Shown: positions 1 to 64,000 of the stretch, piece by piece
How the letters are laid out: each line of letters opens with the position of its first letter
How positions within the stretch are numbered: position 1 is the stretch's first letter
NCBI RefSeq assembly: GCF_900188325.1
Contig: NZ_FZPD01000006.1
Coordinates: 124,001-188,000, forward strand
DNA: 64,000 nucleotides
Direction of reading: 5' to 3'
Source of the DNA: Ekhidna lutea
GTDB taxonomy: Bacteria > Bacteroidota > Bacteroidia > Cytophagales > Cyclobacteriaceae
Program-made: the position numbers and the translations under genes
Notes under the pieces: generated by a model
The model's input: only the letters and a program-made list of their open reading frames with translations
Told to the model about the DNA's origin: nothing
Database searches by the model: none

Positions 1-384
1 GCGCATCGCATACTCAATGATAGGAATACCCTTGATAATTGCGCTAACGTTTTCGGAAGTCAGCTCTTCTGTTTCATCTTTAAACTTTAAAAGAAAATCA
101 AACTGCTTCAGTTCGGGGATTAATAGTTGATTTTTCATGCTCCCACCTCCTACCAGCTTGTTTTGAAGGAGTTCTATTTGTAAATAGTCTGTTTCAAACA
201 AGTAATTCGAAATTAATATTGATGTATTGTCTGCATAGCTAATTCGAATATCATCTTGTTTTTTTAAAGAGATTTTCATCGCTTCGTTCAAATGCCAGGC
301 TAACTTATACTCTTTTTTATTGCATACGAGACCAATCAAATCGAAATCAAGAGAGTAGCCCCCATCTAATTTGGTTTTCTTCAT
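1..384 (-). CDS. IPExxxVDY family protein (C-terminus cut by window edge)
   Basis: The visible 128 residues begin MKKTKLDGGYSLDFDLIGLV. This matches the small Bacteroidota family named IPExxxVDY, which has no established biochemical function. The family motif is recognisable as IPELKQFDF near residues 89-97. The start is the ATG at 384-382; the reading frame is still open at base 1, so the C-terminus is missing. The gene is divergent from acpP. Neighbourhood with acpP, fabF and rnc is the usual arrangement for this family in Bacteroidota and supports the assignment. No signal peptide or membrane segment is visible, so a cytoplasmic location is likely. The length of the missing part cannot be judged from here. 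Confidence 0.75.
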   Translation of the reverse strand, partial: MKKTKLDGGYSLDFDLIGLVCNKKEYKLAWHLNEAMKISLKKQDDIRISYADNTSILISNYLFETDYLQIELLQNKLVGGGSMKNQLLIPELKQFDFLLKFKDETEELTSENVSAIIKGIPIIEYAMR

Positions 385-498
385 ATATTGTGCAAGCTAA
401 ATCCTAAATTCGCAATAGAAATGTCTCTGGCTACTAAGTTTGATTTTAGTACGAGAATATATTTCTTTGCAACTCATTTTTAACCAAACATTACAAAA

Positions 499-735
499 AT
501 GTCTGAAATAGCACAAAAAGTAACGTCAATCATAATTGACAAACTAGGTGTAGAAGAGTCTGAGGTTACTCCAGAGGCAAGCTTCACCAACGATCTAGGA
601 GCTGACTCTCTTGACACGGTAGAGCTGATCATGGAGTTTGAGAAAGAGTTCAATATTTCTATCCCTGATGACCAGGCTGAGAACATCGCCACAGTTGGTC
701 ATGCTATCTCTTATCTGGAAGAAAACGTTAAGTAA
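499..735 (+). CDS. acpP: Acyl carrier protein
   Basis: This 78-residue acidic protein carries the growing acyl chain in type II fatty acid synthesis in the cytoplasm. The 4'-phosphopantetheine attachment serine lies in the [10 protein letters not shown] motif (Ser37). Its length and four-helix pattern are typical. It is the first gene of a run with fabF, 23 bp downstream, and rnc, the classical acpP-fabF-rnc order. The intergenic region with the divergent IPExxxVDY gene contains TAAGTTTG at 435-442, which fits the Bacteroidota -7 consensus TAnnTTTG, but I see no convincing -33 TTTG upstream of it, so this promoter is only suggested. The start ATG is unambiguous. Confidence 0.97.
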
Positions 736-758
736 ACAACCCACTTAGCTTAATATTT

Positions 759-2012
759 ATGGAATTAAAACGAGTCGTTGTAACCGGAATTGGTGCCCTT
801 ACCCCTTTGGGAAATACTAAAGATGAATATTGGGATTCTTTGGCCAAAGGAGTAAGCGGTGCGGCTCCTATTACTCGTTTTGATACCGAAAAATTCCGCA
901 CAAAATTCGCTTGTGAGGTAAAAGGATTCGAGCCAACCGATTTTCTAGATCGAAAAGAGGCAAGAAAAATGGACCCTAATACCCAGTACGGAATGGTTAC
1001 TGGTGAAGAAGCGATCAAGGATTCCGGAATGGATCTCGATAGCGTAGATAAATCCAGAATTGGTGTGATCTGGGGTTCAGGGATCGGCGGATTCAGTACG
1101 TTCCAGGACGAAATGATCAATTTCGCCAAAGGTGATGGTACACCAAGGTTCAATCCGTTCTTTGTACCAAAGATGATTGCGGACATCACTCCGGGTCTCC
1201 TTTCCATCAAGTATGGATTTATGGGACCAAACTTTGCCACCGTATCTGCTTGTGCTTCTTCTAACAATGCTATTACAGATGCTTATGCATATATCCAGCT
1301 TGGTAAAGCCAATGCAATTCTGACTGGTGGTTCTGAAGCAGGTGTTATAGAATCTGGTATTGGCGGATTTAATGCAATGAAAGCACTCTCCGAAAGAAAT
1401 GATTCTCCTGAAACCGCATCAAGACCTTATGACAAGGATCGTGACGGTTTTGTTTTGGGTGAAGGTGCCGGTGCTATTATGCTTGAAGAATTGGAGCATG
1501 CAAAAGCTAGAGGAGCGAAAATTTATGCAGAGGTGCTTGGAAGCGGCATGTCGGCTGATGCATACCACATTACACAACCACATCCGGAAGGAACAGGCAT
1601 TGAACTTGTAATGAGAAATGCGCTTGAAGATGCTGGGTTAACAGCTGATAAAATTGATTATCTCAACACCCACGGAACTTCCACTCCTTTGGGAGATGCG
1701 GGGGAGATCAAAGCAGCTCAACGAGTATTCGGTGGTAACGCTGAAAAAATGAACATCAGTTCAACAAAATCTATGACCGGTCACCTCTTAGGTGCGGCAG
1801 GAGCTGTAGAGTTTATTGCTTGTTTGATGGCTTTAGAAAAAGGTATTGTCCCTCCTACCATCAATCACTTTACTGATGATCCGGAGATTGATCCGAATCT
1901 AAACCTGACATTCAATGAAGCTCAGGAAAGAGAAGTAAATATTGCGATGAGTAATACCTTCGGGTTTGGAGGTCATAACACCTCTATCATTATAGGCAAA
2001 TACACTGGATAA
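759..2012 (+). CDS. fabF: 3-oxoacyl-[acyl-carrier-protein] synthase II (KAS II)
   Basis: FabF condenses malonyl-ACP with acyl-ACP in fatty acid elongation. The protein has 417 residues, the family norm. The Cys-His-His catalytic triad is visible: Cys165 in TVSACASSNN, His305 in NTHGTSTPLGD and His342 in MTGHLLGAAG. The C-terminal FGFGGHN motif is also present. It follows acpP, its substrate carrier, and is followed without any gap by rnc, so the three are probably co-transcribed. Nothing unusual is seen in length or in active-site residues. An assignment as FabB instead is unlikely, given the acpP linkage and the FabF-type sequence. Confidence 0.97.
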   Translation: MELKRVVVTGIGALTPLGNTKDEYWDSLAKGVSGAAPITRFDTEKFRTKFACEVKGFEPTDFLDRKEARKMDPNTQYGMVTGEEAIKDSGMDLDSVDKSRIGVIWGSGIGGFSTFQDEMINFAKGDGTPRFNPFFVPKMIADITPGLLSIKYGFMGPNFATVSACASSNNAITDAYAYIQLGKANAILTGGSEAGVIESGIGGFNAMKALSERNDSPETASRPYDKDRDGFVLGEGAGAIMLEELEHAKARGAKIYAEVLGSGMSADAYHITQPHPEGTGIELVMRNALEDAGLTADKIDYLNTHGTSTPLGDAGEIKAAQRVFGGNAEKMNISSTKSMTGHLLGAAGAVEFIACLMALEKGIVPPTINHFTDDPEIDPNLNLTFNEAQEREVNIAMSNTFGFGGHNTSIIIGKYTG

Positions 2013-2738
2013 GTGTCATCGTTTCCGAAAAGACTATCGGGCCGACTTCTTAATTCTTTCAAATCTGAAAAAAAGCTTAGACAATCGTTTCGGTTGATCA
2101 CCGGACGTGCTCCTATTAATCTGGCGCTCTACCAACAAGCTATGCGACATAGTAGCGTGGCATCTGTGAATGAGCGTGGCATCAAAAATTCATACGAACG
2201 ACTGGAATACCTAGGTGATGCTATCCTGGGAATGATCGTGGCGGAATACCTCTATCTGACCTACCCATTCAAAGAAGAAGGTTTTTTGACTGAGATAAGA
2301 GCTAAAATCGTTAACAGAGAATCACTCAATAGGCTCGGTCAAAAAATTGGCCTAAGAGAGCTTGTCCAGTACAATCAAAATAGTCGTGCCCATCGATCGG
2401 TCTATGGTGATTGCATGGAGGCACTAATTGGAGCTGTTTACCTGGATCATGGATTCAAATACTGCAAACAGTTTGTCATAAAAAAACTTCTTAAACCTCA
2501 TTATGACCTGCAGGAGCTTGTATCGAAGACCACAAATTTCAAAAGTCGATTGCTTGAATGGTCGCAAAAAGAAAATAAAGAGCTCAGGTTTGAGATAATC
2601 AGCGAAGAAGACCGAAAATTCACTGCTCAAATATTTATTGATGACAAACCAATGGCAAAAGGCTTTGGTTTTAGTAAGAAAAAAGCAGAACAGGATGCAG
2701 CTCAAAAAACATGTGAGCAGCTAAATTTAGAGGAATGA
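2013..2738 (+). CDS. rnc: Ribonuclease III
   Basis: RNase III cleaves double-stranded RNA, including rRNA precursors. The catalytic domain shows the signature YERLEYLGDAILG (residues 61-73) and the second acidic cluster YGDCMEALIGAVYLD with Asp133 and Glu136. A double-stranded RNA-binding domain occupies about residues 173-238. The proposed start is GTG at 2013, directly abutting the fabF stop codon; it gives 241 residues with a basic N-terminal extension, normal for Bacteroidota members of the family. The first in-frame ATG lies inside the catalytic domain and would be too short. The stop overlaps the nadE start (ATGA), indicating translational coupling. Confidence 0.95.
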   Translation: MSSFPKRLSGRLLNSFKSEKKLRQSFRLITGRAPINLALYQQAMRHSSVASVNERGIKNSYERLEYLGDAILGMIVAEYLYLTYPFKEEGFLTEIRAKIVNRESLNRLGQKIGLRELVQYNQNSRAHRSVYGDCMEALIGAVYLDHGFKYCKQFVIKKLLKPHYDLQELVSKTTNFKSRLLEWSQKENKELRFEIISEEDRKFTAQIFIDDKPMAKGFGFSKKKAEQDAAQKTCEQLNLEE

Positions 2739-4564
2739 GTCAGAAGCTAAAACTCGCAGGAGCATGCCTCAATCAAACACCAATAGATTGGGCAAACAAC
2801 CTAAGAAACATCAAAAATGCTATTGATGACGCTAAAAAGGAAGGAGTAGATATCCTCTGTCTCCCGGAGCTGTGCATCACCGGCTATGGGTGTGAAGACC
2901 TATTCTTGAGTCAGTGGTTGCCAACAACCGCACTTGAAAAACTTGATGAAATCATTCCTCATACATCAGGTATTGCCATAAGTGTGGGACTACCGATCAG
3001 GATTGAAGGGAAGAATTACAACACGACTGCATTTATTGCAGACAAACAGGTAAAAGGTTTTTACGCTAAGCAAAAACTGGCAAATGATGGTGTGCATTAT
3101 GAACCACGCTGGTTTACCCCCTGGTCTGCAGGCAAAGTAGATTCGTTTGAGTTTGAAGGTAAGAGTATTCCTTTCGGGCATATCACTATAGAACATAAAG
3201 GACTCAACATAGCATTTGAAATATGTGAGGATGCATGGCAACCTGATCGTCCATGCGAACATCTTAAAACCAAAATAGATCTTATCCTCAACCCTAGCGC
3301 ATCCCATTTCGCTTTTGGTAAATCTGAGTTTAGGGAAGAATTGGTTATTAAGAGCTCAAATCAATTTGACTGTGTATATCTCTATTGCAATTTACTGGGC
3401 AATGAAGCCGGACGGATGATCTATGATGGAGATGTACTGATCGCTCAAAAAGGGAAGCTAATTGGCAGAAACCACCGACTGTGGTATCACGATTATCGAT
3501 TGCTAACGGTAGAGGTAGATTTTGAAAAAAATACCGCAACGGAGAACATCAAGCCGCATTATAGCAACCGTAACGAAGAGTTTTCGCATGCTGCCGGGCT
3601 GGCACTTTTTGACTATTGTAGAAAAAGCAGAAGTAAGGGTTTTGTGTTGTCACTCAGTGGCGGTGCAGATTCCAGCACCATTGCAACCTTGATTGGGTTT
3701 GCAGTACGAACAGCATTGGAGCAGCGAGGCAAGCCTGGATTGGAAAAAGTGCTAGGATTCCAACTTACTGGTGATACTCCTGAGGAAATCACCAAACAAC
3801 TACTTACCACCGCTTACCAGGCCACCAAAAATTCTTCAGATGCCACCTTCAATTCAGCAAAAAATCTGGCAGAAAGCCTCGGCGCTACCTTTTACAACTG
3901 GCAAATTGATGCGGAAGTAAATGAATACCGATCTACCATTGAAGAGGCAATAGAAAGAAAACTGACCTGGGAGCAGGACGATATCACTCTTCAGAACATT
4001 CAGGCCCGTACGCGCGCACCGATCATTTGGATGCTGGCCAACCTTGAAAATAAGTTACTCATGGCAACCTCCAACCGTAGCGAAGGAGACGTGGGCTATG
4101 CCACCATGGATGGAGACACCAGTGGAAGTATCTCCCCCATTGCCGGTGTTGATAAACACTTCATTCTGCAATGGCTAAAGTATGCCGAGCATGAACTAGG
4201 CTTCACTGGACTGAAAGATGTGAATGCGCTCACACCAACTGCTGAATTACGCCCGGAAGATCAACATCAAACAGATGAAGAAGACTTGATGCCGTATGAA
4301 GCGCTGATGCGCATTGAGCGAGAGGCCATTTTACATGGACGATCACCTAAACAAGTCTATGAAGCATTGAAAGCTGATTTCAACAGTGACCAACTGAAGG
4401 ATTGGATCAAGAAATTCTACCAACTCTGGACCCGCAACCAGTGGAAGCGTGAACGCTACGCTCCAAGTTTCCATTTCGATGATTTCAACATTGATCCACG
4501 CTCCTGGTATCGCTTCCCTATTTTAAGTGGTGGATATATGGAAGAACTGAACACCATGCTATGA
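2735..4564 (+). CDS. nadE: Glutamine-dependent NAD+ synthetase
   Basis: This protein makes NAD+ from nicotinic acid adenine dinucleotide, using glutamine as nitrogen donor. The N-terminal nitrilase-type glutaminase domain (about residues 1-270) shows the Glu-Lys-Cys triad: Glu45 in LPELCITGYG, Lys112 in YAKQKL and Cys164 in FEICEDAW. The C-terminal synthetase domain carries the ATP-binding P-loop SGGADSS (residues 308-314). At 609 residues it is the long two-domain form that does not need external ammonia. The start overlaps the rnc stop by 4 bp, and the stop overlaps the next gene by 4 bp, so it lies inside a tightly packed operon. Confidence 0.96.
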   Translation: MSQKLKLAGACLNQTPIDWANNLRNIKNAIDDAKKEGVDILCLPELCITGYGCEDLFLSQWLPTTALEKLDEIIPHTSGIAISVGLPIRIEGKNYNTTAFIADKQVKGFYAKQKLANDGVHYEPRWFTPWSAGKVDSFEFEGKSIPFGHITIEHKGLNIAFEICEDAWQPDRPCEHLKTKIDLILNPSASHFAFGKSEFREELVIKSSNQFDCVYLYCNLLGNEAGRMIYDGDVLIAQKGKLIGRNHRLWYHDYRLLTVEVDFEKNTATENIKPHYSNRNEEFSHAAGLALFDYCRKSRSKGFVLSLSGGADSSTIATLIGFAVRTALEQRGKPGLEKVLGFQLTGDTPEEITKQLLTTAYQATKNSSDATFNSAKNLAESLGATFYNWQIDAEVNEYRSTIEEAIERKLTWEQDDITLQNIQARTRAPIIWMLANLENKLLMATSNRSEGDVGYATMDGDTSGSISPIAGVDKHFILQWLKYAEHELGFTGLKDVNALTPTAELRPEDQHQTDEEDLMPYEALMRIEREAILHGRSPKQVYEALKADFNSDQLKDWIKKFYQLWTRNQWKRERYAPSFHFDDFNIDPRSWYRFPILSGGYMEELNTML

Positions 4565-5598
4565 CAAGGAAGCAAACAAAAAAAATAGTCAGGTTACTGT
4601 TAATTACCTCAAGTATTGGCTCACTCTATTTCGTACCATGGTTATTGGTTAATGCATGGATACTTCCGTTACCGGAAACTGTTCAAGAACAGTTAGATGA
4701 AGCCATTGGACATGGGTTTGACGGAATGATTGTTTATGTGGACCAAGCTGGTGAACCACCACAGCTTTACGCTTCCGGCTGGCACAATCGAGATTCCAAG
4801 ATACCAGCCAATCCTAAAGCCCTATTTAAGATTGCCAGTATCAGCAAGCTTTACGATGCGGTGGCTATTACCAAATTAGTAAACGATGGGCGGCTTTCTC
4901 TTGATAAAACAATCGCCGATTATTTACCGAAGCTTGTTGGAAGAATAGAAAACTCAGAAAAAATCACTTTGAGGTTGATGATACAGCATAGAAGTGGCAT
5001 TCCCAACTTTACAGACGTTCCGAATTTTTGGTCCGCTCCAACAGAGACTTATGAAGAAAGTCTAGCATTGATTCTGGACAAGCCGGCCAACTTTGAACCC
5101 GGTGAAGATTATGAATACTGCAATACGAATTACCTATTGCTCAACAAGATAATGGATGACGTTTTGGGGTACGATAACTTTCAATTTATTCGTGAAGAAA
5201 TTCTAAAACCACAACATCTTAACAATACCTTTAGATCACTTCGTGAAGTAAATATGGACGATGTAATGAGTGGTTATCATATTGGACATCCTTATGATTT
5301 AAAAGCTGATGAGCATGGAATGTTAGCAACTGCAGAAGATGTTGGCAACTTCTTGAGGGCATTAAATGATGGCTCTTTGTTTGAAGAAGGAGAGCAAGAA
5401 ATCTACTCTTCTATTTATGAATACAAACATGGTGGCTGGGTTCCTGGATACCAAAGTTTTGCCGAGTATCACGCAGATATTGATGCTGTTATTATTCAAT
5501 TCTATAGCACAACCGACCCAAAACTTTACAATTGGAACTTGTCAGAGATCATAAATAGTAGAATTGTCAAAATACTGAAAAGACAGAGAAGTTCTTAG
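4561..5598 (+). CDS. Serine hydrolase, class C beta-lactamase / PBP4-like family
   Basis: This is a 345-residue membrane-anchored or exported serine hydrolase. A hydrophobic segment at about residues 9-33 acts as signal or anchor. The three active-site motifs of the family are visible: SxxK as SISK (Ser93-Lys96), YxN as YCN (Tyr186-Asn188), and HGG (290-292) in the place of KTG/HxG. Family members hydrolyse D-amino-acid peptides, beta-lactams or small esters; the substrate cannot be read from sequence. It overlaps nadE by 4 bp, so it is probably co-transcribed, though the functions have no obvious link. The C-terminus is short, with no extra lipocalin-like domain. Confidence 0.85.
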   Translation: MTRKQTKKIVRLLLITSSIGSLYFVPWLLVNAWILPLPETVQEQLDEAIGHGFDGMIVYVDQAGEPPQLYASGWHNRDSKIPANPKALFKIASISKLYDAVAITKLVNDGRLSLDKTIADYLPKLVGRIENSEKITLRLMIQHRSGIPNFTDVPNFWSAPTETYEESLALILDKPANFEPGEDYEYCNTNYLLLNKIMDDVLGYDNFQFIREEILKPQHLNNTFRSLREVNMDDVMSGYHIGHPYDLKADEHGMLATAEDVGNFLRALNDGSLFEEGEQEIYSSIYEYKHGGWVPGYQSFAEYHADIDAVIIQFYSTTDPKLYNWNLSEIINSRIVKILKRQRSS

Positions 5599-5662
5599 TA
5601 TTAAATACTACCTAACATAATTCATGCTGCATTATTCTAATCAATTCTAGCACTCTATAGAA

Positions 5663-6076
5663 TTGCCTTTTAAAACATATACATCTGACGGTAAAAGTTC
5701 TAATCAAAAAATTTCTCAACATACTATAAATGGTTTAAAGTTTGCATTGGAGGAGGCAAACCAGAATCTTTCCAATTCAGAGAAAATTACAAGTATCAAT
5801 ATTTATGCTACAACGAATGGTAATCATGGCCCAGACAGTAATCATTCTCGGGGTACGGCAGTTGACATTAATAGCATTAATGGTGATAGAATGGCTTTAT
5901 CAGGTCTAACAAATCAAATTAAGGAACTACAAAAGGCGATGGATAAATATGAAAAGGTCAGAGAGAACTATGGACCATTTTTTAAACATAAGTATTCGAA
6001 GGAGACTAACACCTGGGACTATGATAAGAAAGGAATTAGTCCTCACAAAGATCATATACATTTCTCAACACGTTAA
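5663..6076 (+). CDS. Peptidase M15-like (D-Ala-D-Ala carboxypeptidase fold) domain protein, possible toxin module
   Basis: About 137 residues forming a stand-alone zinc-peptidase domain. The M15 metal-binding pattern is visible: His61 and Asp68 in SNHSRGTAVDI, then HKDHIHF with His131 and His133. Enzymes of this fold cut D-Ala-D-Ala or peptidoglycan peptides. There is no ATG: the frame opens after a stop at 5648-5650 and the best start is TTG at 5663. There is no signal peptide or repeat region, so it resembles a detached C-terminal module of a larger secreted protein. A lipoprotein gene follows 4 bp downstream, an arrangement also seen for toxin and immunity pairs. A pseudogene fragment is the main alternative. 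Confidence 0.6.
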   Translation: MPFKTYTSDGKSSNQKISQHTINGLKFALEEANQNLSNSEKITSINIYATTNGNHGPDSNHSRGTAVDINSINGDRMALSGLTNQIKELQKAMDKYEKVRENYGPFFKHKYSKETNTWDYDKKGISPHKDHIHFSTR

Positions 6077-6080
6077 AATT

Positions 6081-6515
6081 ATGAGAACAATCATTCTAAT
6101 TCTATTCTATCAACTCATTTTGTTTAATTGTCAGTCTCAAAAAATTGAGATCATTGATCACTCATCTGAAGACAGATTAAATTATTATTTAGCCAATATT
6201 TATTTAGATAGGAGTAGTCAGCATTCGCTGTATAATGATGGTTTAAATGCAACCATTTTACCTTTCGCAGATACTAAGAGAACTAAGATTGAATCTTTTA
6301 AAGACGGACATGAAGTTATGGTCAGTTACCTTATCTCAATAACTGCAGATGGAGAATATATTAATAGTTCTTTATTTGAGATTGGCCCCTTTATAAATCC
6401 TAAAATAATATCAGTTACTCCGCTGAAATATCCTAACTTCAACTTGGAAGTGCAAGATGGTAAATTTGATAAGAGACAAACTGTAAAGTATGAGATCAAG
6501 CCTAAAAAACTATAA
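6081..6515 (+). CDS. Small lipoprotein-like protein downstream of the M15 domain gene
   Basis: A 144-residue protein of no recognised family. The N-terminus MRTIILILFYQLILFNCQS looks like a lipoprotein signal ending at Cys17, although LFNC is an atypical lipobox. The mature part is polar and rich in beta-type segments. I choose the ATG at 6081, which puts the signal at the N-terminus; longer versions in this frame run inside the upstream gene and add a non-hydrophobic stretch. The 4-bp gap to the M15-like gene suggests a two-gene unit. An envelope-anchored partner would be well placed to neutralise a cell-wall peptidase, but that role is inference only. Confidence 0.55.
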   Translation: MRTIILILFYQLILFNCQSQKIEIIDHSSEDRLNYYLANIYLDRSSQHSLYNDGLNATILPFADTKRTKIESFKDGHEVMVSYLISITADGEYINSSLFEIGPFINPKIISVTPLKYPNFNLEVQDGKFDKRQTVKYEIKPKKL

Positions 6516-6578
6516 TGGCACATAGCCTTACTTAGCCATCTGCCAAGTGTCTGCTAATCTCGCCGCTTATCTGCCGCT

Positions 6579-6598
6579 CTGTCCTTGCCAGCAGACAG
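6579..6598. repeat. Short GC-rich inverted repeat in the 6516-6755 intergenic region
   Basis: CTGTC at 6579-6583 pairs with GACAG at 6594-6598 around a TTGCCAGCA-type loop. This GC-rich patch contrasts with AT-rich flanks and resembles the dispersed intergenic elements containing TGCTGGCAAG that I know from other Bacteroidota genomes. No gene, RNA or promoter was recognised in the rest of 6516-6755. Confidence 0.4.
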
Positions 6599-6755
6599 GC
6601 TTTGAATACACACTCAGGCGCGACAGATTACTCTTACACGCATTTCATGCACACAACCTCTCGAGAATCTTAAGATTTAGCTAATTTCATAGGAATTAAG
6701 TAAGCTTGGATGCCAGATCTCACATCTGTGCATTACGACCAATAAATTCAACGTC

Positions 6756-7136
6756 ATGGCAGAAGTTACAGTAGAAAAAAATGAACAAATCGCGAAAATG
6801 AACTTCGGGTCCATTTATCCGCATTACCTGAATAGAATAGAAAAGCACGGTAGAACTAAAGAAGAACTCGACCAGGTTATCTTGTGGTTAACTGGTTATG
6901 ATCAGAATAAATTAGAATCCTTTATTGCCGGCAATGGAACTTTTGGAGATTTCTTTGAGGGAGCCAAAGTCCATCAAAATGCACACATGATTAAAGGCGT
7001 GGTTTGCGGGTATCGTATTGAAGAAATACCTGAAGAGTTTGCATTGTATCGTGATTGCAGACGGATGGAAAAACTGATTGATGAATTGGCCAAAGGCCGC
7101 AAAATGGAGAAAATTTTGCGTGAAGAAAAAAAATAG
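6756..7136 (+). CDS. DUF2200 domain-containing protein
   Basis: A 126-residue cytoplasmic protein of the DUF2200 family, recognised from the pattern KMNFGSIYPHY, GRTKEELDQVI.WLTGYD, NAHMIKGVVCGYR and LAKGRKMEKILR at the C-terminus. The whole protein is the domain, as is usual. The biochemical function of the family is not established. The start ATG at 6756 gives a short polar leader before the domain; an in-frame ATG at 6780 is an alternative. The gene stands alone between a repeat-containing intergenic region and a convergent outer-membrane protein gene. It looks intact and is probably unrelated to the preceding M15/lipoprotein pair. Confidence 0.85.
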   Translation: MAEVTVEKNEQIAKMNFGSIYPHYLNRIEKHGRTKEELDQVILWLTGYDQNKLESFIAGNGTFGDFFEGAKVHQNAHMIKGVVCGYRIEEIPEEFALYRDCRRMEKLIDELAKGRKMEKILREEKK

Positions 7137-7150
7137 AAACTATTGCTATC

Positions 7151-7176
7151 AAAAATGCAATACAAGATTGTATTGC
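7151..7176 (-). terminator. Candidate rho-independent terminator, minus strand
   Basis: GCAATACA at 7157-7164 and TGTATTGC at 7169-7176 form a perfect 8-bp hairpin with a 4-nt loop. Read on the minus strand it is followed by ATTTTTG, complementary to 7150-7156. It lies about 120 bp beyond the stop of the minus-strand gene ending at 7297. The T tract is short, so efficiency is uncertain. Confidence 0.4.
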
Positions 7177-7296
7177 TAGTGGAAAGCCCAGGACCTTAAC
7201 TCATCAACTCATTTAAGTCTGCAAGATCTAATTGCTAAGATCAACTCACTAACCTTGCTGTACCAGACTGAACTACCATCTGAAACTATACTTTAG

Positions 7297-8055
7297 TCAC
7301 TTCAAATAAAAGCTCACCCCTACCGTCACAAAATCAAACCGTACGTCATAGTTCATTTGATGTACGTATCCCGCTCCGAAAGCAAATTCTTCATTCTTTT
7401 CTTTAAAAGGACGGTATTCCATCTGAACTGAGAATTCCTCCCTGGGATATCCATCGCCCGATTTTCGGTAGGTTATGTAAGGCATAAATCGATTGGTCAT
7501 TACATACAAGTCTGTCGTCCATTCAAAGTGAGATTGACTGGTCTGATATTCATTTGAAACACCGCCACCTACTACCCATCTCAGATTTTCAGTATTAATC
7601 AGGTTAAGCTGAAGAATCTGCCAGTCGATAGTAGTAAAGTCGCCAGAAACATCATTTAAATTAAACCTCCTCAATTGGGTTGAGAATAAGCCATAGTTTG
7701 CTCTGAGCATTTGCGTATCAAAGAATTCGGCTTCCTTAAAATTGATTCCACCGTTCAATTTCAAATCTAACCCTGCCCGCCATCTTTCTTCCTGAATATT
7801 TTCCAGCTGGGCCTGCTGTGCAAGACTTACACCTTGCACCATTGGTCGCATCATACCTATGAATAGGTCAATTAAAAACAGACTTCCTTCACTGTCGTCG
7901 GAAGAATACGAATAATCAGAACTATTACTATTAGAGGAGTATGAACTACTGCTGTTTTTAAATGCGTTGGCTCTGGACCTCACCTCACGTACCTGAGATA
8001 CAGATAAAAATGAGCTAAAAAATAAAACAGATAGAATTAGGTTTCTTTGGATCAT
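7297..8055 (-). CDS. Hypothetical outer-membrane/secreted protein with Ser-rich linker
   Basis: A 252-residue exported protein of unrecognised family. A signal peptide ends near LSVSQ, followed by a low-complexity Ser/Asn/Tyr linker (SSSSYSSNSNSSDYSYSS), a hydrophobic stretch (LFLIDLFIGMM), and then alternating aromatic/polar strands ending in VTVGVSFYLK, a terminal-aromatic pattern typical of small outer-membrane beta-barrels. I choose the ATG at 8055 because it gives a compact signal peptide; an ATG at 8076 would add seven residues. It is co-directional with yidD upstream (49 bp gap), but a functional link is not evident. Localisation in the outer membrane is inference from the strand pattern. 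Confidence 0.6.
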   Translation of the reverse strand: MIQRNLILSVLFFSSFLSVSQVREVRSRANAFKNSSSSYSSNSNSSDYSYSSDDSEGSLFLIDLFIGMMRPMVQGVSLAQQAQLENIQEERWRAGLDLKLNGGINFKEAEFFDTQMLRANYGLFSTQLRRFNLNDVSGDFTTIDWQILQLNLINTENLRWVVGGGVSNEYQTSQSHFEWTTDLYVMTNRFMPYITYRKSGDGYPREEFSVQMEYRPFKEKNEEFAFGAGYVHQMNYDVRFDFVTVGVSFYLK

Positions 8056-8104
8056 GGTGAGTGATTTGATCACCAAAATTCAATTATCGTACCAAACTCA
8101 ATGA

Positions 8105-8323
8105 CTATGGAACCGGATCATACCCACTCCCACCCCATGGGTGACATTTTCCTATTCGTTTCAGCCCCATCCAAAGTCCTTTTAGCCCATGTTTCTGGAT
8201 CGCTTCCTTTGTATACTGTGAGCATGTGGGAGTAAACCGACAGGAATTCGGAAATAATGGAGAGATCGTATATTGATACACGAGCACCGGAAAAATAAGG
8301 ATTTGCTTCAAGACGTTGCGCAC
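8105..8323 (-). CDS. yidD: Membrane protein insertion efficiency factor YidD
   Basis: YidD is a small membrane-associated protein thought to help YidC-dependent insertion of inner-membrane proteins. The family core is unmistakable: [23 protein letters not shown], followed by [20 protein letters not shown] and GGSGYDPVP at the end. I place the start at GTG 8323 (72 residues, the usual size). A longer frame opens at ATG 8368 with a cysteine-rich leader that is unlike the family, and it would leave no room for the divergent promoter of the BamA/TamA-like gene. The gene is not next to rnpA/yidC here, its common location in other phyla. Confidence 0.88.
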
Positions 8324-8344
8324 TTTACAAAAGTACCATTCAGA

Positions 8345-8376
8345 TTTGCAAGCGCAGCAAAAAATCATTCTGTTTG
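8345..8376 (+). promoter_or_regulatory. Candidate sigma-A (Bacteroidota-type) promoter of the BamA/TamA-like gene
   Basis: TTTG at 8345-8348, a 20-bp spacer, and TCTGTTTG at 8369-8376 give a near match to TTTG-N19/20-TAnnTTTG with one mismatch in the -7 box. The expected transcript start is about 25-30 bp before TTG 8410, which supports that codon as the translational start. Confidence 0.4.
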
Positions 8377-8409
8377 CACGTTACGTACATCGATAAATAC
8401 GCGAACCGA

Positions 8410-9822
8410 TTGAACATTCACAAGTTTACATTTTTACTTATCCTCCTGCTAGGTTCGTTCAATGGCCTAATTGCTCAAAATGATTCCACTGAACTATTAA
8501 CAATTGGCAAAATCATCATTGAGGGAAACTTTAAGACAAAACCTCAGATGATCACGCGAGAGCTCAGCTTTGCTGAAGATAGCACCTACCAGCGCTACCA
8601 GCTGGACAGCATGTTTGTTTGGGATCGTAATCGCATTTACAATACAAACCTTTTCAATGAAGTTAACATTGAGCTGGCAAACAAGCAAAATGGAGATACT
8701 GACGTTAAGATTACTGTAGATGAACGATGGTACTTTTATCCATTCCCTATTTTCAGACTAACAGATCGGAACTTCAACGATTGGTGGGTCAACAGGGATC
8801 GTGACTTGAGCCGTGTCAATTATGGTTTAAAGCTTTCCCAATTTAATTTTCGCGGGCGCGGTGAATTGCTAAGATTATGGCTGCAAACAGGATTTGAAAC
8901 AGTGCTTAATCTGCACTATCGCATTCCTTATATCGACAAACAACAAAAAAACGGCTTACTCATTAGCTCCAGCTACTTTGAAGCGAAAAATGTGCCCGTA
9001 ACCACCATTGATAATGTCCGAAGATTTACTTCTTCTCGTGAAAATATCCTTCGTAAAGCCTTTACCAATTCAATTGTTCATTCCTACAGGAGTTCGTTCT
9101 ATTCATACCATCGGACAAGTATTGGTCATTTGCGAGTAGACATTGCCGATACTGTCGCCAGCCTTAATCCCAATTATCTTGGAGATGGAAAAACTCAGCA
9201 GCAATATTTTTCACTCGCGTATTCGTATGTATGGGATAGGCGCAACAACCCAAACTATCCGACTAAAGGTGAGCTTTATCGAGCCGGAATCTCAAAGGTT
9301 GGCCTTGGCTTATACAATGATGTAGACTACTGGCGTGCTGGGATCAGCTTAACAAAATACTGGTCTTTTAAGGACAACTTCTTCCTGGCGAGTAACCTCC
9401 GTGGTGTAAGTACATTTCCAGCAAAAGATCGAAACTATTTCAATTACACCTCAATGGGATTTGGCAGAGAAGTATTACGAGGTTACGACCTTAACATCAT
9501 TGAAGCGAGCTCTTATGTAATGCAGCGCAATGAATTTAAGCATCAGCTATTCGGTAGAAAATATGATATTAGCAAAGCAATGCCTCTGCGTCAGTTCCAG
9601 ACGTTACCCATCACTATTTACGCCAAAATATTCTTTGATCAAGGATATGCAATTGGGTTTCCTAACTATGAAGGAAGTGCCTTACTAACAGATAAATACT
9701 TGTACAGCATAGGCACAGGATTGGATCTGGTTATTATCAATGATATCACCTTCCGGTTTGAGCTCTCAAAAAACGCAGAGAATCAAACACATTTCTTTAT
9801 CAATCTTCTTTCGCTTCTTTAG
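8410..9822 (+). CDS. BamA/TamA family outer-membrane protein
   Basis: A 470-residue Omp85-type protein. After a signal peptide (NIHKFTFLLILLLGSFNGLIAQ) comes one POTRA-like domain (KIIIEGNFKTKPQMITREL through VKITVDERW), then a long beta-barrel with many aromatic strands. The loop-6 signature (V/L)RGYD is present in GREVLRGYDLN. With a single POTRA it is much shorter than BamA (about 800 residues), so it is a TamA-like or accessory Omp85 protein rather than the essential assembly factor. There is no ATG near the signal peptide; I use TTG at 8410, with TTG 8374 as a less likely upstream alternative. Substrate or partner is unknown. Confidence 0.82.
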   Translation: MNIHKFTFLLILLLGSFNGLIAQNDSTELLTIGKIIIEGNFKTKPQMITRELSFAEDSTYQRYQLDSMFVWDRNRIYNTNLFNEVNIELANKQNGDTDVKITVDERWYFYPFPIFRLTDRNFNDWWVNRDRDLSRVNYGLKLSQFNFRGRGELLRLWLQTGFETVLNLHYRIPYIDKQQKNGLLISSSYFEAKNVPVTTIDNVRRFTSSRENILRKAFTNSIVHSYRSSFYSYHRTSIGHLRVDIADTVASLNPNYLGDGKTQQQYFSLAYSYVWDRRNNPNYPTKGELYRAGISKVGLGLYNDVDYWRAGISLTKYWSFKDNFFLASNLRGVSTFPAKDRNYFNYTSMGFGREVLRGYDLNIIEASSYVMQRNEFKHQLFGRKYDISKAMPLRQFQTLPITIYAKIFFDQGYAIGFPNYEGSALLTDKYLYSIGTGLDLVIINDITFRFELSKNAENQTHFFINLLSLL

Positions 9823-9836
9823 CCATTATTTTACCG

Positions 9837-9871
9837 AAAAACATGCAGATCGACCGAGCATGTCTTTTGAT
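9837..9871 (+). terminator. Candidate terminator after the BamA/TamA-like gene
   Basis: ACATGC at 9841-9846 pairs with GCATGT at 9858-9863, flanked by AAAA upstream and CTTTTGATTTT downstream. It begins 15 bp after the stop codon. The stem is short and the loop 11 nt, so this is a weak candidate. Confidence 0.35.
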
Positions 9872-9927
9872 TTTCAGCATCGGATGCTATTGCGTAATTT
9901 TCTAATCAAATCTTAATAATTGATACC

Positions 9928-11415
9928 ATGCGAAACACCCTCACCTTATTCCTTCTGACTTGTTTCTTTTTCATCCATGCTCAGGATCGATCCATTCCTG
10001 CAGATGAAGTTATAAGTACGAATCATGAAATTACCGTCAAAGGCAAGTCTGTCCCTTTCAAAGCAACAACAGGTACTCAACCTGTATGGAATGATGAGGA
10101 AAAAGCCATTGCTGCGGTACATTTTACCTACTATGAACGTACTGATATAAAAAATAAAGCTTCTCGCCCACTCCTCATTTCCTTCAATGGGGGACCCGGC
10201 TCGGCTTCAGTTTGGATGCATCTGGCCTACACTGGACCAAAAATTTTGAAAGTGGATGATGAAGGATTTCCAGTTCAGCCCTATGGTGTAAAAGACAATC
10301 CTAACTCAATACTTGACATGGCAGATATTGTATTTGTGAATCCGGTAAATACAGGTTATTCCAGAATCCTTGATACTGAAAATACAGAGCGGGATTTTTT
10401 CTTTGGGGTTCAGGAAGACATATCCTATCTGGCTGAATGGATCAACACATTCGTTACCCGAATGAATCGTTGGGAATCTCCAAAGTATCTGATAGGCGAA
10501 AGTTATGGGACCACTCGTGTTTCCGGGCTTGCATTGGAACTGCAAAACAGACAATGGATGTATTTAAATGGGGTGATTCTGGTTTCCCCAACTGAGCTGG
10601 GGATCCACAGTGGCAGAGGCCGAAGAGATGGCCCGCTTGGCGCAGCTTTGCGGGTACCTTATTTTACAGCGGCAGCATGGTATCATAAAAAGCTGCCTCA
10701 AGATTTGCAGAGCAAAGATTTACTGGAAGTCCTTGAAGAGGTTGAGACTTATTCCATACAAGAGCTAATGCCCATACTGGTTAAGGGTGGATTTGTAAGT
10801 GAAATGGAAAAGAAAGAAGCTGCTCGTATGATGGCAAGGTATTCTGGCATTTCTGAAAAGGCCATTTTACAGTACAATCTGGACGTGCCTGCCTCCTTTT
10901 TCTGGAAAGAGCTACTTCGAGAGGAAGGATTTACCGTCGGTCGACTAGACTCACGATACAAAGGAATAGATCGCACGGAAGGCGGTGACCGACCGGACTT
11001 TAACTCAGAGCTTACCAGCTGGCTTCATGCCTTTACTCCTGCTATTAACTACTACTACAAAAACGTTTTGAAGTACGAGACAGATATGAAATACAACATG
11101 TTTGGGCCCGTACATCCATGGAATAGAGATGGTAATAATACCGGTGAAAACCTCAGGCAGGCAATGGCACAAAACCCATACCTTCATACCATGATCCAAA
11201 GTGGCTATTACGATGGAGCCACTAAATATTTTGATGCAAAATACACCATGTGGCAAATAGACCCCAGTGGTAAAATGAAAGATCGGCTTTCCTTCAAAGG
11301 ATACCGAAGTGGTCATATGATGTACTTGAGAAACGAGGATTTAATCAGCAGCAATGATCATTTAAGAGAGTTTATTCAGAAAACATTACCTGGAAATAAA
11401 CCTGCAAAGTATTGA
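9928..11415 (+). CDS. Exported S10 family serine carboxypeptidase
   Basis: A 495-residue secreted peptidase with a signal peptide ending near FFFIHAQ. The S10 alpha/beta-hydrolase hallmarks are visible: the oxyanion motif FNGGPGS (86-92), the nucleophile Ser192 in GESYGTTR, Asp429 in SGYYDGATKYF, and His463 in GHMMYL. S10 enzymes remove C-terminal residues from peptides at acidic pH, so this protein probably degrades peptides in the periplasm or outside the cell. Length and motif order agree with other Bacteroidota S10 proteins. No C-terminal T9SS sorting domain is seen. It lies 40 bp upstream of the Ere-like gene and could be co-transcribed with it. Confidence 0.93.
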   Translation: MRNTLTLFLLTCFFFIHAQDRSIPADEVISTNHEITVKGKSVPFKATTGTQPVWNDEEKAIAAVHFTYYERTDIKNKASRPLLISFNGGPGSASVWMHLAYTGPKILKVDDEGFPVQPYGVKDNPNSILDMADIVFVNPVNTGYSRILDTENTERDFFFGVQEDISYLAEWINTFVTRMNRWESPKYLIGESYGTTRVSGLALELQNRQWMYLNGVILVSPTELGIHSGRGRRDGPLGAALRVPYFTAAAWYHKKLPQDLQSKDLLEVLEEVETYSIQELMPILVKGGFVSEMEKKEAARMMARYSGISEKAILQYNLDVPASFFWKELLREEGFTVGRLDSRYKGIDRTEGGDRPDFNSELTSWLHAFTPAINYYYKNVLKYETDMKYNMFGPVHPWNRDGNNTGENLRQAMAQNPYLHTMIQSGYYDGATKYFDAKYTMWQIDPSGKMKDRLSFKGYRSGHMMYLRNEDLISSNDHLREFIQKTLPGNKPAKY

Positions 11416-11455
11416 TCCGTGTAATTTCGAGTTAATAAAGGCGTTGCTCACTTGA

Positions 11456-12622
11456 ATGATTACCAGATCCATCATTTTTATTGTTTGGCTTTTTGTCAGC
11501 ATCCATTCTGGCGCTCAAATACCTTCGTATATTCAACCTGTAAGCATTGAAGACGATGACAATTTTGATGGGTATGAATTGATTGATGTAGACAGCAACC
11601 AGGTATTTGTGCTGGCAGAGCATTGGCACAATATAAGGAAAGTGCCCAGAGCAACAATGAAGGTGCTCCAACACCTTCACAGTAACGCCAATGTTCGAAT
11701 ACTTGCAATAGAGCAAGGAGCGAGTGCTGCTCATATGATTAATACCTATCTAAGCTCTGGTGATACCACACACCTGCGACAAATCATTCGGAACACACTC
11801 TTTTGGGGAAGAGAAAACTGGAAGTTTTTTGAGGATTTATACGCATTTAATCAATCAATACCGGATGAAGACAGGATCATTGTCAAAAGCATTGATATTG
11901 AATACAAAATGGCTGCAGCAATTTTCGTTATCAATGAGTTAATTGGAGAAAAGGAGATTCCAGAATCGTTGCAAGGGACTGTTGGTATGTTTAAACAGCT
12001 TTTCAATAATACCCGAGAACATCGGGAAAACTATGAGGGACTATCCGTCATGTATTATTATGACCGTGAACTTGTGGAAAGTTTGATCCTTATGACCATC
12101 GATGAGATGGAACGTAAGAGTGATGATTATACAAGCTTCTTTGGAGAAGATTTTGTTCAGTTTGCCACCATGATCCTGGAAATGGATGATGGATTAACGT
12201 TTGACTACACCAACCCCAATAACAATTACAAATTCAGAGACCGGCTTATCTATAAGAAATTCATCTCGCTAACTGAGGAGCATCCTGACAAAGGTATTCT
12301 GTGCGTCATTGGGATGCGGCATGCAACAAAAGGGTCGTCCATCTATAAATTGGATAACCTTGAATTTTCACCATTGTATAAAAAAGTGGCTATGATTAAA
12401 GTCTCTGCGCTTTTTAACAAAATGATCATTTCCAGTGACCTCAAGCGAATCAATTACAACTATCCAAAACTGCTCCGGTCAAGCCCGGCTACTTTAATTA
12501 AGCATACGGATGAGAATGCTGCACTGAAATCAAGTAAAGGATTTGATTACACACTTTTTATCAATGATAATGGTGAACTCACACCATTTGATAAAATTTA
12601 TAAACGAGAATACGGAGAATAA
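11456..12622 (+). CDS. Exported protein with erythromycin-esterase-like fold (tentative)
   Basis: A 388-residue protein with a signal peptide ending near IHSGAQ. I do not recognise a close family, but three features recall the Ere/TIKI-type superfamily: FVLAEHWHN (Glu55 and His58 spaced like the GExxH motif), LAIEQGAS (Glu86), and a late His in VIGMRHATKGSS. The body is largely helical. Ere-type enzymes open lactone or ester bonds and related proteins are peptidases; substrate and activity are unknown here. It follows the S10 carboxypeptidase and is convergent with tsaC, the stop codons being only a few bp apart. Resistance function should not be assumed. Confidence 0.45.
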   Translation: MITRSIIFIVWLFVSIHSGAQIPSYIQPVSIEDDDNFDGYELIDVDSNQVFVLAEHWHNIRKVPRATMKVLQHLHSNANVRILAIEQGASAAHMINTYLSSGDTTHLRQIIRNTLFWGRENWKFFEDLYAFNQSIPDEDRIIVKSIDIEYKMAAAIFVINELIGEKEIPESLQGTVGMFKQLFNNTREHRENYEGLSVMYYYDRELVESLILMTIDEMERKSDDYTSFFGEDFVQFATMILEMDDGLTFDYTNPNNNYKFRDRLIYKKFISLTEEHPDKGILCVIGMRHATKGSSIYKLDNLEFSPLYKKVAMIKVSALFNKMIISSDLKRINYNYPKLLRSSPATLIKHTDENAALKSSKGFDYTLFINDNGELTPFDKIYKREYGE

Positions 12623-12625
12623 TCG

Positions 12626-13597
12626 TTAAACAGACGCTCGTCTCAAACGATCGTTGATTGCAATACCTAATCCTTCTTTCGGAACATACTCTGCCAGTAT
12701 CACCTCAATGTGTGGTTGATCCATTTTCCTTAATGCAGCAAAGATGTTTCGTGCTGCCTCTTCTATATCTGCAGACGAAGTAAGAACAACCTGATTATCT
12801 TTCGGGATATCATAACATTTACTAAAAGAGATAATACCAGTTGTGTCAGGATTTAACCCTTTTAAGTTCTCTAAAATATCACCCAGTATCAATTTTCTCC
12901 CTGGTGAATAGTGTGATTTCAGCATGCCAGGTGCTGCAGGATTAGAGCTCATATTTACGCTGATTTTTACTTCACCAACCACAGATTCGATAGCCTCTAC
13001 TTTTGTTCCTCCGAGTCTGTAAACCACCGTTTCTCCATCCTCAAATCCAACAATGGTAGACTCTAAACCAATGTGACAAGGGCCGCCATCCAATATATAA
13101 GGTATTTTTTCCTGCAACTGATCATGGACATGTTTTGCACTTGTGGGTGACACATACCCAAATGGATTTGCACTTGGAGCTGCAAGGGGAAACTCCAACT
13201 CCCTCAGCAATTTAAGCGTAGTAGCGTGATTAGGGATTCTCACTGCTACCCGGTCAAGGCCGGATGTAAGAATATCGGGTACACCAGGCTTCTTATCAAG
13301 CAAAATAGTGAGGGGTCCTGGCCAAAACTGATTCGCCAGTATTCGCGCTTCGTCCGGGATTTTCTTCACCATGCCTTCCACTTTTTCAAGTGAATCGACA
13401 TGCGCGATAAGTGGATCGAATTTGGGACGATTCTTGACCTGATAGATTTTTAAGATGGCATCTTCACTGAGCGCATTCCCTGCCAAACCATATACAGTCT
13501 CCGTTGGAATGCCTATAACTTCACCCATTTGGAGAAGCGATTTAGCCCGTTCAATATTTTTTCCTATTTCTGCCACCGAAAATAAAATTGACTGCAA
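12626..13597 (-). CDS. tsaC: Threonylcarbamoyl-AMP synthase (TsaC/Sua5)
   Basis: This enzyme makes L-threonylcarbamoyladenylate from threonine, bicarbonate and ATP, the first step of t6A modification at position 37 of ANN-decoding tRNAs. The YrdC-like domain fills about residues 10-200, with IPTETVYGLAG, KNRPKFDPLIAHV and PSANPFGYVSPT as the conserved nucleotide-binding motifs. A further about 110 residues, joined by an SNPAAPGMLKSHYSPGRK linker, form the C-terminal Sua5 domain. At 323 residues it is the long Sua5 type, common in Bacteroidota. The gene is convergent with the Ere-like gene and seems monocistronic. Confidence 0.94.
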   Translation of the reverse strand: MQSILFSVAEIGKNIERAKSLLQMGEVIGIPTETVYGLAGNALSEDAILKIYQVKNRPKFDPLIAHVDSLEKVEGMVKKIPDEARILANQFWPGPLTILLDKKPGVPDILTSGLDRVAVRIPNHATTLKLLRELEFPLAAPSANPFGYVSPTSAKHVHDQLQEKIPYILDGGPCHIGLESTIVGFEDGETVVYRLGGTKVEAIESVVGEVKISVNMSSNPAAPGMLKSHYSPGRKLILGDILENLKGLNPDTTGIISFSKCYDIPKDNQVVLTSSADIEEAARNIFAALRKMDQPHIEVILAEYVPKEGLGIAINDRLRRASV

Positions 13598-13770
13598 AGA
13601 TGAACCTTACATTTCAATTTGCCATGTGGCATTGAAATATTGATTGATGTTGAATAGGATTTTTGAAATGATTCAAAAGGATATAAATAATCTTCTCTGC
13701 TGGAGGAGTTTGACGGGTTGTTAAAAAGGCTATCCTTTTTAGAAAACCATTTTATAGTTAACCCACCCCT

Positions 13771-13788
13771 TCCCCTCCAAGGAGGGGA
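13771..13788. repeat. Perfect inverted repeat within a dispersed-type intergenic element
   Basis: TCCCCTCC (13771-13778) and GGAGGGGA (13781-13788) are perfect 8-bp arms around AA, preceded by ACCCACCCCT. Such C-rich palindromes are frequent intergenic repeats in Bacteroidota genomes, from general knowledge. No U tract follows, so it is not a clear terminator. The remainder of 13598-13851 shows nothing recognisable. Confidence 0.55.
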
Positions 13789-13851
13789 TTAATGGCTGTT
13801 TTTCTTTTACCTTCTCTAATTTTCAAGTTATTTTAGTCTAAAACCTAGACT

Positions 13852-14007
13852 ATGACCAGTAAATCAAAAAATACACTTAGAATCATATCCATTATTCTTG
13901 CCGTTCTTGTCATTTTAATGGACTTAGGAATTATTCCAAATGTGGTTAATTATCACTTCTGGGTAATGGTAATAGCGTATTTCCTTCTTGTGCTGAGTAT
14001 CCGTTAA
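13852..14007 (+). CDS. Small two-helix membrane protein (51 aa)
   Basis: An ATG at 13852 opens a 51-residue frame beginning MTSKSKNTLRIISIIL and ending LLVLSIR. It predicts two transmembrane helices (about residues 10-29 and 34-50) joined by a short turn, with a basic N-terminus. Proteins of this size and pattern occur widely in Bacteroidota as uncharacterised membrane proteins. Codon use is normal. Its TAA (14005-14007) overlaps on the opposite strand the stop codon of the large convergent T9SS cargo gene (14004-14006). It is too short for a homology claim by eye, but the clean start, helices and stop support a real gene. Confidence 0.6.
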   Translation: MTSKSKNTLRIISIILAVLVILMDLGIIPNVVNYHFWVMVIAYFLLVLSIR

Positions 14008-16778
14008 CGTCTCAAAAGGAGCCTTCCGCTCTTGGACTGCCCCTGATACTGGATTCGGTAGAAGTAAATCCCATTAGCTAATGAAGTACCCGAAGGAGTT
14101 GTTCCGTCCCACCTTACGGAATTAGTACCTGCATACTGTTGTGCCCATAATATGGTGTTGACTAGTTCTCCATTGGCAGACAGTATATCGATACGTACTT
14201 CTCCATCCTGGGGAATGGTGAATTGTATACTCGTCTCATCCAAAAATGGATTTGGATAGGTTGTCAGGATCTGAAAAGATTCGGGTTCAGTCGTTGGCAC
14301 TGTGATCGGTTTGAAATCTGTAATTTCAGCAGTAAAAACACCATTTCCATGGGTGGCAATCACCAAACGTCCATCGCTTGCCCGATAATCCATCATAGGG
14401 ATTATTGAACTCCCGATAAAGTTTGCTGACTCTTTGATCCAGGTAGTCGATGCTCCATTCAGATTTTCTGTGCTGTAAAGCCCAACGCTTGTACCAACCA
14501 AAAACAAGTTTCCTGAGTTTTTGGGAATGATCTCTGCCCATCGAATACTTGGGCCACTACCTGACCCATCCGAATTTTCTTCTAGATTTCCACTCACATC
14601 TGCAAACGTTTGTCCTCCGTCCAGGCTTTCAAAAATAGACGGCACATTATAGCTTGAAAAAATTACAAGAATGTGCTGGGGATCTTCAGGGTTTACAGCA
14701 ATACTTGAGACGTATGCACTGTCTGGCAAAGAAGGTCCCGAGATGGCGCTGACCTGAAAATCAACTTCAGAACCAGCATTATCTAATCTGAAAAGCTCAC
14801 CAGCGCTTGTGCCAAAGTAGACCTTCTCTCCATCGAGTGATACTTCAATAGCACTCACCAATCCGTCTTCTAAAGGGTCTTCATTTACTTTAATCCACCC
14901 GGTACTATTTGGAATCTGTGATCCACCGGGAATTTGCGATACGTTTGGATGATAGTATAAATGATTCCCTCCAGCGCAAAACATCCTGTTTTGATTAATT
15001 GGATCTAAAACAAAAGGGTTTACGAATAAATAGATTGACCCAGATGATGCAACAAGTCCCCCCGGGTCTACTCGACCGAAAGAGCTGATTTTGAAATCTT
15101 CGTTTAAAGTTAATCGTAGTGTTTGTCCACGTTGAAATGAAGTAAACCAAAGTAAATCGTCTTTAGTAGTGGCAGCATAGGCTCCATCACCACCAAGCAC
15201 ACCTTGCCAAATTTTACCTCCTCCGGTGATGTCTGTACCATTATCCTGCATGCCTCCAATTATGGTAGGATCATTAGCCTGCCTGGATTGTGTAATTGTG
15301 AAAAACTGTGAGGTGATAAATCCATTATTCCTGCTTTGCCAGAAAACAGAGTCCGCAGTAATATCATTCGATTGGATAAGCCCTCCGTCACTAGCCGAAA
15401 GAGCAGTATTTGGATTGGATGGTAGAAAAAGAAGATCATGCTGGTCAGGATGATGATTTGGATAAATTCCACTACCGCCTCCAGGGTCATATCCCCCGAT
15501 CCATTTAATGTTCCCTTTCGTTCGAAACCCATCCGTGGATCTGTACAGGTTAGTGCCTCCAATAAATACAGTGTTCTGATCTTCAGGATGCACTTTAATC
15601 ATCATATTATATGATCCCTGTGTATTTAAATCACCAAGTTCAGCTTCAAAATTAGGAACAACCCTTGGATTAGGATCAAACCCCTTGACTTTGCTTGAGC
15701 TGTTCATCTGCGCAAGGTTATGCTCGATAATAAAGATTGGATTTGAGTCGAGCATGAAGTAAGTGATGTCCGGATTGGATGGGCTTGATCCAATGGCCAC
15801 TCTTCGGTACCTCGATTCTTTAGTCAATGGTGTAATATCTATCCACTCCTGTCCATCCAGTGAATAATATAGTCCGGCATCAGGGGAACGAACGTCTGTT
15901 GAAGTTTCTGTTGACAACCCAGCATAAAACACATTATTTTCTGATCTTTCAAGTGAGGTATAAAAAGAAGCATTTACTTCATTCAGATCAACAGATTCAT
16001 CCAAATTGAAAAGCTGTTGACCAAGTACCACCTCCCATGAATCACCACCATCAACCGATCGCAATATTCCACCGAATGCGGCAACAATAAGCTCATCTTC
16101 CAGCTGGTTTTCCGGATTTATTTCTATGTTCCAGATGTACTGAAATTGACTATTAAAAACATTAGGATCAGAATCTTGTGTAGAAACAATAGGATTCCAG
16201 CTTTCTCCATTGTCTGTAGATTTATAAATACCATCCCCACGGAACGGCGCATCACCTCCGCGGGTCGAGTTACCAACAATCTCTCCTGTCCCATGATACC
16301 AGGTATCTTCATGACCTGGTCTAATATCCTGAACAATACATGTTACACTATTTCTATTTTCCGGATTTGATTTTTTCACCCAGGAAATCCCCCCATCTGT
16401 ACTTTTCCATACTCCTCCTGAAACACCACCAGCCAGGATGATATCCTCATTTCGGACATCAAAAGCAACCGCACGGGTTCTCCCACCAACATTATTTGGA
16501 CCAACGGATTCAATGGACAGCTGTTGCGTGCGTAAATGAGCAGTTTTGTACTGTAGCTTTTTCTCGAAAAGGAGCTCTGCATTTCTGATGTTTGGAGGTA
16601 CCTCACCTGTAATCGGATCAGCAGTGAGCATTTTTAAATATTCACTACGACCCATCAAATCTTCTCTACCTCCAATTTCAGAGGGTTCATCCGAAATTTC
16701 AATGGTATATTCAGGTGAGAAGTATTCGTGAGTACCTGCTAGCAGGCATATACAGACTGACCAGAAAAGCTTCTTCAA
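14004..16778 (-). CDS. Secreted BNR/sortilin-type repeat protein with T9SS type A sorting domain
   Basis: A 924-residue cargo protein of the type IX secretion system. A signal peptide (LFWSVCICLLAGTHEY) is followed by many Asp-box/BNR-like blades such as GVWKSTDGGISW, GIYKSTDNGESW and GILRSVDGGDSW, expected to form beta-propellers. The last about 80 residues, from TYPNPFLDETSIQFTIP to SGRLLLRR, form a type A C-terminal sorting domain with FlgD-like strands (DGEVRIDILSANG, GIYFYRIQ). Related propellers bind or hydrolyse glycans or proteins, but no catalytic residues are obvious, so an enzyme name is not justified. It starts 1 bp after the preceding minus-strand gene, as last gene of a four-gene operon. 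Confidence 0.88.
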   Translation of the reverse strand: MKKLFWSVCICLLAGTHEYFSPEYTIEISDEPSEIGGREDLMGRSEYLKMLTADPITGEVPPNIRNAELLFEKKLQYKTAHLRTQQLSIESVGPNNVGGRTRAVAFDVRNEDIILAGGVSGGVWKSTDGGISWVKKSNPENRNSVTCIVQDIRPGHEDTWYHGTGEIVGNSTRGGDAPFRGDGIYKSTDNGESWNPIVSTQDSDPNVFNSQFQYIWNIEINPENQLEDELIVAAFGGILRSVDGGDSWEVVLGQQLFNLDESVDLNEVNASFYTSLERSENNVFYAGLSTETSTDVRSPDAGLYYSLDGQEWIDITPLTKESRYRRVAIGSSPSNPDITYFMLDSNPIFIIEHNLAQMNSSSKVKGFDPNPRVVPNFEAELGDLNTQGSYNMMIKVHPEDQNTVFIGGTNLYRSTDGFRTKGNIKWIGGYDPGGGSGIYPNHHPDQHDLLFLPSNPNTALSASDGGLIQSNDITADSVFWQSRNNGFITSQFFTITQSRQANDPTIIGGMQDNGTDITGGGKIWQGVLGGDGAYAATTKDDLLWFTSFQRGQTLRLTLNEDFKISSFGRVDPGGLVASSGSIYLFVNPFVLDPINQNRMFCAGGNHLYYHPNVSQIPGGSQIPNSTGWIKVNEDPLEDGLVSAIEVSLDGEKVYFGTSAGELFRLDNAGSEVDFQVSAISGPSLPDSAYVSSIAVNPEDPQHILVIFSSYNVPSIFESLDGGQTFADVSGNLEENSDGSGSGPSIRWAEIIPKNSGNLFLVGTSVGLYSTENLNGASTTWIKESANFIGSSIIPMMDYRASDGRLVIATHGNGVFTAEITDFKPITVPTTEPESFQILTTYPNPFLDETSIQFTIPQDGEVRIDILSANGELVNTILWAQQYAGTNSVRWDGTTPSGTSLANGIYFYRIQYQGQSKSGRLLLRR

Positions 16779-16779
16779 T

Positions 16780-17133
16780 CTATTCGATTACAGTATTTAC
16801 TTTGTTTATGCGCCCCTCTGACAATTCTCCTGTCTTCACCCCTTCACCATCATTATTTTTATCGCCTAACCGTGCATCAACGAAGTAAGACTTAGGTTCT
16901 ACATCTTTAAATGTTACCCGGCCCTTTTTATCCGTTTTTTGAACAGCTAGTGCATTTTCACTGGCCAGATAATCTTCTTCATTTGCATATATGGTTACCG
17001 TGGCTCCTTCAATGAAATTTCCCAGTCCGTCTATCACGGTAACTCTTAATTTAGTTGGAAGCAGTTGTGCTTCCGCTGACTCAATTGATACTGCTCCTAA
17101 GATCAGGACCATGATTAAAGTGACTACTCTCAT
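16780..17133 (-). CDS. Exported carboxypeptidase-regulatory-like (beta-sandwich) domain protein
   Basis: A 117-residue exported protein with signal peptide MRVVTLIMVLILGAVSIES then AEAQ. The mature part is a single transthyretin-like beta-sandwich: LRVTVIDGLGNFIEGATVTIY, then TDKKGRVTFKDVEPKSYFV, the pattern of carboxypeptidase regulatory-like domains found at the N-terminus of many Bacteroidota outer-membrane proteins. Here the domain stands alone. It is probably periplasmic or surface-exposed and may bind another envelope protein. The gene lies inside the T9SS cargo operon, with 7 bp to the gene before and 1 bp to the gene after, so it is presumably made together with the cargo proteins. 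Confidence 0.75.
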   Translation of the reverse strand: MRVVTLIMVLILGAVSIESAEAQLLPTKLRVTVIDGLGNFIEGATVTIYANEEDYLASENALAVQKTDKKGRVTFKDVEPKSYFVDARLGDKNNDGEGVKTGELSEGRINKVNTVIE

Positions 17134-17140
17134 GCTATTG

Positions 17141-17734
17141 TTATTGTTTACTTTTTATTGAAAAAATATACTGAGCTAGATCCTCAAAGTTATCAGCTTG
17201 TTTGTATTTCCTGTCAGGATACGAATTTGCTATCAATTTGATACGTGTTGGCTGATCATTTTCTTCAATGTACTCAATTTGAACATTTCCATATTTCTGA
17301 TCAATCGGCTCTACTTGACCTCTTCTTGGCTTTAAGTAGTGCATTTCTTTCGATTCCACCACATCGCCCTTCTCCCGCATGGTGTGTCTGCTCAGCACCA
17401 GCCTATAATCGAGCTTCTTCACCTGATCCGCCAAATAATCAAACAGATAATGAAAATTATTCTTACCGTATTTCGCTTCATAATTAATTGCAAAACCATT
17501 GCTATAAGTAGATTCCAGCAAAAGTATTTGCGGGTCTTTATCTACCCCTTGCTTTCTCCAGAAATAAGATTGCCAGAGATCATTTAGAAACTCTGCACAA
17601 TAGTCAGAAGTTTTCCAGGCCTGAAACCGTCTCACAAACGACTGACTTCTTTTGATCATCTCGTTTACAAGGATTTGGGTTGGGGATTTACCCTTCCCAA
17701 ACAAACGTGTATAAATATCATCGAAATAGCTCAT
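17141..17734 (-). CDS. Conserved hypothetical protein in T9SS cargo operon
   Basis: A 197-residue soluble protein beginning MSYFDDIYTRLFGKGKSPTQ, with no signal peptide or membrane segment. The N-terminal half is helical and aromatic-rich (SYFWRKQG near residue 75), and the C-terminal half has alternating charged beta-type strands (VQIEYIEENDQPTRIKLIA). I do not recognise the family. Its position, 3 bp after the giant type B cargo gene and 7 bp before the small exported domain gene, makes co-expression nearly certain. A cytoplasmic helper for synthesis or targeting of the cargo is one possibility, but the sequence gives no direct evidence for it. Confidence 0.65.
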   Translation of the reverse strand: MSYFDDIYTRLFGKGKSPTQILVNEMIKRSQSFVRRFQAWKTSDYCAEFLNDLWQSYFWRKQGVDKDPQILLLESTYSNGFAINYEAKYGKNNFHYLFDYLADQVKKLDYRLVLSRHTMREKGDVVESKEMHYLKPRRGQVEPIDQKYGNVQIEYIEENDQPTRIKLIANSYPDRKYKQADNFEDLAQYIFSIKSKQ

Positions 17735-17737
17735 CTT

Positions 17738-20700
17738 CTATCTTATAAGCGTAACAGAACCATATTGTTCGATAGTTCCTAAATCAGGCGCTAAAGAACT
17801 TGAAAATTTCAAAATGTAGGCATACGTACCTGGCGGAAGTAGCGCCCCTCTATAAATACCATTCCACCGAAAGTCCTGATTATTCGAAGTGTAAACGAGC
17901 TCACCCCATCTTGTATATATCAGAATTTCGAACGTGTCAATGTAGTCATTCGGGAATACAAAAAACTCTTCATTCACTCCATTTCCATTTGGTGAAAATG
18001 CATTCGGAGCAAAAATTACCGGACGACAATCTTCCACTACCTCTACTCTATCTGTGACACAGGTAAAGCCATTATAGATGGTAACTTCATAGGTTCCAGC
18101 TGTTGAAACTGTAAGCACAGGGTCAGTAGATATGATTGCATCATCCGGAAGGAGTCTCCATTCATAGGTATTAAAAATTCCGGGATCAAGATCCACTGTC
18201 GGGTTATTCGCATTGCCAGTGCAAAAAGTAGCCCTTTCCGGTAATAATAAATCTTCCGGATTGATTGGTATAACAGCTACATCTAATGCATCTGTAGCCA
18301 TACAAGTACCGTTTTCATTTGTTGCTGTAATGGTATACCTATCCGATTGTGTAACGGTGAGTATAGAATCTGTATCAGCCAATACATTGCCGTTTCCATC
18401 TTGCCATTCATATGTTACTGATGGATTGTAATAGTTAGTCGTAGCAATCACATGGACATTCTGATTATTGTCACAGTCCGGGTTGAGACTTAGCGTCACC
18501 GTAAACTCTGTTTGAATTTCCACATCCGTATTTCCTGAAGTGATCTCACATCCGGTAAACTGATCCAATACGGTTACATTGTAAGTTCCAGATGCTGTCA
18601 CGGTATTTCTCATAGCCTGACTTCCATCATTCCAATTGTAGATGTACGACCCGCTACCCCCTGTGATCTCTGCCACCAAGGTAACCTGCCCTTCACACGG
18701 ATCTCCTTCCACATTCACGGCTAAAGTTGGGGTTGCATTGAAATCTACTCTAATATCTTCTGACCGGTCACAAAATCCAGGGGCAGTGGCTGTTACTGTA
18801 TAGGTTCCCGGCATATCAACATCAATGGAGTCACCTGTTGCTGTACTGGTTATGTTTCCATCTACGGTAGTCCATGCATACGATACTCCGGCTGTACCAC
18901 CATCTGAAATACCTACTCTTCCTGAGGTGCCGCATATTTCCTGAATGGCATCAAAAGTGAAAGCTGGTTCATTTCCTGGCATGATTGTTATCTGTTCGGT
19001 TTCAACACAATTTGGTGGATTGTTATCAGTCACCTGTATTGATAAAGTGCCAGGATCTAATCCTGCGATAACAAGCGGATCTACTGAACCTGTCCCACTG
19101 GACACTATAATTCCATTTGAATCCTGCACTTCATAATCATAACTAGCAGGTAGAGTCGGTGTTGTACCTGAAATAGTCAGTTCTACCTGATTATCACAAT
19201 TACCTGTGCTAAAAACCGACATATTAAAACTTCCGGGATCTTCTATTTGCACGATTTCCAGATAGTCGCAATTTGTGACCAGATTAGTTGCTACAAGGCT
19301 ATAGTTGCCAGGTGATAACCCTGTGATAGTAGGAGCTGTGCCCGGCCCATCAAAATTGGCGGGTCCAAAATTGCTCGGCCCACTCAATTGATAGGAATAG
19401 CTTCCTGCTGTATTAAAAGTCAAATCAACTGTACCATCGTCATTGCCACAGCCTGTAGTGGCATTAGGATTGACTGTAACGTCAGGTTGAGGCTGGATAG
19501 TCACCTGAACTGTGTCCCTTCCAATACAACCAAAAGAATTGGTCACCGCCACCGTATACTCGAAAACTCCTACAGTGGTAGTGTCTACATCGAAGGTTCT
19601 GTTATTCCCCATAACCACTCCATCGATGGCCCACTCATAAGTTGCTCTGGTCACCTGAGCATCAAATGTGATCGTTGGGTCATTTTGGCAAAGCGAACGA
19701 TCAGGGCCCAAATCCACCGCTGGTCTGGCGTCTGCCAGAAATACCTGCAAGGTATCAGAAGTACATCCTGTCACATTATTAATAATCGCCACGTCAATTA
19801 TTGCGGCACTGTTGACGGTAATTTGTCTGCTTGTATCACCGGTACTCCAGTAGTAAGAAAAATCCGGATTATTCATCGGCCAGGCTGTAAGTACAATTGG
19901 TTGATCACAAAGAGCCGTATCGGTTGGCACAGTTGGGCTTTCCGGCAGGTTATTGATCGTGATTGTTTGGGTCATGGTAGTATCTGTATCACACCTATTG
20001 CTGAGCATCAGCTGGACAGTATAAGTACCGGGACTATCATAAATATGCGTTGTATCCTGAACTGCAGCGGATGTTCCGTCACCGAAGATCCATAGATAAT
20101 TTTCTATTTGATTATTTGGATCTCTTCCTACCGCTGAGAATGTAGATGGTTGACCAGCGCACCCTTCCGTCACAGTCATACTTGGCTGTTGTAAAGGAGG
20201 AGTTTGATTTTGAGCAAAATTTGGAAGACCCAGTCGGCTGGTCCTACCTGCAAGATCAAAGCCACTTTGATTAAATGCTGCTCCAGCATCATCGCCATCG
20301 GGAGCATCAATGGTACCAATCGTCCCGGAATTATCAATAGCCATATAAATGGTTCCATTTGGCCCAAGCTGCAGCGCCCCATAATCTGCGCCTTGTGTGT
20401 AGCCATCAAACTTGGTGGCTGAAATATCAGCAACCGGATCCATTGAATTTAAACTGTCAAGATCATATTGAATTAGTTTGGAAGCACCCGAAGATGTGGT
20501 GAGGTAGAGTTTCAATCCTCCCGGTGAAAACTCCATGCCATATAAATTGCTTTCACCCGTATCAATCAATCGAGGGTTTGATACTTCACCCTGATCAAAG
20601 TCAAGAATTTCTACCTGATTGGTACCTGGTATATTGACTGCAATTTGATTGAGCGTTGGAGAAATTTTCATATACCCGGTAGCACTCAGCTCTTGCATAA

Positions 20701-22915
20701 AGTCGTGAATTTCACCAGCGGGAGAAAAAATAGCCCCACTTAAACCCGGAGCTCCTGTTTGGTAAGCTCGAAACGTATTGTTACCAAACTCATGCGCCAC
20801 GATAAGATCATTACCTGTAAACCCGGAACCTGTGATTCGCTCGGTGCTATTTTCCATAAGTTTTACATTCTTCACAATGACTTTACCCCTGGCTGCATCT
20901 TCTTTCATGTCCACAATGGAATAACGCAAAGCATATTCGTCATCTCCGTAAACCCGCTCAGTTGTAAATATGTAAAACATTGTCTGGTCATCGGCGAAGG
21001 GCATTATCAATGAATTTTGGGCAGAACGTTGCTCACCACCTATGGTGTCTCCATTTACCATGACGTCATGTTCTTTGTTCCAGACTGTAAATCCATTGGT
21101 ATAAAACAGCAAATCACCATTTACATCAGAAATAGTAGCACATCCTTCCAATGCATCCTGCTGATTACCATCCAGTATCGCTATAGGGCCATTCGTGAAT
21201 TCAATCCCGGCCTGCTCACCAAAGTACCACTGATTGGAAGTTTGATTTGCTATACCATATTCAGTTACCTCTTTGTCATCAAAGCCCGTACATCCAGCTG
21301 CATTAGTTACTTCTACCCAATAGGTGCCCGCAGTATCCACCTCGATAGTTTGGGTAGTCTCTCCGGTGCTCCAGACAAAAGAAGTTCCGGTACCGGCATC
21401 AAGCGTTAAAATTTCGTCGACGCATATCGTAGTGTCGTTTCCAAGGTCTACCATCAGGTCATTCGTAAGAATTTCAACCGGCTGAGTGATTGTTTGAGTA
21501 ATCCCATTGACTTCTGCTGTTAGACTTACCATGTAACCACCGGCAGCCTGATACTGATAGTTTGGAATCCATGCATTACTACCTCCTCCATCACCAAAAC
21601 TCCAAAACAGATTGTTCGGAACAGGTTCTACTATCGGAAAGAATTTGGTAATGTTGGTTTCACAGCTATCTATCCAATAAAATCCAAGTGTATCAAATGT
21701 GAAATTATATGCAGGGGTGTGTTCTGAAAATTGTCTTGCGTTGAAATCATCAGGGAATACCAGTCGTTGATATTGAACTGAGTCGGCGATGCTATCTGGT
21801 TGATTAATTCTTCCAAGGTTGAATGCTGAAGCATTCGTTTCCTGATACAAATGATAGATTCGATTATCCGGGGCTCGTTTCAATCCATAGCTTCGAAAAA
21901 TTGGAGTTGGTAGAATTGAATTAACTGTTTGAGTGGTGTCGTTAAAATCTATTTGGTAGAGCTGCCCTGTTGTACCACTACTTCCGAATCGTGAAAAGTA
22001 AAGTTTTGATCCATCTCCCGACCATTCAGCATCGTAGATGGACTCTCCCTGGTCGTCATTGAAACCAGTTCCTATTAAGGTCTGATCAAATGTTAAGACA
22101 CCTGAAGCAGGGTCAAAATTCATCATCCAAATATTGCGATTGGAACGTCTCGGAACCATGGCCAATTTAGAAGAGTCCGCATTGAAAGCAAAATGAGACG
22201 CTTCAAAACCCGGTGTGGTTGCATTTGTAAAATTATAATTGGTTGTTGCGCCAACTCCTCCGGCATCAACCTGAGTCACTTGTATCTCAAAGGTGTTACG
22301 ATTTTGAGAAATCAACCAAAATAACTCTCCATCTCCAGCGGGTATGATGAGCATTCCTTCGGAAGGATCTGATAACCCGATTGAAACATCGCTCATTCCT
22401 GCTATTACATCACCATATGGAAATTGAGCTGAGCCATTTCCCTGGATAGTGGCATCCACAATGGTATATTGAATTTCATTGACTCCTCCGGGTCCAGAGT
22501 TGGTAAACAAATAATACTGTCCGGGATTATCCGTTACTGGACAGGTAACCACAGGAACGTTCACAGAAGATACACCAGAAAGCCCTGCCCCATTTGGAAC
22601 GATGGAATAAGACGCATCATATACATTAATCCCATCGGTATAGAAAAGTAAGTTTCCAGTGAATTGATCTGTGATCGTTGCAGCTCCTGCCGCTCCGAAC
22701 GGAATTGCCTGATCTGTCTGAAGATAAACATCTCTTCCATTTCGGTCAAAGACCAAGTTTTCGACCGAATTTCCAAAATACCACCGTGTCTCGGTTACAT
22801 TTTGAGCAGACAATGTGGAAGAACCAATAAATAGCAGGACGAAAAATAAGAATCTGCTGAATGCAGATTTGTAGGGGAATTGAATCATAGAAATGTCCTT
22901 ATTCATACACAACAC
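17738..22915 (-). CDS. Giant PKD-repeat surface protein with gliding-motility (T9SS type B) C-terminal domain
   Basis: A 1725-residue T9SS cargo. After a signal peptide (FSRFLFFVLLFIGSSTLSAQ) come two related propeller-like halves, beginning TRWYFGNSVENLVF and NQWYFGEQAGIEF, each followed by a PKD-type domain (WSFGDGGG; WIFGDGTS). A long series of Ig-like/SprB-like modules with GTYTV and DLGPD-type motifs follows. The last about 85 residues (APNAFSPNGNGVNEEF, IYTRWGELVY, PPGTYAYILKF) are the type B sorting domain of gliding-motility-associated proteins. Start could be ATG 22915, 22906 or 22888; the signal peptide is kept in all. It heads a four-gene operon and is divergent from a porP/sprF gene, the family needed for type B cargo. 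Confidence 0.9.
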   Translation of the reverse strand: MLCMNKDISMIQFPYKSAFSRFLFFVLLFIGSSTLSAQNVTETRWYFGNSVENLVFDRNGRDVYLQTDQAIPFGAAGAATITDQFTGNLLFYTDGINVYDASYSIVPNGAGLSGVSSVNVPVVTCPVTDNPGQYYLFTNSGPGGVNEIQYTIVDATIQGNGSAQFPYGDVIAGMSDVSIGLSDPSEGMLIIPAGDGELFWLISQNRNTFEIQVTQVDAGGVGATTNYNFTNATTPGFEASHFAFNADSSKLAMVPRRSNRNIWMMNFDPASGVLTFDQTLIGTGFNDDQGESIYDAEWSGDGSKLYFSRFGSSGTTGQLYQIDFNDTTQTVNSILPTPIFRSYGLKRAPDNRIYHLYQETNASAFNLGRINQPDSIADSVQYQRLVFPDDFNARQFSEHTPAYNFTFDTLGFYWIDSCETNITKFFPIVEPVPNNLFWSFGDGGGSNAWIPNYQYQAAGGYMVSLTAEVNGITQTITQPVEILTNDLMVDLGNDTTICVDEILTLDAGTGTSFVWSTGETTQTIEVDTAGTYWVEVTNAAGCTGFDDKEVTEYGIANQTSNQWYFGEQAGIEFTNGPIAILDGNQQDALEGCATISDVNGDLLFYTNGFTVWNKEHDVMVNGDTIGGEQRSAQNSLIMPFADDQTMFYIFTTERVYGDDEYALRYSIVDMKEDAARGKVIVKNVKLMENSTERITGSGFTGNDLIVAHEFGNNTFRAYQTGAPGLSGAIFSPAGEIHDFMQELSATGYMKISPTLNQIAVNIPGTNQVEILDFDQGEVSNPRLIDTGESNLYGMEFSPGGLKLYLTTSSGASKLIQYDLDSLNSMDPVADISATKFDGYTQGADYGALQLGPNGTIYMAIDNSGTIGTIDAPDGDDAGAAFNQSGFDLAGRTSRLGLPNFAQNQTPPLQQPSMTVTEGCAGQPSTFSAVGRDPNNQIENYLWIFGDGTSAAVQDTTHIYDSPGTYTVQLMLSNRCDTDTTMTQTITINNLPESPTVPTDTALCDQPIVLTAWPMNNPDFSYYWSTGDTSRQITVNSAAIIDVAIINNVTGCTSDTLQVFLADARPAVDLGPDRSLCQNDPTITFDAQVTRATYEWAIDGVVMGNNRTFDVDTTTVGVFEYTVAVTNSFGCIGRDTVQVTIQPQPDVTVNPNATTGCGNDDGTVDLTFNTAGSYSYQLSGPSNFGPANFDGPGTAPTITGLSPGNYSLVATNLVTNCDYLEIVQIEDPGSFNMSVFSTGNCDNQVELTISGTTPTLPASYDYEVQDSNGIIVSSGTGSVDPLVIAGLDPGTLSIQVTDNNPPNCVETEQITIMPGNEPAFTFDAIQEICGTSGRVGISDGGTAGVSYAWTTVDGNITSTATGDSIDVDMPGTYTVTATAPGFCDRSEDIRVDFNATPTLAVNVEGDPCEGQVTLVAEITGGSGSYIYNWNDGSQAMRNTVTASGTYNVTVLDQFTGCEITSGNTDVEIQTEFTVTLSLNPDCDNNQNVHVIATTNYYNPSVTYEWQDGNGNVLADTDSILTVTQSDRYTITATNENGTCMATDALDVAVIPINPEDLLLPERATFCTGNANNPTVDLDPGIFNTYEWRLLPDDAIISTDPVLTVSTAGTYEVTIYNGFTCVTDRVEVVEDCRPVIFAPNAFSPNGNGVNEEFFVFPNDYIDTFEILIYTRWGELVYTSNNQDFRWNGIYRGALLPPGTYAYILKFSSSLAPDLGTIEQYGSVTLIR

Positions 22916-23134
22916 TTTGTAAAAATACGGTTAACCCAAGTAAATCGGGATTTATTCAATAACAATGTAAGGACACTTGGACATGATATGAAGATTTAAA
23001 AGTAAAACAGTATCAATTACATCAAAATACTAACGTTCCTGCTGTCGTTACATTACGTATGTTAGTCAACAAAACTTAAGCCGATTTGTATTTATTTTAT
23101 AATTTGCTCAACGATTTCTAATCCAACATTTTCC

Positions 23135-24163
23135 ATGATAAGGAAGGTAATTCTCTTCACAGCAATCTACGGCATCCTCTCTCAGGAAAACACTTTGCAG
23201 GCGCAAGACCCTCAGTTTTCCCAGTACTATGCTGCTCCGCTATATCTAAATCCCGGATTGGTTGGCATCAACCAAAAAGGACGTATGGGGATAAATTACC
23301 GCTCGCAGTGGCCAAACCTGGATGCAAATTTTGAGACATTCTCAGCATATTTTGATTATCACTTCGAGGACTATTACAGCAGTGCAGGAATTATCTTCAC
23401 GAGGGACCGAGAGGGAATCGCCGGCCTGAGCTCCACCTCAATTGGTTTGCAATATGCCTATCAGGTTCAGCTGAATTATGATTGGACGTTTCGTCCGGGA
23501 GTGCAGGCTGCTTACTATTTGCGTGACCTAAATTTTGATAAACTCACGTTTGGTGATCAATTTGATAATACCGGTCAGGTACGACCAACCACTGGCGAAA
23601 ACTTCAATACCGGATTAAATGCGCGGTTTTTTGATCTTTCTTTTGGAGGCGTTCTTTATAACCCTTCGATTTGGCTAGGAGGAGCACTCCATCATGTATT
23701 AGAGCCCAATCAAAGTATTGCAGGCGGGAATGCACCTTTACCACGAAGATTCTCTATTCATGGCGGATATAGGATTCCGCTGAGTCCTCGCACAACAAGG
23801 ACAGACTTTGGAGAAAGAACCATCACTCCAAGTTTCAACTATCGGACACAGGGAGATTTTGATCAATTGGATATAGGCGCTTACTTCACTTTGGACCCAA
23901 TTTTAGTTGGGTTGTGGTATAGAGGCATACCTATTAAAAACACCGATGGCGTAGTGAATAATGAAGCATTGATTTTCATGCTTGGCATGCAAACTAACCG
24001 CACTACTTTCGGATACAGCTTTGATTACACGCTTTCAGATTTAGGAATAGGAACAGGAGGAGCGCACGAAATTAGCATCGCATATTCCTTTAGCCTTGGT
24101 GACCCGCTAAAACCTGCCGCTGATGTACGAAGACTGAAGTGCCCAATTCCGTTTATTTTTTAG
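23135..24163 (+). CDS. PorP/SprF family type IX secretion outer-membrane protein
   Basis: A 342-residue outer-membrane barrel with an N-terminal signal peptide and the family opening QDPQFSQYYAAPLYLNPGLVG, followed by GINYRSQWP. Later strands include GGYRIPL and a terminal ISIAYSFSLGD-type region. PorP/SprF proteins are accessory subunits of the type IX secretion system that act with particular type B sorting-domain cargoes, anchoring or exporting them at the cell surface. The gene is divergent from the 1725-residue type B protein across a 219-bp control region, which makes the two a likely cognate pair. No promoter in 22916-23134 matched the consensus well. Confidence 0.92.
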   Translation: MIRKVILFTAIYGILSQENTLQAQDPQFSQYYAAPLYLNPGLVGINQKGRMGINYRSQWPNLDANFETFSAYFDYHFEDYYSSAGIIFTRDREGIAGLSSTSIGLQYAYQVQLNYDWTFRPGVQAAYYLRDLNFDKLTFGDQFDNTGQVRPTTGENFNTGLNARFFDLSFGGVLYNPSIWLGGALHHVLEPNQSIAGGNAPLPRRFSIHGGYRIPLSPRTTRTDFGERTITPSFNYRTQGDFDQLDIGAYFTLDPILVGLWYRGIPIKNTDGVVNNEALIFMLGMQTNRTTFGYSFDYTLSDLGIGTGGAHEISIAYSFSLGDPLKPAADVRRLKCPIPFIF

Positions 24164-24191
24164 GTGACACAGTCACACTAAATTTGCCAGC

Positions 24192-25424
24192 ATGACCGAA
24201 CAAACCATCTTTACCATCCTTCTGGCAATTATTACTTTCGATTTTGCACTGGAACGAGTGCTTAACTTCCTTAATCGGAAAAGTGCTAAAAAGCCAATCC
24301 CCAAAGAACTGGAAGGCATATATGATAAAGAGAAATATGCCAAATCGCAGGCGTATCAGGCTGAGGTTTCTCAGTTTAGCATGTTCTCGGCAACCTTCAG
24401 TTTTGTGCTTTTAGTGTTAGCCATTTACAATGGTTGGTTTGGAATGCTTGATCAGTGGATCAGAACCTTTTCACCTTACAACCTGACTTCACCACTTTTC
24501 TTCTTTGGCATTCTGTTCATTGTTTCAGACGTAATTAATACGCCCTTTTCCATCTACCGAAATTTTGTAATCGAAGCGAAGTACGGATTTAACAAGATGA
24601 CCGTAAAGACCTTTATACTAGATAAAATCAAGGGGTATATTCTAACCATCATTATAGGTGGTTTACTCTTAGGTGTACTTATCTATTTAGTGAATGCAAT
24701 TGGAAGTGATTTTTGGTACTATTTCTGGGCGATTATGGCGGCTTTTGTGCTGTTTGCCAATCTCTTCTATACCTCACTCATCCTTCCTCTTTTCAATAAA
24801 CTCACACCGATGGATGAAGGTGAGCTAAAATCATCCATTCAATCGTACTGTGATAAAGTAAACTTCCCGTTGAAAAACATCTTTATCATGGATGGGTCTA
24901 AGCGATCAAGCAAGGGAAATGCCTTTTTTAGTGGACTTGGCAAGAAGAAAAAAGTAGTGCTTTTTGATACGTTGGTAGAAAAGCACTCAGTACAAGAGCT
25001 CACTGCCGTTTTTGCTCACGAGGTGGGACATTATAAAAAGAAGCACATCCTTTTTACCACCATTTTCAGCATTGGAATGATGGGGTTTATGCTATTTCTA
25101 TTTTCTCGCATGGCCTACAGTGCTGAGGTAAGTTGGGCAATGGGAGGTCAAACATCCGCATTGCATTTAAACCTGCTGGCCTTCGGTATTCTATACTCCC
25201 CTATTTCTACGCTTTTGGGAATAATCGGCAATGTGATCTCCCGAAAGAATGAATATGAAGCAGACGCTTATGCCAAAGAAACCTATGACGGAACACCTTT
25301 AATTACCGGGTTGAAAAGAATGAGTGCGGATCATTTATCAAACCTTACGCCGCATCCTGCTTTTGTGTTTGTGCATTATTCACACCCTCCCTTGAAGGAA
25401 AGAGTAAAAGCTCTTGAGAGGTAG
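24192..25424 (+). CDS. M48 family membrane metallopeptidase (Ste24/CAAX protease type)
   Basis: A 410-residue inner-membrane zinc protease. The active-site motif HEVGH spans residues 276-280 (TAVFAHEVGHYKKKH), and the third ligand lies in RKNEYEADAYA (Glu354). Six or so hydrophobic segments surround the catalytic domain (about residues 5-25, 65-90, 103-120, 148-170, 175-200, 287-306, 325-347). The order of elements and the length match Ste24/CAAX prenyl protease 1. Bacteria generally lack CAAX prenylation, so the bacterial role is probably membrane-protein quality control. The gene starts 28 bp after porP/sprF and is convergent with a MORN-like gene. Confidence 0.92.
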   Translation: MTEQTIFTILLAIITFDFALERVLNFLNRKSAKKPIPKELEGIYDKEKYAKSQAYQAEVSQFSMFSATFSFVLLVLAIYNGWFGMLDQWIRTFSPYNLTSPLFFFGILFIVSDVINTPFSIYRNFVIEAKYGFNKMTVKTFILDKIKGYILTIIIGGLLLGVLIYLVNAIGSDFWYYFWAIMAAFVLFANLFYTSLILPLFNKLTPMDEGELKSSIQSYCDKVNFPLKNIFIMDGSKRSSKGNAFFSGLGKKKKVVLFDTLVEKHSVQELTAVFAHEVGHYKKKHILFTTIFSIGMMGFMLFLFSRMAYSAEVSWAMGGQTSALHLNLLAFGILYSPISTLLGIIGNVISRKNEYEADAYAKETYDGTPLITGLKRMSADHLSNLTPHPAFVFVHYSHPPLKERVKALER

Positions 25425-25434
25425 AGCACAGTTG

Positions 25435-25458
25435 GCAATGGGCAAACTTGCCCACTGC
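25435..25458. terminator. Hairpin between convergent genes, candidate bidirectional terminator
   Basis: TGGGCAA (25439-25445) and TTGCCCA (25448-25454) form a perfect stem, extended outward by GCA/TGC with one mismatch. It lies in the 41-bp gap between two convergent stop codons. T-rich sequence follows on the plus strand (CTATTTGTTTATG), though there is no uninterrupted T run. Confidence 0.45.
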
Positions 25459-25465
25459 TATTTGT

Positions 25466-26089
25466 TTATGTCTTTTTGAATACCTTCCACCTTTTCTTTT
25501 TTCCATTTTTGAAATAATACCACTCCCCTATTTTTTCTCCATTGTCCCAACTTCCTTCGTATAGCTGGCTGCCAGCGTCATCATAATAGATCCAACTACC
25601 CTCCTCTAAACCATCTTTCAACTCGCCTTTTTGGTTAAGTTTTCCATTTTCAAAGAAAAACTCCCATTCTCCATTTGGAAGCCCTAGGATATAGTTTCCA
25701 ATGCGCTTAAGGTTTCCATTCTCATAATAGAAAACCCACTTTCCTTCATAAAATCCGTTTTCGTATTTGCCTTCTTTCTCTAGTTTGCCGGAGGGATAGA
25801 AGTACTTCGCAGAATCCTGAGGTAGCCCATTTTGATAAAACTCCTTACTAATAAGTTTACCTTCAAACGAATAGTATTTTTGGATTCCATCAAGATGTCC
25901 ATTTTCATAAGTCAAAATGGCATTCAGATTTCCATTTGGGAAATAGTATTTCCATATGCCTACTTTTTCAGCATCTTCAGTTTTCCCTATCGCTTTCAGG
26001 CTATTATCCGCATATCGCAAGGTATCTGCTTGCTGAGCTTGCAACTTAAAGATGATTAGCATAATAATTATCGAACCCGGTAGTTTCAT
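25466..26089 (-). CDS. Exported MORN-like repeat protein (YwqK-type)
   Basis: A 207-residue exported protein with an N-terminal signal peptide (IIIMLIIFKLQAQ). The mature region consists of about seven repeats of roughly 22 residues with the core YYxNGxLxxxGxYxNGxxxGxW, as in YFYPSGKLEKEGKYENGFYEGKW, the MORN_2/YwqK pattern. In Bacteroidota such proteins are often annotated as antitoxin-like by homology to B. subtilis YwqK, but a signal peptide and absence of a partner toxin argue against that here. It is more likely a periplasmic or surface repeat protein. It is divergent from the PorQ-like gene over a 55-bp gap. Confidence 0.8.
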   Translation of the reverse strand: MKLPGSIIIMLIIFKLQAQQADTLRYADNSLKAIGKTEDAEKVGIWKYYFPNGNLNAILTYENGHLDGIQKYYSFEGKLISKEFYQNGLPQDSAKYFYPSGKLEKEGKYENGFYEGKWVFYYENGNLKRIGNYILGLPNGEWEFFFENGKLNQKGELKDGLEEGSWIYYDDAGSQLYEGSWDNGEKIGEWYYFKNGKKKRWKVFKKT

Positions 26090-26144
26090 TGCACCTTAAT
26101 TTACTCTTATTGAAATAAAGCAACCAAATGCATACTTTGCATAT

Positions 26145-26954
26145 ATGAAGTCCCTCCTAACCTATTTAATGCTCATATCAGCTTTGGTTGCTAGTTCCCA
26201 GGATGGATCATTTAACCTTGGAGGAAGAAGCAGTGGAATGGCCGGTGCTTCCCTCACTATTGGAGACGAATACAGCCTTTTTAATAATATTGGTGGGCTT
26301 GGTCGGGTGGAAAATCACGCAGCTTTTGCTGCCTACCAAAACAGATATGGAGTTAAGGAGTTTCAGGTAATTGGCGCTGGTGCCATTTACAATCATGCAT
26401 TTGGAAATGCCGGGGTGGGATTCTACAAATTTGGAGACGACATTTTTAGTCAACAACGACTACATCTGGCCATAGGTAATAAAATTCAAATGGTAAGCCT
26501 GGCGCTTGGAGTGGATTTGCTCCAATACCACGTTTCTACTGTTGGATCACATCAGGTTTTAGCTATTCAGTTTGGAGGTATTGCTGAAATAAGCCCTCAA
26601 ATGCGCTTTGGTGCGCACATATTCAACTTAAATCAGGCTGAGTTGTCTTCGGAAACTGGAGAAAGAGTTCCCACTGTCATGAAGGGTGGCTTTAGCTATT
26701 TGCCGTCAGATGAATTGATTATTAGTGTTGAAGTAGAAAAAGACCTTGAGTTCGATGAGGTTTTTAAGGTCGGCCTTGAATACCAAATCATTGATCATGT
26801 ATTTGTAAGGACAGGTATAAGCACACAACCATTTATTGGAGCTTTTGGTGTGGGCTTTCACCCAAAAGATTTAAAGTTTGATTACGCATTTTCCAACGAT
26901 TCGCGATTGGGAAATATTCACGAACTCTCTATTGCATACGCGATAAAAAAATGA
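26145..26954 (+). CDS. PorV/PorQ-like outer-membrane protein
   Basis: A 269-residue exported beta-barrel. After the signal peptide (SALVASSQDG) comes GGRSSGMAGASLTIGDEYSLFNNIGGLG, the glycine-rich opening of the UPF0164/PorV-PorQ group in which a structured N-terminus precedes a small barrel. Strands alternate through to ELSIAYAIKK. PorV and PorQ act in T9SS substrate shuttling and surface attachment; whether this protein does so cannot be told from sequence, so the name is by resemblance. Its stop overlaps the ATG of the next gene (ATGA), so the two are translationally coupled and probably work in the same outer-membrane process. Confidence 0.6.
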   Translation: MKSLLTYLMLISALVASSQDGSFNLGGRSSGMAGASLTIGDEYSLFNNIGGLGRVENHAAFAAYQNRYGVKEFQVIGAGAIYNHAFGNAGVGFYKFGDDIFSQQRLHLAIGNKIQMVSLALGVDLLQYHVSTVGSHQVLAIQFGGIAEISPQMRFGAHIFNLNQAELSSETGERVPTVMKGGFSYLPSDELIISVEVEKDLEFDEVFKVGLEYQIIDHVFVRTGISTQPFIGAFGVGFHPKDLKFDYAFSNDSRLGNIHELSIAYAIKK

Positions 26955-29047
26955 AAAAGTGGATTACCATACTACTGATAGCTATCAGTCTGCCACTGTA
27001 CTCACAAAATGACGAAATAGATCTGGAGATTTTTGCCGAACGGCTGTTTCAGGTGCAAGATGAAGATGTTGCATATGAGGACATATACGAATCATTACTA
27101 CTTTATTATAGCAATAAACTAAATCTCAACTTGGTCGAGCCTGAAGAGCTTGCTTCCCTGTATATTTTAAATCCAGCTCAGCTATCCAACTTCTTTACAT
27201 ATCGGGATCAATTTGGCAATTTTCTCTCCATCAATGAATTGCAAGCCGTCCCTGAATTGGATCTTGAAACCATTCGAATGATGCTCCCTTTTGTTACTGT
27301 TGAGGAGTCTCGAGTTGATAGTCGACCACTGATAAAACGAATATTGACAGAAGAAAACAATTACTTCCTGCTCCGCTATTCAAGAAGACTAGAAGAACAA
27401 AAAGGATACACAGCTCCCCTACCTCTCGATACCTTTTTTGTGAGAAACGAAAATAATGAGGTCATTGATACACTGACAACACCTCCTTCAAGATATGCCG
27501 GCTCTCCAAACAAAATATATGGACGGTTCAGAACAAGCCACCGTAACGACTTTAGTCTCGGTTTCACATTTGAAAAAGATAATGGCGAGGAGTTTGCATT
27601 TAATAAGAATCAAAAAGGGTTTGATTTCTATTCCTACCATTTGATGTTGGAAAATAAGTTTGGCTTTGAGAAAATCATGCTCGGTGACTTTCAGCTACAG
27701 GTGGGTCAGGGGATCGTTTTTGGAGCTGGATTTAATGCAGGTAAAGGAGCGGAAACTGTAAACACCACCAAGCGAAACAGCCTGGGAATCCGGCCTTATA
27801 CTTCCGTACTGGAATCAGGTTTTTTTCGTGGGGTTGGGTTAACAAAAAAACGTGGTGATTTTGAAATGACGCTTTTCTATTCGGATTTAAAGCAGGATGG
27901 AAACGTGCAAACCGATACCACTTTTTCAGATTTTGATGAATTCATCAATTCCATTCAAAGCAGTGGCTTCCATCGTACACCTAATGAGCTTAATTCAAAA
28001 GACCGCATCAATGAACAATCAGTTGGTGCTGTGATTCAGTATCAACCGCACCGACGATTAATCATTGGAGTATCAGGCCTTAATAGTAATTACAGCCGGC
28101 CTTTGCAGCGAAAGCCGAATAACTACAACCAGTTTGAGTTTAAGGGAGATCACAACTTCATCACATCCGCCTATGCTAACTATACCTGGCAAAACTTCAC
28201 CTTCTTTGGCGAAGGAGCCAGATCCAAAAGTGGTGGAATAGGTGCTGTTGCCGGATTAGTCGCAAGTCTTTCACGAACTGTTGATATGGCGATGGTCTTC
28301 AGAAACTATGATCGTGACTTTCATTCATTTTATGGAAATGCTTTTTCAGAAAACTCCAGAAACATCAACGAGCGAGGCACCTACTGGGGCTTGTCAATCA
28401 AACCAAACAGAAGGCACAAACTCAATCTTTACTACGACCGATTTAAATTTCCATGGCTGAAATTCCGAACGGAAGCGCCATCCGTAGGGAATGAGTGGTT
28501 GATCCGATACTCACATTTTCCATCCCGCCAAATCACACTCTATGCACAAGCCAGACAGCAGAAGAGACAGGTAACCATGCCAAGCGAAAACCTGAACATC
28601 CTGACAGATCAGATCAAGTACAATTATATTTTCAACATAGACTATGAACTGAAACCCTGGCTGAAGCTAAAAACGAAAGTACAAAGCAGCACTCAACAGG
28701 AGGGCAATGAGCACACAAAAGGATTTGCTATCATCCAGGATGTAAATTTTGAAGTGTGGAAACTAAAATTCAATACCCGGATGGCACTCTTCGATACGGA
28801 TGATTTTGATAACGCCCAGTATGTTTATGAAAATGATGTGTTGTATGCATTTTCAATTCCAGCATACAATGGAACCGGAGTTAGATCGTATGCTATGGTA
28901 CGATACGACCCTATTCGGAATGTCTCTGTTTGGCTCAGGTACGCGCAGTTTTCTTTTAGAGATAGAGAAGTGGTTGGTTCTGGTTTAAACGAGTCTATTG
29001 GCAACACCTCGTCTGAGATGAAGATAATGCTGCGCATAAAATTTTAA
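26951..29047 (+). CDS. Helix-hairpin-helix domain outer-membrane barrel protein
   Basis: A 698-residue exported protein. Following the signal peptide (LLIAISLPLYSQ) is a helix-hairpin-helix region at about residues 50-115: LNLVEPEELASLYILNPAQL, then FLSINELQAVPELDLETI. This resembles the ComEA-type HhH fold, which in other contexts binds DNA. The remainder (residues 130-698) is a long run of amphipathic aromatic strands ending MKIMLRIKF, typical of a large outer-membrane barrel. Such HhH-plus-barrel proteins are conserved in Bacteroidota without a proven function; DNA uptake is a natural hypothesis but untested. It is coupled to the PorQ-like gene by a 4-bp overlap. Confidence 0.75.
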   Translation: MKKWITILLIAISLPLYSQNDEIDLEIFAERLFQVQDEDVAYEDIYESLLLYYSNKLNLNLVEPEELASLYILNPAQLSNFFTYRDQFGNFLSINELQAVPELDLETIRMMLPFVTVEESRVDSRPLIKRILTEENNYFLLRYSRRLEEQKGYTAPLPLDTFFVRNENNEVIDTLTTPPSRYAGSPNKIYGRFRTSHRNDFSLGFTFEKDNGEEFAFNKNQKGFDFYSYHLMLENKFGFEKIMLGDFQLQVGQGIVFGAGFNAGKGAETVNTTKRNSLGIRPYTSVLESGFFRGVGLTKKRGDFEMTLFYSDLKQDGNVQTDTTFSDFDEFINSIQSSGFHRTPNELNSKDRINEQSVGAVIQYQPHRRLIIGVSGLNSNYSRPLQRKPNNYNQFEFKGDHNFITSAYANYTWQNFTFFGEGARSKSGGIGAVAGLVASLSRTVDMAMVFRNYDRDFHSFYGNAFSENSRNINERGTYWGLSIKPNRRHKLNLYYDRFKFPWLKFRTEAPSVGNEWLIRYSHFPSRQITLYAQARQQKRQVTMPSENLNILTDQIKYNYIFNIDYELKPWLKLKTKVQSSTQQEGNEHTKGFAIIQDVNFEVWKLKFNTRMALFDTDDFDNAQYVYENDVLYAFSIPAYNGTGVRSYAMVRYDPIRNVSVWLRYAQFSFRDREVVGSGLNESIGNTSSEMKIMLRIKF

Positions 29048-29112
29048 GCAAAATCTAACCATATTTCAATTCTCGTAGTTCTGAAGTAGGTTTACTACTA
29101 AACAAATTTTAA

Positions 29113-30015
29113 ATGGAGTCACTACGAGAAGTCTGGACTAGCATAATTGAGTTTCTAACCAAAGTGGGTGAGATATTCACTACCAACCTTTTTGAACTGG
29201 GTGAGAGTAATATCACACTTGGTACGATTATCTATTTTGTACTAAGCTTCGTCATACTGACTTTCGTTGCAAAGCGATTCAGAAACCTCTTAGTGAACAA
29301 AATATTGGTTAAAGCCAATATGGAGAGAGGTGCTCGAAATTCCATTGGCCTGATCACACGTGTGATGATCATGTTTGTGGGCTCTATTTTCATTATTCAG
29401 AGCGCAGGCATAGACATGAGTTCTTTGAGTCTGCTTGCCGGGGCATTGGGTGTAGGTATTGGTTTTGGCTTGCAAAACATCACCGACAATTTCATCTCGG
29501 GCATCATCATCTTATTTGAAAAGCCCATTAAGGTTGGAGATCGTATTGTCGTAGGAGATACAGAGGGTGATGTAATTAACATTTCAGTGAGAGCAACAAC
29601 CATTTTGACAAATGAGAACGTTTCCATCATTGTTCCAAACTCTGAATTCATTTCTTCCAGGGTCATTAACTGGAGTCATAATGACCGAAATATACGATTT
29701 GATATTCCTGTGGGTGTTAGTTATAAGGAAGATCCAGAGGAAGTAAGAGAGGTATTAATCAAAGTGGCACAAGAAAATGAGCATGTATTAAAGCACCCTG
29801 CGCCTCATGTGTTTTTTGATGAATTTGCAGACAGCTCGCTCAATTTTACGCTGGCCATCTGGACTTCAACTCACACGGATAAACCACGAAGATTGAAGAC
29901 CGAGCTTTATTTCGAAATCTTCAATAAATTCAAAGAAAAGGGAATTGAAATTCCTTTCCCTCAACGCGATGTATATATCAAGTCAAACGTTGAGCCTATG
30001 CCGCTGCAGAAGTAG
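29113..30015 (+). CDS. Small-conductance mechanosensitive channel, MscS family
   Basis: A 300-residue inner-membrane channel that releases osmolytes under hypo-osmotic stress. Transmembrane helices fall at about residues 37-55 and 79-98, followed by the glycine/alanine-rich pore helix SLLAGALGVGIGFGLQNI and the family signature NFISGIIILFEKPIKVGD. The beta domain (VVGDTEGDVINISVRATTI, VPNSEFISSRVINWS) and cytoplasmic cage domain complete the protein. Length and order match MscS rather than the larger MscK type. The last 20 bp overlap the 3' end of the convergent sterol-desaturase gene, which limits room for separate terminators. Confidence 0.94.
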   Translation: MESLREVWTSIIEFLTKVGEIFTTNLFELGESNITLGTIIYFVLSFVILTFVAKRFRNLLVNKILVKANMERGARNSIGLITRVMIMFVGSIFIIQSAGIDMSSLSLLAGALGVGIGFGLQNITDNFISGIIILFEKPIKVGDRIVVGDTEGDVINISVRATTILTNENVSIIVPNSEFISSRVINWSHNDRNIRFDIPVGVSYKEDPEEVREVLIKVAQENEHVLKHPAPHVFFDEFADSSLNFTLAIWTSTHTDKPRRLKTELYFEIFNKFKEKGIEIPFPQRDVYIKSNVEPMPLQK

Positions 30016-30922
30016 TAGATTCTTCTTTTGGTGTAACACCAGCTTGTATCTGTTTTGCTGTAAGGGTAGAGTTATCCGGACTCCATCCCGGAGGGCCAAA
30101 AATGTACATAAACCCTTGTTTAAAGTTTTTTGCCTTCTTCACATCCTTATAGATGTCTACAAATTCATGGGTGTTTAGTTTAATCGGATTGTATGTCCCG
30201 GGATCTTTCAGGATTCCATATTTTGGATCTACTCCGGGGATAATGTTTTGCCAGGTGCCAAATAAATGATCCCAAAACATAAAAATACCTCCATGATTTT
30301 TATCCAGGTACTCCACATTACTGGAGTGATGTACCGCATGCACATAAGGGTTGTTGAAAATCTTTCCAAAGAAGCCTAGAGATCCTAAAAGCTTGGTGTG
30401 CAAAAAGTACTGATAGGTTGAGTTGATGATCAGTGCTGTTCCGATCATAATTGGATCAAATCCAATACAGGCCATCCATAACCAAAATACTGGCTTATAG
30501 AGTGTTATAAACCACCCATTTCTAATGCTGACTGCAAAGTTGAAATTCTTAGAGGAATGATGGGGGACGTGTGCTGCCCAAAGTAATCGAACAGTATGAC
30601 TGAAACGATGATGCCAATAAAAGTTAAAATCATCAGCTAGTACTGCCAGAATCCAGGCCCACCAGGCAAAGCCAATAGATGTATACCCAAGGTATTGTTC
30701 CCGCAATGGCGCCAAGACATCAAAAAACCACTGAAATACGACTAATACCGTAAATACTTTGGTGAAGGCTGCCACAACAGAAGCACCCAATGCAATGCCA
30801 AAACCAGCTAGAGAGTCCTTTAATTCGTAATTCTTTCGCGCTACCAAATACTCCAATACCATAAACCCAACCAAAATTGGATAGATGTATTTCATTCCTT
30901 CTACTGCACTAAATTCAGGCAT
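29996..30922 (-). CDS. Sterol desaturase / fatty acid hydroxylase family protein, copy 1
   Basis: A 308-residue integral membrane di-iron oxygenase. The eight-histidine ligand pattern is visible: FYWHHRFSH (His104, 105, 109), AAHVPHHSS (His118, 121, 122), HAVHHSSN (His195, 198, 199) and His210. Several transmembrane helices precede and separate the clusters. Family members hydroxylate or desaturate sterols, carotenoids or fatty acyl chains; bacteria of this group often use them on ornithine or sulfonolipid acyl chains, but the substrate here is unknown. It is about 90% identical by eye to the next gene upstream (31064-31996) and forms a tandem pair with it. Its 3' end overlaps the MscS gene by 20 bp. 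Confidence 0.9.
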   Translation of the reverse strand: MPEFSAVEGMKYIYPILVGFMVLEYLVARKNYELKDSLAGFGIALGASVVAAFTKVFTVLVVFQWFFDVLAPLREQYLGYTSIGFAWWAWILAVLADDFNFYWHHRFSHTVRLLWAAHVPHHSSKNFNFAVSIRNGWFITLYKPVFWLWMACIGFDPIMIGTALIINSTYQYFLHTKLLGSLGFFGKIFNNPYVHAVHHSSNVEYLDKNHGGIFMFWDHLFGTWQNIIPGVDPKYGILKDPGTYNPIKLNTHEFVDIYKDVKKAKNFKQGFMYIFGPPGWSPDNSTLTAKQIQAGVTPKEESTTSAAA

Positions 30923-31063
30923 ATTACTTTTCTTATTGTTTTATTTTTTTGAACTAGAGTGACAGTGATAGAGGTGGATTGCTTTTTCGAATAAAACTGC
31001 AAATTTCATCTGATTGTTTGATAATTCAAAAAGAGATTCTATTAATGAAGATTTATCGGCAAT

Positions 31064-31996
31064 CTAGGCCGCTTCAGAAGCAGAATTGGAAGGCGCTCCC
31101 TGCGGGATCGCACCTGCTTGTATCTGCTTTACGGTTAAGGTGCTGTTATCGGGACTCCAGCCTGGAGGGCCAAATATGTACATCAATGCTTGCTTCAAAT
31201 TTTTTGCTTTCTTCACGTCCTTGAAGATGGCTTCAAATTCATGGGTGTTTAGCTTAATGGGATTATAGGTCTCAGGATCCTTTAATATTCCGTACTTAGG
31301 CTCCACTCCTGGGATAATATTTTGCCAGGTGCCAAACACATGATCCCAGAAAAGGAAAATACCTCCATGATTTTTATCCAGGTACTCCACATTACTGGAG
31401 TGATGTACCGCATGCACATAAGGGTTGTTGAAAATCTTTCCAAAGAACCCCAGCGAACCGAGAAGCTTAGTGTGCAAAAAGTATTGATAGGTAGCATTTA
31501 TAATAAGTGCGGTACCAATCATCACGGGCTCAAAACCAATGCAAGCCATCCAAAGCCAGAATACAGGCTTATAAAGAGTGATGAACCACCCGTTTCGGAT
31601 ACTTACTGCAAAGTTGAAATTTTTAGAAGAATGATGAGGCACATGGGCAGCCCATAACACACGAACCGTATGACTCAGCCTGTGATGCCAGTAGAAATTA
31701 AAATCATCAGCAAGTACTGCCAAGATCCATGCCCACCATGCAAATCCAATAGATGTATATCCAAGGTACTGTTCTCTGATAGGAGCAAACACATCAAAAA
31801 ACCATTGAAAGACCACAACTACCGTGAAAACTTTAGTAAACGAAGCTACTATTGAAGCTCCCAGCGCAATACCAAACCCTGCTAATGAGTCTTTTAGTTC
31901 GTAATTTTCTCTAGCTACAAGGTACTCTACCACCATAAATCCGATCAGGATCGGGTAAATGAATTTCATACCTTCTACGGCACTGAATTCAGGCAT
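31064..31996 (-). CDS. Sterol desaturase / fatty acid hydroxylase family protein, copy 2
   Basis: A 310-residue paralogue of the adjacent downstream gene, with all histidine clusters conserved in the same spacing (FYWHHRLSH, AAHVPHHSS, HAVHHSSN). Differences cluster in membrane segments and the last 20 residues, so both copies look functional. The 141-bp gap between copies shares a short block (GTGACA flanked by TAG and GATA) with the region upstream of this copy, suggesting that the promoter or leader was duplicated with the gene. Substrate is unknown. A 92-bp stretch is identical between the two copies although the surrounding DNA differs by roughly a fifth, see findings. Confidence 0.9.
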   Translation of the reverse strand: MPEFSAVEGMKFIYPILIGFMVVEYLVARENYELKDSLAGFGIALGASIVASFTKVFTVVVVFQWFFDVFAPIREQYLGYTSIGFAWWAWILAVLADDFNFYWHHRLSHTVRVLWAAHVPHHSSKNFNFAVSIRNGWFITLYKPVFWLWMACIGFEPVMIGTALIINATYQYFLHTKLLGSLGFFGKIFNNPYVHAVHHSSNVEYLDKNHGGIFLFWDHVFGTWQNIIPGVEPKYGILKDPETYNPIKLNTHEFEAIFKDVKKAKNLKQALMYIFGPPGWSPDNSTLTVKQIQAGAIPQGAPSNSASEAA

Positions 31997-32046
31997 TTTC
32001 TAAACTTTTAATGGAAAAATAAATTAGGGTGACAAGGATACATTAA

Positions 32047-32072
32047 AAATCAATTGATTTGAACAATTGTTC
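32047..32072. promoter_or_regulatory. Twin palindromes upstream of sterol-desaturase copy 2
   Basis: A 14-bp palindrome (AAATCAATTGATTT, 32047-32060) directly abuts a 12-bp palindrome (GAACAATTGTTC, 32061-32072). Both share the core CAATTG, with centres 13 bp apart. They lie 50-76 bp upstream of the start of the minus-strand desaturase, in the usual promoter zone, and may be binding sites for a dimeric regulator. Confidence 0.4.
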
Positions 32073-32082
32073 GATTAAATCC

Positions 32083-33030
32083 CTACTGTGCTCTTTGTTT
32101 TCCGAATTTATAGGTAAGGCCAATACCTATCACGTTCTTAAACTGCACTCTTGGTTTTTCTGAACCTTCGTCAATTTCGCCATCCCCATCATCATCAACC
32201 CCAATCAAAATATCTTTGTCATAAATAAGGTGAGTAAACGCATTCATTGTGAGTGCTTTTGTCACATTTAACACCAATGCATTTTGCCAGTTCACATCAA
32301 TTTCTCCCTGGCTTTCAGTATACCCGGTAAATAATTCAAGTTTACTTTCGAAGAAATCATTTTTATATTTTGCTCTGAAGAATGTACCAAACTCAGACCG
32401 TATATTCTGCCCTTTTGAAATCACACGAGAACTATCGGCATTGTAAACAATCGGGTCCACACCATAACGACCTTCGTCTGCAAGGTCTTGATCCAGCACA
32501 AAAGTAAATTTTCCAGTAATCGGTTGCATTGAAAAGCTTAGCCTTTCATTAGGATCAAAGGCAATACCTGTACCAATAGTTAAATAACCTGGAGCCATAA
32601 AATCCGATATTCGATTGATTTGAAGAGGTGTTTCATACCCATTGGCAAATTGTGTTCTAAAATCCAGTATGGCTGTATAAAACCACTTACCATTATCTTT
32701 ATTAACCTTATAACTATACTTTGTTGCCAGGTTTATTAAGTCATCCGATTTGCTAAAATCAAATTCACCTTGTTTAATCAAACCATAAGCCAAATCTATT
32801 GAGTTCTCCCACTTACCTCTATCCTTTACTCGATTGGCAAATGCACTAATGTTTCCATTTATAGCGACAGAGTTTTGTCCTCCGGCTGCCCAATTAGTCA
32901 AGGAAACCTGAGAGAATGTAAGCGAGCTTGATCCGCCAATCCGCCAGTATGTGGTATCTGAGGGGGTTTGAGTTTGTGCCAGGGTGAAAAATGAAATACA
33001 GGTAAATACAGCAGCAAATTTTATCTTCAT
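32083..33030 (-). CDS. DUF3078 outer-membrane protein
   Basis: A 315-residue exported protein of the Bacteroidota family DUF3078. Signal peptide FAAVFTCISFFTLAQ is followed by the characteristic WRIGGSSSLTFSQVSLTNWAAGG and KWENSIDLAYGLIKQG; the remainder is a beta-barrel with strands ending GIGLTYKFGKQRAQ. A short acidic DDDGDGEIDEG calcium-binding-like loop occurs near residue 285. The family has no experimentally proven role to my knowledge. It begins 2 bp after the fadD stop, suggesting an operon; a role in passage of fatty acids or other hydrophobic compounds across the outer membrane would fit but is only inference. Confidence 0.88.
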   Translation of the reverse strand: MKIKFAAVFTCISFFTLAQTQTPSDTTYWRIGGSSSLTFSQVSLTNWAAGGQNSVAINGNISAFANRVKDRGKWENSIDLAYGLIKQGEFDFSKSDDLINLATKYSYKVNKDNGKWFYTAILDFRTQFANGYETPLQINRISDFMAPGYLTIGTGIAFDPNERLSFSMQPITGKFTFVLDQDLADEGRYGVDPIVYNADSSRVISKGQNIRSEFGTFFRAKYKNDFFESKLELFTGYTESQGEIDVNWQNALVLNVTKALTMNAFTHLIYDKDILIGVDDDGDGEIDEGSEKPRVQFKNVIGIGLTYKFGKQRAQ

Positions 33031-33032
33031 TC

Positions 33033-34721
33033 CTATTCGTATGTATTCGTTTTTAAATCGTTTTCTTTCAATATCCTTCGAAGGATTTTTCCCACATTGG
33101 ACTTTGGCAACTCATCAATAAAAGCGACATATTTTGGGCGCTTATACCCAGTAAGGTGCTCTGCACAATGCTCTTTGATTTCTTCTTCCGTCAATGATTC
33201 ATCCGCTTTTACGATATACACCTTCACTGCCTCGGTTGATTTAGGGTCTGGCACACCAATAGCACCTACCTCCAACACCTTGTCATGCAATGCGATACAA
33301 TCCTCGATTTCATTAGGATACACATTAAATCCGGAAACCAAAATCATTTCCTTCTTCCTATCAACAATTTTGAAGAAACCTTGTTCGTTCATCACCGCAA
33401 TATCTCCGGTTTTAAACCAATCTTCGTGAAAACAGTTCTTTGTTTCCTCCGGTCTGTTCCAGTAACCCTGAAAAACCTGAGGTCCCCGAGCACATAATTC
33501 CCCACGCTCCCCTGTTTTCACTTCTTTACCATCATCATCCAATATTACCACATCAGTACTAGGGATTGGCATTCCAATAAAACCTGTTTCTGCATCCTTT
33601 CTCAATGGGTTTGCCGTCAGCACTGGTGAGGTCTCTGTAAGGCCATAACCTTCAGAAACGGGCGTGCCTGTTACTTCAAACCATTTATCAGCAACAAATT
33701 TTTGAAGTGCCATGCCTCCTGCGAATGAAAACTTCACATTAGAGAAATCAAGGTTTTTAAAGTTCGGTTGATTGAGAAGGCCATTAAATAAGGTATTAAC
33801 CCCCGTAAGGATGGTCCATTGATGTCTACCCAGATCTTTAAGGAAAGCCTTCATGTCTCTTGGGTTTGTTACCAATACATTTCTAGCGCCAATCCTGACA
33901 GTCATTAGTGCATTGCATGTCAATGCAAAAATGTGATACATCGGTAGAGCTGTAATGAAAATTTCTTTTCGTTCTACAAGACCTCCATGAAGCATCCACT
34001 CACATACCTGCTCTATATTAGCAATTACATTTCGGTGTGTCAGCATTCCTCCCTTGGATACACCAGTAGTTCCACCAGTATACTGGAGAAATGCAATCTC
34101 CGAGCTATCAATAGCTACTGGCATAGGTGGCTTTTCTGCACCAAGCTTCAGTACCTCTTTAAACCCAACAGCGTCTGGTAAGCTGTAAGAGGGCACCATC
34201 TTTTTGATATTCTTAACAACGAAGTTGATAATGCTCCCTTTGAGACCTCCGATCATATCTCCAATCTTGGTAACGATGACGGTTTCAATTTGAGTTTCTT
34301 TTAAAATTTCCTCCAGATTACATGCAAAGTTTTCTACGATTACGATAGCCTTCGCTCCGGAATCATTGAATTGATGTAGCATTTCGCTAGGCGTGTAAAG
34401 TGGATTGGTATTTACCACCACCATGCCTGCTTTTAATACCCCGTAAAGTGCAACCGGGTACTGAAGTAAGTTGGGCATCTGAATAGCAACCCGATCTCCT
34501 TGTTTTAGATTCGTATGGTTTTGGAGGTAAGAAGCGAACTGATCGATAGCTGCCCCCAACTCGGAAAAGGTCATTTCTTTTCCCATGTTTTCAAACGCCA
34601 CCAAATCCTTATATATGCCGATTCGCTCATCAACCATATCTGGTAATGAGCGATAATTATCGGGGTTAATCTCTACACGTACTCCTTCAGGATAGCTGTC
34701 ATGCCAGGGTTGTTTCTTCAT
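33033..34721 (-). CDS. fadD: Long-chain fatty acid-CoA ligase
   Basis: A 562-residue AMP-forming acyl-CoA synthetase that activates fatty acids with ATP and CoA. The adenylation signature YTGGTTGVSKG lies at residues 214-224, followed by the GYGLTETSP motif (about 354-362) and WFKTGDIA in the hinge region. The catalytic lysine motif LPKSNVGKILRR is near the C-terminus. Length and order match FadD rather than acetyl-CoA synthetase. It is followed 2 bp later by the DUF3078 outer-membrane gene. Upstream, TATCTTTA (complement of 34750-34757) with TTTC 18 bp before it is a possible promoter. Confidence 0.93.
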   Translation of the reverse strand: MKKQPWHDSYPEGVRVEINPDNYRSLPDMVDERIGIYKDLVAFENMGKEMTFSELGAAIDQFASYLQNHTNLKQGDRVAIQMPNLLQYPVALYGVLKAGMVVVNTNPLYTPSEMLHQFNDSGAKAIVIVENFACNLEEILKETQIETVIVTKIGDMIGGLKGSIINFVVKNIKKMVPSYSLPDAVGFKEVLKLGAEKPPMPVAIDSSEIAFLQYTGGTTGVSKGGMLTHRNVIANIEQVCEWMLHGGLVERKEIFITALPMYHIFALTCNALMTVRIGARNVLVTNPRDMKAFLKDLGRHQWTILTGVNTLFNGLLNQPNFKNLDFSNVKFSFAGGMALQKFVADKWFEVTGTPVSEGYGLTETSPVLTANPLRKDAETGFIGMPIPSTDVVILDDDGKEVKTGERGELCARGPQVFQGYWNRPEETKNCFHEDWFKTGDIAVMNEQGFFKIVDRKKEMILVSGFNVYPNEIEDCIALHDKVLEVGAIGVPDPKSTEAVKVYIVKADESLTEEEIKEHCAEHLTGYKRPKYVAFIDELPKSNVGKILRRILKENDLKTNTYE

Positions 34722-34790
34722 TGTTGGGCTCAGTTCTTTTTAAAGCGGTTAAAGATAAGCGATGAGGTTTACTGAGAAAGAAAAGATCAC

Positions 34791-34823
34791 AAAAAAAGCG
34801 GTTGGCACCCCTACCAACCGCTT
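34791..34823 (-). terminator. Strong rho-independent terminator of the tRNA-like RNA gene
   Basis: On the minus strand AAGCGGTTGG (complement of 34814-34823) pairs perfectly with CCAACCGCTT (complement of 34796-34805) around an 8-nt loop, followed by seven T residues (complement of 34791-34797). This is a textbook terminator. It lies 26 bp downstream of the tRNA-like 3' end and upstream of fadD, so it separates the two transcription units. Confidence 0.88.
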
Positions 34824-34848
34824 ATAAATAAACAACATTAACCCAAAG

Positions 34849-34996
34849 CTGTAGAGGGAGGATTCGAACCTCCACGGAGCAGTTAGTCCCGAGCGTTCTC
34901 TCACGGATCATTATCGTGAGAGAACATACCGGGATTTATCCCTTACCTCCACCCCCGAGAGAGGAGGGCATGTCTGCCAGTTTCACCACTCTACAG
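34849..34996 (-). tRNA. Aberrant tRNA-like RNA with 78-nt insertion between anticodon and T arms
   Basis: The ends fold as a tRNA. The acceptor 34995-34989 pairs over 7 bp with 34856-34850 (8 bp if 34996/34849 are included). The T arm is perfect, GGAGG-TTCGAAT-CCTCC at 34873-34857. The D arm at 34986-34970 (GTG, loop with CTGGCAGA, CAT) is leucine-like. An anticodon arm can form from 34968-34964 and 34956-34952, with a 7-nt loop CTCTCTC (nominal anticodon CTC, unusual pyrimidine at 37). Between it and the T arm lie 78 nt (34951-34874) with nested stems, including a perfect 11-bp hairpin (34925-34915 with 34905-34895). CCA is not encoded. It may be a functional odd tRNA, an interrupted tRNA, a pseudogene or a tRNA-like regulatory RNA. 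Confidence 0.6.
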
Positions 34997-35010
34997 TGTG
35001 CTTGATGACT

Positions 35011-35041
35011 CAAATTTAAAAGAACAATAGTTTTATTGAAA
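35011..35041 (-). promoter_or_regulatory. Promoter of the tRNA-like RNA gene
   Basis: On the minus strand TAAATTTG (complement of 35011-35018) matches the Bacteroidota -7 box exactly, and TTTC (complement of 35038-35041) sits 19 bp upstream, one base from the -33 TTTG. Transcription would start roughly 8-10 nt before the tRNA-like 5' end, a normal distance for a tRNA gene. Confidence 0.6.
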
Positions 35042-35053
35042 TTTTTTCAATAA
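35033..35053. promoter_or_regulatory. Inverted repeat in the tRNA-like/Lrp divergent control region
   Basis: TTATTGAAA (35033-35041) and TTTCAATAA (35045-35053) are perfect 9-bp arms with a 3-bp spacer. The site overlaps the -33 element proposed for the tRNA-like promoter, so a bound protein could repress it. It is a candidate operator. Confidence 0.5.
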
Positions 35054-35079
35054 TTTAGATAAATAAATACAGTTCATTC

Positions 35080-35099
35080 AATTTAAAACGTTTTAAATT
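35080..35099. promoter_or_regulatory. 20-bp perfect palindrome upstream of the Lrp/AsnC gene
   Basis: AATTTAAAACGTTTTAAATT at 35080-35099 is a perfect 20-bp palindrome ending 27 bp before the Lrp start codon. Lrp/AsnC proteins commonly bind AT-rich palindromes in their own promoters, so autoregulation is the simplest reading. No other use is evident. Confidence 0.6.
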
Positions 35100-35126
35100 A
35101 AAATTTTTAAAAAACAGACAGTCGAA

Positions 35127-35588
35127 ATGAGTAAAAATTATGAGATTGATAATGTGGATCTTAAAATTCTGAACATGTTGTCAGAGGATGCCAAGATGCC
35201 ATATACTGAAGTAGCTAAAAAAGTATTTGTCTCGGGGGGTACTGTTCATGTGAGAATGAAGAAGATGGAAGAAATGGGTATCGTAAAAGGGACAACTCTC
35301 AGAATAGATTACAGTAAGTTGGGTTATGACATTACCTGCTTTTTGGGGATTTATCTTGAAAAAAGCTCCCTATATGATCGAGTGGTTGCAGAGTTAAAAG
35401 AGATACACGAGATAGCTACCATTCGGTATACAACAGGTAATTACAATATTTTCTGCAAAATCTATTGCAAAGACACGCAGCACCTAAAGGATGTCCTTCA
35501 TGATAAAATCCAAAAGGTAGATGGCATTGAAAGTACAGAAACCTTTATTTCCCTGGAGGAAAGCGTCAATAAACACCTTGTCTTTTAA
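35127..35588 (+). CDS. Lrp/AsnC family transcriptional regulator
   Basis: A 153-residue regulator with an N-terminal winged helix-turn-helix (residues 8-58: VDLKILNMLSEDAKMPYTEVAKKVFVSGGTV) and a C-terminal RAM ligand-binding domain (about 70-148, including ATIRYTTGNYNIFCKI). Proteins of this family form dimers or octamers and respond to amino acids. The effector cannot be told from sequence. It is divergent from the tRNA-like RNA gene, with two palindromes between them, and is followed 101 bp later by the suf operon. Both neighbours are possible targets, along with its own promoter. Confidence 0.93.
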   Translation: MSKNYEIDNVDLKILNMLSEDAKMPYTEVAKKVFVSGGTVHVRMKKMEEMGIVKGTTLRIDYSKLGYDITCFLGIYLEKSSLYDRVVAELKEIHEIATIRYTTGNYNIFCKIYCKDTQHLKDVLHDKIQKVDGIESTETFISLEESVNKHLVF

Positions 35589-35629
35589 AAGTCAGAGATA
35601 TTCCTGAACCTTCTGACATCTTCCGTGTT

Positions 35630-35665
35630 CTTATTTAGAATTACTATAAATAAGATGTAACTTTG
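35630..35665 (+). promoter_or_regulatory. sufB promoter with overlapping inverted repeat (candidate operator)
   Basis: TAACTTTG (35658-35665) matches the Bacteroidota -7 box, with TTTA (35634-35637) 20 bp upstream as a weak -33. Between and across them lies a perfect inverted repeat, CTTATTTA (35630-35637) and TAAATAAG (35647-35654), 9-bp spacer. The start codon is 25 bp downstream. A protein bound here would block RNA polymerase. Confidence 0.55.
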
Positions 35666-35689
35666 CATGTTGAAACGAAGGCGAACTAA

Positions 35690-37135
35690 ATGAGTACTGA
35701 CGAACAAATATTAGAAGAATTTACCTCCAAAGAATATGAGCATGGCTGGTCGGTTGATTTCGAGGCTGATGAGGCTCCTTTAGGTATAAATGACGATATC
35801 ATTCGTTTCATTTCGGCTAAGAAAGAAGAGCCGGAATGGCTATTGGAATGGCGTTTGAAAGCCTTCAAGCAATGGCAGAAAATGACTGAGCCAAACTGGG
35901 CCAATGTCAAGTATCCAAAAGTAGACTATCAGTCTATTCGATATTATTCTGCACCTAAACAGGACAAGAAGCCTAAAAGCCTTGATGAGGTAGATCCTGA
36001 GTTACTTAAAACCTTCGAACGCCTGGGCATTTCGCTCCAGGAGCAAAAAAGACTTACCGGGGTGGCTGTTGACGCAGTGATTGACTCAGTATCAGTAGCT
36101 ACCACTTTTAAAGAAAAATTATCTGAGCTTGGAGTGATTTTCTGTTCATTCAGTGAAGCAGTTCATGAACATCCGGAGCTTATTAAGAAATATTTAGGCT
36201 CTGTTGTACCTGCCAATGACAACTACTTCGCAGCACTTAACTCTGCAGTATTCTCTGATGGGTCATTCTGCTACATCCCAAAAGGGGTGAGATGCCCAAT
36301 GGAGCTTTCTACCTATTTCAGAATCAATGCTGCTAACACGGGTCAGTTTGAGCGAACCTTGATTGTAGCAGAAGACGACAGTTATGTGAGCTACCTGGAA
36401 GGGTGTACCGCTCCTCAGCGAGATGAAAATCAATTGCATGCTGCAGTCGTAGAAATCTATGCGGCAAAAAATGCTGAAGTAAAATATTCGACTGTTCAAA
36501 ACTGGTATCCTGGTGATAAGAACGGAAAAGGTGGTATTTACAACTTCGTAACCAAACGAGGTATTTGTGCTGGAGATCATTCCAAGATTTCATGGACGCA
36601 AGTAGAGACCGGATCTGCAGTGACCTGGAAATATCCTTCGTGTATCCTAAAAGGTGACAATTCCATTGGAGAGTTCTACTCGGTTGCAGTTACCAATAAT
36701 CACCAGCAAGCAGATACTGGGACAAAAATGATTCACCTTGGGAAAAACACCCGATCAAGAATCGTTTCCAAAGGTATCTCTGCCGGTAAGTCTCAGAATA
36801 GCTACAGAGGGCAAGTTGAGATTATGAAGCGAGCTGAAAATGCCAGAAACTTCTCACAATGTGATTCATTATTGATGGGTGACAAGTGTGGTGCTCATAC
36901 CTTCCCTTACATAGACATCAAAAACAAATCTGCCCAGGTGGAGCATGAGGCTACTACCTCTAAGATTGGTGAAGATCAAATCTTCTACTGTCAGCAACGG
37001 GGAATTGATGAAGAAACTGCCGTGGCACTCATTGTTGGTGGATTTGCAAAAGAAGTGATGAATAAGCTTCCTATGGAATTTGCAGTAGAAGCTCGAAAAC
37101 TATTAGCGCTTACGCTTGAAGGTAGCGTAGGATAA
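35690..37135 (+). CDS. sufB: Fe-S cluster assembly scaffold protein SufB
   Basis: A 481-residue SufB, the scaffold subunit of the SufBC2D complex that assembles Fe-S clusters. Recognisable family stretches include [47 protein letters not shown] and the C-terminal [16 protein letters not shown] with a conserved Cys that takes part in cluster transfer, followed by [21 protein letters not shown]. It is the first gene of the suf operon and follows its own promoter with a probable operator. Length is normal and no residue seems missing. The acidic N-terminal leader ([11 protein letters not shown]) is typical for Bacteroidota members. Confidence 0.97.
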
Positions 37136-37155
37136 AAAGACAATTCAACATACGT

Positions 37156-37911
37156 ATGATAAGCATCAAAAATTTACATGCCTCTATAGAGGACAAGGAG
37201 ATATTGAAGGGAATTGACCTGGAAGTGAAAGCTGGTGAAGTACACGCCATCATGGGACCAAATGGTTCCGGAAAAAGCACTTTGGCATCTGTTCTGGCAG
37301 GTCGCGAGGATTACGAAATCACAGAAGGTTCCGTAACGTTCGAAAACGAAGATTTATTGGAATTGAGCCCGGAAGAGCGAGCGCAAAAAGGTATTTTTCT
37401 TGCCTTCCAATATCCAGTTGAGATTCCTGGAGTTTCTACTACCAACTTCCTTAAAACTGCCATCAACCAGGTACGTGAGGCAAGAGGACAGAAAGCACTG
37501 GATGCAGTTCATTTCCTTAAGCTGATGAAGGAGAAAATGAAACTGGTAGATATTGATCAGGCGCTATTGAGCCGATCATTAAATGAAGGTTTTTCCGGTG
37601 GTGAAAAGAAAAGAAATGAAATCTTCCAGATGGCTATGCTTGAGCCAAAGCTTGCTGTGCTTGATGAGACAGACTCTGGTTTGGATATCGATGCATTGAA
37701 GATTGTAGCTGATGGTGTAAACACCCTCAAAACAAAAGACACGGCTACCATCGTGGTAACTCACTACCAGCGTTTACTCGAGTACATTGTGCCTGATTAT
37801 GTACACGTATTGTATCAGGGACGAATTGTAAAGTCTGGCGACAAGAGCCTGGCATTTGAACTTGAGGAAAAAGGGTACGATTGGATCAAAGAAGAAGTAG
37901 CTGCGATATGA
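37156..37911 (+). CDS. sufC: Fe-S cluster assembly ATPase SufC
   Basis: A 251-residue ABC-type ATPase of the SufBC2D complex. Walker A is GPNGSGKST (34-42), the ABC signature is NEGFSGGEKKRNE (about 143-155), and Walker B is LAVLDETDSGLD (167-178). The SufC-specific FLAFQYPVEIPG loop that contacts SufB/SufD follows the Q-loop. It lies 20 bp after sufB, and its stop overlaps the sufD start (ATGA). ATP binding dimerises SufC and exposes the cluster-assembly site on the SufB-SufD heterodimer. Everything needed appears intact. Confidence 0.98.
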   Translation: MISIKNLHASIEDKEILKGIDLEVKAGEVHAIMGPNGSGKSTLASVLAGREDYEITEGSVTFENEDLLELSPEERAQKGIFLAFQYPVEIPGVSTTNFLKTAINQVREARGQKALDAVHFLKLMKEKMKLVDIDQALLSRSLNEGFSGGEKKRNEIFQMAMLEPKLAVLDETDSGLDIDALKIVADGVNTLKTKDTATIVVTHYQRLLEYIVPDYVHVLYQGRIVKSGDKSLAFELEEKGYDWIKEEVAAI

Positions 37912-39092
37912 TCAAGGATGCACCTGCCATATTAGAAAATATAGCAAGCACTTTCAAAGGCAATAAAGCCCAGAAAAGTGCGCTGGATATGCTCAATGAA
38001 GTGGGGCTCCCCCATCGGAAGTCTGAGGCATATAAGTTTACACCCATCACTTCGTTGCTGGAAAAAAACATTGATTTCCAATCTATTGTGGCTGACGTTT
38101 TTGATGCTGACAAGCTTTATGATGAAGCCGGAAGCCACCTGGTGTTTATCAATGGTGAATTAGACATAGAGAAATCAACGATTGCCGATGCGCTTAAGTT
38201 TGAAGTAGCAGAAGTTTCAGAAGGCAAGCATGATCCTTTCAGTTTGCTGAATGCAGCTTATGCGAAAGAGGAAATACGAATCGAGTCAGGATATGAAGAG
38301 CCCGTTTTCGTTTATCACTTCAATTCCAATGGATTCACAAATCCACGAATCAAAGTGAATGTGAAGGATGGGCATACCTTCAGAATCATTGAGAAGCTGA
38401 TTACCCCAGAAGAGCAAAAGACCTTTACCAATTCATATATTGATTTTAATGTTGGTAAAAATGCGTTTGGATACCACACGAAAGTTCAGAACTACAACGC
38501 TGAAACCTTCAGCCATGAAACGGTAGTAGCGCATGTATCTCGTGACGGTCAGTTTTACAACAACACCTTCTCATTTGAGGGGGCAATGGTTCGGAACAAT
38601 CTGACCATCAACCTGGAAGACGAAAACACAGAAGGTCACATGTATGGATTGTTCCTTTTGGACAAAAAGTCACACGTAGACAACAATACATCAGTTGATC
38701 ATACCAAACCTAACTCATTTAGCAACGAGCTTTACAAAGGCATTTTGGATGAAAAATCCACAGGTGTTTTCAATGGTAAGATCTATGTGAGACAGGATGC
38801 ACAGAAGACCAATGCGTTCCAGTCTAACAACAACATTCTGCTATCAGAAGACGCAACACTTCACACCAAGCCTCAATTGGAGATTTGGGCGGATGATGTA
38901 AAATGTTCTCACGGATGTACTTCCGGACAACTGGATGAAGATGCGATCTTCTACCTGCGAGCCAGGGGCATCAAAGAGAAAAATGCAAAGGCCATGATTT
39001 TAAAAGCATTTGCTATTGAAACCATGCAGCACATCAAAGTTGAATCTGTGAAAGAAGAGGTTCAGCAATTGGTTGATTTAAAACTGGGATAA
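37908..39092 (+). CDS. sufD: Fe-S cluster assembly protein SufD
   Basis: A 394-residue SufD, the partner of SufB in the SufBC2D complex. The beta-helix core contains repeated strands, and the C-terminus has the family motif LEIWADDVKCSHGCTSGQLDEDAIFYLRARGI, with a conserved Cys-His region. I start it at ATG 37908, which overlaps the sufC stop by 4 bp; a frame opening at 37881 would add nine residues inside sufC with no support. Its own stop overlaps the sufS ATG by one base, consistent with a translationally coupled operon. SufD likely contributes the His ligand for nascent cluster binding. Confidence 0.96.
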   Translation: MIKDAPAILENIASTFKGNKAQKSALDMLNEVGLPHRKSEAYKFTPITSLLEKNIDFQSIVADVFDADKLYDEAGSHLVFINGELDIEKSTIADALKFEVAEVSEGKHDPFSLLNAAYAKEEIRIESGYEEPVFVYHFNSNGFTNPRIKVNVKDGHTFRIIEKLITPEEQKTFTNSYIDFNVGKNAFGYHTKVQNYNAETFSHETVVAHVSRDGQFYNNTFSFEGAMVRNNLTINLEDENTEGHMYGLFLLDKKSHVDNNTSVDHTKPNSFSNELYKGILDEKSTGVFNGKIYVRQDAQKTNAFQSNNNILLSEDATLHTKPQLEIWADDVKCSHGCTSGQLDEDAIFYLRARGIKEKNAKAMILKAFAIETMQHIKVESVKEEVQQLVDLKLG

Positions 39093-40327
39093 TGGGCACA
39101 GCGGTTTCTTCACTCGATATTCAAAAGATCAGGGAGCAATTTCCCGTCCTCAATCAGGAGGTTAATGGCAAGCCGCTCGTCTACTTTGATAATGCTGCAT
39201 CGTCACAGACTGCCAAACGAGTGGTTGATTCGCTGATCCAGTTCTACGAAAAAGATCATGCAAATATCCACAGAGGCATCCATACCCTGGCAGAGCGATC
39301 TACAAAAGGATTTGAAGCAACAAGAGAGCGTGTACACCAATTCATTAATTCCGCCGAGGCTGATGAGATAGTCTTTACAAAAGGCACCACAGAGAGCATT
39401 AATCTGGTCGCACAATCCTGGGGATCCAAATTCCTCAATGCAGGAGATGAAATTCTGATTTCACAGTTGGAACACCACTCCAACATTGTCCCCTGGCAGA
39501 TGGCAGCCGAACGAACAGGAGCTGTCATTAGGGTTATTCCTATCAATGATAAGGGCGAAATCCTTATGGATGAGTATAAGAAACTGCTGAACAGTAAAAC
39601 CAAGCTGGTGGCTATCAATTATATTTCTAATTCGCTTGGCACGATCAACCCGGTGAAAGAAATGATTGCAGCGGCCCAGGAGGTGAATGCAACTACGCTC
39701 ATAGACGCTGCTCAGGCAGCTCCACACATCAAAATCGACGTGCAGGAGCTTAATTGCGATTTCCTGGCGCTTTCCAGTCATAAAATGTATGGTCCAACAG
39801 GTGTGGGTGTATTGTATGGCCGAAGAGATGTACTTGAATCAATGCCCCCCTATCAGGGTGGAGGTGAAATGATTAAAGATGTTTCATTTAGCGGGACTAC
39901 TTATAACGACATTCCCTACAAGTTTGAAGCAGGCACGCCTAATATTGGAGAAGTGATCGCATTCAAATACGCGATGGATTTCATAGACGAACTCGGGCAT
40001 GAGAATATACAGGCATATGAGCATGAACTGCTGGAGTATGCAAACAGCAAACTTGCAACTATTCCCGGATTCAGGCCTATTGGCACGTCTGATAAGAAAG
40101 CGAGTGTTATTTCATTTTTGATAGAAAACGTGCACCAATATGACTTGGGGCAGTTCTTGGATGTAAAAGGAATTGCTGTTCGCACAGGACATCACTGTAC
40201 TCAACCCCTGATGGACTTCCTGAAAATTGATGGAACTGTGCGAGCTTCTTTTGCGGTTTACAACACCAAAGAAGAAATTGATGTTTTCTGCGATGCGCTG
40301 GAGAACATCGTGAAAAAATTTAGCTGA
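39092..40327 (+). CDS. sufS: Cysteine desulfurase SufS
   Basis: A 411-residue PLP-dependent enzyme that removes sulfur from cysteine for Fe-S assembly. The PLP-binding lysine is Lys231 in LSSHKMYGPTG, and the catalytic cysteine is Cys369 in RTGHHCTQPLM, the short-loop group II pattern that identifies SufS rather than IscS. The N-terminus YFDNAASSQT and the central TLIDAAQAAPH motif complete the fold. It is coupled to sufD upstream and to sufE downstream (stop and start share a base). The persulfide is passed to SufE, which is the next gene. Confidence 0.97.
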   Translation: MGTAVSSLDIQKIREQFPVLNQEVNGKPLVYFDNAASSQTAKRVVDSLIQFYEKDHANIHRGIHTLAERSTKGFEATRERVHQFINSAEADEIVFTKGTTESINLVAQSWGSKFLNAGDEILISQLEHHSNIVPWQMAAERTGAVIRVIPINDKGEILMDEYKKLLNSKTKLVAINYISNSLGTINPVKEMIAAAQEVNATTLIDAAQAAPHIKIDVQELNCDFLALSSHKMYGPTGVGVLYGRRDVLESMPPYQGGGEMIKDVSFSGTTYNDIPYKFEAGTPNIGEVIAFKYAMDFIDELGHENIQAYEHELLEYANSKLATIPGFRPIGTSDKKASVISFLIENVHQYDLGQFLDVKGIAVRTGHHCTQPLMDFLKIDGTVRASFAVYNTKEEIDVFCDALENIVKKFS

Positions 40328-40758
40328 TGGATCAAATCAAACAACGTCAGGAAGAGATCATAGAGGAGTTTTCCATGCTGGATGGCGACATGGAGATGAC
40401 GCTGGATTACATCATGGAGCTCGGTGCGGAGCTTGGCCCCTTTCCGGATGAATCCCGCATCGAGGATAACATTGTGAAGGGGTGCCAATCCAAAGTTTGG
40501 ATGCTGGCCGGACTTGACAATGACCGTGTGCAATTCAAAGCAGACTCTAATACTGCTATCACGAAAGGGCTGGTAAGTTTATTGGTACGTGTATTGAATC
40601 AATCAGCTCCACAAGATGTTATGAATGCAGAGATCTATTTTCCAAAACAAATTGGGATGGATCGATTCATTGGAACGCAGCGATCCAATGGATTTGCGGC
40701 GATGATCAAGCAAATGAAAATGTATGCGCTGGCATTAACTGCAAAACAAGAGTCATGA
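40327..40758 (+). CDS. sufE: Sulfur acceptor protein SufE
   Basis: A 143-residue SufE, which takes the persulfide from SufS and delivers it to SufB. The acceptor is Cys53 in NIVKGCQSKVWML, exactly the family position, and the upstream stretch LGAELGPFPDESRIEDN is diagnostic. It lies between sufS and a DUF59 gene, overlapping both by a few bases. Length and motifs are normal. A role outside Fe-S assembly is unlikely with this context. Confidence 0.96.
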   Translation: MDQIKQRQEEIIEEFSMLDGDMEMTLDYIMELGAELGPFPDESRIEDNIVKGCQSKVWMLAGLDNDRVQFKADSNTAITKGLVSLLVRVLNQSAPQDVMNAEIYFPKQIGMDRFIGTQRSNGFAAMIKQMKMYALALTAKQES

Positions 40759-41087
40759 GCGAAACAAAATCAACAAACGACACCCTGGCACTGAAAGAGG
40801 ACATTATTCGGGCGATCAAAAACGTATATGATCCTGAGATTCCCGTGGATGTGTATGAGCTGGGGCTGATCTATGAAATTAATATTCTCCCCGTAAATAA
40901 TGTGGAGATTGTAATGACACTGACATCACCTAACTGCCCTGTTGCAGACAGTCTTCCAACTGAGGTTGAGATGAACGTGAAAGCTGTAAAGGGTGTTAAC
41001 GACGTGAGTATAGAATTGACCTTTGATCCACCTTTTGCTACGGACATGATGTCTGAAGCGGCGAAGTTGGAACTTGGTTTTATGTAA
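40755..41087 (+). CDS. MIP18/DUF59 family Fe-S maturation protein
   Basis: A 110-residue DUF59 protein of the SufT/MIP18 group. The motif YDPEIPVDVYELGLIYEI and the cysteine region TLTSPNCPVADSLP (Cys61) are conserved. Related proteins help deliver Fe-S clusters to target enzymes. Its start overlaps the sufE stop by 4 bp, so it belongs to the suf operon. The first 15 residues are polar and variable. I avoid the symbol sufT because several DUF59 subgroups occur beside suf genes and cannot be separated by eye. Confidence 0.9.
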   Translation: MSETKSTNDTLALKEDIIRAIKNVYDPEIPVDVYELGLIYEINILPVNNVEIVMTLTSPNCPVADSLPTEVEMNVKAVKGVNDVSIELTFDPPFATDMMSEAAKLELGFM

Positions 41088-41090
41088 GAA

Positions 41091-41203
41091 AACTTTTCAT
41101 ATTGAACGCAGTGAAATATCTCACTTGTTAAAAACGAAAGGAATAGGGATAACATAAACCTTCTTGAGGGTATAGATTTCTCCTATCGTCGAAATGACAA
41201 GTT
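41091..41203. repeat. Possible degenerate terminal-inverted-repeat element
   Basis: The reverse complement of 41091-41121 resembles 41174-41203: both run from AGAT through a TTTC/TTCTC stretch to ATGAxAAGTT, with about two thirds of positions matching. The pattern is like dispersed intergenic elements of Bacteroidota that contain a GAAATGACAAG-type end. It separates the suf operon from the bacilliredoxin gene. No coding potential is seen. Confidence 0.35.
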
Positions 41204-41252
41204 TTTTAAAGTTTTAAGAATAGAATTAATAACAAGTTAAAACAATACGAAT

Positions 41253-41669
41253 ATGTACCCACCGGAATTAGTAGCTCCGATGAAAGCACAGCTTACACAG
41301 AATGGATTCGAGGAATTGACTTCTGCTGAGGCTGTAGAAAAACATTTAAAAGACCATAAGGGAACGTCACTTTTGGTGATCAACTCTGTGTGCGGATGTG
41401 CTGCAGGCACGTGCCGACCAGGTGTGTTGCTTTCGCTTGAAAAGTCTAGCAAGAAACCAGACCACCTGACAACTGTATTTGCCGGTTTCGATACCGAAGC
41501 AACACAGAAGGCGCGTGAGTTTACGCTTCCCTTCCCTCCATCTTCACCGGCAATTGCCCTTTTCAAAGATGGAGAGCTTGCACACATGGTAGAGCGACAC
41601 CACATCGAAGGACGATCTGCTGAGATGATCGCTGATCACCTGGAGCAGGTGTACGATGAGTTCTGCTAG
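41253..41669 (+). CDS. BrxA/BrxB family bacilliredoxin
   Basis: A 138-residue thioredoxin-fold protein of the bacilliredoxin (formerly DUF1094/YphP) family. The CxC redox motif CGC is at residues 47-49 ([16 protein letters not shown]), with a further Cys at 54. In Bacillus, such proteins remove bacillithiol from mixed disulfides. Bacillithiol or a related thiol in this organism is only implied. It follows the suf operon after 165 bp containing a possible repeat, and may be separately transcribed. A protective or sulfur-trafficking link to Fe-S assembly is plausible. Confidence 0.92.
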
Positions 41670-41748
41670 GTCGTAAGGCGACAGCTTAATAGGAAGCAGC
41701 TAGTTAATACAACAGCTGCTCTAACGGTATAAATAAGTTATTATCAAC

Positions 41749-41778
41749 CCCATTCGAGGATTCGGATGGGTTTTTTTT
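41749..41778 (+). terminator. Rho-independent terminator after the bacilliredoxin gene
   Basis: CCCATTCG (41749-41756) pairs with CGGATGGG (41763-41770), one G-T pair, 6-nt loop, followed by eight T residues (41771-41778). It lies 80 bp after the stop codon and just before the convergent lipoprotein gene. Confidence 0.85.
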
Positions 41779-41792
41779 ATGTCGGTATGACC

Positions 41793-42347
41793 CTAATAAA
41801 AATAAATACTGTCGGTCTCCTGAATTTCCAGTTTACCGGTTGAAAATACCAGCTCCGATACAAAAACAGCCGTATCCGGGATGTCGGCGTAATCCACCAG
41901 ATCGAGGATCAAGAAGTGATCATAAAACAGGAATTCATTATTCCAAACCAAATCGTCCAGGTATCGAGACCCTGAACCAAAATTTCTGAATGAATCTGTA
42001 ATATCCATAGGAACGCTCTTCGATTTGACATAGATGTTTACATCAACAATGGAATCCAAAAGTTTAACTTCCTCACAATAACCCAAATTGTCAACCTCCC
42101 GAATATAGACGTCATGAAATGAAATATCCAGGTACAACCCAAAGTCTATCATTCGGGCACTGTCACCGCTTAATTCATTCCTCATCCCCACCGAATCGTA
42201 CATGTAGGTATCCAGTTCTGAATAATCGAATGAACGGTGGATCAAATCGAATTGAACACATTCTTCATCCTGTTTGTCCCAGCCTTGGAAGCATGACATC
42301 AGGGCACCTAAAAGGAAAATCAAAAAAGTTAACAATACTGATTTCAT
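41793..42347 (-). CDS. Hypothetical lipoprotein, second of a tandem pair
   Basis: A 184-residue probable lipoprotein. The signal peptide (TFLIFLLGALMSC) ends at Cys19 with lipobox LMSC. The mature protein is acidic and shares a general plan with the gene immediately upstream: an early Cys, the phrase (S/P)VVD(V/L)NIY in the middle, and a C-terminal strand series of the form SELVFSTGKLEIQETDSI. That resemblance indicates a diverged tandem duplicate. The family is unknown to me. It starts 2 bp after the upstream gene stops, so both are co-transcribed; the transcript ends near a terminator of the convergent bacilliredoxin unit. Confidence 0.7.
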   Translation of the reverse strand: MKSVLLTFLIFLLGALMSCFQGWDKQDEECVQFDLIHRSFDYSELDTYMYDSVGMRNELSGDSARMIDFGLYLDISFHDVYIREVDNLGYCEEVKLLDSIVDVNIYVKSKSVPMDITDSFRNFGSGSRYLDDLVWNNEFLFYDHFLILDLVDYADIPDTAVFVSELVFSTGKLEIQETDSIYFY

Positions 42348-42349
42348 GA

Positions 42350-42880
42350 TTATTCTACTAGCGTTATAAGTGGTAATTGACTGATCAATGTATCTCCAGA
42401 GGCCAGGACGACTTCTCCTTTTAAGTAAAAGCTCTGAGGTACTGAGTCAGGTCTAAAAAGGAGGAATTGATCACAATAATCAAATACATAATTATTGGAA
42501 TCTAATAATGCGTCAACGCTTACCCGAGCGTAAACGGAAAACCATGTATAGGTAAAAAATCTATTAGCGTTTATTGACTCCTGTGTTTCACTATCGATCG
42601 TATAAATATTCAAATCCACCACCGGGTCAAGCCGGGTGTAGTCCGGATACCCGCACCTTTCCAAAACTTCTTTATTGGAAATGCAGTAATTGATGAGGAA
42701 ATCATAACGAGATATTTCGTTCGAAACTTCTTCGTATTTCCCATACTCACTGGCTTCCAGGATTAGGGTGTCGTTGTAATACACTTCATTACGATTCACA
42801 CAGGGAGTAAAGTCGTCCTGATAACACGAAGACAATAAAACCAGTGAGACGATGGCGAGAGTGATAGTGAGGTGTTTCAT
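42350..42880 (-). CDS. Hypothetical lipoprotein, first of a tandem pair
   Basis: A 176-residue probable lipoprotein with signal peptide ITLAIVSLVLLSSC ending at Cys19 (lipobox LSSC). The mature protein contains three or four further Cys residues (CVNRNE, NYCISN, RCGYPD, YCDQF), which could form disulfides in the periplasm. It shares VVDLNIYTID and VVLASGDTLISQ-type motifs with the following gene. I recognise no named family. A role in the outer membrane is expected from lipidation, nothing more can be said. Confidence 0.7.
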   Translation of the reverse strand: MKHLTITLAIVSLVLLSSCYQDDFTPCVNRNEVYYNDTLILEASEYGKYEEVSNEISRYDFLINYCISNKEVLERCGYPDYTRLDPVVDLNIYTIDSETQESINANRFFTYTWFSVYARVSVDALLDSNNYVFDYCDQFLLFRPDSVPQSFYLKGEVVLASGDTLISQLPLITLVE

Positions 42881-43089
42881 GGTGACTAAGATTCATTATA
42901 AAGGCAAATAATTTTAGCAGACCCCCAAAAATTAGATGTTAAAACGTGAAGTATGATCTAACTGAAGCCAGCATGCTTAATCCCATTCGTGCATTTAGGT
43001 GTCATTTTTGTTGTATACCGGTATATTTGAGAGGTGGATACTGCCCTACATTTTTTACCATTAATATTGGTCATCCTTATTGCACCCAA

Positions 43090-43602
43090 ATGATTGAATT
43101 CAATTCAACTAATTGGTTAGGGTTATTTTTAAGAGAAGTTCTCACAATGATTTTTCTGAGTTGGCTTCTTTCAGTTGGCATCAACTATGAAAGTGAACTT
43201 TTAATTGACACAACAGGATATTTCATCATGTTGGTTTCACTTATTGGTATTGCTTGGACCGCTTACGAAATATGGATTTTGATGAAGTTTAGAAACGCTG
43301 ATAGCAAGAGGAGAATTTCTATTGACAATGCCATCATCAAAATAAAAACAGATGACACTGAAGAAATTCTGGAGACGAAGGATTTATACAAAGTTATTTA
43401 CTCAAAAGGTTATAATAACTGGAGATCTTCTACTACTCACCTATCGTACTCAGAGTTAATTTTTAAGAACAAAAAAAGATTAATTATAACGTCATTCACC
43501 CTCGCACCCACTAAACTGAAGGAGCTATTACGGGGTGTGAGATACGCAGAGGTCAATCGAGAGAAGAAAATATTTGAAGCTATAAAAAACAACAATCACT
43601 AA
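43090..43602 (+). CDS. Hypothetical membrane protein with PH-like cytoplasmic domain
   Basis: About 170 residues. Two adjacent hydrophobic helices (REVLTMIFLSWLLSVGI and TTGYFIMLVSLIGIAW) are followed by a soluble domain of alternating strands and a C-terminal helix (TKLKELLRGV), as in small bacterial PH-like proteins. The frame continues upstream to an ATG at 42946, but the extra 48 residues are cysteine-rich and unlike a normal N-terminus, so I place the start at ATG 43090. Function is unknown. The gene is flanked by minus-strand genes on both sides and appears isolated. Confidence 0.55.
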   Translation: MIEFNSTNWLGLFLREVLTMIFLSWLLSVGINYESELLIDTTGYFIMLVSLIGIAWTAYEIWILMKFRNADSKRRISIDNAIIKIKTDDTEEILETKDLYKVIYSKGYNNWRSSTTHLSYSELIFKNKKRLIITSFTLAPTKLKELLRGVRYAEVNREKKIFEAIKNNNH

Positions 43603-43655
43603 TTTAGTAAAATCCAATCCAGTTGAATTTCAAAATTCCTGTTCTACGCTCAACC

Positions 43656-45389
43656 CTACCTCACCTCAATATTTCCAGGTACTCTTGCCTGTAGTCCTTT
43701 ATGCTGGTTGAGTTCCTTTACTGCTTTGACGGCAGGATCGGCATCCATTCCAAACAGTGTAAACTGCACTTTAGCATTCATCTTTTCCAGAAATTCTTCT
43801 ATGAATGGTTTTTCTTTCGGATAGTAGGATACACTGTAATCATCTCCTATTCCGGCTGCCTCAACAGCTAGATTAATCGCGTCATTGAAGCTACCCAGCT
43901 GATCTACCAGACCATTACCTACTGCTTGTTCGCCACTCCAAACACGTCCACTGGCAATTTTTTTCACATCATCCTGTGTCATGCCTCTCGCATCAGCAAC
44001 TTTTTGAGTAAAGACTTCATAGCCTTCATTTACACCACGCTGGATAATTGCACGCTCAGCATCTGTGAGCTGACGAGTGACAGTGTAGATATCTGAATAT
44101 TCACCCGTCTTAACCACATCATGTGTGATGCCAATCTTATTTTCTAAAAACTCACCAAAATTGAACCACATCCCGAAGATGCCAATGGAACCTGTAATGG
44201 TGTTAGGCTGGGCGATAATGGTATCCGCAGGCATAGCTATATAATAACCTCCAGAAGCTGCCGCTCCTCCCATCGAAGCTATGATTGGTTTCTTCCCTTT
44301 AGTTAGCATCAGCTCCCTCCAGATCATATCTGAGGCTGTCATGCTACCTCCACCGGAGTTTACTCGCATCACAATTGCCTTAACCCGATCATTGTTTCGT
44401 GCTTTACGTATCTCCTCAGCATAAGTAGCCCCTACAATTCCCTCATCGCCACCCATCACAATGTCACCTTCAGCAACAATCACAGCCACCCGATTGGTAG
44501 AATATTTTCCTTCTGCTGCAATGGCCTGGATATACTTGTTCATCTTCATGGTGCGAAGCTCCTTGTCTTCCTCCATTCCGAGTTTTTGCTTCATGACACT
44601 TTTTAGTTCATCTTCATAGCCTATTTTATGGATCAAGCCAACATCGACTGCATCCTGTGGAAGACTTACCTTCATTTGATCAGAAATTTCCGCAAGCTTA
44701 TCTGTAGGTATTTGAATGGAATTGGAAACATTAGACAAGTAAATGTTATACATTGAGGACAGTAGCTCAGAATACTGCAGTCTGTTCTCATCGCTCAGGT
44801 CTTTGCGGATATAAGGCTCTACATAACTTTTAAAGTCTCCAACCCTGAAAACTTCCGGTTTGATATCAAGCTTGTCAAACATCCCCTTAAAGAAGGTGAC
44901 GTTGATGTCTAATCCATTAAACTCAATAGCTCCAGTCGGATTCAAAAACAAGCTGTCGGCCACAGAAACAACATAATAATCTGACTCACTTATATATTCT
45001 CCGTAGGCGTACACAAATTTTCCTGACTCTTTAAAATCCAATATGGCATCTCTGATCTCTTGCAGGCCTGCATAGCTACCAGCCAGGTACATGGGTTCTA
45101 TATAAATACCTTTGATACGATCGTCATTTTTGGCTTTATTGATTGCAGTGATAATATCCAACAGACTCTGAATTTGTGGTCCATCACCAAATACTGTAAG
45201 AAAAGGATCGTCAACGGCTTTCTCCTCTAATATTCCTGTCATGGGAAAATAGAGCACGGAATTACTTTTGACCGTGGGTGCTTCGTCAGAGGAGGCTGAA
45301 GCTACAATCCCTACGAGGATAAAAAATCCCAGAAGTGAGAAAATAAATAGTCCAACGAGGGTTGCAAGAAGATTTCTTAAAAAAGCCAT
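43656..45389 (-). CDS. sppA: Signal peptide peptidase SppA, 67-kDa type
   Basis: A 577-residue membrane-bound serine protease that degrades cleaved signal peptides. It has the long form with two S49 domains. The catalytic lysine is Lys187 in VGDFKSYVEPYIR and the nucleophile is Ser379 in GGAAASGGYYIAMPAD; these match the E. coli Lys/Ser dyad placed in different domains. A single transmembrane anchor lies at about residues 8-30. I start at ATG 45389; the frame opens 25 codons earlier, but those residues precede an otherwise typical N-terminal anchor and are unlikely. It is divergent from folK. Confidence 0.93.
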   Translation of the reverse strand: MAFLRNLLATLVGLFIFSLLGFFILVGIVASASSDEAPTVKSNSVLYFPMTGILEEKAVDDPFLTVFGDGPQIQSLLDIITAINKAKNDDRIKGIYIEPMYLAGSYAGLQEIRDAILDFKESGKFVYAYGEYISESDYYVVSVADSLFLNPTGAIEFNGLDINVTFFKGMFDKLDIKPEVFRVGDFKSYVEPYIRKDLSDENRLQYSELLSSMYNIYLSNVSNSIQIPTDKLAEISDQMKVSLPQDAVDVGLIHKIGYEDELKSVMKQKLGMEEDKELRTMKMNKYIQAIAAEGKYSTNRVAVIVAEGDIVMGGDEGIVGATYAEEIRKARNNDRVKAIVMRVNSGGGSMTASDMIWRELMLTKGKKPIIASMGGAAASGGYYIAMPADTIIAQPNTITGSIGIFGMWFNFGEFLENKIGITHDVVKTGEYSDIYTVTRQLTDAERAIIQRGVNEGYEVFTQKVADARGMTQDDVKKIASGRVWSGEQAVGNGLVDQLGSFNDAINLAVEAAGIGDDYSVSYYPKEKPFIEEFLEKMNAKVQFTLFGMDADPAVKAVKELNQHKGLQARVPGNIEVR

Positions 45390-45472
45390 GTAATGTTTTT
45401 TTGGTCGTTTAGTTTCTCTTTGAAACCAGCAAAAGTAAGACGAGGTTTGCAAACAATAGATCAAGAAACTAG

Positions 45473-45964
45473 ATGAACGGAATTTACATCCTGCTGGGAA
45501 GCAATATGGGCAATCGACTGGAATACCTTCGGGAAGCTGAAAAGCTTCTGATACAAGAAGGTATTCAGATCATAGATGAGTCATCTATCTATGAAACAGA
45601 GCCCTGGGGTAAGAAAAATCAGGATTGGTTTCTGAACGTGGTACTTCAAATAGGGACAATGCTTGAACCTAATGAGTTACTCAATACCCTGCTAAAAGTG
45701 GAGAAATCTCTTGGACGCATTAGAAAAGAAAAATGGGGTGAGCGGTGTATAGACATTGACATTCTCTATTTCCATGAAGAGGTGGTAGAAACGAAAGACC
45801 TGACTATCCCTCATCCGGGCATACCCGAAAGGAAGTTCACGCTAATTCCGCTTGTAGAGATGTGCCCAATTGAAAAACACCCGACTTTGGGTCGTACACA
45901 GATGGAATTACTAGCTGAATGCCCTGATGAATTAGATTGCAAACTAACCGACTACAAGTTGTGA
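45473..45964 (+). CDS. folK: 2-amino-4-hydroxy-6-hydroxymethyldihydropteridine pyrophosphokinase
   Basis: A 163-residue HPPK that transfers pyrophosphate from ATP to the pterin substrate in folate synthesis. The opening YILLGSNMGNRLEYLREA, the loop EKWGERCIDIDILYF (with the metal-binding DxD) and the IPHPGIPERKFTLIPLVE block are diagnostic. Length matches the single-domain enzyme. It is followed by a TauE-like transporter gene after a 1-bp gap and the two are probably co-transcribed, though no functional tie is known. The start ATG is unambiguous. Confidence 0.95.
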   Translation: MNGIYILLGSNMGNRLEYLREAEKLLIQEGIQIIDESSIYETEPWGKKNQDWFLNVVLQIGTMLEPNELLNTLLKVEKSLGRIRKEKWGERCIDIDILYFHEEVVETKDLTIPHPGIPERKFTLIPLVEMCPIEKHPTLGRTQMELLAECPDELDCKLTDYKL

Positions 45965-45965
45965 T

Positions 45966-46712
45966 ATGAGCATACTGGAAGGAGCATTTCTTATTGCTAC
46001 AGGGATTTTTGCCGGATTCATCAACACCATCGCCGGTGGTGGTTCTTTGATCACACTGCCATTATTAATTTTTCTTGGACTTCCATCCGCAGAAGCTAAT
46101 GCCTCTAATCGAGTTGCCATTTTTGTTCAAAATATCTTCTCCGTTGCAGGCTTTCAAAGCAAGGGCGTTCACATCTTTCCATTTGCAGCCTGGGTTGCCA
46201 TCCCTGCAACTCTGGGTGCAATCGTAGGTTCTAAAATCGCAGTAGATATCAATGAGGATGTCTTCAATAAAATATTAGCTGTGATCATGCTGATGGTTAT
46301 GGGTATCACAGTATTTAAGCCCAGCGTAAAAAAAGAGGCAGCTGAAATGTTGTCAAGAAAAAAGGTCTGGACAAGCGTAGTAATATTTTTCTTCCTTGGA
46401 GTTTATGGTGGGTTTATTCAGGCGGGTGTTGGCTTTCTGATTATCGCATCACTCACTGCCATCCATGGATTCAAAATGGCTAAAACAAACGCAATCAAAG
46501 TATTTGTTGCGTTGACCTACACGGTAGCGGCTCTAATCGTTTTTTACATTAGTGATAAGATTAGATGGGAGTATGGGCTTGTTCTGGCGGTTGGAAATGC
46601 AACCGGAGGGTGGATCGCCAGCCGCTGGTCTGTGGAGAAAAGTGATAAACTGATCCGCATGATTTTACTTGTTTTGGTAGTAGCACTTTCCATTAAATTG
46701 TGGTTTTTCTAA
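45966..46712 (+). CDS. TauE/SafE family membrane transporter
   Basis: A 248-residue inner-membrane protein with about eight hydrophobic helices in two halves. The first half opens with GIFAGFINTIAGGGSLITLPLLIFLGLP and the second with GVYGGFIQAGVGFLIIASL, the duplicated glycine-rich pattern of the TSUP/TauE-SafE family. Members export sulfite, sulfoacetate or other small organosulfur or carboxylate anions. The actual substrate is unknown. It is followed by the glycan locus, beginning 10 bp downstream, which may be only chance. Confidence 0.88.
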   Translation: MSILEGAFLIATGIFAGFINTIAGGGSLITLPLLIFLGLPSAEANASNRVAIFVQNIFSVAGFQSKGVHIFPFAAWVAIPATLGAIVGSKIAVDINEDVFNKILAVIMLMVMGITVFKPSVKKEAAEMLSRKKVWTSVVIFFFLGVYGGFIQAGVGFLIIASLTAIHGFKMAKTNAIKVFVALTYTVAALIVFYISDKIRWEYGLVLAVGNATGGWIASRWSVEKSDKLIRMILLVLVVALSIKLWFF

Positions 46713-46722
46713 CAACACATTT

Positions 46723-48216
46723 GTGGGAGTAGTCATTAAGCAAAGTTTTTGGGGAACGGTGATTGCCTATCTAGGCGTGCTTATTGGTTATGTTAATACG
46801 CTCTACTTCAGAGCAGAATACTTTGACCTTTCTCAAATTGGTTTATTTACCTTAATCACTGCCAATGCAATGATTATCTCTCCCATTTCCTCATTTGGAA
46901 CAGGAAGTGCATACATCAAGTTTTTCCCTCATCTCTCAGGCAATCAAAAAAATCAATTCTTCACTCTCCTACTTATTATAACGCTAATTGGCAATGCATT
47001 GATTGTTGGTGCAGGTTATCTGCTAAGTGATGTAATTGCTGAAAGGTATAATGAAACCGCTCCTAATTACATTTATTTTCTTCCAGTCACAGGAATGATC
47101 ATAGTAGCCAACAGTCTATTCGACCTACTTTACAGCTACAGCCGATCGATTATGAAGGTGATTTTCCCTTCTTTTCTTCGTGACATCTATATCAGGATCG
47201 GCTCGCTTACTATGGTGATCGGATTCGCCTTTCAGTGGTGGTCCTTTGAGTCGGCGGTTTTCGGGTTAGGGATAATATATTTTTCTACATTCCTGCTTCT
47301 ATTCATTCACTGTTCTTTAGATCCCTCATTCAAGTTGGATTTGAAATTTCGGGAGGTTGCCAAAGCTTGGAAAAAGCCGTTCATTCGATTTGGAGGCTAC
47401 AGTATGCTTCTTGCCGGGAGCTTCGCAGTGCTCAACAACGTGACTTATGATCAGGTCACCGCATTGCTGGGCCCTGAGATGAATGGTATATTTACCACCT
47501 GTGTTTTTATCGCCCTCATTGTAGAAATGCCAAAAAGGAATATGGCAAAGGTGATGGGGCCTATTTTGTCTACAGAATTTGAAAGAAACAATCTAAAGGA
47601 AGTTGGAGCACTTTATAAGAGAAGCTCAATTACCATGTCTGTAATAGGTATGCTGTTGTTTATAGGGATTGTCACAAACACAAATGACCTATTTAATTTC
47701 ATTCCAAAAGGAAATGCTTTTGCTGAGGGATATTGGGTAGTGGTAGGTGTATGCCTGGCCAAACTCGTTTTGATGGTTTCCGGATTTCCCGGCGAAATAA
47801 TCAACTTTTCAGTGCATTATAAATACAATGTTCTTTTCCAAATCGTTGCAGCTGCTGTCTTAATTCTTCTCAACGTTACACTAATTCCAATATGGGGACT
47901 TAATGGGGCTGTCTTTAGCTACTTCATTGCCATAACCCTTCATATTTCAATGAAAGTGCTATTTGTATACTATAGATTCCAAATTCATCCGTTGGTACCG
48001 GCTCATTTAGTGCTGCTTGTAATTGGAGCAATTACAATTATCATTGGCGAACTTTTTCAACCCGGATTTCACCCATTGATAAATATTATCATACGATCAT
48101 TGGTTGTATCCTGCATTTTAATCATGCTTGTGTATCGATTTAAAATATCTACAGACATCAATACGCTCATTCATTCTACCTTTGAGCGGTTCTTAAAAAT
48201 TAACCTTCCGAAATGA
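46723..48216 (+). CDS. Polysaccharide flippase (MOP superfamily), copy 1
   Basis: A 497-residue protein with about 12-14 transmembrane helices, typical of Wzx/RfbX-type lipid-linked oligosaccharide flippases. It starts at GTG 46723 (first residues VGVVIKQSFWGTVIAYLGVLIGYVN), like its paralogue at 50643. The stop overlaps the YfhO-like gene by 4 bp. It is expected to move a lipid-linked glycan repeat across the inner membrane. The presence of two similar copies around one gene suggests duplication with division of labour. No charged or catalytic motif is required. Confidence 0.85.
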   Translation: MGVVIKQSFWGTVIAYLGVLIGYVNTLYFRAEYFDLSQIGLFTLITANAMIISPISSFGTGSAYIKFFPHLSGNQKNQFFTLLLIITLIGNALIVGAGYLLSDVIAERYNETAPNYIYFLPVTGMIIVANSLFDLLYSYSRSIMKVIFPSFLRDIYIRIGSLTMVIGFAFQWWSFESAVFGLGIIYFSTFLLLFIHCSLDPSFKLDLKFREVAKAWKKPFIRFGGYSMLLAGSFAVLNNVTYDQVTALLGPEMNGIFTTCVFIALIVEMPKRNMAKVMGPILSTEFERNNLKEVGALYKRSSITMSVIGMLLFIGIVTNTNDLFNFIPKGNAFAEGYWVVVGVCLAKLVLMVSGFPGEIINFSVHYKYNVLFQIVAAAVLILLNVTLIPIWGLNGAVFSYFIAITLHISMKVLFVYYRFQIHPLVPAHLVLLVIGAITIIIGELFQPGFHPLINIIIRSLVVSCILIMLVYRFKISTDINTLIHSTFERFLKINLPK

Positions 48217-50642
48217 ACGCTGATCTAAAAAGAAATCTTCTCACTCACGGACTTATAATCCTTGGGTTCCTTATTATCACCATGTTGGTTCATTACCCGT
48301 CCCTATTAGGAGATAAGCAAATCAATCAACACGATATTTTGCAAGGACAAGGGGGTAATCAACAGCTAAAAGAATTTAGAGCTGAAACCGGCGAAGAAGC
48401 CCTTTGGAATCCTTACATGTTTAGTGGAATGCCGGCCTATCTAACCGGAGTGCAATACTCAGGAGAGATATTAAAACATGTTTATAAAGTTTATTTACTG
48501 GGACTAGGCCATCCTGAAGGCATTCTGTTTGCCTCATTCGTGAGCTTTTACATTCTACTCCTTTGCTTTAAGGTTCGACCGATTATAGCTGCCGCTGGTG
48601 CTATCGCCTTCGGATTAAACGGCTTCAACATCATTGGAATTATGGCGGGACACAACGCAAAGATTGCTGCTGTGGCTTTAATGCCTCTGGTTCTTGCCGG
48701 AATTCACCTCACATTTACCGGAAAAAGATGGCTCGGTTTCGGTCTCACGGCTATTGCTCTGGGTTTGCAAATCCGAACGAATCACCCTCAGATCACTTAT
48801 TACCTGGCAATTATAGTGCTCGCCTATGGCATCAACGTACTTGTCAATACAATAAGAAAAAAAGACTTTAAGCCTTTTGGCATCAATGCCGGTTTGATGA
48901 TCCTTGCGGCAATACTTGCTGTAGGGGCAAATTATGGAAGGCTTGCCACTACACTGGAATACAGCAAATACACCATCAGAGGGAAGTCCGAATTAAAAAA
49001 TGATCAGCAAGCATCGTCCGGATTGGATCGAGAATATGCATTCAGGTATAGCAATGGCATTGCCGAGCCCTTCTTTCTTTTTGTTCCCAATATCTTCGGG
49101 GGCTCTTCCCAACAGGAACTTTCTACAAAATCAGCCGTGGCTGAAGCGCTTGAAAGCGCTGGCTATAACCGGACGCAGATTGCACAACAAGTCAAAGCCA
49201 TTCCCACGTATTGGGGCGACCAACCACTAACAGCTCCATATTATGCTGGCACACTGACAGTTATCCTCTTTATTTTGGGAATTTTAATTATTTCCAAAAA
49301 GCACAAAGTATGGCTGATCTCGCTTGTGGTGCTGGGCATAATGATGAGCTGGGGGAAAAATTTTGAAGGCTTCAATAATTTATTGTTTGATTACCTCCCG
49401 GGATATAACAAGTTCAGATCCGTGACCTTTACAATTATCATCACCATTTTCGCAATGAATCTACTGGGATTCGTGGCGCTGGAAAGACTTGTTAGCTCAG
49501 AATGGAATGCTGAGCTGAAAAAAAAGACTTTCATCCTTTTCGGTATTGGTGGTGGATTCCTGCTTGCCTTATTACTTTTTTCAGGTGCACTCGGTTTTAG
49601 AGGGGCAGTTGATGCTCAGCTTCCTGATTGGTTCATTGATGCAATTCGCGAAGACCGGCGATCGCTGCTGATAAAGGATGCCCTTAGAGCCATGATGTTT
49701 GTGGTGTCATTTGCTGTCTTGGTTTGGGCACTTTTCAAGAAAAAAGTAAAAGTAAGTCAGGTACTTATAGGCCTTCTAATCATTGTATTTATTGATAGCT
49801 TTTCACTTTCAAAGCGATTCCTTGGAGAAGAAAAATTTGTAAAAAATCCATCAAGGGACTTTTTCGCAATGACTGAAGCTGATAATGCTATTGCTAGCCA
49901 AACATCAGCAGGTGAACGAGTATTGAACCTTCAAAATCCATTCAACGAAAACAGAACTTCTTACTATCACGAATCGATTGGCGGCTATCATGGCGCAAAA
50001 ATCAGGAGATATCAGGATTTGGTCGACTATTGCCTTCAGGGTGAATTACAAAGTGCTTATCAAAAGCTACAGTCTCAATCGCTTGACTTCTCGGGTCTGC
50101 AAGCATTGAATATGCTCAATACGAAATTTCTCTTCGCAGGGACACAACAAAATGCTGTTTTTCCCAATAGATATGCGAATGGGAATGCATGGACTGTATC
50201 TAAAGTAACCCCTGTTAATTCCCCCGATGAAGAAATAAGCAGCGTTTGCTCGATCAACACCAAAAATGAAGCACTTATCGATCAAACCAAATTTGATATC
50301 CCACAAATCTCAGGTTCAGGCATTATTACTCTATCAGAAAAGACGCCAAACCGTGTTGTCTATTCAGCAGATATTAGCGGCGGACAAGCATTAGGTGTGT
50401 TTTCAGAAATTTATTATCCGGAAGGCTGGGAAGCTTCTATCGATGGCCAGGAAGTAGATATCTTAAGGGCCAATTATGTGCTCAGAGCACTTGCGATCCC
50501 AGAGGGTTCTCATGAGGTTGTGTTTGAATTTAAACCTGAAACCTACTACACCGGTAATACGATCACCTTGATCTTCAGCTGTGTGATCTTATTAATTTTT
50601 ATTGCTACAGCCGGACTTGAAATCAGACATTCTCTTCAATAG
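48213..50642 (+). CDS. YfhO-like membrane protein (GT-C type)
   Basis: An 809-residue multi-pass membrane protein of the YfhO group. It has some 12 helices, an early exported loop (LGDKQINQHDILQGQGGNQQLKE and WNPYMFSGMPAY) and a C-terminal soluble domain (about residues 545-780), ending in a last helix. The periplasmic ALWNPYMFSGMPA loop and the acidic residues near DKQINQHD recall GT-C glycosyltransferases, which use lipid-phosphate-linked sugars. In other bacteria YfhO is linked with glycosylation of wall or lipoprotein glycans. It is sandwiched between two flippase genes, overlapping the first and abutting the second, so probably it acts in glycan transfer or elongation. Confidence 0.82.
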   Translation: MNADLKRNLLTHGLIILGFLIITMLVHYPSLLGDKQINQHDILQGQGGNQQLKEFRAETGEEALWNPYMFSGMPAYLTGVQYSGEILKHVYKVYLLGLGHPEGILFASFVSFYILLLCFKVRPIIAAAGAIAFGLNGFNIIGIMAGHNAKIAAVALMPLVLAGIHLTFTGKRWLGFGLTAIALGLQIRTNHPQITYYLAIIVLAYGINVLVNTIRKKDFKPFGINAGLMILAAILAVGANYGRLATTLEYSKYTIRGKSELKNDQQASSGLDREYAFRYSNGIAEPFFLFVPNIFGGSSQQELSTKSAVAEALESAGYNRTQIAQQVKAIPTYWGDQPLTAPYYAGTLTVILFILGILIISKKHKVWLISLVVLGIMMSWGKNFEGFNNLLFDYLPGYNKFRSVTFTIIITIFAMNLLGFVALERLVSSEWNAELKKKTFILFGIGGGFLLALLLFSGALGFRGAVDAQLPDWFIDAIREDRRSLLIKDALRAMMFVVSFAVLVWALFKKKVKVSQVLIGLLIIVFIDSFSLSKRFLGEEKFVKNPSRDFFAMTEADNAIASQTSAGERVLNLQNPFNENRTSYYHESIGGYHGAKIRRYQDLVDYCLQGELQSAYQKLQSQSLDFSGLQALNMLNTKFLFAGTQQNAVFPNRYANGNAWTVSKVTPVNSPDEEISSVCSINTKNEALIDQTKFDIPQISGSGIITLSEKTPNRVVYSADISGGQALGVFSEIYYPEGWEASIDGQEVDILRANYVLRALAIPEGSHEVVFEFKPETYYTGNTITLIFSCVILLIFIATAGLEIRHSLQ

Positions 50643-52118
50643 GTGGGAATTGTAATTCGACAAAGCTTTTGGTCTTCGATTGCGGCCTATTTAGGGGTTG
50701 GGATCGGATATCTCAATGTGGTTATTTTGATGCCTAAATATCTCACTCCTGATGAGATTGGGCTTTATCGCACCATATTAAGTACAGCCGCATTTTTTGC
50801 TCCTCTACCATTATTTGGGTTGAGAAGCGCCTTCATCCGATTTTTTCCCCGCAAAGATGATAAACAGGTAACCGCGCTAATTCTCATAGGTCTTGGGATT
50901 TTTTTGCTCCTATTCGGCATACTGGCAGTGCTAGCCTTCATTTTAAAACCAACGCTTACTTCATTTTATCAGGAAAACGCAAATGCAATCAATGACTACC
51001 TCTGGCTGATATTGGTTTTGATTGGACTTATGGGATTTTATGGCCTACTAGAGTCAATTCTAAAAGCTAAAAAAGATATTTCTACGCCTAGCTTTGTGCG
51101 GGAGACGCTCTACAAGTTACTGCAATCAGTAACTGTAATCCTTGTTGGTTTCTCGATTATTTCGTTGGGAGATTTCCTTCGATTTCAATACTATATCTAC
51201 CTTTTTATCTCATTCATCATCCTCTTTTTTGTGCTGAGAAGAGTTTCTTTCAATGTTTCTAAAAAAGATATCAAAGAGGCCAATTCAAAAGAGTTTTTCA
51301 CCTACTCCAGGTATGCGTTATTAAGTGGATTGGGGTCAATAGCAGTCTTACAAATCGATCAGATTATGATTTCCAAATACATTGGTCTGGAGGCCAATGC
51401 TATATATACAACAGCTATTTTCATGGCTGTTGTAATCGAAATGCCTCGTAAGTACATCGCTCAGATTACTCAACCAATTATGGTAGAGGATTTTAAAGCT
51501 AAACGGTTGGATAAAATCCATGAGGATTATAAGAAGGCTTCCATCAATCAACTTATTATAGGGTCATTTATTTTTCTGGGAATTGTAATCAACTTACCCA
51601 GCATATACGCTCTCATGCCTAATGGGGAGATTTATAGTGCTGGGTTATCCATCGTTTATATTATAGGTTTCGCTAAGCTGATAAATATGGTGTTCAGCAC
51701 GAATGGAGAAATTATCGTCATGTCTGACCATTACCGGGTAAATATTCTCCTGATAGCTGTATTAGCCATAATGACCGTGGCATTAAACTTAGTTCTTATT
51801 CCTTCATACGGAATTGAAGGTGCTGCATATGCCTCAGTACTCACTTTCCTTCTTTTTAACCTGATTAAGTTCTTTTATATCAAAGCTAAATTCAACTTTT
51901 CCCCATTTTCCAAGTGGACCCTACCGTCTATATTCTTAATTGCAATTGTCCTTTTTATTAATCACCAGTTTTCGTATCTGGATTCACCAATCCTCGATAT
52001 CTTCTTGAGAAGCATAGGGATAACAATGATCTACTTTCTATACGTAATTGTTGCAAAACCTTCTCGTGAATTAGAAAACATATGGAAGGTAATTCTGGGT
52101 AAAGCTGGGTTTAGATAA
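50643..52118 (+). CDS. Polysaccharide flippase (MOP superfamily), copy 2
   Basis: A 491-residue paralogue of the flippase at 46723-48216, also beginning at GTG with VGIVIRQSFWSSIAAYLGVGIGYLN. About 14 hydrophobic helices are spread along the length. It starts directly after the YfhO-like stop codon. Sequence divergence from copy 1 is large (only scattered identity after the first 30 residues), so the duplication is old. It is convergent with the GT4 gene over 5 bp. Substrate is unknown; one copy may move a different repeat unit or partner with the YfhO-like protein. Confidence 0.85.
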   Translation: MGIVIRQSFWSSIAAYLGVGIGYLNVVILMPKYLTPDEIGLYRTILSTAAFFAPLPLFGLRSAFIRFFPRKDDKQVTALILIGLGIFLLLFGILAVLAFILKPTLTSFYQENANAINDYLWLILVLIGLMGFYGLLESILKAKKDISTPSFVRETLYKLLQSVTVILVGFSIISLGDFLRFQYYIYLFISFIILFFVLRRVSFNVSKKDIKEANSKEFFTYSRYALLSGLGSIAVLQIDQIMISKYIGLEANAIYTTAIFMAVVIEMPRKYIAQITQPIMVEDFKAKRLDKIHEDYKKASINQLIIGSFIFLGIVINLPSIYALMPNGEIYSAGLSIVYIIGFAKLINMVFSTNGEIIVMSDHYRVNILLIAVLAIMTVALNLVLIPSYGIEGAAYASVLTFLLFNLIKFFYIKAKFNFSPFSKWTLPSIFLIAIVLFINHQFSYLDSPILDIFLRSIGITMIYFLYVIVAKPSRELENIWKVILGKAGFR

Positions 52119-52123
52119 GTCCA

Positions 52124-53314
52124 CTAAAGTCCCTCATATAACTCTTTAAACTGAGGCATAAATGCATCCTGATGGAATGCAGTCATTAATACATCATATG
52201 CTTTTTTCCCCATCTTCTGTCTCATTTCTTCATTTTCAATGAGCAGCTTAAGCTTCTCCGTGAGCTCATCATCGGTAGCGAACACCTCGCCTAGCTCATA
52301 TTTTTCAATTAACTCTTGCTGAGGCTTACAATTAGAAGCAACGATTGGTAGCTTACCATACATGTATTGAAAAATCTTGTTGGCGATCCCTGATTCATGC
52401 TGAGGGTTTTTGTCAAAAGGAGCAAGAGCAATATCACAAGCATATAGGTATGAGGGCAGCTCTGATAGATCGATCCAAGGCTTATAAATGAGATGATTTT
52501 CGAAAACGGGCTTACTAATTTCCTTAAAAAACAACTCTTTATCACCTGCATCCACAGGACCAATGATTATCAAACTAAAATCAATTCCATCATGTAGTAA
52601 TTTCTCACAGCTTTGAAGTGTTCTAAAAATACCTCGTCTGCTGGCAACCATACCAAAATAAAGTAATCGCGGTTTTTGAGGTAACTCAGCATTCACATCA
52701 GAAATCGGATAGCCGTCAAATGATTGAGTATCAACAACATTAGGAAAAACAATCAGATCTTTCTCATCTAAAAATGAATACCGATTGAGTAGTGACTGTT
52801 TAAAATCCTCACTTAAAACAATGATTTTCTCAGCATAGCTTAAATGCCTGCCCTCTTTCCTTATCCAGCTTTTAGGTCTAACCAGTGCTGATCTTAGGGT
52901 TCCCTGAGTCCATTTATAACTTTGGATTGCATAGGGGTAATTCTCATGAAGATCAAGAATCATCGGAATGCCCCTTCCTGATGCTTTTATTCCTTTTTTC
53001 ACACATTTGGACATGTACAAATCGTGTGTATGTATTACGTCAAGTGCATTTTGGCTAACGAATCGTCTCACTTTCCTTTTCCACCACCATTCATAAAATG
53101 GAAATGAATTCATGAAAAAATACAGAACATCCTTTAGCTTTCTGGGAAGGTAGATGGACACAATTTCTGCATCATCCTCCTTGTATGAATAATGACGATC
53201 AAACGTAAGACACAATACGTAAAGCGTATATCCCAGTTCCTTCAGTAGACGGACCTCTCTTTTAACCCGTACATCTGAGTGATACTCATTATCAACGACC
53301 ATCCCAATCTTCAT
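52124..53314 (-). CDS. GT4 family glycosyltransferase
   Basis: A 396-residue GT-B fold glycosyltransferase. The N-terminal domain begins MKIGMVVDNEYHSDVRVKREVRLLKELGY, and the C-terminal donor domain shows FGMVASRRGIFRTL and the sugar-nucleotide binding region ESGIANKIFQYMYGKLPIVAS, which corresponds to the GT4 E-x7-E motif (with the second Glu replaced by Gln in FQYM). I start at ATG 53314; the frame opens 11 codons earlier. Transcribed opposite to its neighbours, it still fits the glycan locus. Donor and acceptor cannot be inferred. Confidence 0.88.
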   Translation of the reverse strand: MKIGMVVDNEYHSDVRVKREVRLLKELGYTLYVLCLTFDRHYSYKEDDAEIVSIYLPRKLKDVLYFFMNSFPFYEWWWKRKVRRFVSQNALDVIHTHDLYMSKCVKKGIKASGRGIPMILDLHENYPYAIQSYKWTQGTLRSALVRPKSWIRKEGRHLSYAEKIIVLSEDFKQSLLNRYSFLDEKDLIVFPNVVDTQSFDGYPISDVNAELPQKPRLLYFGMVASRRGIFRTLQSCEKLLHDGIDFSLIIIGPVDAGDKELFFKEISKPVFENHLIYKPWIDLSELPSYLYACDIALAPFDKNPQHESGIANKIFQYMYGKLPIVASNCKPQQELIEKYELGEVFATDDELTEKLKLLIENEEMRQKMGKKAYDVLMTAFHQDAFMPQFKELYEGL

Positions 53315-53398
53315 ACGATCTGCTTGGCTATTTTTGTAATGCCGCAAGTTTCACATTTTTTCTGATTTCAAAAACCAAAAGGCAAATACACTAACCGA

Positions 53399-54763
53399 AT
53401 GAATAGATCGCTTAATGAGCATGAGTTAGCTTATGTGTTCCAGCACCTGGAATTGGTCATGGATACATCAATACTGAAAGATCATTTCATTTATGGGGAG
53501 TCTTCCGATCATACCAACAAAATCATTTTCATTCCCAATACAGAGAAACTGGATGTTTCAACAATAAATGAGTTACCTGTACTGTTTGGATCAACCGAGA
53601 GTGACATCTTCTCATTAGATGAGCATGGAAATCTTATCTTTCATCATGATCTGCTTAAATCCTCATTTTACTTGCTCAGCTGCTATGATGAATGTTATGT
53701 GAATACAAAACGCGATCCGTGGGGACGTGTGATGTTCGATGGATCCATTCAAAAGCAAATTGGCATCATTGACAGGCCAATTGTTAATGAATATTTTGAG
53801 TTTATTTTCAATGGCATCAATGCTTTCCTTTCCCATCATAATAAGCCTAAGATTACAAAAAGAAAGCTCTTTGAAACGTTTGGTCTCCTTCTTTCTCATG
53901 ATATAGATGTGATTGATAAGTATGGGTGGCCACATCTTGGATATAAGATCAAAGAGCTACTTGGATTGGTGAAATCTGAACATTCGTTTTTAAGTCTTTT
54001 AAAATCAACAATAACTTCTGCCTTTCACTTTATAAATCCGTGGCGTCCAAATCCATACTGGAATTTTGAATACCTCCACAACATTGAATCCAGGCACAAT
54101 ATCAAAGCTTCGTATTATTTCCTTGATAAGGATAATACGGGTGGTTCAAGATATAGCTTTGATGAAAAGAGGCTGGTTTCATTATTCAAAAAACTGAAAA
54201 ACCATAAGCATGAAATAGGAATTCATGGAACCACCAAGACAGCCAATGATTCTGATATGCTGGTTGATGAAATAAGTAGATTGATGGATTCATCTAAAGT
54301 TGACATATCAGGTGGGAGACAGCATCGGCTGTGGTTAGATCCTCTGAAGACATTTAAAATCCATGAGCAATCGGGCTTGAAATACGATTCCAGCTTTGGT
54401 TTTGCTGAAAGAGAAGGCTTTCGAAATTCATTTTGTTTGCCATTCAAACCCTATGATTTTGAGAATCAACGCGCGATTGACGTATGGCAATTTCCATTGA
54501 TGGTCATGGATGTCACTTTATTTAGCTATCGAAAGTTGGATGCACCCAATGAGGCTCTTACATCAATTGAAAAGCTTTTACATGAGGTTGAAAAACACAA
54601 TGGAATAATTACGCTACTTTGGCATAATTCATTTTTTGATGAGACACTCTATCCAAAAGTGACAACAACATATGAACAGATATTAAAGTTGATAGAAGAT
54701 CACAAAGCCGAGGGGATTACCGGTAAAGAAGTTCTAAGTAAACTAGCGAATATGACGTCATGA
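53399..54763 (+). CDS. Polysaccharide deacetylase-like protein
   Basis: A 454-residue protein with a polysaccharide deacetylase (NodB) type barrel in its C-terminal two-thirds. The metal-binding motif appears as LLLSHDIDVIDKYG (His167, Asp168, Asp170), and the second motif as GIHGTTKTAND (His276). The terminal LLWHNSFFDETLYP contains a further conserved His. The N-terminal 150 residues form a separate domain that resembles none I know. Activity as an N-deacetylase on a hexosamine of the glycan is likely but not certain, because some relatives are inactive. The stop overlaps the following sulfotransferase gene by 4 bp. Confidence 0.78.
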   Translation: MNRSLNEHELAYVFQHLELVMDTSILKDHFIYGESSDHTNKIIFIPNTEKLDVSTINELPVLFGSTESDIFSLDEHGNLIFHHDLLKSSFYLLSCYDECYVNTKRDPWGRVMFDGSIQKQIGIIDRPIVNEYFEFIFNGINAFLSHHNKPKITKRKLFETFGLLLSHDIDVIDKYGWPHLGYKIKELLGLVKSEHSFLSLLKSTITSAFHFINPWRPNPYWNFEYLHNIESRHNIKASYYFLDKDNTGGSRYSFDEKRLVSLFKKLKNHKHEIGIHGTTKTANDSDMLVDEISRLMDSSKVDISGGRQHRLWLDPLKTFKIHEQSGLKYDSSFGFAEREGFRNSFCLPFKPYDFENQRAIDVWQFPLMVMDVTLFSYRKLDAPNEALTSIEKLLHEVEKHNGIITLLWHNSFFDETLYPKVTTTYEQILKLIEDHKAEGITGKEVLSKLANMTS

Positions 54764-55611
54764 AAATCAATCAATTCATCAATCACATCTATTGGTTCTC
54801 GCAATTTGGAAGACCGAAAAGGAAGATTAGTTCAGAAGAGCTGTTTGTCAATCCCTCACTAGTAAAAGAGCCTGTTTTTTTTCTATCAACCGGTCGTTGT
54901 GGGACGGAGTGGTTTACGCACCTACTTAGCAAAGACAAAAATACAGCGGTATTTCATGACCCCACCCCCAACCTATCAACCCAAAACAGATTTATGCACA
55001 AGCTCTCGGTTTTGGGTGATAAGAACAATTTGGAAATAGCGAAGAATCTACTTTTTGCGGGACGTGAACAATATCTCAGGTATGCATACAAGTCAGAAAA
55101 AAGCTATGTCGAGACCAATAACCATATTACCTTCTTTGCTTTCGCTCTGGCCGAGCTTTTCCCCAAGGCAAAATTTGTTCATCTCTACAGACACCCCGGA
55201 GATTTTGTCACTTCGGGCCTAAATCGTGGATGGTTTGAGTCAAATGAGACCGCCACGGCTAAGCTAATTACTTCTGATAATGAAAAAGATTGGGGAAACT
55301 ATACTACTCTTGAAAAGATTGCCTGGGTTTGGAATGAAACCAATAGTTTCATTGAGTCATTTAAAAACCAATATCCAAACCGTTCTTTCAGCTATGATTT
55401 TACCCACCGAGATTATAATAATCTTGTGAAACTGATCGACTTTCTCGGTTTGAATATCCCTCAAAAAACATTAAAAAAAGCACTTTCGATCAAGAAAAAT
55501 GTTCAGAAGAGTCACACTTTTCCAAGTTATCCAAACTGGGATGATTCGGATAGAAAGAAATTGCAAACTATTTGTGGGGAACTAAGCTCGAAGTATCAAT
55601 ATCAGCTATGA
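54760..55611 (+). CDS. Sulfotransferase family protein 1
   Basis: A 283-residue PAPS-dependent sulfotransferase. The 5'-phosphosulfate binding loop is FFLSTGRCGTEW (residues 40-51), and the 3'-phosphate binding motif is LYRHPGDFVTSGLNRGW (about 146-162). Length fits a carbohydrate sulfotransferase. It starts within the stop of the deacetylase-like gene and its stop overlaps the next gene by 4 bp, so the three are coupled. The arrangement implies that the glycan is sulfated. The acceptor position is unknown. Confidence 0.85.
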   Translation: MKINQFINHIYWFSQFGRPKRKISSEELFVNPSLVKEPVFFLSTGRCGTEWFTHLLSKDKNTAVFHDPTPNLSTQNRFMHKLSVLGDKNNLEIAKNLLFAGREQYLRYAYKSEKSYVETNNHITFFAFALAELFPKAKFVHLYRHPGDFVTSGLNRGWFESNETATAKLITSDNEKDWGNYTTLEKIAWVWNETNSFIESFKNQYPNRSFSYDFTHRDYNNLVKLIDFLGLNIPQKTLKKALSIKKNVQKSHTFPSYPNWDDSDRKKLQTICGELSSKYQYQL

Positions 55612-56789
55612 ATCAGTCCGCCATAGTAGAAATACTTGAAAAGCAGCTAAGCTTTTTAAAACAAAACGCTTATAAGAGCTATGATCTCTGTGATATCACC
55701 TCCAGGCCTTACTTTCTTAGGATGAATAAGCTTTGCCAAGGGCTATCTTATGGAAAGTATATCAAGTATCCACACAATTTACTTTTAGAGAACTTCGCTC
55801 CAGCACTAAGAAAATTATACGGCGTAAAAAAGAACGATTTTGCTCAAAGTAATGCATTCGTTATACGTGGATTACTTCGATTATTTCAAAACACTAAAAA
55901 TGAAGAGTATCTAACTGAGGCTGAAGCCCTAATTGAGCGAGTAATCCAACAAAAATCCAAAGGATTCAAGCATTCGTGTTGGGGTCAACCCTATGATTGG
56001 TTTTCGCAACAAATCATTCCTGCATACACCCCACGAACAACTGTTACATCACAGGTGGGAAAGATGTTTTTAGATGCCTACGGCACAACTAAAAAGCAAT
56101 CGTTCCTAGATATGGCTATTGAAATTGGTAATTTTTTTATAGAAGAAATGCCGCTATCATATGATCGTGATAATCAAACCTGCTTTGCCTATACAACCAT
56201 AGACAAACGAAAAGTACATAATCCCAATATGATGGCTAGCGGGTTTCTTTCGACACTCTGGAAGACTACCGGTGAAAATAGATTTCTTGAACGATCGATT
56301 TCAGCTGCTAATTTTACATTCTCTAATATAAACCCAGATGGATCATGGTTTTATGACACCTTGCCGGACAATAAGCCAAGTAAAATTGACAACTACCATA
56401 CAGGGTACAACCTTGAAGGGAGCGTGCTTTTAAAGAAAAATTTAGGTGACCAATTCTCGTATCAAACCCAACTTGAAAAGGCGATTAGTTATTACGAAAA
56501 TAAACTATTCGATAATCAAGGCATCCCACGTCTAACAGACAAAAAGAAGTTTCCAATTGACATACAGTGCTGCGCTCAGAGTGTAATCACGTTTGCTCAT
56601 TTATCCGAAATTGATACGAAGTATTGGAATCAAGCAGAAAACCTTTTTAAATGGACAGTCGAGCATATGTTTGATTCAGGATCTTATTATTATCGCATCT
56701 TTAAAAATGGTTCCAAAGACAGAACCGATTACATTCGATGGGGAGATGCCTGGATGTTTTTTGCAGGCTCCATGTTACTGACACGCTAA
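55608..56789 (+). CDS. Alpha/alpha-toroid (six-hairpin glycosidase-like) protein
   Basis: A 393-residue protein composed of paired helices. Aromatic-rich repeats such as FIEEMPLSYDRDNQ, FSNINPDGSWFYDTLPDN and DNYHTGYNLEGSVLL, with a repeating alternation of helical hairpins, suggest an alpha/alpha-barrel as found in glycoside hydrolases, polysaccharide lyases and uronyl C5-epimerases. I see no diagnostic catalytic motif. I place the start at ATG 55608, which overlaps the sulfotransferase stop; a frame opening 12 codons earlier has no support. In this locus a sugar-modifying role (for example epimerisation of a uronic acid) is plausible, not shown. Confidence 0.6.
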   Translation: MNQSAIVEILEKQLSFLKQNAYKSYDLCDITSRPYFLRMNKLCQGLSYGKYIKYPHNLLLENFAPALRKLYGVKKNDFAQSNAFVIRGLLRLFQNTKNEEYLTEAEALIERVIQQKSKGFKHSCWGQPYDWFSQQIIPAYTPRTTVTSQVGKMFLDAYGTTKKQSFLDMAIEIGNFFIEEMPLSYDRDNQTCFAYTTIDKRKVHNPNMMASGFLSTLWKTTGENRFLERSISAANFTFSNINPDGSWFYDTLPDNKPSKIDNYHTGYNLEGSVLLKKNLGDQFSYQTQLEKAISYYENKLFDNQGIPRLTDKKKFPIDIQCCAQSVITFAHLSEIDTKYWNQAENLFKWTVEHMFDSGSYYYRIFKNGSKDRTDYIRWGDAWMFFAGSMLLTR

Positions 56790-56792
56790 TTC

Positions 56793-57638
56793 ATGTTTAA
56801 AATTATTCGCTACGTATACCAGAAGTTTGCTACCTGTTCAAAGATCAAACAATTAAAAATCCTTGAAGCAGGGGTTGATAAGGAAGGTGATCCATTTATC
56901 AAACTGGAAAATGGGAGGATATTCTTTGGACCTGAGTCGACTTCAAAAGAAAGAAAATTTTACAAACTCTTTCTATCATCTGGCACTCGAAAGAAGCTCC
57001 CTTTTCAATGCTTCCAAATTGCTTTGGATATCGTGATCAGGTACATGGAGGGCAATCTTAAATGGGGAGGTCCGGCTAAAGAAGCCTTCTATAACGTGAA
57101 AGAAGGGGACGTTATCGCTGAAATGGGTGCATTTCGTGGGTACTACACACTTTACCTTGCTGATAAGGTTGGGACGAGTGGTAAAATCGTGGCTATCGAG
57201 CCAATTCCTTCAAACCTCAAGTATTTGGAGAAAAATATCGCCGCAAATAAACTAGAGAATGTAATCGTCGTTCCAAAGGGCGTATGGAATGAGAATGACC
57301 ACAAAACTTTTCAAAGGAAATCAACTGATTTTCAATCCGGCAGTATAGATATTTCATATAACAACTCAGAAGCACTTTCAATTGAGGTAAATACACTGGA
57401 TCAAATACTTCAGGATACAAATGTTGATCAGGTAGACTTTATGTTGATCCAACTAAATGGTGCAGAATACGAAGCATTGGAAGGGCTGAGTAAATTTGAA
57501 CCTAAGCATCTGGCAATAGCTGCTCGTTACGATAAAGAGGAGCGCAACATTGCTCAGGAAATACGCCTACTTCTGGAAGCCAGAGACTATACAACTAAAA
57601 CCCTCAATAGAAAATTTGTTTACGCTCAATTAAATTGA
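56793..57638 (+). CDS. FkbM family methyltransferase
   Basis: A 281-residue S-adenosylmethionine-dependent methyltransferase. The SAM-binding motif I is VIAEMGAFRGYYTLYLADKVG, followed by GKIVAIEPIPSNLKYLEKNI (motif II region with the acidic residue that binds the ribose). The C-terminal VDFMLIQLNGAEYEALEG is the FkbM signature, with Asn in place of the more usual Asp or Glu. FkbM proteins in polysaccharide loci O-methylate sugars. The N-terminal 110 residues are an extra helical region. It is 3 bp after the toroid gene and 3 bp before the SGNH gene. Confidence 0.85.
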   Translation: MFKIIRYVYQKFATCSKIKQLKILEAGVDKEGDPFIKLENGRIFFGPESTSKERKFYKLFLSSGTRKKLPFQCFQIALDIVIRYMEGNLKWGGPAKEAFYNVKEGDVIAEMGAFRGYYTLYLADKVGTSGKIVAIEPIPSNLKYLEKNIAANKLENVIVVPKGVWNENDHKTFQRKSTDFQSGSIDISYNNSEALSIEVNTLDQILQDTNVDQVDFMLIQLNGAEYEALEGLSKFEPKHLAIAARYDKEERNIAQEIRLLLEARDYTTKTLNRKFVYAQLN

Positions 57639-57641
57639 GGT

Positions 57642-58331
57642 ATGAAGATCACAATCCTGGGAAATTCCGTAGCACTGAGAGTTAGGCCTCCTGAAAATCA
57701 GCCGGAGAATAAAAATTATACTTATTGGTTGCGAGAAAAACTGGATCCGTCTACAACCATTGAAAATATCTCATTAGGTGCTACAACTATTACCAACTGG
57801 CTCAAAATGAGTGATCAGGTTATCAATTGCTTTCCTAATATATATATTATTCATGTTGGAGTGGTTGATTCCACTATTCGTGAAGTTCCGCTATGGTTCT
57901 ATCGGCTCTCCAATAGAAAAGTAGATAATATTTTAACCAAATTCTTCAAACTCATTTATCGCGGAGTGTTTTCAAAAATCAGGGCTCCTCTATCAAAATT
58001 GAGAGGATCACGATCATGGGTATCACTTAAAAGATTTGAGAAATCGTACGATCACCTATTCAGCATGATACTCAAGGATACCAATGCCAAAATCATTGCT
58101 ATGCCTATTAACTTAGCGAACAATCGGGTTGAAAAACAATTACCCGGGACAATAAAGAGTCAAAAGAAATTCAACGAAGCAATTCAGAAAGTAGTGAATA
58201 AGCATAGCCAGACCATAGTGGATTTAGATGACCTCAGAAGTGATCAACATTACCCCGATGGTGTGCACTTCAATAAATCCGGTCATGAAATTGTAGCAAA
58301 CAAATTGGTTTCGATTATAAATGAAATATGA
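57642..58331 (+). CDS. SGNH/GDSL-type hydrolase
   Basis: A 229-residue protein of SGNH-hydrolase type. The nucleophile is Ser9 in ILGNSVAL (block I), Gly46 lies in block II (SLGATTI), and a Gly in HVGVVDS marks block III. The catalytic Asp206 and His209 are in PDGVHFNKSGH (block V). There is no signal peptide, so it probably acts in the cytoplasm, in contrast to most secreted SGNH esterases. In a glycan locus it may add or remove acetyl groups, but its acceptor is unknown. It is 43 bp upstream of the WlbB-like gene. Confidence 0.72.
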   Translation: MKITILGNSVALRVRPPENQPENKNYTYWLREKLDPSTTIENISLGATTITNWLKMSDQVINCFPNIYIIHVGVVDSTIREVPLWFYRLSNRKVDNILTKFFKLIYRGVFSKIRAPLSKLRGSRSWVSLKRFEKSYDHLFSMILKDTNAKIIAMPINLANNRVEKQLPGTIKSQKKFNEAIQKVVNKHSQTIVDLDDLRSDQHYPDGVHFNKSGHEIVANKLVSIINEI

Positions 58332-58376
58332 GTTAATTGCGCCAATTTCACTTATTATTATCACATTTGAGCATTG

Positions 58377-58961
58377 ATGAAATCGTCTGATAAAAATTAC
58401 TTTGCACATGAAACAGCTGTCATTGATGATGGCTGCAAAATTGGAGATGACACCAAGGTGTGGCATTTCACTCACATCATGCCCAATGCTGAAATTGGTA
58501 GTCATTGCAACCTGGGGCAAAATGTATTTATTATGTCTGGTGTGAAGATTGGAAATGGGGTAAAGATTCAAAATAATGTATCTATCTATGATGGTGTCAT
58601 TTGTGAGGATGATGTTTTTATCGGTCCTTCTGCAGTGTTTACCAATGTGCACAATCCGCGTAGCTCTGTCAATAGAAAAAATGAATTCTTAAAAACTACC
58701 GTAAGAAAAGGTGCTTCAATTGGTGCCAATGCCACTATCATCTGCGGAAATGAAATAGGAGCACACTCATTCATTGGTGCCGGAAGTGTGGTTACCAAAG
58801 AGGTGAAGCCATATGCGTTGATTGTGGGTAATCCGGGAAAGCAGATTGGATGGATGAGTGAAACTGGTGCTCGCTTGGATTTCACAAAAAGTAATGAGTG
58901 CTTCTGCGAAGAGGAAGGAAATACATACAAACTGGAAAACGATCAAGTAAAGAAATTATGA
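58377..58961 (+). CDS. WlbB/WbpD-like UDP-sugar N-acetyltransferase
   Basis: A 194-residue left-handed beta-helix acetyltransferase made of hexapeptide repeats (ETAVIDDGCKIGDDTKVWHF, KIGNGVKIQNN, ASIGANATIICGN). Its order and the phrases VWHFTHIMPNAEIG and GAGSVVTKEVKPYALIVGNPGKQIGW match WlbB/WbpD, which acetylate the 3-amino group of UDP-2-acetamido-3-amino-2,3-dideoxyglucuronate with acetyl-CoA. The catalytic role is inferred from the family. I prefer ATG 58377 to TTG 58374. The stop overlaps the WlbA-like start (ATGA), so the two are coupled. Confidence 0.85.
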   Translation: MKSSDKNYFAHETAVIDDGCKIGDDTKVWHFTHIMPNAEIGSHCNLGQNVFIMSGVKIGNGVKIQNNVSIYDGVICEDDVFIGPSAVFTNVHNPRSSVNRKNEFLKTTVRKGASIGANATIICGNEIGAHSFIGAGSVVTKEVKPYALIVGNPGKQIGWMSETGARLDFTKSNECFCEEEGNTYKLENDQVKKL

Positions 58962-59926
58962 AAAAGCGATTTGCTTTAATAGGTGCTGCAGGATACATCG
59001 CCCCACGTCATATGAAGGCCATAAAAGAAACCGACAATGATTTGGTTGCAGCGCTCGATCCTAACGACAGTGTTGGAATTATCGATAGTTATTTTCCCAG
59101 CACTGATTTCTTTACAGAGTTTGAACGTTTTGATCGACACATTGACAAATTGCGTCGTAAGGGAACAGGCATTGATTATGTCAGCATTTGCTCGCCAAAC
59201 TATTTACACGATGCACATATGCGATTCGCATTACGAAGTGGAGCAGATGCTATCTGCGAAAAACCACTTGTACTCAATCCATGGAATATTGATTCCCTTC
59301 TTGAGATTGAAAAGGAATCCGGCCAAAGGATACATACCATCCTCCAGTTAAGGTTACATCCTGCCGTAATTGAATTGAAAAAGAAAATTGCTGCCAATCC
59401 CGGGAAAATCTGGGACATAGACCTAACCTACCTCACCAGCAGAGGACATTGGTATTTCACAAGTTGGAAAGGAGATGATAGCAAGAGCGGAGGAATAAGC
59501 ACTAACATCGGTATTCATTTCTTTGATATGCTAACATGGATTTTTGGCGGTGTGAAAAAAAATACGGTTCATATCAATTCACATGATCGCTCTTCCGGAT
59601 TTCTTGAGCTGGAAAATGCAAACGTCCGATGGTTCTTAAGTATCAACGCTCAATTACTACCTGAGCAGGCTAAAAAAGAAGGCAAGACAACCTATCGTTC
59701 ACTGAAAATCGGTGAGGAAGAATTCGAATTCAGTGGAGGGTTCACTGATCTTCATACTTTGAGCTACCAAAACATCCTGGAAGGCAATGGTTTCAAAATC
59801 AGTGAAGCTAAAACTGCAATTGATATTGTTTATGACATTCGTAATCAGAAACCCGAAGGCTTCAGCGGCGAATACCATCCATTATCAAAAGAACCTCAGA
59901 GCCCCCACCCTTTTAATATCTCATAG
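58958..59926 (+). CDS. WlbA/WbpB-like UDP-N-acetylglucosaminuronate dehydrogenase (Gfo/Idh/MocA)
   Basis: A 322-residue NAD-dependent dehydrogenase. The Rossmann motif is [14 protein letters not shown], and [10 protein letters not shown] (around residue 100) is the conserved Lys-Pro step of the Gfo/Idh/MocA family. The extended [11 protein letters not shown] and the [14 protein letters not shown] stretch match WlbA, which oxidises the 3-hydroxyl of UDP-GlcNAcA before transamination. I start at ATG 58958, overlapping the WlbB-like stop by 4 bp; a frame opening 20 codons earlier lies inside that gene. The 3' end overlaps the convergent aminotransferase by 6 bp. Confidence 0.88.
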
Positions 59927-61009
59927 TTGATTGATAATTGAGGCTACTTCTTCAATTTGTGTTTCTGTCATCTCTGCAAACATTGGAATGCTCAGAATCT
60001 CAGCGCAAAGTTTCTCAGAAACGGGAAATTCACCAGACTGATGTCCTTTGTAAGCATAAGATGGTACCAGTGGTAATGGGTTAGGGTAGTGAACAGCATT
60101 ACCTACTCCTGCCTGATCAAGTAGTTCTTTGACCTCATCCCTCGTTTGAGACTGAATGGCAAATACATGAAACACGTGTTTGTACCCTTCTGGAATTGCA
60201 GGTGTCTTTACAGCGGATAACAATTGAAAATATTTTTTCGCGTGTGCAATTCGCTTTTCAGTCCATTCTCCCAGGTGTGGTAGTTTGGCTTTCAAAATAG
60301 CTGCCTGAATAGTATCCAACCTGCTATTTCTGCCAATAATTTGATGGTTATGTTTTTTAAGTTGACCATGATTGGTGATCATTTTGCACGTTTTGGCCAA
60401 TTCCTCATCATTGGTTGTAATCCCACCCGCATCACCATATGCTCCCAGGTTCTTTCCGGGGTAAAAACTATATGTTGCTATTTGGCCAAATGATCCAATC
60501 CTTTTCCCATCAATTTCAGCACCATGAGCTTGAGCACTATCTTCAATTACTTTAAGACCATGCTTGTTCGCAATCTGCATAATTTCACTCATACGGGCAG
60601 GGAGCCCATATAAATGCACAGGAATGATCGCCTTTGTGCGGTCGGTGATCTTAGCTTCGATTAAAGCTGGATCGATGGTGCGCTGATCCTCCAAAACATC
60701 TACAAAAACGGGTTCTGCTCCAATATTATTAACAGCTCCTGCAGTACTTATCCAGGTAAGTGCGGGCACTAAGACTTCATCGCCTGGACCAACGCCCAGG
60801 GCTTTTAATGCAATTTCTATGGCATCTGTACCATTGGCACATCCCACACAAAAATTAGCACCAGCATATTGAGCAAAATCTTCCTCAAATTCCTTTATGA
60901 CTGAACCGCCTATGAAAGCAGTTTGATCTATGCAATCCTGTATTGCTTTATCTATTTCAGACTTAATTGATAAATATTGTGCCGTTAGATCTGCGTATGG
61001 AACACTCAT
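59921..61009 (-). CDS. WlbC/WbpE-like DegT/DnrJ/EryC1/StrS aminotransferase
   Basis: A 362-residue PLP-dependent sugar aminotransferase. The PLP lysine is Lys186 in [15 protein letters not shown], with [15 protein letters not shown] upstream, both hallmarks of the DegT family. The opening [18 protein letters not shown] resembles WbpE/WlbC, which converts the 3-keto intermediate made by the WlbA-type enzyme into the 3-amino sugar using glutamate. Unusually it faces the WlbA/WlbB genes, being convergent with them and overlapping by 6 bp, so the three pathway genes are not in one transcript. Confidence 0.9.
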
Positions 61010-61015
61010 AAAATG

Positions 61016-61900
61016 TTAGTTATTAAAATCTATTCCCCAATTTTTTTTCAGGCTTTCATTAGACCCTTTATAATATTCTTGAATTCGCTTCTCCAGCCCG
61101 TACTTTGAAACATAGGATGATCGACTAGAAAAGAGACGGAATAAGTAAGGATCTAAAATGATAGCAAATATCTTCCAAACTAATCGATTTGAAATTCTTT
61201 TTGAGATTAAATGAAATGGTCGAACGCTGCTAAACGTAAAGTGATTCACCAGGCGAAGAATGGAGATGCCTAAATTTGATAACGACTCATTTGCCTTTCT
61301 TTTTGCTTCAGATGTTTGATAAGTAGTCTTTGTAAACTGGGATATTTTTTGGATGAATGATTGTTGGTCTTCATGTAAGGATTCCTGAGTCAGCAAAAGA
61401 ATGTTTTCCCTTCCAAACTCAGAAGCGTATACATCGACTAGCTTATCATATTGGAGATAACCTCTATGAAAATATTTTTGAGGTAAAGGCCTATGATTAT
61501 CGATATCCAACCAATTACGAAAGCTGAGGGTACCTCCCTGAACAACATACTGTCGATAATATGAATCGATGGCTTTTTCCTGACTTCTAATGGTAATGAT
61601 CACCTTGTCAAACCCAAGTTTCTTCAGTGTTTTTGCAATATTTGACCTCCCCAGACCCTTATAGTAAAATGGAGATCCGGTGAGTGATTCAAAAGAATAA
61701 AGTGTATTCCCAGTGCTCTGAGAAAGGGCGCTTTTTATCTCGTCAATGGAGTAATCCAGTACATCGGAGTAAATGATTGGCTGAAAAACCTCCCTGCAAG
61801 TACGATAGTCAATGTAGTTTATTCCTTGTAGCAAAGGGAAAACCCTCCATTGTAAAAAAGTGGAAGCGGTTTTGGGAAACCCGACATGGACTATTTTCAT
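61016..61900 (-). CDS. Sulfotransferase family protein 2
   Basis: A 294-residue sulfotransferase-like protein. The N-terminal phosphosulfate loop is HVGFPKTASTFLQ (residues 5-17) with Lys10 in the expected place, and the 3'-phosphate site is in KVIITIRSQEKAIDSYYRQYVVQGG (about 98-122). Later residues are rich in Ser and aromatic residues and do not match sulfotransferase 1 beyond the core. The gene lies 6 bp upstream of the WlbC-like aminotransferase on the same strand and 13 bp after the cytochrome-b5-like gene. It is the second likely sulfate-adding enzyme in the locus. Confidence 0.75.
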   Translation of the reverse strand: MKIVHVGFPKTASTFLQWRVFPLLQGINYIDYRTCREVFQPIIYSDVLDYSIDEIKSALSQSTGNTLYSFESLTGSPFYYKGLGRSNIAKTLKKLGFDKVIITIRSQEKAIDSYYRQYVVQGGTLSFRNWLDIDNHRPLPQKYFHRGYLQYDKLVDVYASEFGRENILLLTQESLHEDQQSFIQKISQFTKTTYQTSEAKRKANESLSNLGISILRLVNHFTFSSVRPFHLISKRISNRLVWKIFAIILDPYLFRLFSSRSSYVSKYGLEKRIQEYYKGSNESLKKNWGIDFNN

Positions 61901-61913
61901 AGGGTCTTTTTAA

Positions 61914-62141
61914 TTAATGTACTAATCGACCTACCACCTGCAATTTCTCAAAAACTTTTGTATCGTGAGGTGCATCCTGGAGTTCATCCGTCAAATCCTG
62001 ACCGGCCCAATGCTCATAATGTTTGCCATTTCTCCACATTTTGGAGTTCGTCACATCATAAATGACTCCTTTATAGGCGATCCAGATTTCTTCCCGCTCG
62101 TTACCGTTTCGAAGGGCCAATTGATGCCTGGTAAATTCCAT
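61914..62141 (-). CDS. Cytochrome b5-like heme/steroid-binding domain protein
   Basis: A 75-residue protein that is entirely a cytochrome-b5-like domain: FTRHQLALRNG, IWIAYKGVIYDVTNSKMW, NGKHYEHWAGQDLTDELQDAPHD, and KLQVVGRLVH. The typical first heme-ligand motif HPGG is replaced by HYEHWAGQ, while a His lies near the second ligand position (APHD), so heme binding is possible but not certain. Such small stand-alone versions are common in Bacteroidota and are of unknown function. It overlaps mutS2 by one base, suggesting translational coupling. Confidence 0.82.
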   Translation of the reverse strand: MEFTRHQLALRNGNEREEIWIAYKGVIYDVTNSKMWRNGKHYEHWAGQDLTDELQDAPHDTKVFEKLQVVGRLVH

Positions 62142-64000
62142 TATTGAAGCTTAATGATTGAGATTCCTGCACCTCCCCGATCCGCATGCTCATCCTCCAC
62201 ACTTGAAATGCCTGGGTGACCTTTAGTTATATTTCTTACAATTTCTCTCAAAACACCATGCCCTTTTCCATGTACAATTCTGATCTCATCGACACCAACC
62301 AGCAGCGCTTCATCAATAAAGGACTCCACCCTGCTTATAGCCTCATCTGCTCTCATTCCACGAATACTGATTTCATGATCAAAATTGGCCATTTTATCTG
62401 TCAGGTTGATACCCATTTGCTTGACCTTCTTTTGATAGCTGACCTGTGGGGCATCATTTGCTTTTTGAAGGTTGTCAATAGATACGATTGACTTCAATGC
62501 TCCAAATAGCACCTCTGCCTGCTTTCCTTTTATCTTTTGAATCGTACCGGCCGTTTCCTGTCCAATTAATTTAACCACATCTCCTTCTTTTAACGGATTT
62601 GGTTTCCTTTTGTCTTGTTCTTTATAATGAGTTTTTTTCCTATCCAGTTTTTCTCTGGCGGCCTTGGTCCGTTCTTTTGACGCTTTACTTTCCTTTATTT
62701 CTCGGATGGTTCGTTCCACATCTTTATTTGCGTTTGCTAAAATGTGACTTGCTTCCTTTTTTGCCTCTTTGATGATACGAGCTTTATCTTCTTCAAGCAT
62801 CTTTCTAAGCTCCTCATAATCCTTCCTTACCTTATGGATATCCGCTTGATCTTTTTCCAGCTTTTTTGTTTGCTTTTCAAACTTTGCCTTTTCCTTTTCC
62901 AGCTGGTTCAAAAGCTGATCATAAGCTACGTGTGAACTCCCTATCTTTTTCCGTGCTGAAGCAATGATCTGATTCGGCAGCCCAATCTTACCAGCAATTT
63001 CAAATGCAAATGAACTACCCGGCTTTCCTACTTCAAGCTCAAACAGGGGTTCAAGCGCATCCAGATCATATTTCATTGCGCCGTTGATTAACCCCGGAGT
63101 TTCATCCCCAATCTTTTTGAGATTTTGATAATGAGTGGTAATAATTCCAAAAGCTCTTTTCTGATTTAACTCATTAAGAACGGACTCTGCGATAGCTCCA
63201 CCAAACTGTGGCTCAGTGCCTTTTCCAAACTCATCAATCAGAAAAAGTGATTTCTTATTGGTGTGCTCAAGAAAGTAATTCATTGAGGTCAAGTGCGAGC
63301 TGTAGGTACTGAGATCGTCCTCTAGTGATTGAGTGTCGCCAATATCAATGAAAATAGAAGAAAATATGCCCATTTTACTTTCCTCACTTATGGGTACTGG
63401 AAGACCTGTTTGGAGCATATACTGCAATAGCCCTACAGTCTTTAACGCTACTGATTTACCGCCCGCATTGGGGCCAGAAATTATCAGTATCCTTTTCTCC
63501 TGATCCAGAGACAAGTTCAATGGTATAACCGGTTTACCACTACCCTTATGGGATAAATACAACAATGGATGGACAGCATTTATCAGGGCAAACTTTGAAG
63601 ACTTCTCAATTTCCGGAACAATCCCATTAATTAAATCGCTAAGGAGTGCTTTGGCATGAATAAAATCAAGTTTTTCAATTAAGTCAGCTCCTTTTTGCAG
63701 ATTTGGCAGATTGGCTCTTACATGATCCGACAGCTCAATCAAAATGCGAATTACCTCACGCTTTTCTGCATATTTTAACTCTCGGACCTGATTATTCAAT
63801 TCCAATACTTCTCCAGGTTCCAGATAGACCGTCTGTCCAGTGGCTGATTCATCATGTACAAACCCCTGAATTCGTTTCTTATGCTCTGCTTTAATCGGAA
63901 TAACCAATCTACCATCACGCACGGTCAACGTACTGTCTTCCTCCGTAAACTGATCTTCTTTTGCACGTTTTAGCACTTTTTGAATAGCCGATCGGACGGC
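62141..64000 (-). CDS. mutS2: MutS2 (N-terminus cut by window edge)
   Basis: The visible 619 residues hold most of MutS2, an ATPase linked to recombination control and, in other bacteria, to ribosome rescue. From the edge they run through the core (LTVRDGRLVIPIKAEHKKRIQGFVH), the Walker A loop ISGPNAGGKSVALKT, the Walker B SLFLIDEFGKGTEP, a long charged coiled coil (about residues 350-470) and a C-terminal Smr endonuclease domain (EISIRGMRADEAISRVESF, IVHGKGHGVLREIV). Full-length MutS2 is about 790 residues, so roughly 170 N-terminal residues lie outside the window. The frame is open to base 64000. The stop overlaps the next gene's start by one base. Confidence 0.95.
   Translation of the reverse strand, partial: AVRSAIQKVLKRAKEDQFTEEDSTLTVRDGRLVIPIKAEHKKRIQGFVHDESATGQTVYLEPGEVLELNNQVRELKYAEKREVIRILIELSDHVRANLPNLQKGADLIEKLDFIHAKALLSDLINGIVPEIEKSSKFALINAVHPLLYLSHKGSGKPVIPLNLSLDQEKRILIISGPNAGGKSVALKTVGLLQYMLQTGLPVPISEESKMGIFSSIFIDIGDTQSLEDDLSTYSSHLTSMNYFLEHTNKKSLFLIDEFGKGTEPQFGGAIAESVLNELNQKRAFGIITTHYQNLKKIGDETPGLINGAMKYDLDALEPLFELEVGKPGSSFAFEIAGKIGLPNQIIASARKKIGSSHVAYDQLLNQLEKEKAKFEKQTKKLEKDQADIHKVRKDYEELRKMLEEDKARIIKEAKKEASHILANANKDVERTIREIKESKASKERTKAAREKLDRKKTHYKEQDKRKPNPLKEGDVVKLIGQETAGTIQKIKGKQAEVLFGALKSIVSIDNLQKANDAPQVSYQKKVKQMGINLTDKMANFDHEISIRGMRADEAISRVESFIDEALLVGVDEIRIVHGKGHGVLREIVRNITKGHPGISSVEDEHADRGGAGISIIKLQ

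Follow-up and report, generated by a model that had tools for sequence, protein, structure and literature searches.

In Deinococcus, Thermus and Bdellovibrio, asparagine can be made on tRNA-Asn, a U1-A72 tRNA, by a non-discriminating aspartyl-tRNA synthetase (ND-AspRS) and the amidotransferase GatCAB (PMC4206432). The same source describes 18 genera, some of them Bacteroidetes, that have AsnRS, GlnRS and GatCAB and no asparagine synthetase, and proposes that they use a tRNA-Asn route via ND-AspRS; the carrier in that route is the decoding tRNA-Asn, and AspRS must be non-discriminating. The positions read by the two enzymes are given in a second source (PMC9976931): G73, G34, U35, C36 and C38 are aspartate determinants, with G2-C71 as a minor one, while U1-A72 is the determinant by which the amidotransferase selects Asp-tRNA for amidation, and G1-C72 and U20a are antideterminants.

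Here we analyse a tRNA-like RNA gene of Ekhidna lutea that lies in a 64,000-nucleotide stretch of contig NZ_FZPD01000006.1 (positions 124,001 to 188,000), hereafter the window. We propose, from sequence comparison, that this RNA is probably a dedicated non-decoding tRNA that would be charged by AspRS and amidated by GatCAB to supply asparagine under the control of an AsnC-like regulator. The predicted Asp-to-Asn chemistry, the U1-A72 pair and the genomic setting (AsnRS, GlnRS and GatCAB without asparagine synthetase) are those of the tRNA-Asn route. The difference would lie in the carrier: a second RNA, non-decoding and bearing the aspartate determinants, would allow an ordinary discriminating AspRS to carry out the first step.

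The RNA also resembles other tRNAs. It shares a 3-bp D stem, U44 and a variable-arm base followed by two unpaired nucleotides with bacterial tRNA-Leu and type II tRNAs, as seen in E. coli tRNA-Leu and in the tRNA-Leu genes of E. lutea, which we inspected, but it has G73 rather than A73, U1-A72, an NUCYC loop and, in host copies, a variable region of 39-131 nt. With tRNA-Asp (GUC) it shares the loop C-U-G-U-C-x-C, G2-C71, U3-A70 and G73, and differs in U1-A72, the lack of U20a, a base other than A at position 37 and the long variable arm. Staphylococcal tRNA-Gly, which functions in cell-wall synthesis rather than translation, and other cell-wall tRNAs are likewise products of tRNA genes with non-ribosomal uses and altered elements, but their amino acid, enzyme and purpose are different and they do not involve GatCAB. 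Finally, tmRNA (SsrA) is also tRNA-like, and both RNAs occur in some viral tRNA clusters; unlike tmRNA, the RNA described here possesses an anticodon arm and lacks both a tag ORF and G3-U70, the alanine feature of tmRNA.

Results

Anatomy of the RNA gene

An initial annotation, made from the letters of the window, had described a tRNA-like gene with an insertion at 34849-34996. We confirmed this gene on the minus strand (34995-34849), with the sequence as described: a leucine-type D arm with a 3-bp stem, a perfect T arm with TTCGAAT, a variable region of 78 nt that holds nested stems, the inner one an 11-bp hairpin with a 9-nt loop, and a 7-nt anticodon loop, CTCTCTC, with a pyrimidine after the nominal CTC (Table 1). 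This copy thus has U33, C34 and U37. The acceptor had been given as 7-8 bp; seven pairs hold, and the eighth, C-G, falls outside the acceptor; relatives carry C, T or A at position -1. A competing CCTCC/GGAGG stem, also suggested, is not supported: the 5-bp anticodon stem pairs in 40/40 aligned copies. That stem varies on one side only in this alignment; compensated versions (CCGTC/GACGG, CCCGC/GCGGG, CCCAC/GTGGG) occur among parsed copies, where parsing demanded at least 4/5 pairs, and a CCTCC/GGTGG stem with a central mismatch is present in 25/253 host copies.

Table 1 Features of the tRNA-like RNA locus and its neighbours, in window coordinates.
Feature	Position	Strand	Basis or remark
tRNA-like RNA, U1 to G73	34849..34995	-	sequence reading, BLASTN, 40-copy alignment, covariance model
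C74 of the tRNA-like RNA	34848	-	encoded; discriminator G73 at 34849
Acceptor 5' strand TGTAGAG (U1, G2, U3)	34989..34995	-	
Acceptor 3' strand CTCTACA	34850..34856	-	40-copy alignment
D arm GTG-AAACTGGCAGA-CAT, without U20a	34970..34986	-	118 parsed copies
Anticodon arm CCCTC-CTCTCTC-GGGGG; loop is positions 32-38; nominal anticodon CUC	34952..34968	-	
Giant variable arm with a GGAG/CTCC base, a conserved GGATAAA/CTAACTG internal loop and an apical hairpin that varies	34876..34950	-	
11-bp apical hairpin of the variable arm	34925-34915/34905-34895	-	
T arm GGAGG-TTCGAAT-CCTCC	34857..34873	-	
Promoter-like TAAATTTG	35011..35018	-	TAnnTTTG -7 element
Inverted repeat TTATTGAAA-N3-TTTCAATAA	35033..35053	.	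possible regulator site
Intrinsic terminator of the RNA gene	34791..34823	-	sequence
Divergent AsnC-like regulator gene, 153 aa	35127..35588	+	NCBIfam, PDB match
sufB, next after asnC	35690..37135	+	same neighbour cluster in 20/85 loci

Of the ordinary tRNA genes in the E. lutea genome, 33 were found and 31 read, and all 31 end in the discriminator plus C; the 3' end of the RNA therefore resembles that of a normal tRNA gene, its terminal CA presumably being added by the CCA enzyme. The genome has a tRNA-Pro gene with the anticodon AGG, which is unusual in bacteria (L051 1500-1575, G000:C10).

Upstream, TAAATTTG matches what we take to be the Bacteroidetes TAnnTTTG -7 element, and TWnnTTTG was present in 80/129 intergenic regions against 21.5 expected. 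Together with the strong terminator downstream, this promoter-like sequence makes the locus look like a free-standing RNA gene. A hairpin with a T-run similarly follows many relatives' copies, as judged by eye. At eight loci (L001-L004, L015, L018, L025 and L030) a conserved stretch resembling TTTGGGTT(A/T)ATGTTGTTTATT lies just 5' of the terminator. Inverted repeats near asnC were found in 32/129 regions against 16.2 expected in Markov samples, a modest excess that is too weak for a regulator site to be named. We rejected a role as leader of the acyl-CoA ligase gene that lies downstream, since the RNA's own terminator stands between them and that gene family adjoins only 16/85 loci. Elsewhere in the window (29996-31996) are two adjoining genes of 308 and 310 aa that closely resemble each other, a tandem duplication; both have His-rich motifs like those of fatty-acid/sterol hydroxylases.

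The window copy folds with z = -3.5 against 200 shuffles. Its single-sequence minimum-energy fold lacks the D stem, and the structure thus rests on comparison. ARAGORN called no tRNA gene in the whole window or in the loci of nine relatives, and Rfam gave no match in the whole window at the gathering score. A tRNA-Sec identity was rejected, as that model scored the RNA at only 15 bits (E 3.5), and the window copy had no PLSDB match, which argues against a mobile plasmid element.

Conservation and distribution of the RNA family

BLASTN found the RNA in 37/59 genomes searched, that of E. lutea included; by BLASTN alone, 7/9 congeners had no match, which counts against our explanation. In an alignment of 40 copies, 97.1% of cells pair, compared to 52-61% in slid controls, and five of the six helices contain pairs with changes on both sides, 11 in all (67 cells vs 22 in shuffles). 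The pairs at the base of the variable arm and at the base of its apical hairpin are among those that change on both sides, so that covariation, which the initial annotation had proposed as a check, is found in the inserted stems themselves. The extra sequence is accordingly a conserved, covarying variable arm and not an anticodon-loop intron, and an interrupted tRNA in need of processing, one of the options first considered, is not supported.

A covariance model (CM) was built from these 40 of the BLAST/CM copies. Members score about 79 bits and up and are about 109-197 nt long; other matches reach at most 70 bits and for the most part measure about 85 nt, which presumably makes them ordinary tRNA-Leu. 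The CM tables, read by eye, place the RNA in about 139/194 genomes of the host's order, in 31/296 of a phylum sample (including two from outside the class) and in 50/295 of a class sample; the last was drawn evenly rather than by hand and used stricter filters, so that members may be missed. The family thus extends across Cytophagales-type Bacteroidia, two genomes outside the class, an Ignavibacteriales MAG and viral contigs of IMG/VR; among the matches listed (at least 119 stretches) are Chitinophaga, Pedobacter, Hymenobacter, Algoriphagus, Pontibacter, Marivirga and the Ignavibacteriales MAG. Tandem arrays are common, with five copies in one genome (G165). No title or abstract opening returned by searches of a literature collection, outside which most subscription journals and all bioRxiv preprints fall, describes the tRNA-like RNA.

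The conserved parts are U1-A72, G2-C71 and U3-A70, the short D stem, the D loop TGGCAG, the loop C/U-N-N-U-C-Y-C, the 4-bp variable-arm base, the internal loop GGATAAA/CTAAC, the T arm, G73 and C74. The variable region spans 39-131 nt in host copies and its apical hairpin ranges from a few nucleotides to more than 60. In one genome of the same order, G048 (C23:55337-55414, L346), we found a 78-nt version that has lost the variable arm and kept the recognition positions (U1-A72, CTATCTC, G73, C74) and the terminator; a model permitting the armless form might find more. The initial annotation had reasoned that a close relative with a normal tRNA lacking the insert would point to decay or a recent insertion. 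An insert-free relative does exist, but its RNA, with CTATCTC, U1-A72 and G73, is no normal tRNA either.

The RNA combines determinants for AspRS and GatCAB

We parsed copies by requiring 7/7 acceptor pairs, at least 4/5 anticodon-stem and T-stem pairs and a loose GGCAGACATGCC seed, so that these pairings and the seed were selected for, whereas the loop, the identities of the pairs and the discriminator were not. Copies recovered with exact patterns carry a bias at the positions that the patterns fix, and the main counts therefore use only the 118 unique parsed BLAST/CM copies. Among these, U1-A72, G2-C71, U35, C36, C38, G73 and C74 are each present in 118/118, and U3-A70 in 117/118. GGCAG or GGCAA from position 18, without U20a, is likewise found in 118/118, a feature that the parser seed also favours. 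The aspartate positions and U1-A72 occur together, and the RNA thus combines the AspRS and GatCAB determinant sets. In the window copy, G73, U35, C36 and C38 of the AspRS set are present with C34 in place of G34, and for GatCAB it has U1-A72 and lacks U20a.

The tRNA-Asp of E. lutea has G1-C72, G2-C71, U3-A70, G73, U20a and the loop CUGUCAC; at its acceptor end the RNA differs from this tRNA-Asp only in pair 1-72, which is of the GatCAB type. Among the 31 tRNA genes read, with positions assigned by eye, U1-A72 occurs in Asn and Gln only. Because tRNA-Asn has U1-A72, though alongside U20a, the ordinary route may also operate, and this counts against our proposal. The A73 and leucine anticodon of a tRNA-Leu were not found, all 118 copies having G73 and an NUC loop.

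Elongator tRNAs that decode have a purine (A/G) at position 37 and U33. Across the family, position 37 is U in 105 copies, C in 11, G in 2 and A in none of the 118, and U33 is present in 87/118; with a pyrimidine at 37 and U33 often missing, ordinary decoding is improbable. Position 34 is G in 100, A in 10, C in 7 and U in 1, leaving 18/118 without G34.

An AsnC-like regulator adjoins the RNA gene

The divergent neighbour had initially been taken for Lrp. Its NCBIfam scores (169.7 bits for AsnC, with a cut-off of 227, vs 56 bits for Lrp) and its best PDB match (2cg4, AsnC, E 6.2e-35) make it AsnC-like instead. In E. coli, AsnC responds to asparagine. Looking beside the same regulator gene in relatives, as the initial annotation had suggested, proved decisive: at 133 cellular loci, a divergent gene 122-328 bp upstream encodes an AsnC homologue of 50-100% identity. 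Because 11/200 cellular loci are repeats of the same place, and eight more were omitted for short flanks, this corresponds to 126/181 distinct places with an adjacent AsnC-like gene, all divergent, and 55/181 without. The adjacency is also present in the Ignavibacteriales MAG and in the two genomes from outside the class.

gatB accompanies the RNA

The E. lutea genome encodes gatB (512 bits), AsnRS (620) and GlnRS (708); no AsnA match was found in it, and its best AsnB match (2.6e-13) fell below the cut-off. With both synthetases present, asnA absent and no asnB over the cut-off, GatCAB there is without an evident ordinary substrate. If GatCAB uses the RNA, the RNA should never occur without GatCAB. 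We scored GatCAB by gatB alone and read overlaps between genome tables by eye. In the evenly drawn class sample, gatB was over the cut-off in 216/295 genomes, comprising 50/50 RNA-positive and 166/245 RNA-negative ones (Fisher p 3e-8, ignoring phylogeny). Among 40 + 40 genomes hand-picked from the order and phylum CM tables, it was present in 40/40 RNA-positive and 20/40 RNA-negative genomes.

Genomes without GlnRS need gatB for Gln-tRNA anyway, and gatB says little in them. When both GlnRS and AsnRS are present, GatCAB should be needed for neither glutamine nor asparagine, which makes for a sharp test. Of the 80 genomes picked, 41 class members have both synthetases, and gatB was found in 21/21 with the RNA and 0/20 without. 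The contrast appears even inside single families, f23 (RNA-positive G305 and G479 vs G230 and G346) and f24 (RNA-positive G235, G261 and G373 vs G245 and G339). One of these RNA-negative class members, G245, has no gatB, AsnA, or AsnB over the cut-off and may be an asparagine auxotroph. Outside the class, four genomes (G258, G401, G356 and G370) have GlnRS, AsnRS and gatB but no RNA, which counts against our proposal. G048 was counted as RNA-negative throughout despite its armless variant; since this genome, in which gatB and AsnA are present, lacks GlnRS, the 21/21 vs 0/20 result is unaffected.

Asparagine synthetases were also unevenly distributed. An E. coli-type AsnB (query from G354; at least 58% identity) was found in 0/40 RNA-positive and 15/40 RNA-negative genomes; one of the 15, in G257, is interrupted by stops, and G280, with a 41% match, adds a sixteenth RNA-negative genome. 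In 35/40 RNA-positive genomes an AsnB-like protein exceeds the cut-off; most of these proteins lie in frames of ~595-690 codons, and some may make asparagine; G107 and G373 are like E. lutea in AsnA and AsnB, and G046 and G065 fall below the AsnB cut-off. AsnA matched in 4/40 RNA-positive genomes (G066, G138, G165 and, just below the cut-off, G045). The RNA is thus not the sole possible source of asparagine in genomes with AsnA or AsnB-like proteins, a further point against our proposal.

The hallmark of non-discriminating AspRS is, we assume, His at the RDHGG site. The E. lutea enzyme (586 aa) has Lys where the Asp/Asn-labelled structures 4wj3 and 4rmf have His and 1efw (Thermus) has Leu. Of 21 AspRSs from RNA-positive genomes, 20 were readable at this site, with 13 Lys, 4 Leu, 3 Phe and no His; among 20 from RNA-negative genomes, all readable, His occurs only in G304 (RDHGG). 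By this sequence hallmark, the AspRSs of RNA-positive genomes look discriminating, a setting in which a separate aspartate-type carrier would be needed.

Copies of the RNA in viral contigs

In IMG/VR, 18 stretches match a 3' pattern of the RNA and 81 a 5' pattern, three being in both. Of 30 viral stretches scanned, 20 contain ARAGORN tRNA genes (up to 25) and five contain tmRNA. Clusters with tmRNA, whose tags end in ADYAVAA, lie near the RNA gene in L268, L280, L303, L309 and L319. Half of ten ORFs from three contigs matched PHROG families, including endolysin/tail-like and methyltransferase families; one viral copy searched in INPHARED had no match there, and no named phage was found. The viral status rests on IMG/VR, the tRNA clusters and tmRNA, and the PHROG matches, and some contigs may be cellular. 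No adjacent asnC was found at 81 parsed viral loci, ten of which have a short flank.

The variable arm contains GG(N)T(T/A)GACCAC in 54/57 viral copies (L235-L330, e.g. L264, L272, L288 and L327), followed by palindromes that differ between copies: GCCGGC, GCATGC, GCTAGC, GCGCGC and CTGCAG. Palindromes of at least 10 nt occur in 33/57 viral copies vs 6.7% in shuffles, and could form kissing-loop dimers. Host copies show no enrichment (at least 6 nt in 128/253 vs 60% in shuffles), and a general dimer model is thus unsupported. Seven viral copies (L258, L279, L288, L257, L302, L268 and L280) have an extra hairpin in the D loop, often near-palindromic, before TGGCAGAC, which places their 5' acceptor strand further upstream. 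For a virus, the RNA might serve to sustain asparagine supply during infection.

Discussion

Our results are best explained by a carrier for asparagine synthesis. An ordinary discriminating AspRS would load the tRNA-like RNA with aspartate, GatCAB would amidate it to asparagine, hydrolysis or another use would free the asparagine from the RNA, and AsnRS would place it onto ordinary tRNA-Asn. Asparagine on a GUC-type anticodon would misread aspartate codons in the ribosome, from which the faulty loop and the long arm would exclude it. The AsnC-like protein would tune RNA output to the level of asparagine. The strongest objection is that the window copy has C34, and thus CUC, a Glu-type anticodon, despite G34 being a strong AspRS determinant. 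It is sharpened by the reported finding that AspRSs do not make Asp-tRNA-Glu (PMC6523644). In addition, U1-A72 takes the place of G1-C72, which helps E. coli AspRS, and this too counts against the carrier, as do the 18/118 copies without G34 and the absence of an adjacent asnC at 55/181 cellular places and at all 81 parsed viral loci.

The same determinants and the AsnC context would also suit a regulatory RNA, a mimic charged or bound by AspRS or GatCAB that acts as a sensor or decoy to tune asparagine-related genes under AsnC control and yields no material asparagine. The conserved internal loop, topped by an apical hairpin that varies, suggests an additional binding partner. However, regulation leaves unexplained why class members with GlnRS and AsnRS keep gatB only with the RNA, and why E. 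coli-type AsnB is absent from RNA-positive genomes, and we consider it unlikely.

We hold it quite improbable that the RNA is a working decoding tRNA, an additional, long-armed tRNA for Asp (or Asp/Glu) that would read GAN codons in certain circumstances. Its consensus loop differs from the CUGUCAC of tRNA-Asp at position 37 only, and in viral contigs it lies within, or close to, clusters of ordinary tRNA genes. That one position is never A, however, U33 is missing from 31 of the 118 copies, position 34 takes all four bases, and E. lutea already has ordinary tRNA-Asp GUC and tRNA-Glu UUC. Moreover, U1-A72 would expose Asp-tRNA to amidation and so, we infer, lead to misincorporation of asparagine.

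Amidation might instead serve glutamine, the RNA being charged with glutamate through its CUC- or UUC-like loops. C34 of the window copy would fit, as would a D arm resembling that of the E. lutea tRNA-Gln (GTG-TAACTGGCAA-CAC) and the reported failure of AspRSs to aspartylate tRNA-Glu (PMC6523644). Against it, G34 prevails in the family (100/118), G2-C71, U3-A70 and G73 match tRNA-Asp while tRNA-Gln has A73, the neighbour is of the AsnC type and the host has GlnRS; we regard this option as very improbable. A decayed tRNA or recent functionless insertion, to which the blank ARAGORN and Rfam gathering-score results in the window and the varying copy number might point, is already contradicted by the invariant positions, covariation, promoter and terminator, and a context conserved beyond the class, and can hardly be entertained. 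Conservation, covariation, promoter, terminator and gene context instead support the initial suggestions of an unusual functional tRNA or a tRNA mimic, and the initial interpretation as a whole is partly supported.

On balance, we favour the broader view that a class of tRNA gene has become a metabolic RNA cofactor: a non-decoding platform for Asp-to-Asn conversion that would use an unmodified discriminating AspRS and GatCAB, would be controlled by AsnC, occurs in several orders and is borne by viruses, in many of which palindromic arm loops could pair two RNAs. For annotators, the RNA constitutes a new family. If the carrier proposed here is real, it would explain how Bacteroidetes with AsnRS and GlnRS keep GatCAB yet lack asparagine synthetase, would predict which genomes have been wrongly annotated as those of asparagine auxotrophs, and would provide a case of a tRNA gene product that serves metabolism rather than decoding.
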